From the NCBI GenBank assembly GCA_030041535.1, contig JASHNR010000037.1:33719-97718 (forward strand): a DNA stretch of 64,000 bases. The letters run 5' to 3'. The notes beneath the pieces are model-generated. The model saw only the letters and a list, made by a program, of their open reading frames with translations. It had not been told where the DNA came from and searched no databases. Shown here one piece after another: positions 1-64,000 of this stretch. This DNA is from Nitrosopumilaceae archaeon (lineage in GTDB: Archaea; Thermoproteota; Nitrososphaeria; Nitrososphaerales; Nitrosopumilaceae). Positions within the stretch are counted from its first letter, which is position 1, and every line of letters starts with the position of its first letter. The position numbers and the translations under genes were made by a program.

Positions 1-1944
1 TCGCTGACATATTATACTAATTGAAGGCAGGTTGCAGTTTTTGCACATTCTGTTATTGATGTTACAGTAAAAGTTGGGCTGTCTTGTTGCCTTGAGAAGA
101 TCGCGCGATGCACCGCCCTTGCTTCCAACCGGAAAGAGGGTATGGACTGGAGGCTTCATCTTTCTAAGTGACGCCTTTTCAGGCCTGCCAACCCTTACAC
201 CTACTGCCGTTGAGAATTTAGGCCTTATCTTGATTCCAGATGATATTGAGATTATCTCTGGGACTAATAGTGTCTTGTCCAATTGAATTGGTTTTCTAAA
301 AAGCAAATAAGAAAAAATTTTTGCCTCATCGTCTTTTAGCATGATTGTGTTGCCTGCCAACTCGTGGGGCACGCCAAGTTTTTCCAAGACCTCTTTTACG
401 TCTTTGTGATAAATTATTAGATCTGATTCTATCTTGTCTGGATTGAGGATCTTTTCTAGTTCTTCAGCTGTAATCTGGTCCCAATAATACAGATAGTATG
501 GGTGGAGTCCGATTCCAAAATTAAGTGATATTCTAAATGCCTCTTCAAGATCTGGAATCTTATGTATATTGCTTAATAGATCAGTGTCATCTGGTTCATA
601 CTTTGCAACCTTTTCTTTTAGTTCCTCAATCCAGAATTCCTCAACATATCCAGTTGGGACAAGCTCTGCATTGTTCTCAAGAAAGTCGCCGTAGCTTATG
701 AGAATGTCTCCAAGATGTAGAATTTTTTCAATGTGGGGTTTTAGCTGAATCCCATGTGAGGTGTCTCTTATCTTAACTACACTTCCATTGTCTAGTCTGA
801 CAATGGGAGTATCAATTGAATCGACAAATGCAATAGTTGAGGCTTTTCCTGGTATGTCAAGTTTTATCTGAGTGCCAACTGCAATTACATGATCTAAAAT
901 TTCTGCAATGACTGGGTGAACCCCAACTGATGCAAATCCTGTATTACATGCGCGTCCATATCGTAGCCTGAACCCGCCAAGTTTTTTTGGCATTGAAAGA
1001 ACGGACCTGCCAGTAATTACCTCCCTCATCCTGTGTGCTGCTGCGTCCTCGTCTCCAGTCTGGATGGCGCCCTTTAGGTCCTTGAGCCACTCCCAGCCAT
1101 CTAGTTTGAATAAATCAATGAGTTTTAGCAGTTTGCGAGACCTGCCAATAAGCCCATCGTTGAGTACACGAAGTGCCCCTCCCCGAACTCTGTTGGTGTT
1201 TATTCTTACCATGTTTCTGTGACTTACAATCTCTACTGGGTCGGTGTCGATGCCGTTAAGCTCTACAGGAAGGTTGGAAATGGTAGTTATCACATCCTCA
1301 TCAGGAACATGGAACTGAAAGCTTCCTACCTCTCTCTCATAGAGACGTAATTCCTCTACAAATCGGCCCGTCTCATCATCGTAGGAATTGGCTTTGTATT
1401 TGTCAAGTCCGGCGATCTTGCGTACATGGTCTGCAATAAGTATGGTAGATGCCGCTTCCGTGCCCCCTGCAGAACGTATGGGTCCTGCAAATGAGACTGA
1501 CAGATAGTCAGAGCCATCGGCATTCTTCTTTATCTTAACCTCGCTTATTCCCTGAAGTGGGGCTATTGTTACGCCTTCGGTCACTATTGCCAGTCCCACG
1601 CGCACAGCCAGGTCAAGCTTCTCTTGCAGCTCTGTCTCAGGACTCAAATATTTGCCCTGGGCTATCTCTTCTGCAAGTTTGAGTGCGGCTAGCTCCTTTG
1701 TTGTTGTCTGGATGAGGTTTCGGAGATTTTCCGTGACATCAATGTCGTGCATTTTGGACACACGATCAGCCAAGTCAAATGCTATCTTGGGCTCTACCAT
1801 TCCAGAGGAATCTGCCAATGTGGCCTTTGCAGCAGCAGCTTTTTCAAAAATTGAAAAGACTTCATTTGATAGCTTGCTGTAATAATCAAAATATGACTCG
1901 GGCATTGGGACTTCCTTGAGTCTCAATGCTATGTTTTCAGACAT
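1..1944 (-). CDS. polC: DNA polymerase D large subunit DP2 (partial, C-terminus beyond window start)
   Basis: Minus-strand reading from ATG at 1944: MSENIALRLKEVPMPESYFDYYSKLSNEVF...VSFAGPIRSAGGTEAASTILIADHVRKIAGL...; characteristic PolD DP2 sequence; open to window edge. Confidence 0.93.
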   Translation of the reverse strand, partial: MSENIALRLKEVPMPESYFDYYSKLSNEVFSIFEKAAAAKATLADSSGMVEPKIAFDLADRVSKMHDIDVTENLRNLIQTTTKELAALKLAEEIAQGKYLSPETELQEKLDLAVRVGLAIVTEGVTIAPLQGISEVKIKKNADGSDYLSVSFAGPIRSAGGTEAASTILIADHVRKIAGLDKYKANSYDDETGRFVEELRLYEREVGSFQFHVPDEDVITTISNLPVELNGIDTDPVEIVSHRNMVRINTNRVRGGALRVLNDGLIGRSRKLLKLIDLFKLDGWEWLKDLKGAIQTGDEDAAAHRMREVITGRSVLSMPKKLGGFRLRYGRACNTGFASVGVHPVIAEILDHVIAVGTQIKLDIPGKASTIAFVDSIDTPIVRLDNGSVVKIRDTSHGIQLKPHIEKILHLGDILISYGDFLENNAELVPTGYVEEFWIEELKEKVAKYEPDDTDLLSNIHKIPDLEEAFRISLNFGIGLHPYYLYYWDQITAEELEKILNPDKIESDLIIYHKDVKEVLEKLGVPHELAGNTIMLKDDEAKIFSYLLFRKPIQLDKTLLVPEIISISSGIKIRPKFSTAVGVRVGRPEKASLRKMKPPVHTLFPVGSKGGASRDLLKATRQPNFYCNINNRMCKNCNLPSISIICQR

Positions 1945-1945
1945 G

Positions 1946-2695
1946 TTACTTCCTTATGGACTGGATGGTTTTTACTATATCTGCGATTGTTTTGAAACTT
2001 CCGCCTTTTTCAATAAATGTGCCAATTACTATGGCATCAGCACCTGCCTTCACGATCTCGCCAGCAGTATGAGTATTTCTAATTCCCCCGCCAACTATGA
2101 GAAATCCCTTGAAGAGTTTTCTAACAGCTGCTACCATCTCTGGCCTAACGTTTGATTTTGCGCCAGAGCCTGCTTCAAGATATACAAATCTCATGCCCAT
2201 GAATTGTGCAGACAGTGCATACATGGCTGCCAAGCTTGGCTTGTCAAATGGGATGGTTCTTGCAGAACCAACATGCCATACTGTTGTGCCCTCACCAATT
2301 ATGATATAGGCTGTTGGCAGAGGCTCTAGACCAAATCTAAGTACATTTGGAGCCCCCAATGCCTGAGCCTGGGAGATAAAGTATGGGTTATCAGAATTCA
2401 ATAGCGAGCTAAACAATATGGCGTCTGCTCCAGGAACAACACCTGTAACATTTCCTGGAAATAGTATCACAGGAATCTTGACAGATCTTTTGATACTTTT
2501 GACGGTTTCTGCCATGGCTATCTGGTCAGTTGCAGATGAACCTCCAACCAGTATGATTGAGGCGCCACTCTTTTCTGCATCCTTGGCAAGCTGTGATGCA
2601 GAATTTTTTCCATCATTTTCAGAGTCAATTAATACGAATAGTAAAGCCCCTTTCTTCTTTCTGGAGGCGTTTAGGTATCTTTCTACATTTTGCAT
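1946..2695 (-). CDS. Geranylgeranylglyceryl phosphate synthase
   Basis: 249 aa TIM-barrel: LIDSENDG...FPGNVTGV...YLEAGSGA...VGGGIRN. Confidence 0.9.
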   Translation of the reverse strand: MQNVERYLNASRKKKGALLFVLIDSENDGKNSASQLAKDAEKSGASIILVGGSSATDQIAMAETVKSIKRSVKIPVILFPGNVTGVVPGADAILFSSLLNSDNPYFISQAQALGAPNVLRFGLEPLPTAYIIIGEGTTVWHVGSARTIPFDKPSLAAMYALSAQFMGMRFVYLEAGSGAKSNVRPEMVAAVRKLFKGFLIVGGGIRNTHTAGEIVKAGADAIVIGTFIEKGGSFKTIADIVKTIQSIRK

Positions 2696-2729
2696 ATAAC
2701 TGGTTGATGACTATTCGTTAAAAGTTTAA

Positions 2730-3122
2730 TTGAATAAAGTTATACAGATATGTATAGCTTTGAATACACTTCCAGAAGACAATTTGAATAATATAATAAA
2801 ACAAATTATAAAAAAATCATCATTTACAGAGCGTCAAATTGAAATTATTTTAAAAAGGAGGCGACTGTTAGACCCGCAATTTACCATAACTAGAGGGGCT
2901 TTCTATAGGCAGGTTGGACAGTCCCAAGAGAAGTTCCAGGCGTTGTGCTATTCCTGGATACTGCTCAGGGCACTAGGTATTCTTCGTGAAGAGGACATGG
3001 ATGTGATAAATCGCCTCTCAGAGCAGGTTTCTGTGATAAAAAACAGTGATGTTTTCCCTGAACGTGAGGAACAGGTCATCATTGTGATACAAGAGTTGCT
3101 AGTACGAATGTGTAAACTGTGA
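2730..3122 (+). CDS. Conserved hypothetical protein (thaumarchaeal)
   Basis: 130 aa ORF with TTG start, follows the GGGPS promoter region; charged helical composition. Confidence 0.6.
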   Translation: MNKVIQICIALNTLPEDNLNNIIKQIIKKSSFTERQIEIILKRRRLLDPQFTITRGAFYRQVGQSQEKFQALCYSWILLRALGILREEDMDVINRLSEQVSVIKNSDVFPEREEQVIIVIQELLVRMCKL

Positions 3123-3244
3123 TTTTTTATGCGTGTAGACGTGTTATGCACGAATAGTTTGTGATAAACATGTTTGTGATTGATGTGTATTGTGTGAAAT
3201 TATTTTATTCAAAGATGATAAATCACATTGGTTTATGATATGTA

Positions 3245-3805
3245 GTGATGTTAGTAGACATAGACGTAGGAACGATTTTGGGTGTAATAGCCTCGTTTAT
3301 GATTGGTATTGCATGCATAGCAGTATACAACAAGGTCAAACCACGCCTAGGTTCACAGAGCAATGATCTAAAAATTTTGGTAGAACGACTACAATATTAT
3401 GAAAATTTATTAATAGATATGAAAATAAAGTTAGATTCATTAGAACTAGCCAAGGAACCTGAAGAACTTGTACAGGCACAAATTCCAAGGCCAAAGGAAC
3501 AGAAGCAAGAGCCATCCATAGCCACGGAGACAAGAGAGGAGAAACCAAAGGAGAGAATACATAACATGAGTTTTGGAAGCGCCATAGAGTACGTGTTGCG
3601 ATTAATCACAGAAAAACCCATGACATCACGTGACATCCAGGTCACAATAGGAAGAACACGTGAACATACATCACGTATGATGAAAAAACTCTTTGAGGAG
3701 GGTTTGGTTGAACGAGACATGCGGACAAAGCCCTTTACTTACAAGATAACTGAAAAAGGGCTCATTAGGATAGGGTCGCTAAAGGCCCCAACAGTAGAAA
3801 CCTAG
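3245..3805 (+). CDS. Membrane-anchored winged-helix (MarR-like) transcriptional regulator
   Basis: N-terminal TM helix (VGTILGVIASFMIGIACIAVY), coiled region, C-terminal wHTH (KPMTSRDIQVTIGRTREHTSRMMKKLFEEGLVERD). Confidence 0.7.
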   Translation: MMLVDIDVGTILGVIASFMIGIACIAVYNKVKPRLGSQSNDLKILVERLQYYENLLIDMKIKLDSLELAKEPEELVQAQIPRPKEQKQEPSIATETREEKPKERIHNMSFGSAIEYVLRLITEKPMTSRDIQVTIGRTREHTSRMMKKLFEEGLVERDMRTKPFTYKITEKGLIRIGSLKAPTVET

Positions 3806-3845
3806 TGGGGTTTGATTTCAGTCGTCCGTCAGAGTTTTGATCTTG

Positions 3846-3865
3846 GTTTTGGCCTGTCCTTGGAT
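3846..3865. repeat. Left arm of 20-nt perfect inverted repeat
   Basis: GTTTTGGCCTGTCCTTGGAT; reverse complement at 4682-4701. Confidence 0.85.
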
Positions 3866-3999
3866 CTTGGTTTTAGAGGCTTTTGGTTGTTGCAGGTTAT
3901 CCAAATGGGTTTTTGGGTCCAAAATAGAGAAAAATTATCGTAAATTATTAATCTTATTTTATTATAAAATCTTAAATTATTGAATTTATAATAAGTGGT

Positions 4000-4155
4000 A
4001 TGTCAGACGCAGAACAGCTCATAAAGATAACCACAGCAGGCACGATCTCAATCCCGAAGGACTTTAGGAGATACCTTGGCCTTCAGAAGGGAGATTATGT
4101 TAAGGTAACAGTTGAGGGGGATCGTTTGGTTGTCAAAAAGGCAACAATTTCTTAA
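4000..4155 (+). CDS. AbrB/SpoVT-type DNA-binding protein (51 aa)
   Basis: Not in ORF track: MSDAEQLIKITTAGTISIPKDFRRYLGLQKGDYVKVTVEGDRLVVKKATIS*; typical swapped-hairpin AbrB domain. Confidence 0.85.
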   Translation: MSDAEQLIKITTAGTISIPKDFRRYLGLQKGDYVKVTVEGDRLVVKKATIS

Positions 4156-4547
4156 GTCGTAGGCCGTTCTCTTTGAGCCAGTTTGAGTATCTGGTAGCTC
4201 CATTCCTTCCCGTTTCTCTCTCTTGCAACTCTTCCTTTAAGAGCAAACCTTGAGAGGTATGTGGATATCACACTTAATTTGATCGGCTCCTCATACTCGT
4301 CCTCATATTTTTCAAGGATTAATGAAGAAGTAAACTTACCCATTGGGAAGTGCTTGTCCACAATGTTCCATATTTTGGCCCCAACAGTATCGGGTTGTAC
4401 TGATTCCTCGGGCTCCTCTATATTCATCAAGTCCATTAACTCAAATATCTTTAGCATTTTTTCACGGGTAACATTGCCCTCTAGGCTAAGGTTGTACTTG
4501 GCTCCTTCTGCGTCCTCCAAGTCTATTCGTATTCGTTTTCGGGCCAT
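4152..4547 (-). CDS. Conserved hypothetical protein, probable winged-helix
   Basis: 131 aa, convergent with the AbrB gene (4-nt overlap); C-terminal VISTYLSRFALKGRVARERNGKEWSYQI resembles wHTH. Confidence 0.55.
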   Translation of the reverse strand: MARKRIRIDLEDAEGAKYNLSLEGNVTREKMLKIFELMDLMNIEEPEESVQPDTVGAKIWNIVDKHFPMGKFTSSLILEKYEDEYEEPIKLSVISTYLSRFALKGRVARERNGKEWSYQILKLAQRERPTT

Positions 4548-4681
4548 TGTGATCGATCAAGTTAACACCTTAACACTTGAACAGATCATAGAAGAATTGT
4601 TAACAATCAAGTTTGTTAACATTCACTGCGTAACTCAGGCGTGGGTACTTTTCCCATCTTAACGGTCTTCTTCATGCTTTT

Positions 4682-4701
4682 ATCCAAGGACAGGCCAAAA
4701 C
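4682..4701. repeat. Right arm of 20-nt perfect inverted repeat
   Basis: ATCCAAGGACAGGCCAAAAC, ends 3 nt before ORB-like box 1. Confidence 0.85.
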
Positions 4702-4704
4702 TAT

Positions 4705-4728
4705 GCCTAGAGTGGAAATAAAGGGGTC
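4705..4728 (+). repeat. ORB-like origin recognition box 1
   Basis: GCCTAGAGTGGAAATAAAGGGGTC, identical to 4767-4790; resembles archaeal ORB core (AGTGGAAAnnAAGGGG). Confidence 0.8.
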
Positions 4729-4766
4729 CATTCAGGCATATTAACAATGTTAAGGACCATCTTCAC

Positions 4767-4790
4767 GCCTAGAGTGGAAATAAAGGGGTC
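4767..4790 (+). repeat. ORB-like origin recognition box 2
   Basis: 24/24 identical to 4705-4728, 62 bp centre-to-centre. Confidence 0.8.
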
Positions 4791-4859
4791 ATTTCGGGCT
4801 TTTTCTGGTTCCATCTTAACACCAACTTCACTAACTGTTAACCACTTCTAGGAATACCC

Positions 4860-4882
4860 ACACACCTATTCTTCCACTCTAG
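4860..4882 (-). repeat. Inverted, degenerate ORB-like box 3
   Basis: Reverse complement GCTAGAGTGGAAGAATAGGTGTG; 17/22 matches to boxes 1/2 including the CTAGAGTGGAA half. Confidence 0.65.
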
Positions 4883-4987
4883 CTTTATTAAAAATAATTT
4901 TTTTTAAGAAAATAAAAATAATTAATGATATACTAAATTTGAATTAGTTATTCTATTCTAATCTAATTAGTATGGTAGAGTCCTTAT

Positions 4988-6229
4988 GTGGACAGAGAAG
5001 AAACAATGGTGTGTGGGTTGATGACAAGAGATCCAGTTGATAAATTACTTGATGATGCAGCAAGCGGCAAATCATTATTCAAAAATAGAGAGGTATTGCA
5101 TTTTACATTCATACCAGATATGGTATTACATAGAGACGACGAGCAAAAAAAAGTTACCCAATCACTTATTCCATTGCTGAAAAAGGGCAGGCCATCAAAC
5201 CTGTTGATATATGGCAAACCGGGAACAGGAAAGACACTAGTTGTAAAAAAAGTACTAGACAAGATTCAAGAGCGAGTCAAGGATGGTTCATTCCCAATAC
5301 AACTACTATACGCAAATGCAAAAGAAGAGACTACACTATACGGCCTTTTGGTAAAATTTGGCCGCCAACTGGGACTTGCATCACAAAAGGAGCTACCGAC
5401 AACCGGACTGTCAATCAGTGAAGTCTTCAACAGGCTAATAGCAGTAATTGAAAAGAATGCCCTCAATACCGTCTTTGTAGTAGATGAGATTGATTATCTG
5501 GCAGAACTAGTATCAAAGACAGGAAAAGATGTCTTTTATTCATTAACACGAGCAAATGAGAGGCTAAAAAAAGGCTCACTTACCTTGATTGGCATATCAA
5601 ATGACCTGACATTCAAAGAAAGACTGGACCCCCGAGTTTTAAGTAGCCTAAGTGAGGAAGAGATTGTCTTTACCAACTATACAGTTAACCAGATCAAGGA
5701 GATATTGATAGACAGGATCAAGGAGGCCTTTATTCTAAACATAGTGAACCCGGCTGCTCTGAACTTATGTGCTGCAATGTCAGGCCAGGAACATGGCGAT
5801 GCTAGGCGGGCAATAGACCTACTTCGTGTAGCAGGCGAGATAGCAGAACGAGAGCAGTTTGATATTATAACAGAAGACCACATTCGTAGGGCCTCACTGA
5901 AGATGGAAGAGGATAAGGAAACAACAGCACTCAACTCATACCCCCTCCATGAAAAACTACTCATACTTGCAGTAATGAAGGCAAACGGCAACAGTACAGG
6001 TGAGATATATCAGTCCTACAAGAATCTCTGCAAGGTTACAAGACAGAAGGAGCTTACACAGCGCAGAATAACCCAAATGCTAAGCGAGATTGAGATGACA
6101 GGGCTAATCTCAGGCAAGATAATTCACCAAGGCATGCATGGAAGAACAAAGAAATTTGCTTTGACACTAAATCCAGACACTGTAAAAAAAGCATTCAAGG
6201 AAGATCTGGTCTTGGAAGATCTTCTGTAA
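4988..6229 (+). CDS. cdc6: Orc1/Cdc6 replication initiator AAA+ ATPase
   Basis: 413 aa; Walker A YGKPGTGKT, Walker B VFVVDEIDYL, sensor and C-terminal WH domain. Confidence 0.95.
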   Translation: MDREETMVCGLMTRDPVDKLLDDAASGKSLFKNREVLHFTFIPDMVLHRDDEQKKVTQSLIPLLKKGRPSNLLIYGKPGTGKTLVVKKVLDKIQERVKDGSFPIQLLYANAKEETTLYGLLVKFGRQLGLASQKELPTTGLSISEVFNRLIAVIEKNALNTVFVVDEIDYLAELVSKTGKDVFYSLTRANERLKKGSLTLIGISNDLTFKERLDPRVLSSLSEEEIVFTNYTVNQIKEILIDRIKEAFILNIVNPAALNLCAAMSGQEHGDARRAIDLLRVAGEIAEREQFDIITEDHIRRASLKMEEDKETTALNSYPLHEKLLILAVMKANGNSTGEIYQSYKNLCKVTRQKELTQRRITQMLSEIEMTGLISGKIIHQGMHGRTKKFALTLNPDTVKKAFKEDLVLEDLL

Positions 6230-7660
6230 CTAATCTTCTTTCTCGGTAAAATCTTTTGTAAAGACCTTCATTGTAGCCAAGTTGATAATTATGGCAATTC
6301 CAGGTGTTGGCACAATACCGCCGCTTGCCTGATAGTCAGTCTGACTCTGCCAGGCCCCGGAATTGACTATCAGTGTTCCTTTGTACATGTCAAGGTCGAC
6401 AACATGAACATGGCCGGAATGAAAGATATCTGGAACCTCATTTATCACCATAAAATCTTCAAGCTCGGGTGCAATTGGGGTGCGCTTTCCATAAATCGGG
6501 CTGAGGTGCCTTGTCCTCAACAGTGCTCGCATTGCCCTTGCTGGCTGTGCATAGCTTAGGCCCGGAGTAGTTCCTACTACATCATCAAGGCTCTGACCGT
6601 GAAACATTAACACCTTTACGCCATTAAGATCCAAAAAGGCAGGATTTCCTAGCATGAAAAAGTTCTCTCTATTCCACAAACTCATATTATGTTTTTCCGG
6701 TATGGCAGGCTGGGGAAGGGCCCTCCTACCTGGGTCATGATTGCCAGGAATTATGAATGTCTTGATGTGTTTTGGAATCTTGTCTAACATCTGGGCAGCC
6801 TTTGCCATTTGCTCGTCCATATCCATGATAAGCAATTCCTTATCTTGATTTGGAAAGATTCCAATCCCATCAATAATGTCCCCGCCTATCAAGAGAAATC
6901 GGACTTTTCTTGCTACTGGATCGGGGCTTGAAAGCCAGGAAATAAAATCTGTAAATTCCTTTTCCATAAAGTACTTGCTACCTACGTGAATATCTGATAT
7001 CAGGACAGCATACGTCTCAGTCTTTGAGCGATTTGCTATATGATCTGGTACATCTGGGACTAGAAGTTCCTTTGCGATAAATCCACCATTTTTGCCATTT
7101 GTAACGCCTACCATTACAAACTGGTCCATTAAAAGCGAGTTTGCAGTATCCTGCAATTCTTGGTTCCACACCAGAATCTCTACAGAACCGGTAGGATCAT
7201 CCACTATTATCTTGGTTACATCCCGCTCAATCTTTCTGTCCATCAGAAGGCCTGCAACAAATGTCTCCTCGCCAAGCTTACCATCTGTCACATTTTTAAT
7301 TGGGGTAAGTTTCTTTGCCTGTGATCTCTGCATCATTATTTTAAGTAGTTTTGAATATCTGTCAGAAAAAAGTGATGTAAAACCATCTATTCCCTCTGCC
7401 GATGTGATCTTTTTTGTAGGATCAAACAATATCTCATGTCTGTCCTCCACACCGCCGTCAACTTCTGATTCTACAAACATTTTGAGGTCGCTTTGATTTA
7501 TCAAAAACAAGTTTTGCTTTGCCTTTTCACGAACAACCTGTTTAATTATATTCTGGAGTTCCTTTGCATCTATCTTTTCTAATATCTTAAAAGCATCAGG
7601 ATGAATCTGAAATCCCCTACTTAGGGCATATGTTACTGCTGAGGATACCGCTTCTTTCAC
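6230..7660 (-). CDS. polB: DNA polymerase D small subunit DP1
   Basis: 476 aa; OB-fold plus calcineurin-like phosphoesterase (ISDIHVGSK, GGDIIDG, IPGNHDPGR, FHSGHVH). Confidence 0.92.
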   Translation of the reverse strand: MKEAVSSAVTYALSRGFQIHPDAFKILEKIDAKELQNIIKQVVREKAKQNLFLINQSDLKMFVESEVDGGVEDRHEILFDPTKKITSAEGIDGFTSLFSDRYSKLLKIMMQRSQAKKLTPIKNVTDGKLGEETFVAGLLMDRKIERDVTKIIVDDPTGSVEILVWNQELQDTANSLLMDQFVMVGVTNGKNGGFIAKELLVPDVPDHIANRSKTETYAVLISDIHVGSKYFMEKEFTDFISWLSSPDPVARKVRFLLIGGDIIDGIGIFPNQDKELLIMDMDEQMAKAAQMLDKIPKHIKTFIIPGNHDPGRRALPQPAIPEKHNMSLWNRENFFMLGNPAFLDLNGVKVLMFHGQSLDDVVGTTPGLSYAQPARAMRALLRTRHLSPIYGKRTPIAPELEDFMVINEVPDIFHSGHVHVVDLDMYKGTLIVNSGAWQSQTDYQASGGIVPTPGIAIIINLATMKVFTKDFTEKED

Positions 7661-7735
7661 AAACTGTCATAATACAACTTTTAATTAAATCTGTTCGAAC
7701 TGTCAACCCTCAAATAACTCCTTAAAACAAACTCG

Positions 7736-8275
7736 TTGTTGATAAAAAGACGAATCCTAATTTTTCTGATCTTCATTGCAATATTTTCAATCGCATACTC
7801 TATTGGCAGTGAAAGTAACATATCCGAAGAAGATTCCAAGTCATTTGTTAAAGACTTTCAACATACTGTGGAAGGAATCGATGCAATAGGAATTTTTACT
7901 CATAACACAACTGTTGCATTACCCATGTTCCTACCAGGTTTTGGAATGGCTTGGGGTTCCTTTGCTGCATGGTCAACCGGGATGGCCTTTAAGGCATTGG
8001 TATCTACCACACCAGCACTTGCAAAACTTCCACCACTTGCAATAATCTACCTCTCACCTTTTGGCGTAATGGAGCTAATTGCCTATTCCATTGGAATGTC
8101 AAGAAGTTTTATTCTCATCAATACAATACTGAGGAGGGGAAACCTCAGAGAAATACTGCGTCCAACAGCAATTGAAATAGGAATTGTGATTGCATTGTTA
8201 CTGGCTGCAGCATTCATTGAATACGCTATGATCCAAGAATTTGGATCGGTATTGGTTCATCCCAAAACGCACTAG
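7736..8275 (+). CDS. Stage II sporulation protein M-like (DUF95) membrane protein
   Basis: 179 aa; multiple TM, FTHNTTVALPMFLPGFGMAWG and ELIAYSIGMSRS motifs. Confidence 0.7.
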   Translation: MLIKRRILIFLIFIAIFSIAYSIGSESNISEEDSKSFVKDFQHTVEGIDAIGIFTHNTTVALPMFLPGFGMAWGSFAAWSTGMAFKALVSTTPALAKLPPLAIIYLSPFGVMELIAYSIGMSRSFILINTILRRGNLREILRPTAIEIGIVIALLLAAAFIEYAMIQEFGSVLVHPKTH

Positions 8276-8311
8276 ATTCGTTTTTATTTTAAAACAAAAC
8301 AGTCAAAGGTA

Positions 8312-9046
8312 ATGCTTGGTCTTAAGATTCACACACTTCCAAAACTAAACAAGCCCACAATGATAGCCGCACTTCCAGACATGGGAAATGTTGCAGGAAT
8401 TGGGATGGATTTTCTTGTAAAAAAACTAAAAGCAAAACTATTTGCAGAGATCTATGCATTCTGGCCGCCAGCAGTTTCGTATGAACAAGGACTGATAAAA
8501 TATGATCAATCAAGCTACAAATTTCATTATTTACAAAAGGAAAACATTGTGTTCTTTTCAGGAGAGTTTAATCCCTCTGATCCCCGGCGTCTTTACGAAT
8601 TGTGCTATGAGGTAGTTGGTATGGCAAAAAAACTCAAAGTAAGTACACTTTACTCCATCGGAGCTATCTTAAGGCAACCAAGTCCTGCCGAACCCAAACT
8701 GTTTGCTGCTGCAACAACACCAAAACATCTAAACTTGTTAAAGAAGAGAAATTTAGAACTGCTCAATACGCAAGGCCAGATAACTGGCTTCAATGGATTG
8801 GTACTAGGAATTGCAAAGGAAAAGCAACTTGACAGCATTTGCATCCTGGGAGAAATAGACAATCCAAACATCATTCAACCAAGGTCAGCTAAACTAATAC
8901 TTGCAAAACTTTTGCAAGTTCTAGAGCTTGGACCACTAGACATGAAAGAACTAGAAGAAGAGGAAAAGAGAAAACAGTTCATGGAACAGCAAATGAGCTA
9001 CATGAATGGACTAGCTAAAAGAGATAATCAACCGGGAATTGCCTAA
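8312..9046 (+). CDS. PAC2 family protein (proteasome assembly chaperone-like)
   Basis: 244 aa; ALPDMGNVAGIGMDFLVKKL...; GFNGLVLGIAKEK. Confidence 0.8.
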   Translation: MLGLKIHTLPKLNKPTMIAALPDMGNVAGIGMDFLVKKLKAKLFAEIYAFWPPAVSYEQGLIKYDQSSYKFHYLQKENIVFFSGEFNPSDPRRLYELCYEVVGMAKKLKVSTLYSIGAILRQPSPAEPKLFAAATTPKHLNLLKKRNLELLNTQGQITGFNGLVLGIAKEKQLDSICILGEIDNPNIIQPRSAKLILAKLLQVLELGPLDMKELEEEEKRKQFMEQQMSYMNGLAKRDNQPGIA

Positions 9047-9085
9047 TTGTTTGAAGAAATTACACCCAGCCATTAAATACGAGTT

Positions 9086-10807
9086 TTGAGTTTAGCTAAT
9101 CAAATGAGGTTCAGTATACTATCGCTAATTGCAATTACGGGTTTTCTAGTCGTACTTTGCTTTCCTTCTAACGCATATTCTGATTTTGTATCTAGCGACT
9201 CATATCTGATTCAGGCCACAGGCTTTGTAGCCGGGACACAAGACATTCTTAATTCTAAATTTGACATACAACTAACTGCGGGCGCTCAAAGTGGAAGCAG
9301 TATACTTTCTACACTAGATAATGGTGTTGTTACAATTAATGGCGATAATTATCTCAACTCTGGTAATTGGACAACCACCCTGTTACGAGATGGAAAATTT
9401 TTACTTCTTCAAGGAAATGCACAGGACCAGAATGGCAATACAATACAGGTCAATCTCTTTGGAAGACAAATACAAAGTAATCAAGATGGTGTTGTTTACA
9501 GCATTACTGGCAAGATAATAGGTTCAGAAACATTCAAAGTTATTTACAGCGCAAAAATAATCGCTGCTGGGGCATCCACCCCGCCTGTTACTTCACCAAC
9601 CTCTCAGACAACACCCACACCACAACAGAATCAAACACAATCAAATGTTGTAAGAATAAGTATAGTTTCTGGCGCATCCAATCCAACTAACCAACTCTTC
9701 TTCTCCCCCTCGACTGTCACTGTAGCTCCTGGCACTACAATAATTTGGACTAACAATGACAACGTACCTCATACCATAATGAGTGGGGTAGCATCTGTTG
9801 TTGGTGGGAATGCTTCAGCACCAACATTTACTTCTGACGGAATGATAAACAGTGGCACCATAGCTCCTGGCGCATCTTTTCAATACACCATAACCAGTTT
9901 TAATTTCAAAGCATATCTTAGTGCCACAGAAGCACAATACCTGAATTTACCGGCAGATCAAACTTCTGGCGATATCACATTCTTTGATCCTAATTATACC
10001 TGGATGATAGGAGTGATAAGCCCCATGTCAGTCTCAACTCCAACACAAACAGTCCAGATCAATATATTGCCGGGGGCATCAAATGCCACAACTAATCAAT
10101 ACATATCTCCATCTTCTGTACAAGTTACACCAGGCTCTACAATTGTTTGGGTAAATCAAGACTCTGTTGCACACAGGATCTTGAGCGGTCAACAACAATC
10201 TATAACATTTGGCACCACTGGAAAGACGACCCTCACAGCACCAGCATTTAATCCTGACGGGCATATTGATACTGGTACCATAGCTCCAGGTCAAAGCGTC
10301 AAGATCACAGTATCCGGAACAGGCCAATTCGCTTTTTATGATCCATCCAATACATGGATAAATGGTAATATCTTTTCGACTTCACAAATATCATCATCGA
10401 CAATACCGCCCGTGCAAGTAAGCATTTTACCGGGATCATCAGCAGCCCAAGGAGCTGCCTCACAACAAAATCAAAACTACATTAATGGATATTATTCTCC
10501 AGACCAAATCCAGATTGCACCAGGCACTACAATAATTTGGACCAATAATGACTCTATTGCTCATTCGATATGGAGTGGCACTGCCACATACAGGCCAATT
10601 GATCCATACGTTCCAGACGGCAAGATAAAGAGTGGCTCAATAGCTCCGGGCCAAACCTTCCAAGTCACCATTAATGATACTGGAATCACTAGGTTCTATG
10701 ACCCATCATATACATGGATGAATGGCATAATTATCTCATTTCCATCCACGCAAACTCACACACTTAACTCTGCAACATATACGGGCCCTACGCCAGTCCT
10801 TCACTAG
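9086..10807 (+). CDS. Secreted protein with three cupredoxin-like domains lacking canonical type 1 Cu ligands
   Basis: 573 aa; signal peptide; three repeats of SPSxVxxxPGTTIxWxNxDxVxH...GTIAPGxxF...FYDPSYTWMNG. In-frame ATG at 9104 is a likely alternative start. Confidence 0.8.
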   Translation: MSLANQMRFSILSLIAITGFLVVLCFPSNAYSDFVSSDSYLIQATGFVAGTQDILNSKFDIQLTAGAQSGSSILSTLDNGVVTINGDNYLNSGNWTTTLLRDGKFLLLQGNAQDQNGNTIQVNLFGRQIQSNQDGVVYSITGKIIGSETFKVIYSAKIIAAGASTPPVTSPTSQTTPTPQQNQTQSNVVRISIVSGASNPTNQLFFSPSTVTVAPGTTIIWTNNDNVPHTIMSGVASVVGGNASAPTFTSDGMINSGTIAPGASFQYTITSFNFKAYLSATEAQYLNLPADQTSGDITFFDPNYTWMIGVISPMSVSTPTQTVQINILPGASNATTNQYISPSSVQVTPGSTIVWVNQDSVAHRILSGQQQSITFGTTGKTTLTAPAFNPDGHIDTGTIAPGQSVKITVSGTGQFAFYDPSNTWINGNIFSTSQISSSTIPPVQVSILPGSSAAQGAASQQNQNYINGYYSPDQIQIAPGTTIIWTNNDSIAHSIWSGTATYRPIDPYVPDGKIKSGSIAPGQTFQVTINDTGITRFYDPSYTWMNGIIISFPSTQTHTLNSATYTGPTPVLH

Positions 10808-10817
10808 ATAGTATGTG

Positions 10818-11543
10818 CTATTTGAAATTGATATATGATTCCAGTCTTGTCTGATCAAATACCATTACGGAAAGATCAGAGAACTGCTTTCCTTCCAAAT
10901 CTTTTACGGTTCCAACAAAACAAGTCTCCTTCTCAGTTGTGAGCGACTCAAAAACATGTACCTTCATACTTGAGGTGTCAAACCCGTGATTTTTCAGGTA
11001 AACTGCAATTTCTGACTGCATAAAGTGCTTGGATGGCTCCTTGGGCCATGGACGTGGAACTAGCACCACGCTCAATCCATCTATTAGCGCTTTTTGGAGT
11101 TCAAGTTTCTTTTCTTCAATGCTTGTTGATATGTGCATAGTTATTACTCTGCTTTTGTCCAGCGGCACTCTTGCCTTTGATGCAGCTACCTGCACTGAGC
11201 TTATGCCTGGAATTACTTGCACATCTCCGAAGATCTCAATTAATCTGTCAACAACTTCTGATTCGGAAAAGTTCACGTCTCCTGTAAATGGTATAACACA
11301 AGTCTTTGTTCCAAGTGACTTTGAGACCTTTTGATACACATCTTCTTGATCTTGCATCGTGATCTCGTACACTTGTTTATTTTTTATTAGCTCTTCAATT
11401 GTCTTGAGTGTATACTTGTAACCTATTACAATATCAGAGTTTGTCACAATCTCCTTTACCGTATCTGTAACATATTTTGGTGAGCCGGGCCCCACCCCCA
11501 CCGCAAAAACCTTTCCCATCATGACGTCTTTTGCAACGTTCAA
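10818..11543 (-). CDS. cbiE: Cobalt-precorrin-7 (C5)-methyltransferase (CbiE-like)
   Basis: SAM-dependent tetrapyrrole methylase: VFAVGVGPGSPKYVTDTV...PFTGDVNFSES...VIPGISSVQ. Confidence 0.8.
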   Translation of the reverse strand: MNVAKDVMMGKVFAVGVGPGSPKYVTDTVKEIVTNSDIVIGYKYTLKTIEELIKNKQVYEITMQDQEDVYQKVSKSLGTKTCVIPFTGDVNFSESEVVDRLIEIFGDVQVIPGISSVQVAASKARVPLDKSRVITMHISTSIEEKKLELQKALIDGLSVVLVPRPWPKEPSKHFMQSEIAVYLKNHGFDTSSMKVHVFESLTTEKETCFVGTVKDLEGKQFSDLSVMVFDQTRLESYINFK

Positions 11544-11597
11544 TATAATTCACAATTTGGGAATCACAATTAGCTTTTATTTGCCGGTTCAAAATAT

Positions 11598-12278
11598 TTG
11601 TCATTGAATGCAAGAATAATCTCGCTCTCTTTCTTTTTACTCCTAGTTAGTTTTGTTCCAGATTCCTTTGCTGTATCACAAAACTCTACGCTAGACTCTG
11701 AGGGAAACTATGCAAATCCATCCCTTGGCATAACATTTCAGGCTCCAGACGGCTGGACAGTAGAGGAACCAAAAAAATCCCAACCCAATGCACCAGACAT
11801 TGCAGTGATAGCTCCGTATTCAAATGGGTTTCCATCCTCGATTTCATTTAATGTTGAGAAGGCAAATGGAACATCGCTTGACGATTATGTAGAAAATAAA
11901 ATTAATCAACTTGCCAGTGGCAACCAATCAAATAACATTGCATTTCTGTCAGAGCAAAATGGAACAATAGACGGATTTGCTGCCAAGACATCACTGCTTC
12001 AAGAAAACTTTACTTCACAAAATGGTACCAATGTGATAAAATTCAAGCAAGTAATTGTACTGGCAAATAATGAATTTTATACAATAACCTATGCAAATGA
12101 AGCAAAAAACTTTGACAGCGATCTGCCAAGCTATGACCAGCTGTTAAGCTCAATCCAGTTTGTAAGCAATGACACGTCTTCCTGGCTTGACTATGTCTCT
12201 ATTGGCATAGCAGCTGGCGCGCTAATTGTTGGCCTAGTTATAATTAAAAGAAAAAGAAGACCATTGCAAAAAAGCTAG
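11598..12278 (+). CDS. Exported PsbP-like protein with C-terminal TM
   Basis: 226 aa; YANPSLGITFQAPDGWTVEEP motif; C-terminal TM plus KRKRR. Confidence 0.65.
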   Translation: MSLNARIISLSFFLLLVSFVPDSFAVSQNSTLDSEGNYANPSLGITFQAPDGWTVEEPKKSQPNAPDIAVIAPYSNGFPSSISFNVEKANGTSLDDYVENKINQLASGNQSNNIAFLSEQNGTIDGFAAKTSLLQENFTSQNGTNVIKFKQVIVLANNEFYTITYANEAKNFDSDLPSYDQLLSSIQFVSNDTSSWLDYVSIGIAAGALIVGLVIIKRKRRPLQKS

Positions 12279-12450
12279 CATCACACTTCTAAAACCCCAA
12301 AAAATCCATTTTTTCATTGTAATGGAAAAATCGGGCGCGCTAGATTTGGGCCAATAAATGGGGTCTTGTGGAAAGGCTTCGTATTTGCAATCATTCCAAT
12401 CCTCTGTAAATGAGCGAAAGATAAAATACTGTATTGTGGAGAACTAGAGT

Positions 12451-12771
12451 ATGAAGAAGGAATACATTGTAGTAAGGATCGAGGGCTCTACCGATGGTGC
12501 GCCGTATGTAGTAGTCTCGCTGTCCTCATCTAAAGAATTCAAAGAGCAGAACAGTACTCCAATGTCACCCTTTGGCTCTGGTGTTATGGGGTTTACCAAC
12601 ATGGATGACATGATTAAAGGCCTCAACAAAATGATGGCAGGAGGAATGGGAGCCATGGGTGGTGGAATTACCTCTATTAAACTAGATATGCACGAATACA
12701 AGGAACTAAACCTATCTGTGGGAGACAAGGTGTATCTAGAAATAACAAGAGCAGAGTCTCTTGGAATCTAG
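12451..12771 (+). CDS. Conserved hypothetical protein
   Basis: 106 aa with Met/Gly-rich central segment MMAGGMGAMGGG. Confidence 0.6.
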   Translation: MKKEYIVVRIEGSTDGAPYVVVSLSSSKEFKEQNSTPMSPFGSGVMGFTNMDDMIKGLNKMMAGGMGAMGGGITSIKLDMHEYKELNLSVGDKVYLEITRAESLGI

Positions 12772-12786
12772 GAATCGACACTAATT

Positions 12787-13449
12787 TTATCTGGAGATCT
12801 CTCCGCGCAAGATTTCATATGCCCTTGCAGCGTCCTTTTCATGCAATACCAGAATGATATCATCCTGGCCAAAAAAGGCATTAACAAGTTCAATTCCATT
12901 ATCATGCAAGATCTCTGATACGTATGATACCACGTCTGATTCATTTCCAGACTGAGGCATGTGTATGCTTATCTTTGCAAGCCCGGTTTGGGAAAAATTC
13001 TTGTGTGAAGAAAAGGACTCGAGCAATTTTCTGACATCGCTAATGTCTTCAGTTAAGAACCTAAACGAGTCTGTAAATCTGAAAAATTCGTAATCTGGAT
13101 CAATTCGAGTAAACCCATCCATTAACGCCATTGCATCTTCCATGGCAAAATCCTGTGAGGAGAATTTGATATCTAGTATTCCATCTGTAAGCGAGAGCCT
13201 AGCGTTCTTTAGTGCAGACTCGCTTTGCATGTCGTCTTTTTTCTCAAAGGAATCTGCATACCTCTTGATTGCCACAACAATTGTGTTGAGGTTTACAGGA
13301 CCCCCCATCTGGGCTTCCACCTCTTTTTGGATCTTGACTGCAAGTGCTGTATAGTTTACCAAGTCCATCTTGACACAGTCGTAAATTGATCTATTTTTTG
13401 TGATTATCTCTCGAACTGTATCTGGAACCGAAAGATTAGATGTACGCAT
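12787..13449 (-). CDS. Conserved hypothetical protein, ACT-like C-terminal domain
   Basis: 220 aa; N-terminal helical domain, C-terminal ISIHMPQSGNESDVVSYVSEILHDNGIELVNAFFGQDDIILVL. Confidence 0.6.
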   Translation of the reverse strand: MRTSNLSVPDTVREIITKNRSIYDCVKMDLVNYTALAVKIQKEVEAQMGGPVNLNTIVVAIKRYADSFEKKDDMQSESALKNARLSLTDGILDIKFSSQDFAMEDAMALMDGFTRIDPDYEFFRFTDSFRFLTEDISDVRKLLESFSSHKNFSQTGLAKISIHMPQSGNESDVVSYVSEILHDNGIELVNAFFGQDDIILVLHEKDAARAYEILRGEISR

Positions 13450-13545
13450 ACAAGGATATTTACTGTTGTCAGCTATATTAGTTTATGTAAGAATTAGCCA
13501 TATAAATATCCTAAACTTTATATAATGTCATAACTATTACATACT

Positions 13546-14061
13546 ATGGAAAATTATGACATGATGGAATCAGACGAGTTTGACAACCTCTTCCACAGAA
13601 TGATGCGACCTTTCAGAGAGCTAGACGACGTATGGAATGAGTTGAGGAATTCTTCAAACCTACAGACGTTTGGTCCATACTACTATGGTTACTCTGTAAC
13701 AGTAGGACCTGATGGAAAACCTGTAGTAAAAGAGTATGGAAACGTTAAGCCAAGTCTTCCTACAACTGCAGAGACAAGAGAGCCTCTTGCCGATGTAATT
13801 GTAGATGACAAAGAGCGGGCCCTGAAAATTGTGGCCGAGATGCCAGGCGTTGAAAAGAAAGACATCAAGATCGAAGTAATAGGACGTACGATCTTAATCG
13901 ATGCCGAACACGAAGAAAGAAAATACCATACCAAGATACCCATCAAACACAAGGTCGATGAAAATTCTGTCAAGGCAACTTATGCCAACGGAATACTAGA
14001 AGTAAAGTTCCAGCTAAAGGAAGAGGAACGACCAAAAGGAAAAACTGTGGAGGTTGAATAA
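13546..14061 (+). CDS. Hsp20/alpha-crystallin small heat shock protein
   Basis: 171 aa; AEMPGVEKKDIKIEVIGRTILIDAE...YANGILEVKF. Confidence 0.92.
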   Translation: MENYDMMESDEFDNLFHRMMRPFRELDDVWNELRNSSNLQTFGPYYYGYSVTVGPDGKPVVKEYGNVKPSLPTTAETREPLADVIVDDKERALKIVAEMPGVEKKDIKIEVIGRTILIDAEHEERKYHTKIPIKHKVDENSVKATYANGILEVKFQLKEEERPKGKTVEVE

Positions 14062-14091
14062 ACTTCCTTTATTTTTTATGGTGATTAAATT

Positions 14092-16233
14092 ATGAGCGAA
14101 ATTACATTAAGAATTGCAGAGGCGTCGCAGCGACATGTGGGCAAAGGCATTGCCGTAGTTGATCCTAAAATTGTTGAAGACAACAACTGGGAGACTGGCG
14201 ATATCTTGGAGCTGGTGGGAAACAGGAAGAGCCACACAAAGCTGTGGCCTGGCTCTGCCGAACAATATGGGAATGGAATAATAAAGATAGATGGAACTAC
14301 AAGACAGAACATTGGTGCAGGAATTGGCGAAAAAATTTCTGTAAAAAAAGTTGATGCACAAGAAGCACAACAAGTAACGGTATCCCCAATTGAAAAACTC
14401 AGTGCGGAAGGCTTGCAAGAATACATGCAGGCAAACTATATCGGCCACGTACTAACTATTGGTGACGCTCTTATAGTAACAACACAACTTGGCGGAAAAA
14501 CACAGCTTGTGATAACAAGTGCTGCGCCATCTGGAAAACCTGTTGTGGTCACAGAACAAACTGAATTCAAACTAGGTTCTATGACCAAAGCCGTTGATCA
14601 CTCTGTACCTAGGATTACATATGATGACTTGGGAGGTCTCAAAAATGAGGTGCAAAAGATACGCGAGATGATAGAGCTTCCCATGAGACATCCGGAATTA
14701 TTTGAGAAAATTGGAGTAGAGGCGCCAAAGGGCGTCTTGCTTTATGGACCGCCAGGAACAGGAAAGACACTGATTGCAAAAGCTGTTGCAGGCGAGACCA
14801 ATTCCCACTTTATCTCAATTAGCGGCCCTGAAATAATAGGTAAATTTTATGGCGAGAGCGAGGAGAGACTGCGTGAGTTATTCAAGCAGGCAGAAGAAAA
14901 CACGCCAAGCATAATCTTCATAGACGAAGTTGATTCCATTGCTCCAAAACGAGAAGAAGTAACAGGCGAGGTGGAAAAAAGAGTGGTATCCCAGTTGCTG
15001 ACACTAATGGACGGAATGAAATCACGAGGAAAAGTTGTAGTAATTGCTGCCACCAACAGACCTGACTCGATTGATCCTGCACTTAGAAGGCCTGGAAGAT
15101 TTGACCGTGAAATTGAGATAGGAATACCAGATGCAGCCGGAAGACAAGAAATACTTGACATTCATACACGGGGAATGCCGCTTGAAGAGAAGGTTAACTT
15201 GGAACAAATTGCCAGAGTGACCCATGGATTTGTCGGGGCAGACCTTGAGATTCTTGCAAAAGAAGCTGCAATGAGGTCCTTGCGAAGAATATTGCCTGAC
15301 ATTGATTTAGAAGAAGAAAAAATTCCTGCCGAAGTTTTACAAAAAATTGTAATTACTGAGAGCGACTTTAAGGATGCACTAAAAGAGGTAAGGCCGTCTG
15401 CACTAAGGGAAGTTCTAGTTCAAGTCCCCAATGTTACATGGGAAGATGTTGGCGGGCTGGAATCATTGAAGGATGAACTTTACGAGGCAGTAGAGTGGCC
15501 CCTAAAACACAAGGAGGCATTTGAATACACAGATGTCAAGACACCAAAGGGCGTCTTGCTTTATGGACCGCCAGGAACAGGAAAGACACTGATTGCAAAA
15601 GCAGTAGCACATACAACAGAATCTAATTTCATAAGCATCAAGGGACCTGAACTATTATCAAAGTGGGTTGGGGAATCAGAAAAAGGCATACGTGAGATAT
15701 TTAGAAAAGCGCGCCAAGCTGCGCCATGCATAATATTTCTCGACGAGATGGATTCTCTTGCCCCAAGCAGAGGTTCTGGCGGCTCAGACTCACACGTTTC
15801 AGAAAACATTGTCTCTCAACTCTTAACTGAGATTGACGGTCTTGAAGAACTAAACAACGTGTTGGTGATAGGAGCTACTAACAGAGTAGACCTGATAGAC
15901 AGTGCATTGCTAAGGCCTGGAAGATTTGACCGTATATTGGAGGTGCCATTGCCAGACTCTAAAGGCCGTGAGAACATCTTTAAGATACACACCAAAAACA
16001 AGCCGCTTGCAAATGGTGTAGACATTGCAAAGCTTGTAGAACTTGCTGATGGGTTCAGCGGCGCAGAAATTGAGGGTGCATGCAACAGGGCTGCGATGAG
16101 TGCAATAAGGAGATACGTTACCAAGGCAGAAAAATCTATCAAGTCTATCAAGATAACCCAAGAAGACCTTGAAAACGCAATTGAAAAATTACGACCAGGA
16201 AAGGTCACGCCGCGGCAAGCTGTTACATTATAG
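14092..16233 (+). CDS. Cdc48/VCP-type AAA+ ATPase
   Basis: 713 aa; two AAA modules [21 protein letters not shown]-terminal Cdc48 domain. Confidence 0.95.
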
Positions 16234-16246
16234 CTTATATGATTAA

Positions 16247-17323
16247 ATCAGGCTTTATACAGTAACGGCAAAAGAAGCAATCCTTTATCAGAAATTACCT
16301 GATGATAAGGTAAGATGTACAGCTTGCGCTAGGTATTGTGAAATTGGAAAAAACCAGATAGGTCTTTGCGGTATAAGGGCAAACAACAACGGCAGGCTTG
16401 ATCTTTTGGCATACGGCAAGGTAATAACTGGCCATGTTGATCCAATCGAAAAAAAACCTGTGACCCACTACATGCCAGGGTCTAGCATATTTTCCATTGC
16501 AACCACGGGCTGCAATTGGCTTTGCGCATATTGCCAGAATTATGATATCAGTCAGCGAAGAAAAATTGAGGGAGTTGACATGACCCCTGATGAGGTAGTG
16601 AACCTTGCCAAAAGCTCGGGCTCTCAAGGAATTGCCTACACATACAACCAGCCATCAATATTTATCGAGTTTGCAAGAGACTGTGGAGTCATTGCAAGGA
16701 AAAATGGGCTATTCAATATTTTCGTATCAAATGGCTACGACACTCCAGACACTGTAAAGATGATGGACGAGTTTCTTGACTGTATCACTGTAGACTTTAA
16801 GGGAAATGCAGAACCGCAATTTACTCGAAAATACATTGGCGTTCCAGACCCGCAACCAATCTTTGACACACTCAAGGAAATAAGGGACAAGACCAAGATT
16901 CATGTGGAGATAACTGACCTGGTAATTCCCAAAGTAGGTCATAATCTGGAACATGCAGCAAAACTTTGCAAATTTATCTACAATGAATTTGGACCTAACA
17001 TGCCAATTCACTTTCTAAGGTTTCATCCAGATTACAAGATGATGGAATTTGAATCAACTCCAATTAAGACACTTGAAAAACACCATGAAATAGCAAAAAA
17101 AGAGGGCCTCAACTATGCGTATCTTGGAAATGTTCCGGGGCATCCTCTTGAGCATACATATTGTCCAGAGTGCAAAAAAATTGTGGTAAAAAGACATGGC
17201 TTTGATATTCAAGAGTATAATCTTGACGACAACAATTGCTGCAAATTCTGTGGTAATAAAATACCAATAGAAGGAAAACTTGCAGAAAATTACAAACAAA
17301 ACAGGTTTCAGTTTGTACTCTAG
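16247..17323 (+). CDS. amrS: AmmeMemoRadiSam-type radical SAM protein (AmrS)
   Basis: CxxxCxxC (TGCNWLCAYCQN); conserved N-terminus KEAILYQKLPDDKVRCTACARYCEIGKNQIGLCGIR lies upstream of the ORF-track start (16406) without an in-frame ATG/GTG/TTG. Confidence 0.85.
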   Translation: MRLYTVTAKEAILYQKLPDDKVRCTACARYCEIGKNQIGLCGIRANNNGRLDLLAYGKVITGHVDPIEKKPVTHYMPGSSIFSIATTGCNWLCAYCQNYDISQRRKIEGVDMTPDEVVNLAKSSGSQGIAYTYNQPSIFIEFARDCGVIARKNGLFNIFVSNGYDTPDTVKMMDEFLDCITVDFKGNAEPQFTRKYIGVPDPQPIFDTLKEIRDKTKIHVEITDLVIPKVGHNLEHAAKLCKFIYNEFGPNMPIHFLRFHPDYKMMEFESTPIKTLEKHHEIAKKEGLNYAYLGNVPGHPLEHTYCPECKKIVVKRHGFDIQEYNLDDNNCCKFCGNKIPIEGKLAENYKQNRFQFVL

Positions 17324-18000
17324 ATTGCAACTGCCCTAACAGGAGATCCTGTTGCATCCTTTAGCTTGAGGGGCAATACTATCAACATAAAACTAGTTCT
17401 TTGAATTTTGTCAAGATTGCAGAGATTCTCCAAAATCAAAATTCCATTCTTCAATAGAACATGATGGGCAGAAAATTTTGAATCCTTGCCCAAGTCAATG
17501 CTAGGCGAGTCTATGCCTATAAGGCTGGGCTTCTTTTTTGCTAGATACTTTGCTGCACCTACTGAAAGCCCTGGGTTTTTGGTGAAATAGTCTTTTCTTG
17601 CCAGATTTCTTGACCAGCCGGTCTCAAAGATTATGGCTGAATTAGGTGGTATCTTGCCATTTCTTGCCTCAAAGCTGGCAATATCATTTTGAGTGATTGG
17701 CATGTTGGGGCCCTTTCTTATGTTGCATAAAATGGCACCTGTGATCAATCTGTTGAGGGGAATCTTGTCTATCTTGATCCCTTTTTCTATGAAATGATAT
17801 GGTGCATCAAGATGGGTTCCAGTGTGCGAGCTTAGAAAAAGTAATTCAAGGTTGTACCCGTCAGATTTTTTGTCTGCCCATGAAATGAATTGGGGACGTG
17901 GAGAGCCTGGAAAAGTTGGAAGCTTGTTTGAAATCTCAAGTGTCAGATCAACTGGTTCCACAAAGTTAGTTAGAATCTGGCAATAAATCAATTTTGACAT
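17320..18000 (-). CDS. Cyclase family protein (kynurenine formamidase-like)
   Basis: 226 aa; SSHTGTHLDAPYHFI metal-binding motif. Confidence 0.85.
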   Translation of the reverse strand: MSKLIYCQILTNFVEPVDLTLEISNKLPTFPGSPRPQFISWADKKSDGYNLELLFLSSHTGTHLDAPYHFIEKGIKIDKIPLNRLITGAILCNIRKGPNMPITQNDIASFEARNGKIPPNSAIIFETGWSRNLARKDYFTKNPGLSVGAAKYLAKKKPSLIGIDSPSIDLGKDSKFSAHHVLLKNGILILENLCNLDKIQRTSFMLIVLPLKLKDATGSPVRAVAI

Positions 18001-18041
18001 TGATAACCAAAAGTTAAATATTGTGAAAAGAAAATTACTTT

Positions 18042-18299
18042 ATGCCAACTACTTACATACTGATAAACTCTGATCTGGGCTCTGACGTTGAGATAATTCA
18101 GAAAATCAAGGAAATACTGGGCAAAGAGAGCGGTGTACAATATGAAGTTCAGGGTGTTTATGGCGTTTATGATATTATAATCAAGATCACAGCTGATTCA
18201 ATGGATCATTTGAGAAATATCATCACCAATAGCATACGAAAGATAGACAAGGTCTACTCCACCCTGACAATGATGGTAATAGAAGAGCAGGAAAAGTAG
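18042..18299 (+). CDS. Lrp/AsnC ligand-binding (RAM) domain protein
   Basis: 85 aa stand-alone RAM domain. Confidence 0.8.
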   Translation: MPTTYILINSDLGSDVEIIQKIKEILGKESGVQYEVQGVYGVYDIIIKITADSMDHLRNIITNSIRKIDKVYSTLTMMVIEEQEK

Positions 18300-19448
18300 C
18301 TAATTTCTTCTCAACGCGTCAATTACCCGTAAAATCTCTGATTCTGTGTTAAAAAAGTGCGGCGAAGCCCTGATTATTTTCTTGGAAAATATCTCTCGCA
18401 CGGCAAGTATCATGTTTTCCTTCTCTAGCCTTTTGACTATTGACTCGGAATTCTGGTCTTTGATGGCAAACGAGACTATGCTTGTTCTTTTTCTATCTTC
18501 CTGGGGACCAAACAAGATTATGCCAGGTATCTTTGATAGCTCTTCGCGCATCATGTTTGCAAGTTTGACATTTTGATTTCGTATTTTTTCTATTCCTGTC
18601 GTGAGAAGGAAATTTATGGACGCCTCAAGTCCGGCTGCTCCCGCCCAATTGCGAAACCCTGCCTGAAATCTTGCAGGCATTTCCTTGTGAACTATTTTGT
18701 TATCGTGTAAAATTGCAGACTCACCACCTATCTGTAGTGGCTCTATCAATTCGCTTGATTCTTTTTTACAGAAAAATATTCCCATGCCCATTGGGCCGCA
18801 AAGCCACTTTGATCCATTAAAGGACATGAAATCACATTTTATCTTGTTTACATCAACATCGCTGATGCATCCAACTGTTTGAGCAGCATCAATAAAGTAA
18901 GGTATATTTTTTTCTGCAAGATACTTGCCTATCTCTTCTACTGGAAGAATTGCTCCAGTGTTAAACAAGGCATGGCTTAGGACAACAAGTTGGGTGTTTC
19001 CATCAACCATCTTTTTTAATGAATCAAACTGGAAATATCCAGTTTCATCAATAGATATCTCTTGTAACCCTATTTTTTGACCCGCCCTTACCCAGGGATA
19101 ATGATTTGCAGGGTGCTCGTGATTTGAGCCACGTGTTATGATGTTTGATTGTGGCTTGAATTTCATGCCACTAGCTACAAAGTTTATTCCATCAGTCACG
19201 CTTTGCGTTAGAACCACTTCTTCTTGTTTGCACTTGATTAGCTGAGAAATTACTTTACGCAGATTGTTGAGTCGCTCTTTTACAAAATTGTCTGATAATT
19301 CAGAATCAGGACCATACTCATTATACTTTATCAGAAAATCATTCATTGCCTGTATGCTAGTCTTTGGCATTCTGGATGTAGATGCGTTATTGAGGTAGAC
19401 TCTATCCGCGTAAGGAAATTCTTGTGAAAAATCAGAACTCAAATTCAT
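18300..19448 (-). CDS. Class V aminotransferase / cysteine desulfurase-like
   Basis: 382 aa; VYLNNASTSRMP, SFNGSKWLCGPMGMG PLP site. Confidence 0.85.
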   Translation of the reverse strand: MNLSSDFSQEFPYADRVYLNNASTSRMPKTSIQAMNDFLIKYNEYGPDSELSDNFVKERLNNLRKVISQLIKCKQEEVVLTQSVTDGINFVASGMKFKPQSNIITRGSNHEHPANHYPWVRAGQKIGLQEISIDETGYFQFDSLKKMVDGNTQLVVLSHALFNTGAILPVEEIGKYLAEKNIPYFIDAAQTVGCISDVDVNKIKCDFMSFNGSKWLCGPMGMGIFFCKKESSELIEPLQIGGESAILHDNKIVHKEMPARFQAGFRNWAGAAGLEASINFLLTTGIEKIRNQNVKLANMMREELSKIPGIILFGPQEDRKRTSIVSFAIKDQNSESIVKRLEKENMILAVREIFSKKIIRASPHFFNTESEILRVIDALRRN

Positions 19449-20086
19449 TATTATATTACAATTTTGTACCTATTGTGTTGTTTAAAAATCATGACGAATC
19501 TGAGAAGTTGGCCCCAAAATTAAAAGACGTTCTCTCACAAGTACAAATTAATTCTGTTCTGTATTCTGATCCTTTTGTAAAAGCAGGCTTTATATCAAAA
19601 CTTGTCAGCGAAGTAAAAACTAGCGTACTGTATCTGGATCTTGATTTGCTGTATAGTGGATATGTAGCATCAGGCACAATTGCCTCACAAGACAATCTCA
19701 CTTTGTATCACCCCTCTAAAGATACAATTAGCGACATACTGACAGAAATACTTGTCAAGGCAAGCACGTCTCAAGTGCTAGTCGTAATAGATTCAATCAA
19801 TGGCCTTTTCAATATATTACACAAAAAAGATGTTGGAAAGGCAGTAGCTTCAATAATTGTATTACTTGCAAGCATTACCCGCGTCACAAAATCCTATATT
19901 GTCATATCCAGCATGGCAAGATACAAAAAAGAAGAGGGCTGGGTTTTGTCACCAACTGGAAAACGGTTCATTGAGACAAAAAACAGCAAGAAAATATTGC
20001 TTGAACAAGGAAAGGAAGGAATCATTGTAAATCTCTTGGGGGATTCGGGCAAACTGCTGCTTCCAGCAAACTCTATTCCGATCTAG
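19424..20086 (+). CDS. Degenerate RecA/Elp-like ATPase-fold protein, hypothetical
   Basis: 220 aa; Walker-B-like QVLVVIDSINGLF, no Walker A; the 5' end overlaps the divergent aminotransferase so the true start may be internal. Confidence 0.5.
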   Translation: MKNQNSNSLLYYNFVPIVLFKNHDESEKLAPKLKDVLSQVQINSVLYSDPFVKAGFISKLVSEVKTSVLYLDLDLLYSGYVASGTIASQDNLTLYHPSKDTISDILTEILVKASTSQVLVVIDSINGLFNILHKKDVGKAVASIIVLLASITRVTKSYIVISSMARYKKEEGWVLSPTGKRFIETKNSKKILLEQGKEGIIVNLLGDSGKLLLPANSIPI

Positions 20087-20364
20087 TCCAGTCTCTTGAT
20101 TATGTGATATCCAAACTGTGTTTTTACAATATCGGAGATCTGTCCCTTTTCTAGTGCAAATGCAGCTTTTTCAAATTCCTTTACCATGGCACCTCTTCCA
20201 AAAAGGCCTAGGTCTCCACCTTTTTTCTTTGAAACATCTATGGAATACTGCAGGGCAAGTTTTGAAAAGCTCTCGCCGCTTGATAATTTTGTTTTGATCT
20301 CTTGGGCCACACTCAATTTTTCTACCAATATGTGTGAACAATGAATTTTGCTTACCATGATCAC
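20083..20364 (-). CDS. Parvulin-type peptidyl-prolyl isomerase
   Basis: 93 aa; KIHCSHILVEK...GGDLGLFGRGAMVKEFEKAAF...TQFGYHIIK. Confidence 0.93.
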   Translation of the reverse strand: MIMVSKIHCSHILVEKLSVAQEIKTKLSSGESFSKLALQYSIDVSKKKGGDLGLFGRGAMVKEFEKAAFALEKGQISDIVKTQFGYHIIKRLD

Positions 20365-20409
20365 AGATTGTTGACAAATTATAAAAAAACGTCGGTCCGA
20401 AAATCGTCT

Positions 20410-20433
20410 CTCATTCTAATTTCTTAGAATGAG
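20410..20433. repeat. Perfect 10-bp stem/4-nt loop hairpin in divergent intergenic region
   Basis: CTCATTCTAA-TTTC-TTAGAATGAG. Confidence 0.75.
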
Positions 20434-20531
20434 CTGATCAAACTCTAACACTGTTATAAAATTTTCAAACGCCGTTATAACATCGATCTTTTCAGCAAGT
20501 TATATTAAGATCATTTAAAGTAATACTGAAC

Positions 20532-20831
20532 ATGCCAGTTGGAATTATTCCAGATATCGGCGAACAAATGTGCATAGGATGTGCACTCTGCGTAGAGATT
20601 TGTACATCACTAGGCCCAGACGTACTAAGAGTAAAACCAGTAGAAGGCTGGAAGAGAGGTAAAGCATTTGTATTTTATCCAGAGAGATGCATCTCAGACG
20701 GTGCATGCATCGGCGTTTGCCCAACAAAGGCAATCTTCTGGATGAGACCAATGGACTTTACTCCAGGACAACCAGTACCACTGTATAGGAACTCTATATT
20801 CGTCAAAGGTTGGACTGAACTAGCCGAATAG
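20532..20831 (+). CDS. 4Fe-4S ferredoxin family protein
   Basis: CIGCALCVEIC and CISDGACIGVCP clusters. Confidence 0.9.
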   Translation: MPVGIIPDIGEQMCIGCALCVEICTSLGPDVLRVKPVEGWKRGKAFVFYPERCISDGACIGVCPTKAIFWMRPMDFTPGQPVPLYRNSIFVKGWTELAE

Positions 20832-20894
20832 ACAGGTTCAACATAACTCCTTTTTATTATTCTCACCCTAACCTTCGGTTTCTAAATATATGGA

Positions 20895-21407
20895 ATGCAA
20901 TCATCTCTAGCAGTGAGCAAACCAGGCAATCTCTGGAGAAAAATGCATGGCAAAATTACAAAGAAACCCACTAACTTTAGTTGGCTGCTTGGCAACCAAC
21001 TTGCAGGAAGTGGAATGCCAACCACACATTCAGAAATTGACTGGGTGGTAAAGCAGGGAGTCAGGTCAATAGTTACAATGACAGAAGAGTCCTTACCGGA
21101 TTCGTGGGTAAAGGATGTCAAGTACTTGCATGTACCAACAGAAGATTTTTCTGCACCTGACATGGAGCAGATTGATCAAGCAGTAGAGTTTATCCACGAA
21201 AGAATTCAAAATAACGAACCCGTTATGGTTCACTGCGCAGCTGGAATAGGAAGAACTGGAACCATTCTTGCATGCTATCTTGTAAAGTATAAAAAATTGT
21301 CTGCAAAGGACGCCATAGAAAAAGTACGAAAAGAAAGGCCAGGTTCAATCCAATCCGAATCTCAGGAATTAGCAATCAGCTTGTATTACAAGCATATATG
21401 CAACTAA
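20895..21407 (+). CDS. Dual-specificity / tyrosine protein phosphatase
   Basis: VHCAAGIGRTG P-loop. Confidence 0.9.
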   Translation: MQSSLAVSKPGNLWRKMHGKITKKPTNFSWLLGNQLAGSGMPTTHSEIDWVVKQGVRSIVTMTEESLPDSWVKDVKYLHVPTEDFSAPDMEQIDQAVEFIHERIQNNEPVMVHCAAGIGRTGTILACYLVKYKKLSAKDAIEKVRKERPGSIQSESQELAISLYYKHICN

Positions 21408-21563
21408 TTATTCTGGTATTGATGTAGTTACCATCTTTCCATTTTCAAGTTTGATAAAGAGGAATCTGTTGTCTTTGAAGATCAAGGTAATCTCATTGTC
21501 TCTTTCAGACTTGTCTTCAACTTCAAGCAATTCCTGTCCTCTAATACCATCGAATTTTGCCAT
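21408..21563 (-). CDS. Conserved small protein (51 aa)
   Basis: Not in ORF track: MAKFDGIRGQELLEVEDKSERDNEITLIFKDNRFLFIKLENGKMVTTSIPE*. Confidence 0.65.
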   Translation of the reverse strand: MAKFDGIRGQELLEVEDKSERDNEITLIFKDNRFLFIKLENGKMVTTSIPE

Positions 21564-21592
21564 GACGTTACTCTAATAATTCCATTTATATC

Positions 21593-22135
21593 CTATTTGG
21601 TGATTTCAATTTCAATTTCTTTAGAGTTTGTCTTGCCATCAAACTCTTCAGCATAGTCATGCTTGAACCAAGAGACATAGACTTCTGCACCAATCTTGTG
21701 CTTTCCTGGTCCAAGCTCAGATGCCTTGAAATCTATTTTTTCGTCAAAATCAAGTAACAGCTGTTGCGCTTCTACCTGGTTCATTGGAATGTGCGGTTCA
21801 AAGTTCTTGGATATCTGTACCCAGATCTTCTTTTCTGCCATCTGGGTAAGCTTTGGGTTTCGTGTCCAGAAAAGGGCAGCCTTTTTGTACGTATCTACTG
21901 GTGTTCCCACCTCGCGCTTTCTTAGTCCGCCGGAATAGAGTTTGATGCCATATTTGAGCTTGAATACATTATCGTGTTTGTTGTATGCACGCTCCCAATT
22001 TTTTTCATTGAATGCTTCACGAAGTCCTCCGGTTACAGAGAATTTCACATTTATTGCTATGTTGTCATTTACGCTGAATTTATCAACAGATTTTTCTAAC
22101 AAGACCTTGTCTATCGTGCTTTTTTCGTTTGCCAA
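21593..22135 (-). CDS. Conserved hypothetical protein
   Basis: 180 aa ORF, good coding character, divergent from rpo11. Confidence 0.6.
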   Translation of the reverse strand: MANEKSTIDKVLLEKSVDKFSVNDNIAINVKFSVTGGLREAFNEKNWERAYNKHDNVFKLKYGIKLYSGGLRKREVGTPVDTYKKAALFWTRNPKLTQMAEKKIWVQISKNFEPHIPMNQVEAQQLLLDFDEKIDFKASELGPGKHKIGAEVYVSWFKHDYAEEFDGKTNSKEIEIEITK

Positions 22136-22180
22136 CTCTTCGTAATGATTTATATCATCAATAAGTGTTTTTTCACTTAC

Positions 22181-22462
22181 ATGGACGTTCAGGTCAAAAA
22201 GTCTTCTACAAAGGAAGTTCTCCTAGACATAAGAAAATCTGACATTAGTACACTATACATAGTCCAACATGAATTGCTCAAGGATCCTACAGTGGAATTT
22301 GCAGCTGTAGTGCTAAAACATCCACTAACCAAGGAATATGCAATGCGCGTAAACACATCCAAGGGCAACCCGATCAAGGAAATTGAAAAGGCTATCAAGG
22401 TTGCAATAGGTTACTCTGATGAACTAAAAAAGGCGATTAATTCAAAAATTAAAGGTGTCTAG
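22181..22462 (+). CDS. rpo11: RNA polymerase subunit Rpo11 (RpoL)
   Basis: DISTLYIVQHELLKDPTVEFAAVVLKHPLTKEYAMRV; ATG at 22181. Confidence 0.88.
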   Translation: MDVQVKKSSTKEVLLDIRKSDISTLYIVQHELLKDPTVEFAAVVLKHPLTKEYAMRVNTSKGNPIKEIEKAIKVAIGYSDELKKAINSKIKGV

Positions 22463-22777
22463 ATGAAATTTTGCCCCAAGTGTGAAGCTAGGCTTAAGCT
22501 AGCTGACTCAGAGGCTGAATTTGTATGTCCTAAATGTAACTATAGTGAGAAAGGCACCAAGGCAAAAAAGAAGGCAAAGGCAGAGGACCGCTCTACAATT
22601 AACATACTTGATGAAAAAGAGAAAAAAGAAACCTTGCCTGTCATAAAAATTGAATGTACAAAATGTGGGCATAATGAAGCAGTGTGGTGGATGTTACAAA
22701 CCCGAAGTGCTGATGAGCCTACAACGCAATTTTATAGATGCGTTAGTTGCAGTTTTACTTGGCGGAACTACGCATAA
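22463..22777 (+). CDS. tfs: Transcription factor S (TFS/TFIIS-like)
   Basis: CPKC...CPKC and C-terminal ribbon CTKCGHNEAVWWMLQTRSADEPTTQFYRCVSCSFTWRNYA. Confidence 0.93.
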   Translation: MKFCPKCEARLKLADSEAEFVCPKCNYSEKGTKAKKKAKAEDRSTINILDEKEKKETLPVIKIECTKCGHNEAVWWMLQTRSADEPTTQFYRCVSCSFTWRNYA

Positions 22778-22890
22778 CAGCTCTCACAAGTTCGCGATTC
22801 ATAATTATGACATCAAAAGTTATTGTGAAATAACCTTGACAGATCTCTCGCATAAGGTTTAACTTGGACATGCTAGACATGTGAATAAGT

Positions 22891-23637
22891 TTGGCATTTT
22901 CTGCAAAGACCGGAGGCTCTGATGAATGGAAAGCAGTGATATCTGCCATTTCTACCCTTGTGGAAGAGGCTACCTTTGAGGCAACAGGCGAAGGAATTGC
23001 TTTTCGGGGAATGGATCCTTCTCATGTTGCGTTAATTGATATTTCATGGCCCAATTCTGCATTTGAAAAATATGTCTGTGATGAAGACGTAAAGTTTGGT
23101 GTAAGGATTGACGAGTTTGCCAAGCTAATCAAGAGGTCTGACAAAAAAGACAACATCGAGATAAGCATCTCCGAGGAAAAATTGCTACTTGTTACTATTG
23201 GCAAAAATAAGAAATACAAAATGAGGCTCATAGAAAGTTCTGCAACAGATACTCCCTTGCCAAAAATTACCTATAGTGCAAAGGTTGCTGTGACCTCAAC
23301 TGAATTTGATAGAATTCTAGGTGACATTCAAGTGGTTTCAGAATATCTCTCAATCACTACAAATGCCAACAAGGCGGAATTTTCCGGCAGGGGTGACTCG
23401 GGTGAAGCAGTGATCACACTAGAGAAGGGAATGCCTGAGATGCCAGAAATTGAAGTCAAAGAAGACAGTACGGCAACTTATAGTCTTGACTATCTTAACA
23501 GCATTGTAAAGGCGGTAGGATCTGCAGCTGGTACGGTTGTATGTGAATACTCTACCAAAATGCCACTTCGACTAGAGTTTAAGGTTGCAAATATAGGCAG
23601 AATTCATTTCTATCTGGCTCCAAGAGTTGAAAGTTAA
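22891..23637 (+). CDS. pcn: Sliding clamp PCNA
   Basis: 248 aa; GIAFRGMDPSHVALIDISW...; LAPRVES C-terminus. Confidence 0.95.
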   Translation: MAFSAKTGGSDEWKAVISAISTLVEEATFEATGEGIAFRGMDPSHVALIDISWPNSAFEKYVCDEDVKFGVRIDEFAKLIKRSDKKDNIEISISEEKLLLVTIGKNKKYKMRLIESSATDTPLPKITYSAKVAVTSTEFDRILGDIQVVSEYLSITTNANKAEFSGRGDSGEAVITLEKGMPEMPEIEVKEDSTATYSLDYLNSIVKAVGSAAGTVVCEYSTKMPLRLEFKVANIGRIHFYLAPRVES

Positions 23638-23673
23638 AAGCATTTTAAGGATATTATAATCAGGTATACTGGT

Positions 23674-25074
23674 TTGAAGCTAGTCCTAAAGTTTGGTGGA
23701 ACATCAATTGCTTCTGCAGCAAACATTCGAAATGTAGCCAACCTGATAAAATCACTCTCAAAAGAAAACAAGATAATTCCAGTCTTTTCAGCAATGAGTG
23801 GCGTTACAGACGACCTGATTAGGATAACAACTCACATCAAAGACAGGAACACAGAAGCTGCCAATTCTCTGGCAAAAAAAATTATCAAGATGCACATGGA
23901 CATTTCTCATCAATGTGTAAAAAACCCAAAAATCAGAAAGGACCTAGTAAGCAAAATGAGATCTGATCTAGATGAGCTTGAGGACCTATTACACGGCATG
24001 TTGCTCCTCGGGGAGGTAACTCCTCGATCTTCTGACTATTTGATCTCCTTTGGAGAAAGATTATCAGTTAACCTGATTGCTTTTACATTAAATGACATTG
24101 GCGTCAAGGCAGTGCCGCTTGCAGGAAAAGATGCCGGAATTGTAACTGATTCAAATTTTGGTGAAGCAAAGCCATTGATGGATACCACACGACTGCACGT
24201 ATCCCACAAGATTGAGAGTCTTTCGCAGAAAAAGACAATGCCAGTAATAGGAGGTTTTGCCGGCGCGGATCAGCATGGCAACATAACTACATTTGGCAGA
24301 GGAGGATCTGATTATACCGCCACAATAATTGCATCCAGCATAAAGGCTGATGAAGTGTGGCTGATGAGTGACGTGGATGGATTGATGACAACAGACCCAA
24401 AGATTGTAAAAAATGCCAAACTGATCAAAGAAGTATCATATGTTGAAGCCATGGAGATGGCTTTATTTGGTGCAAAACAAATTCACCCAAGAGCTCTTGA
24501 GCCGCTAGTTGCAAAAAAAATCACACTACGAATCCGAAATACGTTTAACATAAAAAATCCAGGCACGCTTGTAACAGCAGATCCGCAAGCTCACACACAA
24601 GAGACAGTAAAGTGTGTAAGTGCAATAAGGCATACGGGACTAATTGATGTACGGGGAGGAAGCATGGTAGGTGCTCCAGGTACTGCGGCTACAATATTTT
24701 CTACTCTTGCAAAAGCTGGCGTCAATGTGATGATGATCTCTCAGAGCCCATCAGAATCAAGCATATCAATTATTGTAAAAAAGAATGACATGGACAAAGC
24801 TGTTAATGTACTTGAGATGAACCTGCTTGGCAAAATAATCAAAAAAGTAGACATCACTGTAGATGTATCCATTATAGCACTAATTGGATCTGGAATGAGA
24901 GGAATAGCAGGTGTTGCCTCTAAGGTATTTACTGCAGTAGCAAAAAAGAGCATAAATGTAATAATGATTGCACAAGGCTCGTCTGAGCTCAACATTGCTT
25001 TTGTTGTCAAAGATTCTGACTGTAATGCGGCAGTGCAAGCATTGCATGATGAATTTGATTTGGCAAAAACTTAG
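23674..25074 (+). CDS. Aspartate kinase
   Basis: KLVLKFGGTSIA; two C-terminal ACT domains. Confidence 0.95.
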   Translation: MKLVLKFGGTSIASAANIRNVANLIKSLSKENKIIPVFSAMSGVTDDLIRITTHIKDRNTEAANSLAKKIIKMHMDISHQCVKNPKIRKDLVSKMRSDLDELEDLLHGMLLLGEVTPRSSDYLISFGERLSVNLIAFTLNDIGVKAVPLAGKDAGIVTDSNFGEAKPLMDTTRLHVSHKIESLSQKKTMPVIGGFAGADQHGNITTFGRGGSDYTATIIASSIKADEVWLMSDVDGLMTTDPKIVKNAKLIKEVSYVEAMEMALFGAKQIHPRALEPLVAKKITLRIRNTFNIKNPGTLVTADPQAHTQETVKCVSAIRHTGLIDVRGGSMVGAPGTAATIFSTLAKAGVNVMMISQSPSESSISIIVKKNDMDKAVNVLEMNLLGKIIKKVDITVDVSIIALIGSGMRGIAGVASKVFTAVAKKSINVIMIAQGSSELNIAFVVKDSDCNAAVQALHDEFDLAKT

Positions 25075-25125
25075 GCACGTTTTACTGAAAAGCATATTTA
25101 TGCTGAGCAGGCATCTTGAAGAACC

Positions 25126-26586
25126 ATGAACAGGCTACTTGTTGCAGTAATTATTGCAGTTGCAGTAGGTATCATATTTTCTGTTCCCTTGTTATCTAAT
25201 AATTTAGCTACTGCGGGAACTATAAAAAAAATACAATTTACTCAAACCCTTACATCATCGCAGGACCCCGGACTGGGAGACAGCAACGAACAGCTTGCAA
25301 TGATACTGCTGCCAAATAATGGAACTCTTTACACTGGAACGCTAACATATACTGCAAGCGAGCCTGTTCAGGTTGTAATTCTACATCAAATTGATAAAAG
25401 CGACTCAAAAGGTCAGCCTGTGTGGACTGTTGACAATAACACAATTTATGCTGAAACCATAATTAATTCGGATTCAAATGGTGGAACTCTAGATTTTGCA
25501 GGATCGGCAATTGGACTTCATTCCATAAACTCAACTCAATTTACGGTAACAGCAAGCCTTGATGGATGGATAAGGGGTACAACACCAGAGTTTTTGCAAA
25601 ATAATACCCAAGTTATTTCTGAAAACAATCTGAAATCATCCAGAGCAGAAATTTCGGTGAACATACCAATGCACAAGGGACTGTACAATGGAAGCTCTGT
25701 TTATTATATCATAACTGATTCAAGTGACAGCATAGAAGCCAGTCAAATATCTACAGAACAAAACTGGAAGGTGCAACAATCTCCTCTCTTGGCACAAGCT
25801 CCACAAAAATTGCTCAGCAAGATGTATGTGTTTACAAATGGAGTAACCGGGGATGGGACACAGGGATACCAAGACGAAGTGTTTTCAGATACACCATCTG
25901 ATACAAGCTATACGCCAGTCAATCTGGTAATCCAGGCCACATGGAGTCCAGGAAAAATCCCGCAAGTTCTAAACTCTACAAAAGATATTCTTGATGCAAA
26001 TACAACAGGCGCTATAACACTAACCAACACTGGAGCTATAGTCAATACTCCACAAATAGTTTGGCCAGGAGGCCAGCTGGCTGTTAGAAATAGTACGGAA
26101 CTATCTGATCAAACAGCCTATGTCGGAAGCCAGGTACTCAATTTAGATACTGCAAGCAAGTCTGTTACATTTGTAGCACATCGGGGATGGGGTCCGGATG
26201 GAAAGACAGTTTATTACATAATTACAAGCGGCACACCTGACGGTCCTGCAAAAATGATGGGACTTGAAAACACGCCAGCATTGTCATTATTGTCGTCTGC
26301 TGCAAGGGATCTTTACAATTTTGCCAATGGCATCAAGAGCGGTGGGCCATTTGGCTTTCAAGAAGGAATTTCTAGTGCGCAGCTTGGCGATATATCTTAT
26401 TCTCCCATCTGCAATATATCGATGATAACATGGACAAATCCTCAAAATGCAACATTGTTACAAAACATGAATGACATTAACTTTGAAAAATCTCAGGGAA
26501 CAATTACTGTACAACCTGCCCAAGTACTCAATAGCAACTACATGCTTGATTGTCCCATCATTGATATTCCAAAAAGCAACCCATGA
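25126..26586 (+). CDS. Exported hypothetical protein
   Basis: 486 aa with N-terminal signal/TM; repeated HRGWGPDGKTVYYIIT and DLYNFANGIKSGGPFGFQEGI segments. Confidence 0.65.
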   Translation: MNRLLVAVIIAVAVGIIFSVPLLSNNLATAGTIKKIQFTQTLTSSQDPGLGDSNEQLAMILLPNNGTLYTGTLTYTASEPVQVVILHQIDKSDSKGQPVWTVDNNTIYAETIINSDSNGGTLDFAGSAIGLHSINSTQFTVTASLDGWIRGTTPEFLQNNTQVISENNLKSSRAEISVNIPMHKGLYNGSSVYYIITDSSDSIEASQISTEQNWKVQQSPLLAQAPQKLLSKMYVFTNGVTGDGTQGYQDEVFSDTPSDTSYTPVNLVIQATWSPGKIPQVLNSTKDILDANTTGAITLTNTGAIVNTPQIVWPGGQLAVRNSTELSDQTAYVGSQVLNLDTASKSVTFVAHRGWGPDGKTVYYIITSGTPDGPAKMMGLENTPALSLLSSAARDLYNFANGIKSGGPFGFQEGISSAQLGDISYSPICNISMITWTNPQNATLLQNMNDINFEKSQGTITVQPAQVLNSNYMLDCPIIDIPKSNP

Positions 26587-26617
26587 AAAGGGATAAATTT
26601 ACTCTAAAAATTTCTTA

Positions 26618-27406
26618 TTGTTGATGACTGGTAAATTATACATTGTAGGTGTAGGACCGGGTCATCATGACCACATGACTTTTCGAGCTAAACAAGTAAT
26701 TGAAGAAAGTAATACAATTGTAGGATACGAGACATATGTCAATTTGGTAGAAGATCTCATTGACGGAAAGGAAGTTCATAGATATGCCATGACACAGGAA
26801 GTCGAGCGTGCTCATCAATGCATCGAGCTTGCAAAATCAGGCAAGATAGTTTCTCTTGTCTCAAGCGGGGATCCAGGCATTTACGGCATGGCAGGCTTGA
26901 TTTACGAAATTCTAGCCGAAGAAGGCTGGGACAGAAAAACTGGTCTATACGTTGAGATCATCCCGGGAGTTTCCTCTCTTAACTCATGTGCTGCACTAGT
27001 TGGCTCGCCACTCATGACTGATTTTGCAGTAGTTAGCATGAGTGACTTGCTTGTACCCTGGGAGATTATAATAAAAAGAGTTGAAGCTGCAGCACAAGGA
27101 GATTTTGTAATTGTGATATACAATCCTGCAAGCAAGAAAAGAATTCACCAACTACAAGATACAAGAAAACTTTTGCTAAAATATCGTGCCCAAAACACTC
27201 CAGTAGCTATAGTCAAGGGGGCATACAGAGAGTCACAAGAAGTTGTTTTGACTGATCTTGAAAACATGGAAAGTCATCAAGACAAGCTAGGAATGATTAC
27301 TACTGTGATAATAGGAAATTCTTCTACGTACAGATACAAGGACATGATGGTAAACCCTCGGGGATACACATCAAAATACAATATCGCAGAACCTCAAGCA
27401 CGCTAA
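26618..27406 (+). CDS. cbiH: Precorrin-3B C17-methyltransferase (CbiH/CobJ)
   Basis: YIVGVGPGHHDHMT...VSSGDPGIYGMAGL...EIIPGVSSLN. Confidence 0.88.
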   Translation: MLMTGKLYIVGVGPGHHDHMTFRAKQVIEESNTIVGYETYVNLVEDLIDGKEVHRYAMTQEVERAHQCIELAKSGKIVSLVSSGDPGIYGMAGLIYEILAEEGWDRKTGLYVEIIPGVSSLNSCAALVGSPLMTDFAVVSMSDLLVPWEIIIKRVEAAAQGDFVIVIYNPASKKRIHQLQDTRKLLLKYRAQNTPVAIVKGAYRESQEVVLTDLENMESHQDKLGMITTVIIGNSSTYRYKDMMVNPRGYTSKYNIAEPQAR

Positions 27407-27413
27407 AGATAAC

Positions 27414-28394
27414 ATGATACCAATCCAGGTGGGCCTTACCTTACCGCAAGGGTGGCTGGATGAATTTCCTACAAAAAATTCTCATGAGCAATTTCTCTTT
27501 TCCAAAAATGTTGCGCTAAAAGCTGAAAGTCTTGGCTATGCTGCAGGATATGTTTATGATCATTTCATTCCATACTACGGAAACAACCGCAGTGGGCCGT
27601 TTTTTGAAGCATATACTCTGCTTTCCGCTATTGCATCTGTCACATCAAAATTAAGGATTGGCCAAGTGGTTACATGTAACTCTTACAGGCATCCATCCCT
27701 TCTTGCCAAAATGACATCAACTATTGATGCCATTAGCAACGGCAGGCTTGAGTTTGGCATAGGCGCAGGGTGGTTTGAATACGAATATGATTCCTATGGC
27801 TACAAATTTTACAATGCCACAGCAAGAATAGAACAGCTTGACGAATCCCTAACAATCATTAAAAAAATGTGGCAAAACAAGAGATCAAGTTTTGCAGGCA
27901 AGCACTATTCTATCAAAAACGCAATCTGTAATCCAAAACCGATGCAAAATCCCCATCCCCCCATAATGGTGGGCGGCGCTGGAAGCAAGCTGATGGAGGT
28001 TGTGGCAAGACATGCCACAAGATATAATCATCCATTTGGCACACCAGAGATATTGCAGGAAAAGATCAACCTGCTAAAGACAAAATGCAAGTTGGTAAAG
28101 CGAGATTTCAAAGAAATTGAAAACTCTGTTCTTTTACGGGTACTTGTTGGAAAAGACAATGATGACGTAAAGAAAATTATTTCAGGACTAAAGAAGAAAA
28201 ATGAATCAATAGCCGAGTTTCTTCTTCGCTCAAAAGACAGTATTGCTCTTGGTACTCCAGAAGAAGTGGCTTCATACCTTGGTCGCTATCAGAAAATTGG
28301 CATCAATTATTTTATAGTTAATTTTGTGGGCCTCTCAAAATCACTTGATATGCTTTCAACATTTTCTAAAAAAGTTATTCCGCTTCTTAGGTAG
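27414..28394 (+). CDS. LLM-class flavin/F420-dependent oxidoreductase
   Basis: 326 aa; NGRLEFGIGAGWFEYEYDSYG; PHPPIMVGGAG. Confidence 0.88.
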   Translation: MIPIQVGLTLPQGWLDEFPTKNSHEQFLFSKNVALKAESLGYAAGYVYDHFIPYYGNNRSGPFFEAYTLLSAIASVTSKLRIGQVVTCNSYRHPSLLAKMTSTIDAISNGRLEFGIGAGWFEYEYDSYGYKFYNATARIEQLDESLTIIKKMWQNKRSSFAGKHYSIKNAICNPKPMQNPHPPIMVGGAGSKLMEVVARHATRYNHPFGTPEILQEKINLLKTKCKLVKRDFKEIENSVLLRVLVGKDNDDVKKIISGLKKKNESIAEFLLRSKDSIALGTPEEVASYLGRYQKIGINYFIVNFVGLSKSLDMLSTFSKKVIPLLR

Positions 28395-29442
28395 TGCTCT
28401 TGATTGACTCGTAGAGCTCCTGAGACAAGGCCAGCTTTTTTCCTACTGGCATTACTATATCAGATACATATTTTCCTGCACTAGTTTTCAGGTCGGAGGG
28501 ATGTACCCTCTTTTCTGCAAAGTCCTTTTCTAGCTGTTGATAACTAGTGTAGGAAACATTGCCGCCAAACTTCTCTGGCCTCTCTATAGTAATTTCGCTG
28601 AATTGATGAAATATGACATACCTGAAAATTTCTAAGATAGGGTTTTTCTCTACGATTCCCTCAGGACACCAAGCTTTCTTGAATTTAGATTTTATCTCTT
28701 CTTCTGAATCATGAATAAATATTCCTGATGTTGCCTTTGATTTGCTCATTTTACTTGAGATAACTTGTGAATCAGAATCAGTTCCAGTCTCTGGCTCGCC
28801 CAGGCCTGCAAGTATATGATGATGAACTGCTACCGGTACCTTCCACTTCATCTTGGGAAATATTTCTCTCACCAGCATGTGTATTTTTCTTTGATCCATT
28901 CCTGCATGTACTATATCAAGATCCATGGAATGAATGTCTACAGCTTGCATTGGCGGATAGAAGAGCTGGCCTAGCTCAATCTTGTCCTTATCGGCACTTC
29001 TTCCCATTATTGTAAGCGAGCGCATTGTCCTGTCAAGTGACATGTTTTTTGCAAATTTGACCAAATCCATCCAATAGTCCTTTCTTGACTCGTAAAGATC
29101 AGAGCCTTCGATAATTTCTACGCCTGGGCAGAACAGCTTGAAGGCATCTGCATAGTATTTTGAGACCATCTTTATCTTGTCCCAGTCTCCTCCCAGCTTG
29201 TTATTGAGGTAGGTGTGCCAGTCTGCTAAAAATACGGTACACTTTACTCCAGCTTTGATAAAGTCATTTATCTTAAATCCTGTCAGTATCAAACTTCCAA
29301 GGTGCAAAAAGCCAGAAATTTCTAATCCAATGTAATGCTTGGGATGGGCATTTGTGTTAAACAGGTTGAGCAGTTCTTCTTGCGTGACTACTTCTTCAGT
29401 AGGGTCTCTTGTAACAAGGCTGATTTTTTCTGTAACGTCCAT
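28387..29442 (-). CDS. tyrS: Tyrosyl-tRNA synthetase
   Basis: 351 aa class I aaRS; GLEISGFLHLGSL, KMSKSKATSGI. Confidence 0.88.
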   Translation of the reverse strand: MDVTEKISLVTRDPTEEVVTQEELLNLFNTNAHPKHYIGLEISGFLHLGSLILTGFKINDFIKAGVKCTVFLADWHTYLNNKLGGDWDKIKMVSKYYADAFKLFCPGVEIIEGSDLYESRKDYWMDLVKFAKNMSLDRTMRSLTIMGRSADKDKIELGQLFYPPMQAVDIHSMDLDIVHAGMDQRKIHMLVREIFPKMKWKVPVAVHHHILAGLGEPETGTDSDSQVISSKMSKSKATSGIFIHDSEEEIKSKFKKAWCPEGIVEKNPILEIFRYVIFHQFSEITIERPEKFGGNVSYTSYQQLEKDFAEKRVHPSDLKTSAGKYVSDIVMPVGKKLALSQELYESIKSTT

Positions 29443-29497
29443 TTTGAGTCAAATCTTCCCTTGTGATGCTATAAAGTTACGGGTTCCGAGTTATGCA

Positions 29498-30055
29498 TCA
29501 AAGATCATCCAGTTTCTTTCTTGGCCTTGTGCTAAGATACAGTGCGTGTGAGCTTATGATGACTGCAGCAAGGAACATTTTTGTTGCAAAGTTGAGGTTC
29601 CATGGCCTGGTAGGATCAGGATAAGCTATTGTTAAAGAGTCAATATCTGGAACCTTTCCATTGACGATTCCGGCTGTAATCTGCGCATTGAGAACAACAA
29701 AGTTGTAAATTGCCTCATACAGGCAGATTGCTGCCAGACTTGCCAACATTAGCTGTACCAGTGTAAGCTGCCAAGAGGGAACCCCGACTGTTCTCTTCCA
29801 GCCAATTCTTGTCACACAATACCAGCCAATTATTGTAGAAAAGAACAGCCACGATGTTAGCTTGGCAAAATGAGCTGTTGGAAACTCGGTCTTTTCTAAT
29901 ATCTCACCCATGACATACGTTCCATTTTTTTCCCATTCTTGGGTCATCCCATAAATTCCATAGAAAGTTATGGATACCATTATGAATCCGCATATGTAGA
30001 AAATGTAAAGATACACTTTGTATCCTGACTGATCCTTCTCTAAACCGACTACCAT
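29498..30055 (-). CDS. Four-TM conserved membrane protein
   Basis: 185 aa; about four hydrophobic helices. Confidence 0.65.
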   Translation of the reverse strand: MVVGLEKDQSGYKVYLYIFYICGFIMVSITFYGIYGMTQEWEKNGTYVMGEILEKTEFPTAHFAKLTSWLFFSTIIGWYCVTRIGWKRTVGVPSWQLTLVQLMLASLAAICLYEAIYNFVVLNAQITAGIVNGKVPDIDSLTIAYPDPTRPWNLNFATKMFLAAVIISSHALYLSTRPRKKLDDL

Positions 30056-30145
30056 TAAACTACGATGGATCCCGCCTGAAATATAAGAATTGGTTTTGTT
30101 TTCATTCGGAAGTTTAATTATAGTATTAGGTCTGATGATACATAA

Positions 30146-31234
30146 TTGAAAATTCCAATAAATGTTCCAGTAATAGAAAAGGAGGAGATCAATGAAGTAC
30201 GGAATGTCTTGCTAGAAAAATCGCTGACAACTGCTGCATATTCTGGAGGCAAGAGAGTTCAGGAATTTGAAGGATTACTGTCATCGTACACTGGATCAAG
30301 ATATGCAGTAGCAGTAAATTCAGGAACTGCAGCGCTCCAAGCATCTCTTTATGCACTTGGCATAAAAAGTGGAGACGAAGTCTTGATTCCATCATTTACT
30401 TTTGTAGCCACTGCAAACTCTGTCATGTCAGTTGGAGCAAAACCCGTCTTTGTTGACGTGGCGCCGGATAACTATACGATGGACCCTTATGATCTGAGAA
30501 AAAAGATTACAAAAAAATCAAAGGCAATAATGCCTGTCCACCTGTACGGAAATTTTTCATACATGGGTGAGATCTCTGAGATAGCAGACAAGCATAATAT
30601 CGACGTAGTTGAGGATGCTGCACAGTCATTGGGAACGACATATAAGAAGAAACAGTCTGGAACATTCTCGCGACTAGGATGCTTTAGCATGTATGCTGCA
30701 AAGGTAATGACATCGGGAGAGGGTGGAGCAATTGTTACAAACGACAAGGAGATCTTTGAAAGACTGCGTAAAATAAGAAATCATGGAATGCTACATGGAT
30801 ACGATACTAGAATTTTAGGGCTAAACCTCAGGCTTCCAGAAATATCTGCAGCAATAGCCAAGATCCAAATGAAAAAGCTTCCCAAGCTTCTCAAAAAAAG
30901 AGAACAAAATGCCAAAATTCTAACAGAACTTTTGAGTGACTTGGACTTTATCTTACCTATAGAAAGGACCGGCGTCAAAGTAAATTGGTACCTTTATACA
31001 ATTTCCACAAAGAATCGCGACAAGCTGGCAAAACAACTAAACGAAAAAGGAATTGGCGCAACTGCTTATTACTCAATTCCCACACACAAAACTCCATTTT
31101 ACAAAAGTAAAGCAGAATTACCAATGACTGACTGGGCGGCCTCAACCGTTCTGAGCCTGCCAGTGCATCCCCTTGTCACAGAAGATGATCTTCATTACAT
31201 CTCCAAAATCATTCACCAATTGATTGAAAAATGA
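30146..31234 (+). CDS. DegT/DnrJ/EryC1/StrS aminotransferase
   Basis: VEDAAQSLGTTYKKKQSG; GEGGAIVTND; PLP sugar aminotransferase family. Confidence 0.9.
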   Translation: MKIPINVPVIEKEEINEVRNVLLEKSLTTAAYSGGKRVQEFEGLLSSYTGSRYAVAVNSGTAALQASLYALGIKSGDEVLIPSFTFVATANSVMSVGAKPVFVDVAPDNYTMDPYDLRKKITKKSKAIMPVHLYGNFSYMGEISEIADKHNIDVVEDAAQSLGTTYKKKQSGTFSRLGCFSMYAAKVMTSGEGGAIVTNDKEIFERLRKIRNHGMLHGYDTRILGLNLRLPEISAAIAKIQMKKLPKLLKKREQNAKILTELLSDLDFILPIERTGVKVNWYLYTISTKNRDKLAKQLNEKGIGATAYYSIPTHKTPFYKSKAELPMTDWAASTVLSLPVHPLVTEDDLHYISKIIHQLIEK

Positions 31235-31710
31235 ATCCAATAGCAGAGATGGTAGGGGAATTATGCAAAATCCTGCTTCCAATTGAGGACAGGGTTTACT
31301 TTGGCAATTCCAAATCTAGTGTGGCAGTATGCACCTTGTCTAGCATGGAACTGCTTGGCAAAATTGTAAACTCTGCACTTATGGCCCAAGTTAACATTGC
31401 TGGAAGATTACTTTCAGAAAACAAGGGAATTGATTTACTTGTCAGGCATGTAATATCAGATGGAAAAATTCGCACCATCATTTTATGCGGCAAAGATACG
31501 ATAGGACACAAGCCAGGGCATTCGTTACTTTGTTTGTATCAAAATGGAATAGACTATGATGGAAGAATAATTGGCTCCCAAAGTCCAGATCCTATTTTGT
31601 CATTAACAAATGGAGAAGTATTAAAATTTCAAAACCAAGTAAGAATCATTGACAAGATAGGGGAAACTGAGATCTCAAATATCAGGCCAGAAATTAGCAG
31701 CAAAAACTGA
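31231..31710 (+). CDS. MtrA-like (tetrahydromethanopterin S-methyltransferase subunit A-like) protein
   Basis: 159 aa; AVCTLSSMELL...GIDLLVRHVISDGKIRTIILCGKDTIGHKPGHSLLCLYQNGID; 4-nt overlap with upstream aminotransferase. Confidence 0.65.
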   Translation: MNPIAEMVGELCKILLPIEDRVYFGNSKSSVAVCTLSSMELLGKIVNSALMAQVNIAGRLLSENKGIDLLVRHVISDGKIRTIILCGKDTIGHKPGHSLLCLYQNGIDYDGRIIGSQSPDPILSLTNGEVLKFQNQVRIIDKIGETEISNIRPEISSKN

Positions 31711-31712
31711 TT

Positions 31713-32045
31713 TCAATAACCGTCAAGCTGTCTTTGTTTATTGACCTGGTGTTTCTTTTGATATTCCTCTAGTATGTCTTCTGGAGTCATCTTCAGCTCC
31801 AGCGATGCCTGGACCACAAAGTGCCATATATCAATAAGCTCCTCTCTGGCTGCTGCCTCATCAAATTCTGTTGGTTTTTTCCACCATTTCCAATTAGTTG
31901 TTCGCTGTAGCTCTACTGCCTCATGAATTATGGCAGTACACAATGAGGAAATTTTTCCTTGCGTATCCTTTGGATAACGCTCTAGATTCATCATATTTTC
32001 TAAATTCTTTTGTAGCGCAAAAATTGTATTCAGCTTGTCTTCCAT
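31713..32045 (-). CDS. All-alpha NTP pyrophosphatase (dUTPase/MazG-like)
   Basis: IIHEAVELQ...EELIDIWHFVVQA. Confidence 0.8.
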   Translation of the reverse strand: MEDKLNTIFALQKNLENMMNLERYPKDTQGKISSLCTAIIHEAVELQRTTNWKWWKKPTEFDEAAAREELIDIWHFVVQASLELKMTPEDILEEYQKKHQVNKQRQLDGY

Positions 32046-32079
32046 AGGCTCTTTTTCTATTTGATGTCTATAACCTTTG

Positions 32080-32973
32080 TCAGAAATTAACCATTTTCCT
32101 ATAATGCCTGAATCTATTTTGGATCTGTGACTTGCTTAGTTTGACCAAGCCTGCTATTCCATATTTTTCAACGGCAAAGGAGCCCATCACGTTTCCATAC
32201 ACTACGGCCTCTCTTATTGCTGACAACTTTGTGCTGTTTTTACTAGCCATGTATCCAATCATGCCCCCTGCAAAAGAGTCTCCTGCCCCTGTTGGGTCTA
32301 CAATATTTTCCAAGGAAAAGGCAGGCGAGGGAAAGACGATATCGTCATAAAATAGCAGGGATCCGTGCTCTCCCTTCTTTATAATTACAAATCTTGTGCC
32401 CCATTCCATAATCTTTTTTGCTGCCTTGATTAGGTTGTGAGTCTTTGTAAGCAACTTGGCCTCCTCGTCATTTATGACAACAGAATCTACTGCTCCCATC
32501 ATCTTTATGACATCATTTCTTTTCGTAGAGATCCAAAAATCTATGGTATCACACATGGAAAACTTGACTCTGTCAAATTCCTTGATTATCTTTGTATTCT
32601 GAGCAGGATCGTTGTTTGCAAGGTAGACGAATTCTGATTTTCTATATTCTTTGGGAACTATTGGTTTGAAATCCCCTAGTACGTTTAGTTCAGTCTTGTT
32701 GGTTGTCCTGGAACTTAATGTCAGGTCATAGCTTCCATCATATCGAAAAGTTTTGCCATTTGCATGTACTACGCCCCTGATGTCTACGAACTTGTTTAAG
32801 ATCTCTTGATATTTTTTTGGAAAATCGTGACCCACCACTGCAATAAGGCCAGGTTTTTGAAAAAAACTTGCAGATACTGCCGCATATGTAGCAGCACCCC
32901 CCAGCGCATTTTTAATTACTCTGGAGGGAGTCCTAATGGTATCTATTGCAACAGATCCAAAAACTGTCAGCAT
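32080..32973 (-). CDS. PfkB-family carbohydrate kinase
   Basis: VDPTGAGDSFAGGMIGY. Confidence 0.9.
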   Translation of the reverse strand: MLTVFGSVAIDTIRTPSRVIKNALGGAATYAAVSASFFQKPGLIAVVGHDFPKKYQEILNKFVDIRGVVHANGKTFRYDGSYDLTLSSRTTNKTELNVLGDFKPIVPKEYRKSEFVYLANNDPAQNTKIIKEFDRVKFSMCDTIDFWISTKRNDVIKMMGAVDSVVINDEEAKLLTKTHNLIKAAKKIMEWGTRFVIIKKGEHGSLLFYDDIVFPSPAFSLENIVDPTGAGDSFAGGMIGYMASKNSTKLSAIREAVVYGNVMGSFAVEKYGIAGLVKLSKSQIQNRFRHYRKMVNF

Positions 32974-32985
32974 GTTTTGTTGTTT

Positions 32986-33456
32986 TTAGGTACCGTCTAT
33001 AAACGCTTTAGATTCGTCCTGTGTTGGATAGTATGTAAACGGAATGCTGACAGTTGTAAAGAGGACGTCATACTGAGTTGTTCCTGTTAGCTTTAGACTG
33101 GGAACATTGTTGGTATTGTTATACTTGTCCAATATTGCAGTATTGGCAAGAAACGGAGTCTGAGCAACTGTCTTTCCCATTGCTGGAATTACTGATGGTT
33201 GCATTACTCCATTGCCAAGACTCTCTCCGTTAGCGGCCACTGCAAAACTGGTTCTTCCAACGGTTAGAAACAACAGTGAGGGATTGTTGAATTGAAGCTG
33301 AAGGTTATACAGCGTACCTTGGCTAGTCTTATCAACAACCTTGCTTTGAATAATGGAAACATGTAGCTGAGACACTGATAGATATTGGCTAAATCCAAAG
33401 ATGCCTACAGCGGCAACAATGATGCTTATGACTATGATTTTGTTTCTTTTTTCCAT
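32986..33456 (-). CDS. Membrane-anchored LEA14/WHy-like protein
   Basis: N-terminal TM; YNLQLQFNNPSLLFLTVGRTSFAVAANGESLGNG. Confidence 0.6.
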   Translation of the reverse strand: MEKRNKIIVISIIVAAVGIFGFSQYLSVSQLHVSIIQSKVVDKTSQGTLYNLQLQFNNPSLLFLTVGRTSFAVAANGESLGNGVMQPSVIPAMGKTVAQTPFLANTAILDKYNNTNNVPSLKLTGTTQYDVLFTTVSIPFTYYPTQDESKAFIDGT

Positions 33457-33592
33457 GCTGATGAATGATAAAGTCCCTTTTTAGCACAGGTAGGAAAAAA
33501 ATCACAATAACTTGTTTAAATTTTTTGATCTGTCTTTAAAGCTACTTAGAGCTAGCAGAATAAATCAAAATAGAGAGAGTGAATATTACAAA

Positions 33593-34066
33593 ATGGCCAG
33601 AATCAGAATCAAATATGGGCAAAATGAGATTGAGATCGAGTCCAAGGATTTCTATATCGACAATCAAAGTGTGGATCAGGTGATAAATAACCTCTCAGTA
33701 CACGTCAAAGATTACAGCTCAAGCGTACTTCAGTATGATTATTCATACGGCCAGCCTGCTCAAGGCGCCGAAATCCTAAACATGCTCAATGACGCAGAGA
33801 TTCACGAGCCGGAATTTGTCAAGCCAACGTTCCTTGATAAGGCGCAGATAAAGAGCAAGATTCGAACACTTGCTGAAGATGCATTTTTTGACCAACCAAG
33901 AACAACCTCAGAGGTTGTTGCTCAATTACATGAGTACGGATGGGCCGCAGTTCCACTTGATGTATCCAAAGTACTAACAGACATGGCCTTTGGCAATGAA
34001 CTCCAAAAAGACCTGCGAGAAAAACGCAACTACTACTCCCTTGCCAAGATGATAGAACTTAACTAG
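33593..34066 (+). CDS. Conserved hypothetical protein
   Basis: ORF 33512-34066; ATG at 33593 gives MARIRIKYGQNEIEIES...; C-terminal helical/wHTH-like. Confidence 0.65.
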   Translation: MARIRIKYGQNEIEIESKDFYIDNQSVDQVINNLSVHVKDYSSSVLQYDYSYGQPAQGAEILNMLNDAEIHEPEFVKPTFLDKAQIKSKIRTLAEDAFFDQPRTTSEVVAQLHEYGWAAVPLDVSKVLTDMAFGNELQKDLREKRNYYSLAKMIELN

Positions 34067-34244
34067 TTTTATAGCCACACTTGCTGCAGAAATCAAACAC
34101 ATCTCCTTCCAAGTGATCAAAATGAGCATTGCATTTTAGGCACGTATGATGCATGTCAAAATAGCCATCACCTTCAACTCTTCCAACGCGATTAGACTGC
34201 AACTCAATGCTCCCACATTTTATACAATGACATCCGCATTGCAT
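34059..34244 (-). CDS. Small zinc-ribbon protein
   Basis: 61 aa; CxxC pairs CIKC...CLKC...CSKC. Confidence 0.65.
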   Translation of the reverse strand: MQCGCHCIKCGSIELQSNRVGRVEGDGYFDMHHTCLKCNAHFDHLEGDVFDFCSKCGYKTS

Positions 34245-34266
34245 GAAATCAAGTGAATTTTTACTA

Positions 34267-35190
34267 TTAATAATCTAGGCGGAAATTCAATCTACTTGAA
34301 AATCTCAGAGCAACTACTGCCGAAATTGCAATAGCTAATGGCACAAACATTGGAAACTCGGGGATTGAGGTTGTTCCTGTTACCTGCAGCGTTCCATTTT
34401 CGACAGGGTGCATTCCTATCCAAGCATATGTGCCATTGTCATTAAATAGATTAGTAAGAGTTGCATTTGTATTCATTGTTGCTTGGTATGGGCCCCACAA
34501 AAGCGCCTTGGGCATTATCACTGTAACATAAGAGTTTGGTTCGTCAACATTGAATGTATATGAGTTTGATGATTGATCAAAAACTGGCTGTCCTATGTTT
34601 GCCAGAGTTCTTATTCCAACATTGAATGTCTGGTTACCCCACTGTACTGTTTGAACAGTTTCAGGTTCGTTGATGATATATGCGAGGTTCATACCATTTC
34701 CAACTTGTCGTAGGCCCGGCTTGTCGCCTAGATAAACTGGTCTGTCTTGGGACCAAATCATATCTACCCCTTTAGGAAAATAAAAATCAGTAAAGACTGC
34801 ATCGCTTGGAGCATAGTAAGCCCACGTCCATACTCCGTTATTGTCAGTTACTGCGTTAGGTATGTCATACTTGATCAGTGTTACATTTCTTTGAGTAGGC
34901 AACAATAGAATAGATATTGGATTTTGGTTAATTGTGGAATATTGTACAGAATTATTGAATTGATCAGTAACTGAAAAGTTGGTAAGATTGCCGGAAATCA
35001 TACCCACATGAATTGCACTCGTAGCATTTCCTCGCACTTCGTGAACTACATGAGCTGTTCCATTGTCATCAAGTGATACCTTGATATCTTCAATAGGAAA
35101 TCCTCCCATCGATATCTGACCAAATGCTGCTGTGGTTGAGAAAATTGTTACGGCTATTGCACAAGCGATGAGCAGTTTTAACATAGGCAT
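34267..35190 (-). CDS. Exported protein with PEF-type C-terminal sorting signal
   Basis: Signal peptide; C-terminus IPEFPMFVPLAIAISAVVALRFSSRLNFRLDY. Confidence 0.75.
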   Translation of the reverse strand: MPMLKLLIACAIAVTIFSTTAAFGQISMGGFPIEDIKVSLDDNGTAHVVHEVRGNATSAIHVGMISGNLTNFSVTDQFNNSVQYSTINQNPISILLLPTQRNVTLIKYDIPNAVTDNNGVWTWAYYAPSDAVFTDFYFPKGVDMIWSQDRPVYLGDKPGLRQVGNGMNLAYIINEPETVQTVQWGNQTFNVGIRTLANIGQPVFDQSSNSYTFNVDEPNSYVTVIMPKALLWGPYQATMNTNATLTNLFNDNGTYAWIGMHPVENGTLQVTGTTSIPEFPMFVPLAIAISAVVALRFSSRLNFRLDY

Positions 35191-35191
35191 T

Positions 35192-35671
35192 CTATTCTGA
35201 GATAGTCACGCGTAAAATCTTGGCCTCTTGATTAGGGCAATCATTTTTGTCTCTTGGAAGATTTACTATCTTGTCAGCAACATCCATTCCCTTTACTACC
35301 TCTGCAAACGCGGTATATTGTTTATCAAGAAATGTACTATCGGTAGTAACTATGAAAAACTGTGAGCCCGCACTATTTGGGTCAGTAGCTCTTGCCATTG
35401 AGACAACTCCTCTCAAGTGTGACCTTGAATTGAATTCTGCCTTTATTGTATAGCCAGGTCCACCCATACCCCATTTGCTTTTGTTTGGCATTTTGGTATT
35501 GGGGTCGCCGCCCTGAATCATAAACCCGGGTATTACTCTATGAAATAGAGTCCCGTCATAAAAATTACTTTTTGCAAGCTTGATAAAATTTCGTACCGTT
35601 TCAGGAGCAAGATTTGGAGATAATTCAAATACAATGTTTCCAAAGCTAGTCTCTAGAGTTGCTCGTGCCAC
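35192..35671 (-). CDS. Cyclophilin-type peptidyl-prolyl isomerase
   Basis: FHRVIPGFMIQGGDP; SAGSQFFIVT. Confidence 0.95.
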   Translation of the reverse strand: MARATLETSFGNIVFELSPNLAPETVRNFIKLAKSNFYDGTLFHRVIPGFMIQGGDPNTKMPNKSKWGMGGPGYTIKAEFNSRSHLRGVVSMARATDPNSAGSQFFIVTTDSTFLDKQYTAFAEVVKGMDVADKIVNLPRDKNDCPNQEAKILRVTISE

Positions 35672-35951
35672 CTTTCACAACCCAACATTTTATCATAATA
35701 ACCTTTCTACACAATTTACTTTTTCAGTAAGAGTTTCCTTTGATTGTTCTATTGTAATCAATCAAGTATGATAAAAACATTTTATCTTGAATAAAATTAA
35801 TTGGTAAAAATTCTAGAAAATTTTGAAAATTATGATACAAACATAAGATTAGAGGACTTTGTCAAAATACAAAACTGAATTTTTGTATATGTCATGTTAT
35901 TACCAAAACCATAGTAACAGTCTTATATAGAAGATCTGAAAAATAAAAAAC

Positions 35952-36194
35952 GTGAATCGTACTACCCAAAGCACAAATATCAAGCAAGCGATCAACAGTC
36001 TGCTTGACAAAGGTCTTACAGATAAACAAGATATCTACACAAAAGTTGTAGAAGAACTCGGGGTTCCAAGACCGACAGTAAGGCGGGTTGCAAGAGATCT
36101 TAGAAATGAACTTTTACAGAAAATTAAGATTTTGCAGTCTGAGGTTCCGGAATTAGAGGTAGATTCTAAGTCTGCTGCTAAAAGCAGTGACTAG
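35952..36194 (+). CDS. Small HTH conserved protein
   Basis: 80 aa; VVEELGVPRPTVRRVARDLRNEL; GTG start. Confidence 0.65.
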   Translation: MNRTTQSTNIKQAINSLLDKGLTDKQDIYTKVVEELGVPRPTVRRVARDLRNELLQKIKILQSEVPELEVDSKSAAKSSD

Positions 36195-36278
36195 TAAAAT
36201 CCCTCTATTTTTATAAACACATTTTCTAGTTTGGAAATTTCCATTACTATTATATTCTGCCACCTGAAGAGTAAATTT

Positions 36279-36737
36279 ATGGGACGACAATATGACACAC
36301 CTACTATTGTAACGTCTTGTCTTGCGGTGGCAATGACCATATTGTATTTCATAATGCCTGATGCTGCAAAACAAATATTCTTGGTTTTTACAGGCATCTC
36401 ATGGTTCATAGTAGCTATATGCTGGCTAGCTCTGAAAAGCACCCAGTATATGCATAACTTGGGGGGCCATGAGCATGATGAAAAAAAAAAGCTAGCCACT
36501 AGTTCTGGTCAACAGCATACTGTTCAGATAAGTTCTAGCGAATTAAGCCACGCCAAAGCAGAACTTAGCGCTGATTTGGATGACCTACAAAGCTCACTGA
36601 AGAATAAAGACACAGAGATTGAAAACCTCAAGGCTGAGATTGCAAGCCTTCACACCCTAGTTGAGATAGAGAAGCTGAGGACAGACTTGGCAAATCTCAA
36701 AGCGCTTGCAGCCAAAGAAAGTGCCAAGAAGAAATAA
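36279..36737 (+). CDS. Membrane protein with C-terminal coiled coil
   Basis: ATG at 36279 within ORF 36231-36737; two TM then coiled coil. Confidence 0.6.
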   Translation: MGRQYDTPTIVTSCLAVAMTILYFIMPDAAKQIFLVFTGISWFIVAICWLALKSTQYMHNLGGHEHDEKKKLATSSGQQHTVQISSSELSHAKAELSADLDDLQSSLKNKDTEIENLKAEIASLHTLVEIEKLRTDLANLKALAAKESAKKK

Positions 36738-36738
36738 A

Positions 36739-36858
36739 CTACTTACAGTGAGGGCATCCGTGCTTTCCGTGATTTTCTTTACAAGAAGGACAACTAATGG
36801 CCCCTCCATAGTGGCAGTCACATCTGCAACCGTCATTTAGCTTTTCTTCTGTTATCAA
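36739..36858 (-). CDS. Cys/His-rich microprotein (39 aa)
   Basis: Read by eye, TTG start: MITEEKLNDGCRCDCHYGGAISCPSCKENHGKHGCPHCK*; 7 Cys and 4 His. Confidence 0.5.
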   Translation of the reverse strand: MITEEKLNDGCRCDCHYGGAISCPSCKENHGKHGCPHCK

Positions 36859-36914
36859 TTGATTAATGAGAATCAGACGTCATCTTAATATTTAACGATG
36901 TAAAATTACGAAAT

Positions 36915-37358
36915 GTGAGATATATCATAACCACAATGCTGGCAATGGCCGTACTTTTAGTTTCAGGCTTTGCATTTCCAGCTTCGCAGGCAGCGGCACC
37001 TACACAAAACCTAGCTTCTCAAAGCAGTGTTGCTGTGCAAGAATCTGTAATCAGCATGAACATTCCACCTGATCCAAAACTGCCGTATGGTTGTGTATGG
37101 GGAACAGTACAAAATGCTGCGCCAGGTTATCCAGTTGACATTGAAATTTACCAAAATGGCAAACCGGTTTACGTTGCACAAGCCAATGTAACTTCTGACG
37201 GTTCATATCAGAAATATTTCAGAGTCATGAACATTGATAGTACAGGACATGAAACCAACATTTTTGAGGGAGATTACACCGTTGACATTTTCAAATATGT
37301 TCTAAACTCTACATCTAACACTGCATCCAACTCTACATCTAGCACCACTTCTACCTAG
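36915..37358 (+). CDS. Exported hypothetical protein
   Basis: 147 aa; signal peptide; Ser/Thr-rich C-terminus. Confidence 0.6.
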   Translation: MRYIITTMLAMAVLLVSGFAFPASQAAAPTQNLASQSSVAVQESVISMNIPPDPKLPYGCVWGTVQNAAPGYPVDIEIYQNGKPVYVAQANVTSDGSYQKYFRVMNIDSTGHETNIFEGDYTVDIFKYVLNSTSNTASNSTSSTTST

Positions 37359-37388
37359 ATAGAGTAAAGTTCATCTTTTCCGGAATAA

Positions 37389-38150
37389 TCAAGTTTTTGT
37401 CCATCCGCGTTCTTCCAATATCTTTGCAGTTCCAGGCATCACACAAGCAGGCAGCCCGCCATCTGACTTTATTACAAGCACAAAAGATGCGTTGCATTTT
37501 ACCTTCTGTACTGGTGTGCCTTCTTTAATCTGCTGCAATGGCAAAAGCGGTAGTGGCTGTACTGGAGTACAAATATTCCTTACTTGATTGCCATAAGGGA
37601 CAAAGCCACTGAAAACACTACTGCAATCATTGTCTATGGTACCATTGTTATTGTGAATTATACCATGCCTGTCGTCAATGATGCTGTCATTGTAGTTGTA
37701 TATTGTACCATAGTTGTAGGTACTGCCATAATTATTGATGGTTCCATTTAGGTTGTAAATTGATGCATAATTATTGATGGTCCCATCACTGTCGGTGAGC
37801 GTGCCGTGGTTGTAAATATTGCCACCATTGATATTGTATATGACACTAAATTCATCATTTGTGATGGTGCCGTAATTGTATATGGTCCCGTCATCATTGG
37901 TTATGATGCCAGTATTTTCAAAATGTATGTCAGGACCAACCACTAGCTTGTCTGTATTGCCAAGCTGTAGCTGCCCACTGATTACACATGTTATGAAGAG
38001 TGGATTCCAACTCCCGTTCATTTCTTGGCACGATGCCTTGTCCATTATGCTGTAATTTGTTGCCTTGACCTCTTGGATGGGTAGATAAAGAACAGAGAAT
38101 AACAAAATGAAAGCTACTGGGAGAACAAGACTGTTTGTCTTTCTGTACAC
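37389..38150 (-). CDS. Secreted short-period repeat (beta-solenoid-like) protein
   Basis: Tandem GTI(Y/N)NYG(T/S)I-type repeats, e.g. DGTIYNYGTITND...GTINNYGSTYNYGTIYNYN. Confidence 0.7.
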   Translation of the reverse strand: MYRKTNSLVLPVAFILLFSVLYLPIQEVKATNYSIMDKASCQEMNGSWNPLFITCVISGQLQLGNTDKLVVGPDIHFENTGIITNDDGTIYNYGTITNDEFSVIYNINGGNIYNHGTLTDSDGTINNYASIYNLNGTINNYGSTYNYGTIYNYNDSIIDDRHGIIHNNNGTIDNDCSSVFSGFVPYGNQVRNICTPVQPLPLLPLQQIKEGTPVQKVKCNASFVLVIKSDGGLPACVMPGTAKILEERGWTKT

Positions 38151-38239
38151 ACTTCTCTTAGTGAAGATCTTATAAAAGATGATCCAGCGCAGAGCTGATG
38201 AAGAAATCAGCCCTTCTTTTGGGTGGTAAAGTAAATAGG

Positions 38240-38333
38240 CGGGCTCGGAGGGCTTCGATCCCTCGGCCTGTAACTTAGGAGGCTACCGCGCTATCCAAGT
38301 TTCGCGTCATTAAAGACTCTGCGCCACGAGCCC
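38240..38333 (-). tRNA. tRNA-Arg (CCU) with apparent D-loop intron
   Basis: GGGCTCG/CGAGCCC acceptor, GCGC/GCGC D stem, GTAGC-CTCCTAA-GTTAC anticodon arm, GAGGG-ATCGAAG-CCCTC T arm; D loop is 29 nt. Confidence 0.88.
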
Positions 38334-38358
38334 TGTGAAAATCAAACTTGGTAACAAT

Positions 38359-39078
38359 TTAAGCGTAATCTAGATTTGAAATTATCATCTCATGAATTTG
38401 CTGCCAATTTGGATCACTGGCATTGTTCCATCTCTCATAGTATACAACATCCTTCAAAGCAAGTCTGTCAAGCCAGCCTGCCTTTTCCAAGTCTGGTTTT
38501 TCAGCAAAGGCCGTAACATGTCCAAGACACAAATATGCAACAGGAATAACATGTTCGGGAATGTCAAGAATTTTTTTAAGATCATCGTTTGAAAGTATGC
38601 TGACCCATCCAACCCCTATATCTTCGGCCCTTGCTGCAAGCCAAAGATTTTGTATGGCACAACAAACGCTATAAATTCCAGTCTCAGGTATGCTGGATCT
38701 TCCTATCACAAAAGGTCCAAACTTGGAAGGGTCATAGGTAACACAGACATTTAATGCAGAATCCAAGATTCCTTCAAGCCTTAATGAAAGATATTTTGAT
38801 CTCTTGGGATCTTCTATTAGATTAGAGGAACGTATTCTTTCTTTGTCAAAAGAGTCTTTTACTTTTCTTCTTGATTGTTTATCTTTGATTAGAATAAAGT
38901 TCCATGGCTGTGAAAAGCCCACTGAGGGTGCATGATGAGCTGCATTGAGTATTCTTGACAAGGCCTTTTCATCTATTGGCTCAGAAGTAAAATGAGACCT
39001 TACATCTCGTCTTGAAAATACTGCTTTGTAAAAGCCATCTTTTTCTTCTGGTGAAAAATCACCATTCATAGGTACCAA
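38359..39078 (-). CDS. bluB: BluB-like 5,6-dimethylbenzimidazole synthase (nitroreductase fold)
   Basis: FSRRDVRSHFTSEPIDEKALSRILNAAHHAPSVGFSQPWNFILI. Confidence 0.85.
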   Translation of the reverse strand: MVPMNGDFSPEEKDGFYKAVFSRRDVRSHFTSEPIDEKALSRILNAAHHAPSVGFSQPWNFILIKDKQSRRKVKDSFDKERIRSSNLIEDPKRSKYLSLRLEGILDSALNVCVTYDPSKFGPFVIGRSSIPETGIYSVCCAIQNLWLAARAEDIGVGWVSILSNDDLKKILDIPEHVIPVAYLCLGHVTAFAEKPDLEKAGWLDRLALKDVVYYERWNNASDPNWQQIHEMIISNLDYA

Positions 39079-39150
39079 CCCAGAGTGTTCGCATATTACT
39101 CTTGTTTTTTTAAAACATTAATAACATGTGCAACAAGGTCGTATTTCATT

Positions 39151-39224
39151 GGGCCGATGGTCTAGCCTGGTAGGATACCCCCCTGACACGGGGGTGGTCG
39201 AGAGTTCAAATCTCTCTCGGCCCA
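39151..39224 (+). tRNA. tRNA-Val (GAC)
   Basis: GGGCCGA/TCGGCCC acceptor; anticodon loop CTGACAC; T loop TTCAAAT. Confidence 0.95.
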
Positions 39225-39246
39225 TTTCTTTTTATTTTAATGTTAC

Positions 39247-39657
39247 ATGTACAGGATTATGGTAAAATTTACTCCAAAAGAGATCAAGTTTCTAAAGGAA
39301 AATGAAGGATGCAGGGTTGCAACAAGTCTAGATGATCAGCCTCACATAGCTCCTGTAACATGTTACTTTGAGGATGGATGGTTTTATTTTGCAACTGACT
39401 ATGACACAAAAAAGTATTCAAATCTAAAAAAGAATAAAAATATTGCAATATCTGTGGACATTTACAATCCTGGAAAGCACAAGGGAGTAGTGGTACAGGG
39501 CTTGGCAACCTTCATTGAGAAGGGAAGTGAGTTCAAGCGACTGTATGACATATTTTACAAAAACTATGCATGGGTAAGGGCCATGCCATGGAAAGAAGGC
39601 GAAGCTCCTTTTGTGAAAATTGTTCCTAAAAAGAAAGTAAGCTGGGGTATTGGCTAG
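39247..39657 (+). CDS. Pyridoxamine 5'-phosphate oxidase-like FMN-binding protein
   Basis: LKENEGCRVATSLDDQPHIAPVTCYFEDGWFYFATDYDTKKYSNLKKN. Confidence 0.85.
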   Translation: MYRIMVKFTPKEIKFLKENEGCRVATSLDDQPHIAPVTCYFEDGWFYFATDYDTKKYSNLKKNKNIAISVDIYNPGKHKGVVVQGLATFIEKGSEFKRLYDIFYKNYAWVRAMPWKEGEAPFVKIVPKKKVSWGIG

Positions 39658-40214
39658 CCAAGTGTCACATCAAAGTTTTTAGTAATCAAGGTAAGGGTTG
39701 ATTCTATTGTAACCTGACCTTTTACCTCATACTGGACTGAAGATCCGTTTACTATTGAATTGTAGATATCAGATATGTTGGGTGAATCAACAAGCTGGAA
39801 ACTAGTGTCTGGAACTGTCATGTTGCTCTCCGGGAATAATGCGGGCCTTCCAGCCATTGGGATATCCTCTACACTATAGTGACCCTGACCAACATCTTGT
39901 CCGTTTGCATACAGGTCATAATCAATTGTTGAAATGGTAGAGGTAATTGATGTTGGATTATAGAGAACATAATCAAGTTCAAGATTTGCACGATTGTTTA
40001 TCTTATCTACGCTAAGCACTTTGATAGTTTGAACATTGATTGTTATCTGTTGTAGTTGCGGTTGATATGAATCTGCATATAGGAAGAAGAAAAGCATGAG
40101 TGCACCTAAACCTGCAAAAGCTGCAACCAGCGCTGCCTTTTTTGTGTTAATCAATCTAAAAGCTACGGGGTTTATTGAATTAAAAAACCTTCTCAGATGA
40201 ATTATTGCTTGCAA
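39654..40214 (-). CDS. Membrane-anchored LEA14/WHy-like protein
   Basis: N-terminal TM; LELDYVLYNPTSITSTISTIDYDLYANGQDVGQG. Confidence 0.65.
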   Translation of the reverse strand: MQAIIHLRRFFNSINPVAFRLINTKKAALVAAFAGLGALMLFFFLYADSYQPQLQQITINVQTIKVLSVDKINNRANLELDYVLYNPTSITSTISTIDYDLYANGQDVGQGHYSVEDIPMAGRPALFPESNMTVPDTSFQLVDSPNISDIYNSIVNGSSVQYEVKGQVTIESTLTLITKNFDVTLG

Positions 40215-40254
40215 CAGAACAGTAGATATTATGAGTTAGCTTTGGTATAGCGAC

Positions 40255-40749
40255 ATGCCAATTTCTGATGCATTAATTATGTGGGCACATCTTGTTGCTG
40301 CGTCGATCTGGGTTGGAGGTTCTATATTCATAGGAATAGTTCTTGCTCCACTTCTTAAGACAATGTCAGACACTGTGGAGGGAAGGCTTTCAATTATGAT
40401 TCACGTTGGCAGAAAATTCAACAAAATCGCCATTCCTTCTCTATTAATACTCATTGTAACTGGAATCTATAATTCCAGCAACTTGCTGGTCAGGCCATCG
40501 TTAATACTTTCAACAACATATGGCCAGATCCTTGTAATCAAAGTCATTCTTGTCATAATTTTACTGGTAACATTTGCAATACATGTAAGGCTGATTCGAG
40601 TTGAAATAGAACAAAAGATTGAATCAAAACAATTTTCAGAAGAACTTGTACAAAAACTCCGCTCAAAAATTATTGCCTTGGGAAGGATTACTGTGATAGT
40701 GTCTATTGCCATACTTCTCATGGCTGCGTTACTGCATTCTGGAGTCTGA
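40255..40749 (+). CDS. CopD-like integral membrane protein
   Basis: 164 aa; about 4 TM, MWAHLVAASIWVGGSIFIG. Confidence 0.65.
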   Translation: MPISDALIMWAHLVAASIWVGGSIFIGIVLAPLLKTMSDTVEGRLSIMIHVGRKFNKIAIPSLLILIVTGIYNSSNLLVRPSLILSTTYGQILVIKVILVIILLVTFAIHVRLIRVEIEQKIESKQFSEELVQKLRSKIIALGRITVIVSIAILLMAALLHSGV

Positions 40750-41760
40750 ATTTCCAACTATTCGTACTTCAAACCCAGAGTCAATCTTTCCTATTCCATA
40801 TTTGCAGTTTGTTATCTTTGATGCAACAAAGAGGTTTGTCTCTAAATGTTTTGTAATTTGATTTACTCGAAAGACCGAGACCTCGGGAATCAATGAGAGC
40901 GGAACAACTAGCATGTCTGACAGAGAAAGGTCCGCTCCTAGGCTTGATTCTATGAATTTTCCTGCAACAGTTTTTCCAATTCCTGCTATATTTTTTTGAT
41001 AAATTATATCCGATCCAATCACTGATGTATCATCGTGAGAAAATATCAAAATTGAACACCCCTTGTCTAGGGCATTTTCTTCTTTGATAAAATGATCAAC
41101 CTTGAAACCATTTTCTTCAAGAGCTTTTCTGGTACCATCTGTCTCTTGTTGTACAATATCCTTTGGTATTCCGTGGTACGAGCAGAACATCTTTGCAGAT
41201 TTTGTTGTGCGCCCAAGAAGTGACACAGCATTGGTGTTTTTACAAGGAAGAATTTCTGTCTCTATTAATCCTCCGCCCTTTGGATAGTATCCACGATTTT
41301 TGATCTCAAGTGAAAAATTAATCCCAATTCTGGAAAATGCCTCACCTAGCGCAAGTTTTGTATAATCTGCAGTAGGACTCCACGGCACATCGGTTCCTCC
41401 TGTGATGGAAATTTTCAATCTCTTTTTAAGAAGTGAAACGGCAGGAATCAGAATCTGTAAAATTAAAGGAACACTTCCAGCAGTACCTACATCCTCTCTG
41501 AGTTCCATGTCAATACCATCTGATGGAGAAAACCTTAGGCTGGTAGAGCCAACATACAAACCATCTACCTTTGCTTGACAAATTTTTGATAGAATTTTTA
41601 CTCCTAGCAAGTGTTGGGGCCTTAGGCCTGGGGCTTTTCTATTATTACGAATATTTTCTATTTCTACTGGCTTGCCAGTTATTGCAGACAGCGTTACTGC
41701 ACTTCGAATTATCTGCCCTCCTCCCTCTCCAAAAGAGCCGTCTATTCTTACTGGTTCCAT
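40729..41760 (-). CDS. rtcA: RNA 3'-terminal phosphate cyclase
   Basis: [42 protein letters not shown]. Confidence 0.93.
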
Positions 41761-41961
41761 GTAGAGTTTGGCGGAATTTATGAATTTAATGGTTGATCTA
41801 ATCTACGGCTGGTGCAGGAAAACCTAGAAGATCCTCGTCTTCTTGACTTAAGATAATTTCTACCTCTTAATTTCTTGAATGCATTAATTAACTTGATCAT
41901 GCACAGTCAGAAAAATTTGTAGCAAACTCTTGTTTGATAAAAACTTGTCATCAACCACAGA

Positions 41962-42162
41962 TTAGACAGAATCTGGTTTATGATTTGAAACGTCGTCTCT
42001 TATGGCTGATTTTACCTTTAGCAATAACTCTGGCGGTATTTCAAAATAACCATGTGCTTTTGCATGACTCTCTACCATTACCATGAGTTCTCCTTCTGTT
42101 GCTGCTGCGGCACGCCAATCGCAGTTGACTCCTACATCGGAACATCGGATACTTTTTGTCAT
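41962..42162 (-). CDS. DUF1059 small protein
   Basis: IRCSDVGVNCDWRAAAATEGELMVMVESHAKAHG. Confidence 0.85.
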   Translation of the reverse strand: MTKSIRCSDVGVNCDWRAAAATEGELMVMVESHAKAHGYFEIPPELLLKVKSAIRDDVSNHKPDSV

Positions 42163-42355
42163 TAAAGTAAATTGCTTTGTAGTATAATTTGTCTCTATAG
42201 CACATAGATTATGTAAAAATCCATTACATATGAAAAAAATTCCAAAGTATATTTGTACTAGCTATCTATGAAAACTGTATCTTGACCAGACAAATTATGG
42301 AATAACCGTAAAAACCATTGGCAATTTTTACATTGATAAAGAAGATAACAAAGCC

Positions 42356-42649
42356 ATGCAAAAATTATCACAAATCAGTCATACTCATAAGATGGCAACT
42401 GCTCATCTCATAATAAAATGCAGATCTGGGAAGGAAAATCATGTCATTGAACAATTAAGAAATATAGATGCCGTCAAAAGTGTCCAGAGAACGATTGGTG
42501 AGTTTGACATTTTAGTAAAGGTAGAATCCGATGATTCTGATTCACTGAGAAGGTTGATCAAGTGGAAAATAATGAAAAATGATAAAATTCAGTCTATTAC
42601 TACCTTGATGTGCACTAGAAGATCGTTGTGTGTGATTGTTGAGGGATAA
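42356..42649 (+). CDS. Lrp/AsnC ligand-binding domain protein
   Basis: AHLIIKCRSGKENHVIEQLRNIDAVKSVQRTIGEFDILVKVES. Confidence 0.8.
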   Translation: MQKLSQISHTHKMATAHLIIKCRSGKENHVIEQLRNIDAVKSVQRTIGEFDILVKVESDDSDSLRRLIKWKIMKNDKIQSITTLMCTRRSLCVIVEG

Positions 42650-42728
42650 AATGAAAAAAGAACAAAAAACCAGTATAACAAGTGCAAAAAGAGAACTTTG
42701 AGAAATATACTAATTATTTTCTATAGGA

Positions 42729-43127
42729 CTACAAGTTAAATTTTATTATGATATGAGCAATTTTTGTAGCAAGCGATATGGGACTGATGTTTTTTGTTGC
42801 TGTAACAACGACAAGATTTTCACTGAGAGGAAAGCTGAACATGACGAAATTACTTTTTGAAAAATGATATTGTATGGGACCATAAAGATCATCCAACTCT
42901 TCACCTAATGATATATCAAAAAGGCATCGACCTAAATTCCTCTCACTTCTTTCTTCCTTACTTATCTTTATGATTCTGTCCGAGCCTAGTTTTTCAAGCG
43001 TTGAACCCTGTTTGTTGACTATTTCTACTGACTGGATGTTGTTGTTGGAATTGATTATTGATCTGCATAGTTTGCCTAGACTGAGTGATTTTGTAGTAGA
43101 ATACAATGTTATTTCTATTATTTCCAC
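42729..43127 (-). CDS. DUF6659-like (roadblock-like) protein, paralog A
   Basis: 132 aa; shares C-terminal pattern with 45021-45443 and 46458-46877. Confidence 0.6.
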   Translation of the reverse strand: MEIIEITLYSTTKSLSLGKLCRSIINSNNNIQSVEIVNKQGSTLEKLGSDRIIKISKEERSERNLGRCLFDISLGEELDDLYGPIQYHFSKSNFVMFSFPLSENLVVVTATKNISPISLATKIAHIIIKFNL

Positions 43128-43194
43128 TCTTTAAAAAGAATGATCGTCCAAAGTCATAGCATACGACAGCCTGGTTAATTTTTTTGATTTTGCA

Positions 43195-43575
43195 TTATCT
43201 AGATTTGGACCATTTTTTCATCCATTGCAAAAGGCTTATCATGGATTCCACAAGTTCTTGTCCCTTGCTAGTCAGTCTGTATTCTACTCTAGGCGGAATT
43301 TCGTTGTACGATAATCTTTGCAATACTCCGCTTTTCTCCAATTCCTTTAATCTTGTTGCCAGAGTCCTACTGCTCATTCCCTTCAAGGTATCCTTGAATT
43401 GTTTATGTCTCACGGGTTTTGTGGTACAACATAAAGGAATTAGAATCTCAAGGGTTCCTCTTTTGGTAATTATCTTTCTTAGCTTGGCCGTCTCTGCCAT
43501 GAGAGACGGGGCATCATATCCTTCAAAACCACACTTGTTTTGAATAATAGGAATTGTTTTTTCTTTAGTTTCCAT
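43195..43575 (-). CDS. HxlR-family transcriptional regulator
   Basis: LEILIPLCCTTKPVRHKQFKDTLKGMSSRTLATRLKELEKSGVLQR. Confidence 0.88.
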   Translation of the reverse strand: METKEKTIPIIQNKCGFEGYDAPSLMAETAKLRKIITKRGTLEILIPLCCTTKPVRHKQFKDTLKGMSSRTLATRLKELEKSGVLQRLSYNEIPPRVEYRLTSKGQELVESMISLLQWMKKWSKSR

Positions 43576-43616
43576 CTTTACACCAACTGTAATTGTTTCT
43601 CCTTGACAACTTAAAT

Positions 43617-43633
43617 GGTTTACTTTGTAAACC
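43617..43633. promoter_or_regulatory. Palindromic candidate operator between hxlR-like and arsC-like genes
   Basis: GGTTTAC-TTT-GTAAACC perfect inverted repeat. Confidence 0.6.
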
Positions 43634-43715
43634 TATAACACGAGTGAAATGATTAAAGAAAAAGTAAATGGCAAAAAAATTTCTACTCTTGTTATCAAGG
43701 CAATAAAGTGATCGC

Positions 43716-44144
43716 ATGAAATTCTTTGGAAAATCAAAAGATGAGAAAAAGATACTATTTGTTTGCATAGAAAATGCTGGAAGAAGCCAGATGGCTGAAG
43801 GATTCTTTAGAAAATATGCTCCAAAGGGATGGGCACCAATTAGTGCGGGAACAAGACCGACACCGGAAATAAATCCTCTTGCAGTACAAGTCATGAAAGA
43901 AGTAGGAATAGACATTACTGGACAGAAACCAAAGGAATTATCTGAAGAATTAATCCGTGCATCTTCTCTTAAGATAAGCATGGGCTGCATCAACCAGACA
44001 GAATGTCCAGCCATCTTTCTAGGCAACTCAAAAGATTGGGGCATTGAGGATCCAAAGGGTAAACCGCTAGAGAAAGTACGTGAGATCAGAGACAAAATAG
44101 AAGCAAAGGTAAAGGAACTTGTCGCAAACCTTGAATCTAACTAA
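43716..44144 (+). CDS. arsC: ArsC-type arsenate reductase / LMW protein tyrosine phosphatase
   Basis: ILFVCIENAGRSQMAEGFFRKYAP; downstream ISMGCINQTECP. Confidence 0.85.
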   Translation: MKFFGKSKDEKKILFVCIENAGRSQMAEGFFRKYAPKGWAPISAGTRPTPEINPLAVQVMKEVGIDITGQKPKELSEELIRASSLKISMGCINQTECPAIFLGNSKDWGIEDPKGKPLEKVREIRDKIEAKVKELVANLESN

Positions 44145-44805
44145 CAAATTAACCCCTAACCAAAAGAGGTTTTTTGCTGAACTCATTGGCACATTTGTTC
44201 TAGTTGTATTTGCAACAGGTTCGGTAGTTCTTGACGCAAAATATGTAGGGAAATTTGGCTTGTGGTTTGTAGCTCTAGCACCTGCTGTTGCAGTAGCCCT
44301 CATGGTCTATGTGTTTGGAAAAATATCAATGGCTCACTTGAATCCTGCTGTCACTTTCGGATTTTTAATTACAAAACACATGTCAAAAAATCTCTTACCC
44401 TTGTATTTTGCGGCAGAAATAACCGGTGCCCTGCTGGCAAGTGTCTTTGTAAAATATGCAATAGGTACAGAAGCAAACCTTGGTGCAAATGCACCAGACT
44501 ATCATTTTTCGATTCCATTCATAGTTGGAATTGAAATTCTGGCTACTGCTCTATTGATGTCAGTAATTCTGGTAGCTGTTCATACAAAGGGATTGAAAGG
44601 CTTTGGCAAAATTGCAATAGGTGCAATGGTGGGACTAGATATCTTCTTTTTGTCATTTGTCTCAGGTGCATCAATGAATCCAGCTAGATCTTTAGCACCG
44701 GCCTTGGTGTCTGGCTATCTCAATGATTTGTGGTTATACCTGACTGCAACTTTCATAGGCACTGGCATAGTAGCCAGCATATACCGAAGAAAGTTTGTAA
44801 AATAA
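44119..44805 (+). CDS. MIP-family aquaporin/aquaglyceroporin
   Basis: Two NPA motifs: HLNPAVTFG and GASMNPARSLAPA. Confidence 0.9.
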   Translation: MSQTLNLTNKLTPNQKRFFAELIGTFVLVVFATGSVVLDAKYVGKFGLWFVALAPAVAVALMVYVFGKISMAHLNPAVTFGFLITKHMSKNLLPLYFAAEITGALLASVFVKYAIGTEANLGANAPDYHFSIPFIVGIEILATALLMSVILVAVHTKGLKGFGKIAIGAMVGLDIFFLSFVSGASMNPARSLAPALVSGYLNDLWLYLTATFIGTGIVASIYRRKFVK

Positions 44806-44875
44806 CAATCAAAAAATCAGAATTTTATTTTATTGAATTTGACAATTATGGGGGAGTAGGTCTACTGGATAATAA

Positions 44876-44899
44876 AATGGAAAGTGATCACAGTAGACC
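44876..44899. repeat. Left arm of 24-bp perfect inverted repeat
   Basis: AATGGAAAGTGATCACAGTAGACC; reverse complement at 45585-45608. Confidence 0.9.
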
Positions 44900-45020
44900 A
44901 TGCAACTATCTTGTATCATAATTATCTAAGGATATGCTATAGTTTTTTGTATACTTCATAGATCTATGTAACTATCGTAGATGGACGCATTCTATACGGT
45001 GAACCCTTTTCATAGCCAAA

Positions 45021-45443
45021 ATGAATTCTATTATTATGACGACAGAAACTCTTGAACGCCAACAGCCATTGGACATGCTCTGCAAACAAGTTTCAAGTAT
45101 TGATGATCGCATTGAGCTAGTAGCCATCATAAATCGCAAGGGTAGAGTTATAGAAATGACTGCCCGGGATGATGGAGTAAATAAAGATCTAACGCCACAC
45201 AAAAGAGAGATGTTGTTCATGGAATTTGTACTCCAGGCATCAATGAACGGGGAATATGACGATGAATTTGGCAAAGTCAAGGGCCTAATTCTGCAAAGAG
45301 AAAAGATATCGGCATTTTCATTTCAGATCTATGACTGCCTTTTGATAGTAATAACCAGGCCAGTGCCTGAACCAACAGTGATACAACAAAGAATTGCAGA
45401 AATAATCTTCAACTATACCAAATTAGAGCTGCCAGTAAACTAA
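45021..45443 (+). CDS. DUF6659-like (roadblock-like) protein, paralog B
   Basis: 140 aa; RIELVAIINRKGRVIEMTARDD...KREMLFMEFVLQASM... Confidence 0.7.
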   Translation: MNSIIMTTETLERQQPLDMLCKQVSSIDDRIELVAIINRKGRVIEMTARDDGVNKDLTPHKREMLFMEFVLQASMNGEYDDEFGKVKGLILQREKISAFSFQIYDCLLIVITRPVPEPTVIQQRIAEIIFNYTKLELPVN

Positions 45444-45584
45444 GACATCAGAATAATCCTTGAGAATATAGACAAGGCTACTACATAATACACATCTAGC
45501 TTACTCGATCAAACTCAGAAATAGGTTTCCAACAAAACCAATATAGAAAATCTTTAGATAGAAAAAAAAGTATGTGATTGCACA

Positions 45585-45608
45585 GGTCTACTGTGATCAC
45601 TTTCCATT
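45585..45608. repeat. Right arm of 24-bp perfect inverted repeat
   Basis: GGTCTACTGTGATCACTTTCCATT. Confidence 0.9.
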
Positions 45609-45763
45609 CTTATGATCCATTAGATCATTTCCCACATAATTTTATGGATCATTTTTAATTGACCATGTTAGAAAAATTAGTTTCATTATTCTCTTGACAA
45701 CTATAACATATGACATATTCTAATCGCGATTTCAAAAATAAAATTTTGTATTGGTGTATGTTG

Positions 45764-45817
45764 GCGGTCTACCAAAAATGACTTTGGCCTGGAGACCTGC
45801 GCTAAACGGCAGACCGC
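45764..45817. ncRNA. Candidate structured ncRNA / long hairpin
   Basis: GCGGTCTACC...GGCAGACCGC (10-bp stem, one mismatch) with inner CCAAA/TTTGG; GC-rich island in AT-rich 667-bp intergenic region. Confidence 0.4.
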
Positions 45818-46110
45818 ACTTTTGTAATGATTATTTTATATCTAAAGGTTTACTATGATTTTTTGATTGCTTACCATTGGAATTAGTATTTTATGAAATC
45901 AATATAGATATGAGATAAACGTCTACACTACTACTAACTTTATGATAAAAAAAGTTCTAAAAAGCTTTCAGAAAATAAAAAAGAAAAAGGATGAAAATGA
46001 GAACAAAAATGATTCTTCAAAGGAAACATGAGGTGTATTTACACTATAGACACAGTACGCCTCGATCACGTTTTTATCTACGAGCATGGTATCTTTATTA
46101 GGTTAAAAAT

Positions 46111-46467
46111 TTGGCCACAACCACGACAAAAATAGTCAGATATAAAGTGAAGAAGAAAAAACTATCAAAACTCAAAACTGCTCTTGTGGCGTTTGTAGAG
46201 GATATCAAGAAAAACGAGTCTGGTATAGTTCATTACGAGGTATTCCAAGAAAAGGACGATCCTACCATACTAGTACATGTGATGACATTCAAAGATAAGA
46301 AGGCTGAGACTGCCCATGCAAAGAGCGTACATGTTCAAAAATGGGTAAAAACACTGAGCTCTGTTTGCAAAGAAAAGCCCGACTTTACGGATCTCAAACT
46401 AGTTGAATCGATAAAGGGCTCAGAGCCATCCTCAGATGCTAGTATCGTTCAAGAGCCTCAGCAGTAA
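46111..46467 (+). CDS. Antibiotic biosynthesis monooxygenase (ABM)-like protein
   Basis: 118 aa; ferredoxin-like ABM pattern NESGIVHYEVFQEKDDPTILVHVMTFKDKKAETAHAKS. Confidence 0.75.
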   Translation: MATTTTKIVRYKVKKKKLSKLKTALVAFVEDIKKNESGIVHYEVFQEKDDPTILVHVMTFKDKKAETAHAKSVHVQKWVKTLSSVCKEKPDFTDLKLVESIKGSEPSSDASIVQEPQQ

Positions 46468-46877
46468 GTGTGGGCTATTTTGATAATTTTCTGCGCAGTC
46501 TTGTCTATGTCTACATCTGGTTCCATGGTTACAAGCAATACTCTTCTGCCAAGCGGAAAACTCATCACAACAGCTTTCTCTCTTCTAGAGGCAGAATACA
46601 TCACAGGTCCTAAGCTATAGTCAAAATCTTTTCTCAAGGATACACGTAGCACAACATCAGAGTACATCTTTTGTCGCTCAGCCTCGTCCTCAATTGGCAC
46701 TATTCCATGCTTAAAACCCCCTGCAACCAGCTTTCCCATACGGTCAATCAGTCCCGCAAATGTTATCTCTGGTTCTCTAAGCAATCTGACGCACTTTAGA
46801 TCATACAAAAACAATTCTTGATTGCGTTCCATTGTTGATTCATAAATGATATTAGCATTCATAAATCTTGAATCCAT
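46458..46877 (-). CDS. DUF6659-like (roadblock-like) protein, paralog C
   Basis: 139 aa; LGPVMYSASRREKAVVMSFPLGRRVLLVTMEPDVDIDKTAQKI. Confidence 0.65.
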   Translation of the reverse strand: MDSRFMNANIIYESTMERNQELFLYDLKCVRLLREPEITFAGLIDRMGKLVAGGFKHGIVPIEDEAERQKMYSDVVLRVSLRKDFDYSLGPVMYSASRREKAVVMSFPLGRRVLLVTMEPDVDIDKTAQKIIKIAHTYC

Positions 46878-46927
46878 ATTTTATGTGCCTTATGTAAACT
46901 ATGTATTTTGGCTGTTATTGTGTTCTG

Positions 46928-47653
46928 CTAATGCATTACTCTTGCAAGAAACTGGTCTATTCTATGCTGCAGATCTGTATTAATTTCTGTTACGGTTCTG
47001 TTACCGTTGATAGGTATGAGGCCATATCTCTTCTGCATCAAATGAAATTCTCGTGAAATCTTATTTTGATAAATAAGAAATGATTCATACATGTCATTTG
47101 ATAACCCTATATCTGCTCCAGACTCGTAATGATCTAGGGACAAATTCTTTTGAAATACTCGGTGTATCAGGACAGAGGGTTCCACATCAAGATAAAACAC
47201 CAGATCAGGCTTTATGGCAAAACCATAGAGATTGTGGCACCATCTCTTGTCTAGACCTCGTACCACATTTCGTGCTATCAAGGTGTAGACGTATCTATCA
47301 GCAAGTACAATGTAGCCAGCTTGCAATGCGGGTATTATCTTGTATTCAAATTGGTCTGCAAAATCTGCAGCGTAGAATAAAGCCAAGGTCTTTCTACCAA
47401 GATCATAGTTTTGCTTTGCCTCCAAAATTCCCTTGCTCACAAGCTCTGATCTTTTCAGTCCCGTGTTCAAAACGGCATGTCCGTCAGCTTCTAATCTTGC
47501 TGTAATTTTTTCAATCTGGGTGCTTCTGCCAGAAGCATCTGGCCCTTCAATAACAATCAACCTGCCTTTGATTTCTACATCTTGAAGATGGTTTATTCCA
47601 TGTCCATAAAATTCGACAGGTCTGCCGCCTAACTCCTTTTGCTTGTGCTTCAT
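46928..47653 (-). CDS. Thymidylate-kinase-like P-loop kinase, paralog 1
   Basis: VIEGPDASGRSTQIEK Walker A; VLADRYVYT. Confidence 0.8.
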   Translation of the reverse strand: MKHKQKELGGRPVEFYGHGINHLQDVEIKGRLIVIEGPDASGRSTQIEKITARLEADGHAVLNTGLKRSELVSKGILEAKQNYDLGRKTLALFYAADFADQFEYKIIPALQAGYIVLADRYVYTLIARNVVRGLDKRWCHNLYGFAIKPDLVFYLDVEPSVLIHRVFQKNLSLDHYESGADIGLSNDMYESFLIYQNKISREFHLMQKRYGLIPINGNRTVTEINTDLQHRIDQFLARVMH

Positions 47654-48345
47654 GCCTGCACTTTCCTTACTTTTTTGCCTGGCACTTGAGGTGGAAGTAG
47701 TGGCGCGATCATTTTTCTCACAATTTTTTGCTGCTCCTCAATGTTTAATGTGCCATCTATGATGGTAAAGCCCTCTGACTCTGCCATGGAGTCATACTGA
47801 TCAATTATTCTTCCTTGGAAAATTCTATAGCTTTCATAGGGATCATTACTCAAATTCAGATCCATTCCTGCCTCGTAGTACTTTAGCTTGGGGCGGCCTA
47901 CAAGTATCCTATCAACTGCTATATCCACTGGAACCTTAAAGTAAAAAGCCAAATCAGGCTTGATAGCAAAATCGTAAACCTTTCTGACCCAATCTGCATT
48001 ACAACCTCTTACAATATCCCTTACAAATGCAGTGTAGACATATCTGTCTGCCAGAACAAAGTATCCAGCACGAAGCAGAGGTAAAATATTTCGTTCATAC
48101 CTGTCTGCAAAATCTGTTGCATGTAAAAGACTAAAAGTGGTAGGTGTAAGCAGCCCCTTTTTCTTCCCCTTTGAAGTTATTTCTTTTACCATCTCTGAAG
48201 AATTCCATTCTGATTTGAAAATACTGAGTCCCTTGTAGCTGAGCCATTTCTCTAAAAGGTGGATCTGGGTTGATTTTCCAGAGCCGTCTATTCCCTCTAC
48301 AACGATAAGCTTACCTTCCATTTTAGATGGCTTTGCTGTTTTCAA
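47650..48345 (-). CDS. Thymidylate-kinase-like P-loop kinase, paralog 2
   Basis: VVEGIDGSGKSTQIHLLEKWL Walker A; VLADRYVYTAFVRDIVRG; 4-nt overlap with paralog 1. Confidence 0.85.
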   Translation of the reverse strand: MKTAKPSKMEGKLIVVEGIDGSGKSTQIHLLEKWLSYKGLSIFKSEWNSSEMVKEITSKGKKKGLLTPTTFSLLHATDFADRYERNILPLLRAGYFVLADRYVYTAFVRDIVRGCNADWVRKVYDFAIKPDLAFYFKVPVDIAVDRILVGRPKLKYYEAGMDLNLSNDPYESYRIFQGRIIDQYDSMAESEGFTIIDGTLNIEEQQKIVRKMIAPLLPPQVPGKKVRKVQA

Positions 48346-48460
48346 GACGATCTAGTAACCTCCATATCCATTTTTAGGTCTTCCATTACAACCATTTTGT
48401 GCGCCACACCCAACTTTCTTAACAATGTAGATTATGTTTGTAATTGTGATTATGACTCTG

Positions 48461-48470
48461 ATCTATATAG
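48461..48470 (-). promoter_or_regulatory. Candidate Pho-box-like site upstream of kinase pair
   Basis: CTATATAGAT on the minus strand; identical 10-mer upstream of pstC, pstS1 and pstS2. Confidence 0.5.
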
Positions 48471-48602
48471 TCATCATAGGCATATGAAAGATAAGAAATC
48501 ACGATCGCATATTAGATATCTCACTAAATTTTATCTGTACATGTGAATAAGATGATAGAGATTTGCAAAAGTTCCAGTTACAAATGAAGATGGTAGTATA
48601 GG

Positions 48603-49100
48603 ATGGATTTGTTTATCTTAAGGCATGGGGAAGCAGGCAGAAGCTCTACAACTGTAAGGGATGACTCTAAAAGGACTCTAACAGTTGAAGGAGAGAAGGA
48701 AATCAAGGAGATCTCAAAAGGAATCAAGGAACTGGGGATTGAATTTGATTATATCTTCACCAGTCCATTGCTGAGAGCAAAACAAACGGCTGAGCTGGTC
48801 TCAAAAATTATTGTGCCTAAAAACCAAATTAAAGAGCTAGATGAACTAAAACCTGAAGGAAATAAACTACAACTCTACAATAAACTTTCTAATTTAAAAC
48901 AGGATTCCTCAGTGCTAATTGTAGGACATGAACCATATCTGAGTGAATTGATAGGAGAGGCAATCTCTCCAGGAGAATGCAGAGTTGATTTGAAAAAGGC
49001 AGGATTTGCTCGCATTAGAATAACAAACAGCCTTCCAAAGATTAAAGGAGAATTGAGATGGTTACTTACTCCAAAACATTTGAAGAAAATGGCTCGGTGA
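48603..49100 (+). CDS. sixA: SixA-type phosphohistidine phosphatase
   Basis: LFILRHGEAG; histidine phosphatase family. Confidence 0.88.
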   Translation: MDLFILRHGEAGRSSTTVRDDSKRTLTVEGEKEIKEISKGIKELGIEFDYIFTSPLLRAKQTAELVSKIIVPKNQIKELDELKPEGNKLQLYNKLSNLKQDSSVLIVGHEPYLSELIGEAISPGECRVDLKKAGFARIRITNSLPKIKGELRWLLTPKHLKKMAR

Positions 49101-49204
49101 TCTATGTGTTGCATGTTTTTCATTTAGTAAAAAAATATCAATCTTATCTAGATTAATAGTGACATGATCATATCGAAACGAGGTAATACTGGCTGAAAAT
49201 ATCA

Positions 49205-50701
49205 GTGATTGATTTAGGATATAATTCTGCCAAGTTAGTTACGTATAATGTAAAAGATGATGACTCATTTGACGTTTCTCAACAAGAAGGAATCAAAGTT
49301 AAGCTTGGTGAAGGGCTAGATGAAAAAGGAAAACTGGGCAAAAAGCCAATGCTTCGTGCAATTGAAACCCTCAGGTTGTTCAGAGATATAGTTCAGCTAC
49401 AACCAACAAAATCTGTTTTACCCCTAGCCACAAGTGCAGTAAGGGAAGCAAGCAATAAGGATGAATTTCTTGATGAAGTTTACAGAGAGGCTGGATTTAG
49501 ATTCAAAGTGCTTTCTGAAAAAGAAGAAGCACTGTACTCCTATGTAGGAGCCATCAAATCTCTTCAAATTCCAAACGCATTATTCTTCGATATAGGAGGG
49601 GGCAGCCTGGAGATAGTCCATGCTGAGGGATTCAAGATAAGAAAGGTGATATCCCTACCTCTGGGAGCCCTGAGATTAACACAGCAATTTGATGGTGAAA
49701 ATGGGGGATTTGGTGAAAAAAATTACAAAAACATGAAGCGATTCATTTGGAGCCTTCTTCCTGAGAAGAAGGAAATGGGTCTTGGTAAAGATACAAGACT
49801 TGTCGGCGTTGGGGGCGTCTTGAGGGCACTGGCAAGATATGATCAAAAAGTTTCAAGATACCCATTGGACAAGATGCATAACTATGCCATGAATTCCAAG
49901 TTTGTCAGCTCTATTACCAAACAACTCTATAAGATGAAATATGATGACATTGCAGAGATCTCAGTTATTGGTTCTAGCAGAGCCGAGACAATAGTGGCCG
50001 GTTCCTGCGTCATAGATATACTGATGGAGAAATTTGGCTTTAGCAATCTATGCGTGAGTAATCATGGTCTAAGGGAAGGGGCGCTTTCCATATTTCTTGA
50101 AAACCCAAAGGCGTATCACTCAAAAAATATCACAGCAGAGCAAATTCGCCAAACAATAGGATCAAAGGTCTCATTTCAGCCATACCAACATACCAAGAAC
50201 TTTGTTGACAGCTTGATCTCCTCAAAACTACTGAATAAACGTGAACTTGAAATTCTTTCATACGCAGAAAAGAAAATATCAGAAAAATTATCATTTAACA
50301 ATCCACAAAGTCTGTTCTATTCCATAATGGACGAAGACATGGCAATTAGCCATGCTAATCAATTGGTTTTAGGGTTATCTCTAGTCCATACAAGACATGT
50401 AAAAACATCAGAGTGGCTATTTGCAAGATACAAGTCAATTCTATCTCAACAGGATAAAGCGACAATAAGAAAAATCTCATCATTGATTGTACTGTTACAA
50501 GTCTTGGAACAGACAAAATCAAAAATAGAATTGAAATGTTACACAGACGGAATAATGGAATTACATATAGCGCAGTCAAAACCGATACCAAAGATGTTGC
50601 TCAGAAACGCCTTGAATAAATTTGAAAATGCGTTTGATGCACATGTAATTTGCATGTCACGTGATAATCAGAATATGCAGAGCTCTGTTCTGGAACTATA
50701 G
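49205..50701 (+). CDS. ppx: Ppx/GppA exopolyphosphatase
   Basis: VIDLGYNSAKLVTYNV; LPLATSAVREASN; FFDIGGGSLEIV; the start codon was not independently resolved (track starts at 49205). Confidence 0.88.
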   Translation: MIDLGYNSAKLVTYNVKDDDSFDVSQQEGIKVKLGEGLDEKGKLGKKPMLRAIETLRLFRDIVQLQPTKSVLPLATSAVREASNKDEFLDEVYREAGFRFKVLSEKEEALYSYVGAIKSLQIPNALFFDIGGGSLEIVHAEGFKIRKVISLPLGALRLTQQFDGENGGFGEKNYKNMKRFIWSLLPEKKEMGLGKDTRLVGVGGVLRALARYDQKVSRYPLDKMHNYAMNSKFVSSITKQLYKMKYDDIAEISVIGSSRAETIVAGSCVIDILMEKFGFSNLCVSNHGLREGALSIFLENPKAYHSKNITAEQIRQTIGSKVSFQPYQHTKNFVDSLISSKLLNKRELEILSYAEKKISEKLSFNNPQSLFYSIMDEDMAISHANQLVLGLSLVHTRHVKTSEWLFARYKSILSQQDKATIRKISSLIVLLQVLEQTKSKIELKCYTDGIMELHIAQSKPIPKMLLRNALNKFENAFDAHVICMSRDNQNMQSSVLEL

Positions 50702-51514
50702 AATCAATTTTTTGGGATCATCAAACCCCTCGTCCTTGAAAACCTGAACAAATATTTGATATTTTTCTCTCCTCTCATGGATCTCTTCTCTTATCACTTC
50801 TGCCAGTTCGTGGGGTCCCTTCGCATCTCTCAAATACTCTAAGAACATGTCGCTATCATGAATTGAGCCCAGTTCATCCTGAATTTTTTTCAAGCCCTTA
50901 ATTGACTTTAAAGAATCTATCTTGTTAGAAGTTAATTCAATGGAATAGCGCAATTTTTTGAAATCCTTTCTTAACTTGTGAATCTCTTCTACCTTTTTAT
51001 CATCATTTAAAACAAGAGGAATGTTATATTCTATATCGGCAATCAGTTCTGATACAATTTTTTGAAATCTTTTACGTAATTTTTGTTCCATGACATTTTT
51101 TTCTTTTAATTTAGGTGGTGGAACATTTTGCAATTTTAAAGCCAGTGTATGCCCGGCGCTTAGTTGTTGTTTGCGTTTGTCATTTATGGAATTTACGATC
51201 TGGCCAAATTGAGCCGAATGTTGCTTCTCTAATTTGGCGCGAATTATGTCAAAGTCTCTTATTTGCGTATTGATCTTGAATAGGGTTTTAGCTTGTTTTA
51301 CATAGTTTTGCACATCCTCACTTTTCCTGTTTTTCTTAGGCAGGATTCTGTAAACTGATTCCATTCGCCTGATTGCTATCCTAATATCATGAATGTTGTC
51401 CTCGCTTGGGTTTTTGATATAATCATCTAATCTTTTAGTAAATGTCTTGACAATTTTTCTAAATTTTTCAAGCAGCAGTTTCTTTTTGGGGTAGATTATT
51501 TGTCCTGTTTCCAT
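50696..51514 (-). CDS. CHAD domain protein
   Basis: 272 aa; NIHDIRIAIRRMESVYRILP; EEIHKLRKDFKKLRYSIEL. Confidence 0.88.
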   Translation of the reverse strand: METGQIIYPKKKLLLEKFRKIVKTFTKRLDDYIKNPSEDNIHDIRIAIRRMESVYRILPKKNRKSEDVQNYVKQAKTLFKINTQIRDFDIIRAKLEKQHSAQFGQIVNSINDKRKQQLSAGHTLALKLQNVPPPKLKEKNVMEQKLRKRFQKIVSELIADIEYNIPLVLNDDKKVEEIHKLRKDFKKLRYSIELTSNKIDSLKSIKGLKKIQDELGSIHDSDMFLEYLRDAKGPHELAEVIREEIHERREKYQIFVQVFKDEGFDDPKKLIL

Positions 51515-51607
51515 TATGGTTTCATCCCAGTTACGTCTGTAATTTGCTAATTTGAATTGTAATGATAGAAATTAACATCTAGTCAAACAGATAACTTGCG
51601 CCGTCTG

Positions 51608-52657
51608 CTATGAGCCGTTTTCAGAGATTACGTCCTGTACTGTCTCATTTATCACAGCTTCTCCAATATCGCTAGAATATTCTGCAGTTCTGCGAATGTC
51701 TTCCAAGACAAATTTTATCACACTGCTGTATTTTTTAGATTCTTCTAGGCTGTCTGTGAATTCTTTTTCTTTTACGGCTATTCTGCGTGCATTTGATGCA
51801 ACCGCATCTGCCAAGACATAATCTCTTTTGTTTAGCGCAGAAATCGAATCTTCAAAAACTTTGAGCGATTCCTCGCTAAGCTTTGTAATCTTTTGTAAAA
51901 GAGCCGGTTCTAATGTGGATTTGAGGAACTTTACCCTGCTTGCTATTGAGACTGCATGGTCTGCAACTCTTTCTATTGATTTGACCACTATTCTATAACT
52001 GATACAGTCAGAGGGCTTTTTCAATCCAATATCGCGCAATATTCTTTCATGCTCTACGGCAAGGGTGAGGTTTCGTAGTATGTACAAGCTAAAGCGGTCA
52101 ACCTCATCATCCAAATGGGTAATCTCTTCTCCAAGTTCAGTGTCCATTTCCTTCAAAGCATCAATGGCCTGTCTATGCATTGTAGTTGTTAACAAAAACA
52201 TGCGTTTTAGGGCATCACTTATCGAAAGTTCAGGCAAGCTTGTCAAAATTTGAATAGTTATAGACTCTGGTGATGATTCTACAATTTCTGTACCGATCAT
52301 ATTTCTTCTTACAAGATCCCTTATTGCCTGTTTGTGTTCAAGTTGAATTCTTCCTCCTTTGGATTGGATCTCAATTATTTGATAACCTGACAGATACATT
52401 GCTATCACCTTTCGTTGAATGGATTCAACTGACTCTTTCTGGCTGATGATAGTTTTTGATTTTGCTATCTTGGGTGACTGTGAACCTCCTGTTGGTAAAA
52501 TCGAAAGAGATCTGTTAACATTTTTTACAATAGAAACCGGATCGCCTGTTTTGAGATTTAACTCATCAATCCATTTCTTAGGAAGCGAGAGCACATACGT
52601 AGATCCACCTACAAGCTGTAGCTTTCGTATCTCTTTTTCATTTAGTAGCTCTGCCAA
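51608..52657 (-). CDS. AbrB(SpoVT)-PhoU fusion, phosphate-responsive regulator
   Basis: N-term RKLQLVGGSTYVLSLPKKWIDELNLKTGDPVSIV (AbrB); C-term PhoU helical repeats. Confidence 0.85.
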   Translation of the reverse strand: MAELLNEKEIRKLQLVGGSTYVLSLPKKWIDELNLKTGDPVSIVKNVNRSLSILPTGGSQSPKIAKSKTIISQKESVESIQRKVIAMYLSGYQIIEIQSKGGRIQLEHKQAIRDLVRRNMIGTEIVESSPESITIQILTSLPELSISDALKRMFLLTTTMHRQAIDALKEMDTELGEEITHLDDEVDRFSLYILRNLTLAVEHERILRDIGLKKPSDCISYRIVVKSIERVADHAVSIASRVKFLKSTLEPALLQKITKLSEESLKVFEDSISALNKRDYVLADAVASNARRIAVKEKEFTDSLEESKKYSSVIKFVLEDIRRTAEYSSDIGEAVINETVQDVISENGS

Positions 52658-52715
52658 TGCTTGTTTCTATAATGGATATAATTAAAGCGGTTGTGACCGC
52701 GTTCTATGTAGTACT

Positions 52716-52729
52716 ATATAGATCTATAT
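52716..52729. promoter_or_regulatory. 14-bp palindrome ATATAGATCTATAT in the abrB-phoU/pstC divergent promoter
   Basis: Perfect palindrome; contains part of the shared CTATATAGAT element (52714-52723). Confidence 0.6.
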
Positions 52730-52798
52730 TCAAATATGAAACTTAAGAAATCATGGTCGAACTTTTGATATCTGTATCTGAGATCAGACAAATTACAC

Positions 52799-53770
52799 TT
52801 GATGGAAACTATTAAGCTAAAAGGAGGCTCTCCTGTGTTTGACAAGATTTTCAAGATTGGATGTGCCATTGCAGCCACTTATGTGCTGGCAATCATAGTT
52901 CTGATCGTAGTCCAGCTAACTACTAACTCGTATGATGTATGGGCTCAGGAGGGGATCTCATTTCTGACCGGATCTGATTGGAATGCTGTGGAAGGCAGTG
53001 AATCGTATGGCGCAGCACCTTATATCGCAGGCACATTTGTGACTGCCGGAATTGCCATGCTAATCGGAGTGCCATTAAGCATAGGCATTGCAATGTTCCT
53101 GTCGGAACTTGCACCTAAGTTCATGCGTTCGATACTCTCGTTTATAGTTGAACTGCTGGCTGCTATTCCAAGTATAATTTACGGTTTATGGGGACTGTTC
53201 GTGTTTAGGAATTACATTCTGAATTGGATTGAAACCCCACTTAACAATACTCTTGGCGGCAGCGTATGGCTCTTCTCGGGAACTCCATTCGGACTTGATA
53301 TCTTTACTGCAAGTATAGTGCTTGCTATTATGATAATTCCAACGATAGCAGCTATTTCACGAGAAATTATGATTGCGGTACCACAGAGTCAAAGAGAGGC
53401 TGCATACATGTTGGGGGCTACAAAATGGGAAACATTCAAGATGGCCGTAATCCCATATTCAAAGTCCGGTCTTATCGGTGCTGCAATACTTGGACTTGGA
53501 AGAGCTGTAGGAGAAACCATGGCTATTACACTATTAATTGGAAACGCCACCGGGGCAAGTGCGTTTCCATCATCTTTGTTTTCACCCGGTCAGACATTGT
53601 CAAGTATAATTGCAAATGAATTTCCAGAAGCCTCCAATGGAAGTCTTCAGATGGCAGCACTGATTGGATGCGGATTGATACTTTTTGCCATTGCAATATC
53701 TATTAACATTGTTGCCCAAATTCTAGTTTCTAAAGTACTAAAAACACATCAAGGAGCAGTTTTAGCATGA
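52799..53770 (+). CDS. pstC: Phosphate ABC transporter permease PstC
   Basis: 323 aa; GATKWETFKMAVIPYSKSGLIGAAILGLGRAVGETMAI. Confidence 0.93.
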   Translation: MMETIKLKGGSPVFDKIFKIGCAIAATYVLAIIVLIVVQLTTNSYDVWAQEGISFLTGSDWNAVEGSESYGAAPYIAGTFVTAGIAMLIGVPLSIGIAMFLSELAPKFMRSILSFIVELLAAIPSIIYGLWGLFVFRNYILNWIETPLNNTLGGSVWLFSGTPFGLDIFTASIVLAIMIIPTIAAISREIMIAVPQSQREAAYMLGATKWETFKMAVIPYSKSGLIGAAILGLGRAVGETMAITLLIGNATGASAFPSSLFSPGQTLSSIIANEFPEASNGSLQMAALIGCGLILFAIAISINIVAQILVSKVLKTHQGAVLA

Positions 53771-54681
53771 TCACACCAGAGCAACGAGCAGAATACAGAA
53801 AACACTTTAGAAATAACTTCACAAGTAGACTGATTACCGATAGGATAGTGGTAGGAATTGTATTTGCTTGTGTTATACTAGCAATAGTTCCCCTGGGAAG
53901 CATTCTTCTTGAAATTGTAAGAAACGGAGCCCCTGCATTGAGTATAGAATTACTTACTGCTCCCCCTGGAGCAGTAGGATCAGACGACCCTGGTGGAATA
54001 GGCCCTGCTATTCAAGGAACTTTGATGTTAATTGGCATGTCAAGCCTCATTGGAGTGCCAGTTGGGGTCTTGGGAGGCATCTTCCTTTCAGAATATGGCA
54101 ACAACAAATACGGTCAAATGATAAGATTTTTCAATGATGTCTTGGCAGAATTTCCCACCATTGTAATAGGACTTTTTGCATTTGCAGTCATCGTACTTAC
54201 GCTTGGTTACTTTTCTATTGTTGCAGGAATGTTTGCACTTTCAATTATAATGTTGCCAGTTATAACAAGAACAACTGAAGAATCGCTCAAGCTTGTTCCT
54301 GTGACATATAGGGAGGCAGGATACGCACTTGGAATTAAAAGATCCGTAGTAATATTTAAAATTCTGGTGACAAGTGCCAAAAGTGGATTGATAACAGGAA
54401 TCATGTTATCAATAGCAAGAGTAGCAGGCGAGACAGCTCCTCTGATCTTTACAATACTTGGTAACGATGACTTTTTTTCAGGCTTTGATCAACCAATGGA
54501 TGCTTTACCACTTAGAATCTATCGACTTGCAAATCTTCCATATGACAGCGCAACAGCTCAAGCATGGGGAGGCGCATTGATTTTAATATTGATAATACTT
54601 ACACTTAACGTAGGAGTAAGATATCTGTTCTTAAGAAAACGTGGAGGAGGTGGCAGATTTAGAATCACAACAGGTAGATAA
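53767..54681 (+). CDS. pstA: Phosphate ABC transporter permease PstA
   Basis: 304 aa; [40 protein letters not shown]. Confidence 0.93.
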
Positions 54682-54682
54682 A

Positions 54683-55489
54683 ATGGAAACACTAACAAGA
54701 ACTCCGATCACACAGAAATCTGCAGAAGAGCCGCGATACAAGCTGATTGCAGAAGATATTGTTGCATACTATGGTAATATTGAAGCTGTAAAGAAAATTA
54801 ACATGAAATTCAGAGAAAAAGCGGTAACTGCATTAATAGGACCATCTGGGTGTGGAAAAACTACATTTCTTCGAACTCTTAATAGAATGCATGAATTGAC
54901 AAAGAATGCCAGAGTTACAGGCAAAGTCCTATTGGACGGCCAAGATCTGTATTCTAATAAAGAAGATGCCATTATCCACCGAAGAAAGATAGGAATGGTA
55001 TTCCAAAAACCAAATCCATTTCCTACAATGTCAATTTATGATAACGTAGCTGCAGGACTGAAGCTAAACGGTGTAAAAGACAAAAAGATCATGAACGAAA
55101 TAGTACAAGGGTGCCTAGAGATGGTATATCTATGGGATGAGGTAAAACACGACCTAAAAAAGCCTGGAATGAGCCTCTCAGGAGGACAACAGCAACGCCT
55201 CTGCATTGCACGCGCCCTTGCCATACAACCCGAAGTTCTTTTGATGGATGAGCCTGCATCTGCACTTGATCCAATTGCTACTCAAAAGATTGAAGAAATG
55301 ATAAATGAACTGAAAAAAGAATATACCATAATTATAGTAACCCATAACATGCAACAAGCTGTGAGAGTGTCTGATTACACTGGTTTTATGTATCTGGGAG
55401 ATTTGGTTGAGTTTGGGGAAACCAAACAAATCTTTGAGAATCCACGAAACGAGATAACAGCCAAGTATGTACAGGGGCAGTTTGGCTAG
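54683..55489 (+). CDS. pstB: Phosphate ABC transporter ATPase PstB
   Basis: ATG at 54683; [45 protein letters not shown]. Confidence 0.96.
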
Positions 55490-56116
55490 TTGACCCGGCT
55501 AATAGATCCCCATCTTGAAAAACTCTCATTTCTGATGGAAAAGATGGGTTCATTATCTCTTGAATGCATAAACATGGCATTAGACTCTTACCTGCAAGGA
55601 AGAAATGTGCGCCATGAAGCACACAAGATTTCTCAAGAACTAATGAGTTTGTATGACGAGGTAGGTAATCTGACTTTTGACATGATACTGAGATATCAAC
55701 CAGTTGCAAGCGATTTTAGACTTATTAGGTCATGCATTGAGGTTTCCTATGGTTTTACTCGATTTGGTCGTTATGCGTATGACATTTCGGCAGTTAGAGA
55801 CATGTTCGGTGACCTCTCCGAATGCAGAAACGAGGTAATCTACACACTTTCAGGCGAGATAAAACAAATGATAAACGTGGCAGTACAATGCTTTGCGACC
55901 TTGGATTTGGAAAAGACAAAACAGCTTAGAACTGATGAAGACTTGGTGGACAAGTACTACAACAAACATCTCCCAATGCTAATTAATTCCAATAGTGTCA
56001 AGTGTGCACTTGCTGATGCACTAGTACTCAGATATCTGGAAAGAATAGCTGATCATGCTGCATTCATGGGTGAGTCAGTAAACTATATTGTAACAGGCCA
56101 GAGACGTTTTCAATAA
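55490..56116 (+). CDS. phoU: Phosphate uptake regulator PhoU
   Basis: 208 aa, TTG start abutting pstB; PhoU motifs LADALVLRYLERIADHAAFMGE. Confidence 0.9.
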   Translation: MTRLIDPHLEKLSFLMEKMGSLSLECINMALDSYLQGRNVRHEAHKISQELMSLYDEVGNLTFDMILRYQPVASDFRLIRSCIEVSYGFTRFGRYAYDISAVRDMFGDLSECRNEVIYTLSGEIKQMINVAVQCFATLDLEKTKQLRTDEDLVDKYYNKHLPMLINSNSVKCALADALVLRYLERIADHAAFMGESVNYIVTGQRRFQ

Positions 56117-56146
56117 ACTGTTTCACATTTATTCCGATCTTATTTC

Positions 56147-56162
56147 ATATCTATATAGATAT
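56147..56162. promoter_or_regulatory. 16-bp palindrome ATATCTATATAGATAT upstream of pstS1
   Basis: Perfect palindrome containing CTATATAGAT in both orientations. Confidence 0.6.
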
Positions 56163-56232
56163 AATAGCTTACGAGTAATTATGTAAACTACACAGAGCAT
56201 ACGTAAATAACAAATCTTTTGCCATATCGTAC

Positions 56233-57414
56233 ATGAAGAAAATTCTTCTGACATTAGCTTTCATGCTAGTGCTAATAATGCCAGCAACTATGTTGCATGC
56301 AAGTGCGCAAACCAGCCAGTCATATACGATCACAGGAGCTGGCTCGACCTTCATCTTCCCACTAATGGATACATGGAGAGTACAATACAACGATTTGTAT
56401 TCCAACATAAATCTAAACTATCAATCCATTGGCAGTGGAGCAGGTATCAAGCTCTTGGAACAAAAGACTGTAGACTTTGCAGCATCTGATGCTCCATTAT
56501 CGGCGTCTGATCAAGCAAAAGCACCAGGAGTACTGACCATTCCAGATTCAATTGGAGGAATAACAATATCCTACAACCTTCCTGGAATAGACAAGGGACT
56601 CAAACTGACAGGCCCCGTAATTGCACAGATCTTCATGGGCAATATCACCATGTGGAACGATCCTGCCATTGCAAATCTGAATTCTGGAGTTAACCTTCCA
56701 GCTCAGAAGATCGAAATAGTTCATCGTGCAGATGGATCAGGAACAACATATGCATTTACAGATTACCTGTCCAAAGTCTATCCTCAGTGGAAGACAGATG
56801 TAGGCCAAGGAAAAGTAGTACCATGGCCAGTAGGCACGGGTGCCCCAGGAAATGCTGGTGTAGCCAATATCATAAAGACTACGCCATATGCATGTGGATA
56901 TGTAGAACTTGCATACGCGTACCAAAACAACATGACATATGCATTTGTACAAAATGCTGATGGAAATGCGTTTGTTGAGCCTACCATAGATTCAGTAGCT
57001 GCTGACGCGGCTGCAGCATCAACAAATCTTCCAACAGCTGATGGAGATTGGAGTAAGGTGTCGATAGTAAATCAACCTGGCAGTAATTCCTATCCGATAT
57101 CTACTTTGACCTATATAATGGTCTACAAGGACCTAAGTCAGGTAAGCGGAGAGTCACAGGGCAAGACACAACAAGTGGTAAACTTCCTAAACTGGATAAT
57201 CACTAATGGGCAAAACTATTCTTCCTCATTATTGTATGTGCCACTGCCTGCTTCAATAGTAACTGCAGATCAGCAAGGTATTGCACAAATACAATTTGGC
57301 GGTAGTACAGTTCCGGAGTTTGGCCCAATTGCATCTCTAGTACTTGCAATTGCAATCGTATCCATAATTGCAGTTTCTGCTAAAACTGGATTAAGATTTG
57401 CACCAAAACTCTAG
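56233..57414 (+). CDS. pstS: Phosphate-binding protein PstS (paralog 1), PEFG-CTERM anchored
   Basis: GAGSTFIFPLMDTWR; HRADGSGTTYAFTDYLSKVYPQWK; C-terminal VPEFGPIASLVLAIAIVSIIAVSAKTGLRF. Confidence 0.93.
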   Translation: MKKILLTLAFMLVLIMPATMLHASAQTSQSYTITGAGSTFIFPLMDTWRVQYNDLYSNINLNYQSIGSGAGIKLLEQKTVDFAASDAPLSASDQAKAPGVLTIPDSIGGITISYNLPGIDKGLKLTGPVIAQIFMGNITMWNDPAIANLNSGVNLPAQKIEIVHRADGSGTTYAFTDYLSKVYPQWKTDVGQGKVVPWPVGTGAPGNAGVANIIKTTPYACGYVELAYAYQNNMTYAFVQNADGNAFVEPTIDSVAADAAAASTNLPTADGDWSKVSIVNQPGSNSYPISTLTYIMVYKDLSQVSGESQGKTQQVVNFLNWIITNGQNYSSSLLYVPLPASIVTADQQGIAQIQFGGSTVPEFGPIASLVLAIAIVSIIAVSAKTGLRFAPKL

Positions 57415-57494
57415 ACTATCCTAATTTTTTTATTTTTTAACATCAATTAATGTATTTGTATAATGCATATATTTTAAATTTCAAAAATTAAATG

Positions 57495-57508
57495 CTATAT
57501 AGATTTAT
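57495..57508 (+). promoter_or_regulatory. Candidate Pho-box-like site upstream of pstS2
   Basis: CTATATAGATTTAT; shares the 10-mer CTATATAGAT. Confidence 0.5.
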
Positions 57509-57614
57509 GAAGCGTATGATTTTTCAAATCATTTTATGTTGTAGATGTAAGATACAGCTAGCTATGTGTTCTATACCGATCACTCAGAAATAACCGAAGA
57601 ATTCTCATAAGCTC

Positions 57615-58805
57615 ATGGCACAAAAAATGATTTTAGGTTTAGCGCTTACGCTGATCCTACTAATGCCGACCACAACGATGGTAGCACATGCACAACTGGT
57701 GCAATCACCACCGCCTCAACCCGCAAGCGGAGTGAACATCCAGCTCAATGGTGCAGGTTCATCATTTGTATATCCACTAATGTCTCAATGGAGAGTTATG
57801 TATGATGGACTAAATCCAGGAATAACTATCAACTACCAATCCGTTGGAAGTGGTGCTGGCATAAATCAAATGACCAAAAAAACAGTTGACTTTGGAGCTT
57901 CGGATGCCCCATTGTCATTGAGTCAACAAAAGGCAGCTCCAAATACGCTAACCTTTGTAGACTCAATTGGTGCAATCACGGTGTCTTACAACATACCAAA
58001 TGGCCAAATCAAGAGCGATGTTAATCAAATCATCCCTAGTGGACTAAACCTTACTGGTCCAACTCTTGCAGGCATATTTGAGGGCAAGATAATCTATTGG
58101 GATGATCCGGCCATAACAGCCAATAATTCCGGAGTTGTTCTGCCGCATGCAAAGATCACAGTGATTCATCGCTCTGATGGATCTGGAACAACATATGCAT
58201 TCACAAACTACTTGTCAAAAGTTAGTAGTACTTGGAAGCATGATGTTGGACAAGGAACCGTGGTTCCGTGGAGAACCGGAATTGGTGGCCCAGGTAACGC
58301 AGGTGTTGCACATTATATCCAACTAACTCCATATTCAATTGGATATGTAGAGCTTGCATATGCACAACAGAATAACATGTCATATGCAAATATTGAAAAT
58401 GCAGACGGCGATAATTTTGTTGCACCAACACTAGATACAACAAGTGCAGCAGCTAGTGCTCTAACGAATCTACCTGCCGCAAATGGAGATTGGAGCAAAG
58501 TTTCAATCACCAATGAACCAGGACCTAATACCTATCCGATCGCTTCATTGACATACATCATGGCATATGAGAACCGTGATAAAGTGAAAAACACTGACCT
58601 GAACAAAGCAGATGCTCTACTTGATTTCATATATTGGATAATATCAGGTGGCCCAGGACAGCCAGTTGGTGGACAGCAATATGCCAGTCCACTGTGGTAT
58701 GTACCGCTTCCTCAAAACATCCAACTCAATGACATCAATGGACTTCAAATGTTCAAGTACGACGGACAGCAGTTGTGGAACGATACAGGCAATTCAGGTA
58801 CTTAA
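57615..58805 (+). CDS. pstS: Phosphate-binding protein PstS (paralog 2), without C-terminal anchor
   Basis: GAGSSFVYPLMSQWR; HRSDGSGTTYAFTNYLSKVSSTWK; no C-terminal TM or PEFG motif. Confidence 0.92.
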   Translation: MAQKMILGLALTLILLMPTTTMVAHAQLVQSPPPQPASGVNIQLNGAGSSFVYPLMSQWRVMYDGLNPGITINYQSVGSGAGINQMTKKTVDFGASDAPLSLSQQKAAPNTLTFVDSIGAITVSYNIPNGQIKSDVNQIIPSGLNLTGPTLAGIFEGKIIYWDDPAITANNSGVVLPHAKITVIHRSDGSGTTYAFTNYLSKVSSTWKHDVGQGTVVPWRTGIGGPGNAGVAHYIQLTPYSIGYVELAYAQQNNMSYANIENADGDNFVAPTLDTTSAAASALTNLPAANGDWSKVSITNEPGPNTYPIASLTYIMAYENRDKVKNTDLNKADALLDFIYWIISGGPGQPVGGQQYASPLWYVPLPQNIQLNDINGLQMFKYDGQQLWNDTGNSGT

Positions 58806-58956
58806 GCACCTAACTTTTCTTTTTTTCTTTTTTGATACAATAATTAATGTAAATTATAGATTCAAAAGAAGAGACCGTATACATATAGAGGCTATGGCAA
58901 CTATTTGCGCCAGATTAAAGTTGAATATTCTACATCTATGAAACAGTGATAAAATA

Positions 58957-59148
58957 ATGCCAGACAAGATCTGCAGAACATGTGGTGAAGAACTGATTGT
59001 ATACTCACAATGTTTTGAATGTAAAAAGCCGATTCAACAAATTTGCATAAAATGTGGAAAAAAGACCTTAGAACGACTTCATTTGCGATGTTTTACTCAT
59101 ACAAAGTATGACTTTTCTGTGCCTGCAAGTATTTCGTTAGCAGGGTGA
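58957..59148 (+). CDS. Small zinc-ribbon protein
   Basis: 63 aa; CRTCGEE...CFECKKP...CIKCGKK. Confidence 0.65.
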   Translation: MPDKICRTCGEELIVYSQCFECKKPIQQICIKCGKKTLERLHLRCFTHTKYDFSVPASISLAG

Positions 59149-59268
59149 ATTTTTAGTTCTGTAGGCTAATCATAAAATACATGATTACAATTTTTTTTCA
59201 TAGCATAACAGTTTCTATGTAATCTATTTTCTACAAGGAAAAATATGGTTGCCTGTAGTTAAAGTTTA

Positions 59269-59799
59269 ATGACAAACAAATTGCTTGTATCGTCTGGAGT
59301 TTTTGCAATTTTTATCTTGCTTGCAATTAGCTCAGGTGTATCAATATCGGCAGATGGCACAACAACACACCAGTCCATATCTACAAACACGCATGGATTT
59401 GCATTTACAGATAATTGCTGTCCAGACGTATCACTTAATCTCAACGGTACCATCACAACAAACACAAACGGCACAATGGAACTCTCACAACAAAATGGCA
59501 GCATTGCAATAAATTCTACCAATTACAAACTACAATTTACGCCAAGTGGTAAATTGACCGCAGAAACAGTAGAAGGTAATTGCTCTTCGGGCATTACTTA
59601 TCAACAAGATGGCAATGTTAGCTTGACTACAAATGATGGAACAATACTCAAAGGATCAGGAGAATATTCTTGGGGGATTGTCCCTAGCTGTTCTGACTAC
59701 AAGGATTCCTTTACTAATTTTAGCGGAAAGGTGCAAGACTTGGCAGGACAAGCCGCGGAATTCTATACTGGTACAGATCTGTTGCCAGATATACAGTAA
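59269..59799 (+). CDS. Exported hypothetical protein
   Basis: 176 aa with signal peptide. Confidence 0.6.
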   Translation: MTNKLLVSSGVFAIFILLAISSGVSISADGTTTHQSISTNTHGFAFTDNCCPDVSLNLNGTITTNTNGTMELSQQNGSIAINSTNYKLQFTPSGKLTAETVEGNCSSGITYQQDGNVSLTTNDGTILKGSGEYSWGIVPSCSDYKDSFTNFSGKVQDLAGQAAEFYTGTDLLPDIQ

Positions 59800-59878
59800 A
59801 CTCGATCTCTTTCTTTTTTAAAGAATTATTGCTACATGCTAATTTAATTTAAAAAAAATAACATTAGATAATGAAGAA

Positions 59879-60121
59879 TTATCTTGATTGATCTTTTTGC
59901 TCTCCAAAGTCTCGTTTGAACTCCTCTACACTTATTCCAGCCCTTGCAAGAATTTCTTCAAGCATTCCTTTGCCAATTTCAGAATGATGTAATGGAACTG
60001 TTGCCTGCCTGTCATTTAGCTTAAGGACGTGATGACTTCCTCTTACATGCATAGTCTGAAACCCCCTTTCCTCCAGATATTTTATTAATTCAAGTGGTCT
60101 TACTGCTGGAAGTCTGGACAT
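59879..60121 (-). CDS. hicA: HicA-like mRNA interferase
   Basis: 80 aa; LIKYLEERGFQTMHVRGSHHVLKLNDRQATVPLHHSEIGKGMLEEILARAGIS. Confidence 0.85.
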   Translation of the reverse strand: MSRLPAVRPLELIKYLEERGFQTMHVRGSHHVLKLNDRQATVPLHHSEIGKGMLEEILARAGISVEEFKRDFGEQKDQSR

Positions 60122-60180
60122 GGAGATAATACAGAACCTCTAATTAATAACGAATTTTTAAAGAAGCAAGTGAGACTTCA

Positions 60181-60681
60181 ATGAATGGGTTACTGATTGG
60201 CAGGTTTCAGCCATTCCATATAGGCCATCTATCAGCGGTTAAATTTGCCCTGTCCAAAGTGGAAAACCTCTGGATAGGAATTGGAAGCTCAAACAAAAGT
60301 AATGAAAAAAGAAACCCATTCACAGCAGACGAGAGAAAAGAGATGATCCTCTCATCACTTGACCCTGAGAACGCAAAGAAAATTGGGGTATATTACGTAC
60401 CAGACACGGGAGACCATGATAAATGGACATACCATGTTGATGCCATAGTGCCAAAGTACGACATTGTATTTTCAAATGATGACTTTACACTGTCGTTATA
60501 CAAAAAAAGGGGAATTGAGACAATCCCGGTTCCATTATTGCAAAGAGAGACAGTCTCTGGGACACATATACGGGAAATGATTGCTGCAGACAAAGATTGG
60601 TCAAGTCTTGTTCCGCAGGGAACCAAAAATGTTCTGATAAAAATAGGTGCTAAGGAAAGGCTGTGCAAAATATCGCAGTAG
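60181..60681 (+). CDS. nadM: Archaeal nicotinamide-nucleotide adenylyltransferase
   Basis: GLLIGRFQPFHIGHLSAVKFAL; nucleotidyltransferase HxGH. Confidence 0.88.
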   Translation: MNGLLIGRFQPFHIGHLSAVKFALSKVENLWIGIGSSNKSNEKRNPFTADERKEMILSSLDPENAKKIGVYYVPDTGDHDKWTYHVDAIVPKYDIVFSNDDFTLSLYKKRGIETIPVPLLQRETVSGTHIREMIAADKDWSSLVPQGTKNVLIKIGAKERLCKISQ

Positions 60682-60691
60682 AACCTAAATA

Positions 60692-61864
60692 ATGGTCATT
60701 AATTTTAGGGAATGGAAGAATTTGGAATATCTAGTAATGTTACCCGGGCCAACAAATGTTCCGGAAAGAGTAACGCGTGCAATGTTTACCCACATGATAA
60801 ATCACAGGAGCAAGGATTTTGTAAAATTATATGTCGATGTAGTTGAAAAGACACAGAAAGTTTTTGATACAACAGGAGACATCGTAGCACTTAGCGCTTC
60901 TGGAACAGGAGCAGTCGAGGCCTCTGTTGTAAACATGGTAAAAAAAGGCGACAAGGTAATCATTCCAGTAAACGGGGAATTTAGCTCAAGACTTGCAACC
61001 ATGCTAGAATGGGCAGGTGCAAATGTTATCAAGCTACAAACTCCATTTGGGCAGAATGCAAGCTTTGATCAAGTAAAGGAGGCATTTGACAACAACAAAG
61101 ATGTCAAGGCATTCTATGTGGTATGGAACGAGACCTCAACTGGAACGATGGTAAAATATCTGGATAAAGTTTCAAGTCTTACTGCAAGAAATGATTCATT
61201 CTTTGTAGTAGACGGTGTATCAATAGTAGGCGGTGAGGAATTGCACATGGACAAGTGGGGAATAGATGTGTGTGTCACAGGGGCACAAAAGGCACTAGCT
61301 GCCCCGCCTGGAATTTCACCAATTGCAGTAAGCCCAAAGGCAAAAAAACACATGATTGCAAATCAGCCCCCGACATTTTACTTTAACATGGCACGATACT
61401 TCAAGTATTACGACGAGAACAAGGAGACCCCATTTACTCCCGCAATACCACTTCTTTATGCATACAGGGAGGCACTAGATATCATACTGGAAGAAGGAAT
61501 GGAAAACAGAGTAAAAAGACACCGGGTCTGCTCTGATGCATTTTACAGTGGCCTCAGCGCACTTGGTCTTACGCCATTTGCAAAAGAGGATGCACGATCT
61601 ACAGTTGTAATTGCGCTAAACTATTTGCAAGGACTAGACGACAAAACTTTCCGTGGAACATTATCAGAAAAATTCCGTGTCTTGGTTGCAGGTGGATTTG
61701 GCGAGCTGAAAGGCAAAGTGTTCAGGGTTGGCTGCATGGGAGAGGTACAGAAATACCATGTCATGAGAACTATATCTGCAATTCATTCAACACTTGACAT
61801 GATGGGATACAAAACAAATCCTGAAGCACTCAAAGTAGCTGAAGAGAAACTAAAGGCACTTTAA
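60692..61864 (+). CDS. Class V aminotransferase (alanine-glyoxylate/serine-pyruvate type)
   Basis: MLPGPTNVPERV; VDGVSIVGGEELHMDKWGIDVCVTGAQKALAAPPG. Confidence 0.9.
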   Translation: MVINFREWKNLEYLVMLPGPTNVPERVTRAMFTHMINHRSKDFVKLYVDVVEKTQKVFDTTGDIVALSASGTGAVEASVVNMVKKGDKVIIPVNGEFSSRLATMLEWAGANVIKLQTPFGQNASFDQVKEAFDNNKDVKAFYVVWNETSTGTMVKYLDKVSSLTARNDSFFVVDGVSIVGGEELHMDKWGIDVCVTGAQKALAAPPGISPIAVSPKAKKHMIANQPPTFYFNMARYFKYYDENKETPFTPAIPLLYAYREALDIILEEGMENRVKRHRVCSDAFYSGLSALGLTPFAKEDARSTVVIALNYLQGLDDKTFRGTLSEKFRVLVAGGFGELKGKVFRVGCMGEVQKYHVMRTISAIHSTLDMMGYKTNPEALKVAEEKLKAL

Positions 61865-61971
61865 TTTTATGTGCCAAAACATAGAAAATAATACCGTTAG
61901 AAAAATGTGACACAAATCATTAACACACAAAAAAGTCATCTTTAGATTAATATAAGGAACAGAAAGGATCG

Positions 61972-62724
61972 TTGACGTTGGCTTTCCAAAAAGGCACCCT
62001 AGTTCTAGCAGACTATACTGCCAAAGTCAAAGACACAAACGAAGTCTTTGAAACTACAAGAGAAGCTGACGCAAAATCTGGCAACATCTTTGATGCAAAT
62101 GTAAAGTATCAACCAAGACTTGTCTCAGTGGGAGAGTCTTGGGTGCTCAAGGGATTAGATGATGCACTCTTGGCTGCAAGTGCAGGCGACAAGCTCACAG
62201 TAGAGGTGCCACCAGAGAAGGGATTTGGAACACGGGATCCTGCCAAAGTAAGAATGATTCCACTGCGAAAGCTAGGTGATGATGCAGAGAAGGTATCTGT
62301 CGGCGATGCAATTGAGCTCGATGATAGGACTGGAATTATCAGATTCATTGGCTCAGGACGAGTCCAGGTTGATTTCAATCACAGGTTTGCAGGTAGAACA
62401 ATTTTGTATGATGTTAATGTATTAAAATCACTTGACACTGATCAGGACAAAATCTTGGGACTGCTCAAAAGGAGATTCCCACTTGATGAATCCAAACTAA
62501 AATTTGAGATAAAGGGAACGCAGCTTGACATCAACATACCAGACGAGGCACTGATGATGGAAGGCCTCCAGGTGGTAAAGCGAGCAATAGCAAACGAAGT
62601 ATTCAAGTTTGTATCAACACTTGACAAGATTAACTTTGTAGAATCATACAGCAAGACAAAGCCGCAGGAAAAGCCAGCAGAGCAAAAGGCTGAAGCCGCA
62701 CCAGCACAATCAAAAACAGCCTAG
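61972..62724 (+). CDS. FKBP-type (SlyD-like) peptidyl-prolyl isomerase with C-terminal extension
   Basis: GTLVLADYTAKVKDTNEVFETTRE; EVPPEKGFGTRDP; NHRFAGRTILYDVNV. Confidence 0.9.
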   Translation: MTLAFQKGTLVLADYTAKVKDTNEVFETTREADAKSGNIFDANVKYQPRLVSVGESWVLKGLDDALLAASAGDKLTVEVPPEKGFGTRDPAKVRMIPLRKLGDDAEKVSVGDAIELDDRTGIIRFIGSGRVQVDFNHRFAGRTILYDVNVLKSLDTDQDKILGLLKRRFPLDESKLKFEIKGTQLDINIPDEALMMEGLQVVKRAIANEVFKFVSTLDKINFVESYSKTKPQEKPAEQKAEAAPAQSKTA

Positions 62725-63761
62725 AGAACGCCGGTACTTTTTGCAAGAGAAATTGCTTTTTCTCCAGTCATTTTCATATCACTTAGTATGGTGTATCTTT
62801 CAGGCCGCAATGATTGTGCAATGGAGAGCGCCTCTGCCAAAATCTCAGACGAAAGTCCAATCTCTTTTGCAGTTGTAGGGGCTCCGACATTTTTTAGCAT
62901 CTGAATTATTTTTCTCCAGTCTTGGCCCTGGAGCTTTGCAATCAGTATGGCGCCAATTCCGCATTTTTCGCCGTGCAATCCTATGCCTGGCTCGAGATAA
63001 TCTACGGCATGTGAGAACAAGTGTTCTGCACCAGAGCATGGCCTACTGGAACCTGCAATGCATGCAGCAACACCTGAGCTTATCAGGGCTTCTACAATCA
63101 TTCTAACATCTGGTTTTTTCTTGAAATTTTTCGAGTTGTCAATTACAATTTTTGCGCTCATTGATGCCAAATTTGCAGCATAGGTGCCGAAATACTCTCC
63201 AACTTTGTCTCGTGCAAGCTCCCAATCACGCACAGCAGTTACCTTTGCCATTAGATCGCCACAGCCGCTTGCAATCAGCCTGTGCGGCGCTTTTTTTAGA
63301 ATTTCAATATCCACAAAGACCCCAAGTGGTGCGGTAGCAACAATAGAATACGGCCTGTCGCCGCGCAGAGAGACAAATGGGCTTGCAATGCCGTCATGTG
63401 ACGCAGACGTTGGGACGCTGACAAATGGTTTTTTGAGCTTGAATGCGATCATCTTTGCAATATCAACAGACCTGCCACCGCCAATTCCAACAATAAGATC
63501 GCTCTTGTCCTTTCTTACCTCAAGCAGAATCTTATTTGTAGACTCGACATCATTGCTTGTACTGCGGTGCCAGACATTTTTTATCTTTGATTTTAAAAGC
63601 GACTTGGCTACTTTTTCGTACGTAATCTTTCTTACCTGGTCTCCTGAAACAAAAGAAACTTTTCTTGGATTTGCAAGGCCTTGCAGAAAACTTCCAATAT
63701 CTCCGATGTTTTTTTCGCCTACAACTATCTGCCTTGGCAATTCCATGACGTGGGAAGGCAT
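62721..63761 (-). CDS. egsA: sn-glycerol-1-phosphate dehydrogenase
   Basis: IVGIGGGRSVDIAKMIAFKL; SVPTSASHDGIASPFVSL; SGAEHLFSHAVDYL. Confidence 0.93.
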   Translation of the reverse strand: MPSHVMELPRQIVVGEKNIGDIGSFLQGLANPRKVSFVSGDQVRKITYEKVAKSLLKSKIKNVWHRSTSNDVESTNKILLEVRKDKSDLIVGIGGGRSVDIAKMIAFKLKKPFVSVPTSASHDGIASPFVSLRGDRPYSIVATAPLGVFVDIEILKKAPHRLIASGCGDLMAKVTAVRDWELARDKVGEYFGTYAANLASMSAKIVIDNSKNFKKKPDVRMIVEALISSGVAACIAGSSRPCSGAEHLFSHAVDYLEPGIGLHGEKCGIGAILIAKLQGQDWRKIIQMLKNVGAPTTAKEIGLSSEILAEALSIAQSLRPERYTILSDMKMTGEKAISLAKSTGVL

Positions 63762-63865
63762 GAACTTTTCTTCAAACCTCGTTATTTATCGATTCCCAGT
63801 ACGATCCAAAGTTTATTAAACGGTGGAATCCTATTCCAAATATCTCAAGTTAGGTAGAATGTTAT

Positions 63866-64000
63866 TTGTCAGACTATATTGAACAGCACACATATCATGG
63901 AACAACGACGGTAGGAATAACCTGCACAGACGGTGTAGTCCTATGCGCCGATATGAGAGCAAGCGCTGGCTATTTTATCGCAAACAACAACACGATGAAG
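63866..64000 (+). CDS. psmB: Proteasome beta subunit (partial, runs off window end)
   Basis: TTG start: [45 protein letters not shown]. Confidence 0.88.

Follow-up and report, generated by a model that had tools for sequence, protein, structure and literature searches.

Several archaeal replication origins of the Orc1/Cdc6-ORB kind have been described. At Sulfolobus oriC1, an Orc1-1 origin, ORB2 and ORB3 flank the duplex unwinding element (DUE) in inverted orientation, an additional ORB lies outside this core, and the AT-rich element contains the ucm (PMC12141716). A single origin has been mapped in Nitrosopumilus maritimus (PMC4010727); both there and in Nitrosocaldus cavascurensis, ORB repeats ahead of the cdc gene serve as an origin marker (PMC5797428). 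The common archaeal ORB motif of DoriC/Ori-Finder 2 reads TCCA[CG]T[TG]GAAA[TC][GA]AAGGGGT (PMC4164010), and Haloarcula oriC1 uses a G-rich inverted repeat as an enhancer (PMC4010727). Published knowledge of how replication starts in the ammonia-oxidizing archaea is scant, though these are among the most abundant microbes.

The window analysed here, the whole 64,000-nucleotide stretch of DNA, contains a locus that is well supported by its sequence features as the chromosomal replication origin of a Nitrosotalea-type archaeon; it is of a known kind, namely oriC1-type and Orc1/Cdc6-dependent. The genes and origin elements are arranged as follows.

1–1944, minus strand: PolD large subunit (DP2), running off the window (PolC_DP2_central, 3.7e-114)
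4152–4547, minus strand: 131-residue winged-helix protein, divergent neighbour of cdc6
4705–4728, plus strand: ORB1, exact 24-mer GCCTAGAGTGGAAATAAAGGGGTC (36.7 bits, ORB1/2 matrix)
4767–4790, plus strand: ORB2, identical to ORB1 (41.8 bits, ORB1/2 matrix)
4857–4880, minus strand: ORB3, inverted, variant type AGAGTGGAAnnnnnGGTGTGTGGG (35.8 bits, ORB3 matrix)
4881–4993, unstranded: AT-rich tract between ORB3 and ORB4, putative duplex unwinding element, from a stability scan and conservation
4913–4926, plus strand: conserved 14-mer TAAAAATAATTAAT inside the AT tract, present at 75/83 loci
4994–5017, plus strand: ORB4, AGAGAAGAAACAATGGTGTGTGGG (25.3 bits, second-best ORB3-matrix match in the window)
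5021–6229, plus strand: orc1/cdc6 initiator gene, 402 residues from the likely true start ATG 5021; the longest ORF begins at GTG 4988
6230–7660, minus strand: PolD small subunit (DP1) (DNA_pol_E_B, 2.4e-18; Metallophos, 7.4e-12)

An earlier note, made from the DNA letters alone, had proposed an origin on the basis of two identical 24-mers, a third inverted copy and a TTAAC cluster lying directly upstream of orc1/cdc6, with the PolD subunit genes on either side. Each of these elements was recovered, the 24-mers starting exactly 62 bp apart on the same strand and the inverted copy occupying 4857–4880. Weight matrices for ORB1/2 and ORB3 were built from 50 non-Nitrosotalea loci and then run over the window. 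The ORB1/2 matrix returned the sites at 4767 and 4705, and its best non-ORB site scored −3.7 bits. The ORB3 matrix returned 4853–4884 on the minus strand and 4990–5021 on the plus strand, followed by a site at −2.0. The second of these hits is ORB4, a box overlooked in the earlier note and found here with a matrix made solely from other genera. In the 1.83-Mb assembly, ORB1 and ORB2 are the only matches to GCCTAGAGTGGAAATAAAGGGGTC at up to three mismatches, and a pattern for the ORB3/ORB4 type, written post hoc, matches ORB3 and ORB4 only.

The four boxes form a tandem pair, ORB1 and ORB2, followed by ORB3 and ORB4 inverted around the AT element, with the G-rich ends of the latter two both facing away from it. 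ORB3 and ORB4 share the variant type in which GGTGTGTGGG replaces AAGGGGTC; ORB4 is the most degenerate of the four. The locus has the features of an Orc1/Cdc6-ORB (oriC1-type) origin: several ORBs, here four, with a GAAA core and a G-string, an adjacent orc1/cdc6 gene, and ORB3 (minus) and ORB4 (plus) inverted around the AT-rich stretch 4881–4993. Everything predicted at the sequence level for an Orc1/Cdc6 origin is present and conserved, and ORB4 places boxes on both sides of the AT tract, which supports the earlier reading.

As in Sulfolobus oriC1, inverted ORBs surround an AT-rich element and additional ORBs lie outside the core (PMC12141716). The locus differs in having its outer ORBs as a tandem pair on one side, a distinct type of flanking box and a TTAAC array, and TAAAAATAATTAAT resembles the Sulfolobus ucm in position only. 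Compared with the DoriC/Ori-Finder 2 motif (PMC4164010), the TGGAAATAAAGGGGT half with its G-string is retained, whereas the 5′ dyad half has become GCCTRG in Nitrosopumilales, ORB1/2 carrying GCCTGG in place of the canonical TCCA half; CTCCAGTGGAAA is kept in deeper families. Haloarcula oriC1 also has accessory repeats beside its ORBs, but their sequence and arrangement differ from those seen here (PMC4010727). The predicted or mapped origins of N. maritimus and N. cavascurensis have ORB repeats upstream of cdc6, as does this locus, and the accounts of them covered here mention neither a TTAAC array nor a fourth box or a mirrored module (PMC4010727, PMC4164010, PMC5797428). Two things go beyond the known kind of origin: the anatomy is corrected to four boxes and a new start of cdc6, and TTAAC sites form a conserved component.

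Alignment with related thaumarchaea, a check suggested in the earlier note, revealed the same architecture across Nitrosopumilales. An unconstrained scan placed ORB1 and ORB2 61–62 bp apart in its Nitrosopumilales loci, and 83/83 unique loci show this spacing; the ORB3-to-ORB4 distance is 67–125 bp, mostly 111–125. All four boxes and the TTAAC array are present in a closed 1,645,259-bp genome, presumably that of N. maritimus SCM1; the first base of its sequence record falls within the AT element. In deeper families of the order ORB pairs are retained, mostly carrying the canonical CTCCAGTGG half and often spaced by about 60 bp, and several of these families preserve the order forward, forward, reverse, AT, forward. 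Upstream of cdc6 in one Nitrosopumilus MAG (L101), the ORB4 box occurs twice in identical form, 227 bp apart, as a tandem duplication or an assembly artefact.

The AT-rich unwinding tract of the earlier note, 4884–4975, is 88% AT and is contained in the 100 bp with the highest AT content and the lowest thermodynamic stability in the window; the least stable 100 bp begin at 4878. When the complete 1.8-Mb chromosome of N. devanaterra was read as adjacent stretches, the homologous origin stretch was the least stable 100 bp genome-wide. Over 83 loci the ORB3–ORB4 gap has a median of 117 bp and is 82% AT. The 14-mer TAAAAATAATTAAT within it, allowing at most one mismatch, was found at 75/83 loci as compared with 3/830 shuffles, and occurs once in the window and once in N. 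devanaterra; it is possibly a ucm-like protein site or a promoter element.

Strand skew, another check suggested in the earlier note, was measured in the closed relative N. devanaterra only, the window's own assembly consisting of 66 contigs, and gave weak to moderate support. The keto skew supported an origin here, its best position lying 82 kb off (block-shuffle p 0.002, fixed-point p 0.001), and the GC skew was weak, with an optimum at a distance of 223 kb (fixed-point p 0.036).

The product of the adjacent gene belongs to the Orc1/Cdc6 family (TIGR02928, 351 bits) and matches solved Orc1 structures at 1e-80; it is the single strong Orc1/Cdc6 of its genome. The first 11 codons of the longest ORF (4988–5020) coincide with ORB4, and alignments with non-Nitrosotalea Cdc6 homologues mostly begin only at about residue 9–15. 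ATG 5021 is conserved right behind ORB4, and one locus (L031) has an in-frame TAA directly before it. Translation of cdc6 probably starts at this ATG, judging from these comparisons, and the longest ORF is then 11 codons too long. With this start, 3 bp separate ORB4 from the coding region, and autoregulation would be possible; initiator bound at ORB4 could also repress its own gene. A second, divergent Orc1/Cdc6 with about 30% identity is encoded in some Nitrosotalea genomes (G035:C1:120517-121638, with comparable genes in G015 and G018). In N. devanaterra the genome scans did not rank its neighbourhood among their top sites for ORBs or TTAAC.

On the other side of the origin, the divergent 131-residue protein is a predicted winged helix with an N-terminal strand-hairpin part. 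Of the named loci, 77/80 have its gene beside cdc6, and 260/300 genomes of the order contain it; the protein is likely to be associated with the origin. The family has weak similarity to Penicillinase_R (BlaI/MecI-like) in 24/25 members, at best 4e-4. A second small winged-helix protein (MarR/Lrs14-like), with an N-terminal hydrophobic segment, is encoded at 3245–3802 on the plus strand, between the PolD large subunit gene and the origin.

The TTAAC sites lie between the winged-helix gene and ORB3, interleaved with the boxes.

4548–4651, plus strand: left module, a conserved non-coding block GATC..GTTAAC..TTGAAcrGATC..TTGTTAACn8TTGTTAACaTTnACTG, from a profile match
4561–4566, unstranded: TTAAC-array site GTTAAC
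4570–4574, plus strand: TTAAC-array site
4599–4604, unstranded: TTAAC-array site GTTAAC
4615–4620, unstranded: TTAAC-array site GTTAAC
4659–4663, plus strand: TTAAC-array site
4741–4745, plus strand: TTAAC-array site between ORB1 and ORB2
4749–4753, minus strand: TTAAC-array site GTTAA between ORB1 and ORB2
4816–4820, plus strand: TTAAC-array site between ORB2 and ORB3
4837–4842, unstranded: TTAAC-array site GTTAAC beside ORB3

The eight plus-strand motifs of the earlier note were recounted from 4562 to 4838, and merging both strands gave nine distinct sites, the additional one being the GTTAA at 4749. Nine sites in 326 bp (4555–4880) compare with a mean of 1.1 ± 1.0 and a maximum of 6 in 2000 dinucleotide shuffles. 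A TTAAC triple within about 80 bp is unique to the origin in the window's own assembly, and the N. devanaterra origin has 12 sites in 350 bp as against 6 in the next-best window and a mean of 0.44. The 83 origins carry about nine distinct sites apiece; their consensus is the palindrome TGTTAACA, and spacings of 9, 11, 12, 16, 30 and 43 bp recur. A genome-wide avoidance of TTAAC outside the origin was considered and rejected; it is merely general TTAA depletion, none being specific under a maximal Markov model. GATC is found at 2.9 per 450 bp as compared with about 1.6, and an analogy with SeqA/Dam was considered and set aside.

The profile of the left module matches the window at 4520–4651 (E 5.6e-36, the window itself contributing to the profile) and the N. 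devanaterra genome once (E 6.4e-32, next 8.5). The conserved block gave no Rfam match to an RNA gene. Six loci with a longer ORB4–cdc6 gap have a second, inverted copy of the module on that side (E 5e-9 to 4e-3). In the cdc6 tree the mirrored-module loci stand on both sides of the deepest split, requiring four changes. The distribution fits an ancestral two-armed origin with later losses, repeated gain being the alternative.

Among the families of the order, f1, f2, f3 and f8 are rich in TTAAC, f9 and f14 are intermediate or mixed, and f4, f6, f7, f10, f11, f12, f13 and f16 are near background. We take f1 to be Nitrosopumilaceae, f2 Nitrosocaldaceae and f8 Nitrososphaeraceae, and from this we infer that the array is tied to ammonia-oxidizing lineages. 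A genome with ORB-like repeats and the TTAAC array is believed to be that of N. cavascurensis. Many other Nitrososphaerales origins have these boxes but a weak array or none, indicating that ORB-type origins in general can do without it. No earlier description of the array was found in the literature covered, from which the main N. maritimus origin-mapping paper was absent.

The position of the boxes just before cdc6 raises the alternative that they are Cdc6 autoregulatory sites only, the AT tract being the cdc6 promoter and the real origin lying elsewhere. The overlap of ORB4 with the cdc6 start region and the diffuse skew minima are in its favour. This alternative is nevertheless highly improbable: four oriented boxes, conserved over families, surround a stretch that in a relative is the least stable DNA of the entire genome, N. 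maritimus has one mapped origin (PMC4010727), and no second cluster was found, either of ORBs in a closed relative's genome or of the 24-mer or ORB3/4 pattern in the window's own assembly. The whole is best explained, with high confidence, as an Orc1/Cdc6-dependent oriC1-type origin with four ORBs, an AT element and a TTAAC array, almost certainly the only site at which copying of this chromosome begins. Weighing against this reading are the weak GC skew, the missing TCCA half of ORB1/2 and the degeneracy of ORB4.

The earlier note had set the TTAAC cluster apart from the classic ORB and suggested that it may bind another factor, a suspicion consistent with the comparison of families, in which the array follows the origin rather than the neighbouring gene. 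In f2 and in the f8 genera g42, g55, g57, g58 and g60, cdc6 and the winged-helix gene are not neighbours, and in such genomes 10–14 TTAAC sites are still found upstream of cdc6 (about 2.2 expected) with just 1–4 upstream of the relocated gene. Relocation of the gene thus leaves the array beside cdc6 and the boxes, which assigns it to the origin/cdc6 side and rules it out as the operator of the winged-helix gene. These comparisons identify it as a real origin component. The same genomes argue against an autoregulatory transcriptional operator, comprising the array and the mirrored module, that would serve both cdc6 and the divergent winged-helix gene and have no part in replication. Such an operator would suit the left module, which abuts the winged-helix start codon, the inverted copy just before the cdc6 start in six lineages, and the palindromic targets of BlaI/MecI-like repressors, which the winged-helix protein weakly resembles. 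However, TTAAC sites also lie between ORB1, ORB2 and ORB3, far from both start codons, the module is single-copy in the genome with no regulon, and some lineages have the winged-helix gene and no array; the shared operator is therefore unlikely. The array may regulate cdc6 alone, or the winged-helix protein may bind it in trans. The score of the winged-helix gene correlates with TTAAC enrichment (Spearman 0.39, p 0.006), a relation confounded by phylogeny and by loci that have no cdc6.

A centromere-like partition site beside the origin, analogous to parS/SegB, would also consist of clustered palindromes that are unique in the genome and origin-adjacent; the genome encodes ParA-like proteins, and the winged-helix model is weakly similar in fold to the centromere-binding AspA and TubR, among many winged helices. 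However, the fold search with this model (pLDDT 69) gave no PDB match at E 0.001, and the ParA-like matches are all on other contigs. The archaeal SegB motif, TCTAGASTCTAGA, occurs at dispersed sites (PMC12284271) and by inspection is absent from 4300–5300. A partition site is a more doubtful explanation than a shared operator.

By analogy with known archaeal origins, Cdc6 would bind, MCM would be loaded and replication would fire at this locus. The Orc1/Cdc6 made by the adjacent gene would bind all four ORBs, and the inverted ORB3/ORB4 pair flanking the ~113-bp AT-rich element would direct MCM helicases into it. On one side, the tandem ORB1 and ORB2, which are separated by some six helical turns, may strengthen or nucleate initiator assembly. 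The TTAAC array, interleaved with the boxes, would most likely bind a second origin factor; its sites are densest in the module, which in some lineages is repeated in inverted orientation beyond ORB4, and the putative factor would shape or regulate the initiation complex. We tentatively propose, at somewhat under even chances, that the origins of ammonia-oxidizing archaea use a second sequence-specific factor on the TGTTAACA array (on one or both arms) beside Orc1/Cdc6, and that this arrangement arose once in the clade and was kept through its radiation. The four-box map gives footprinting and copy-number experiments exact positions to aim at, and the conserved TTAAC array of these origins provides a ready bait sequence for its putative binder.
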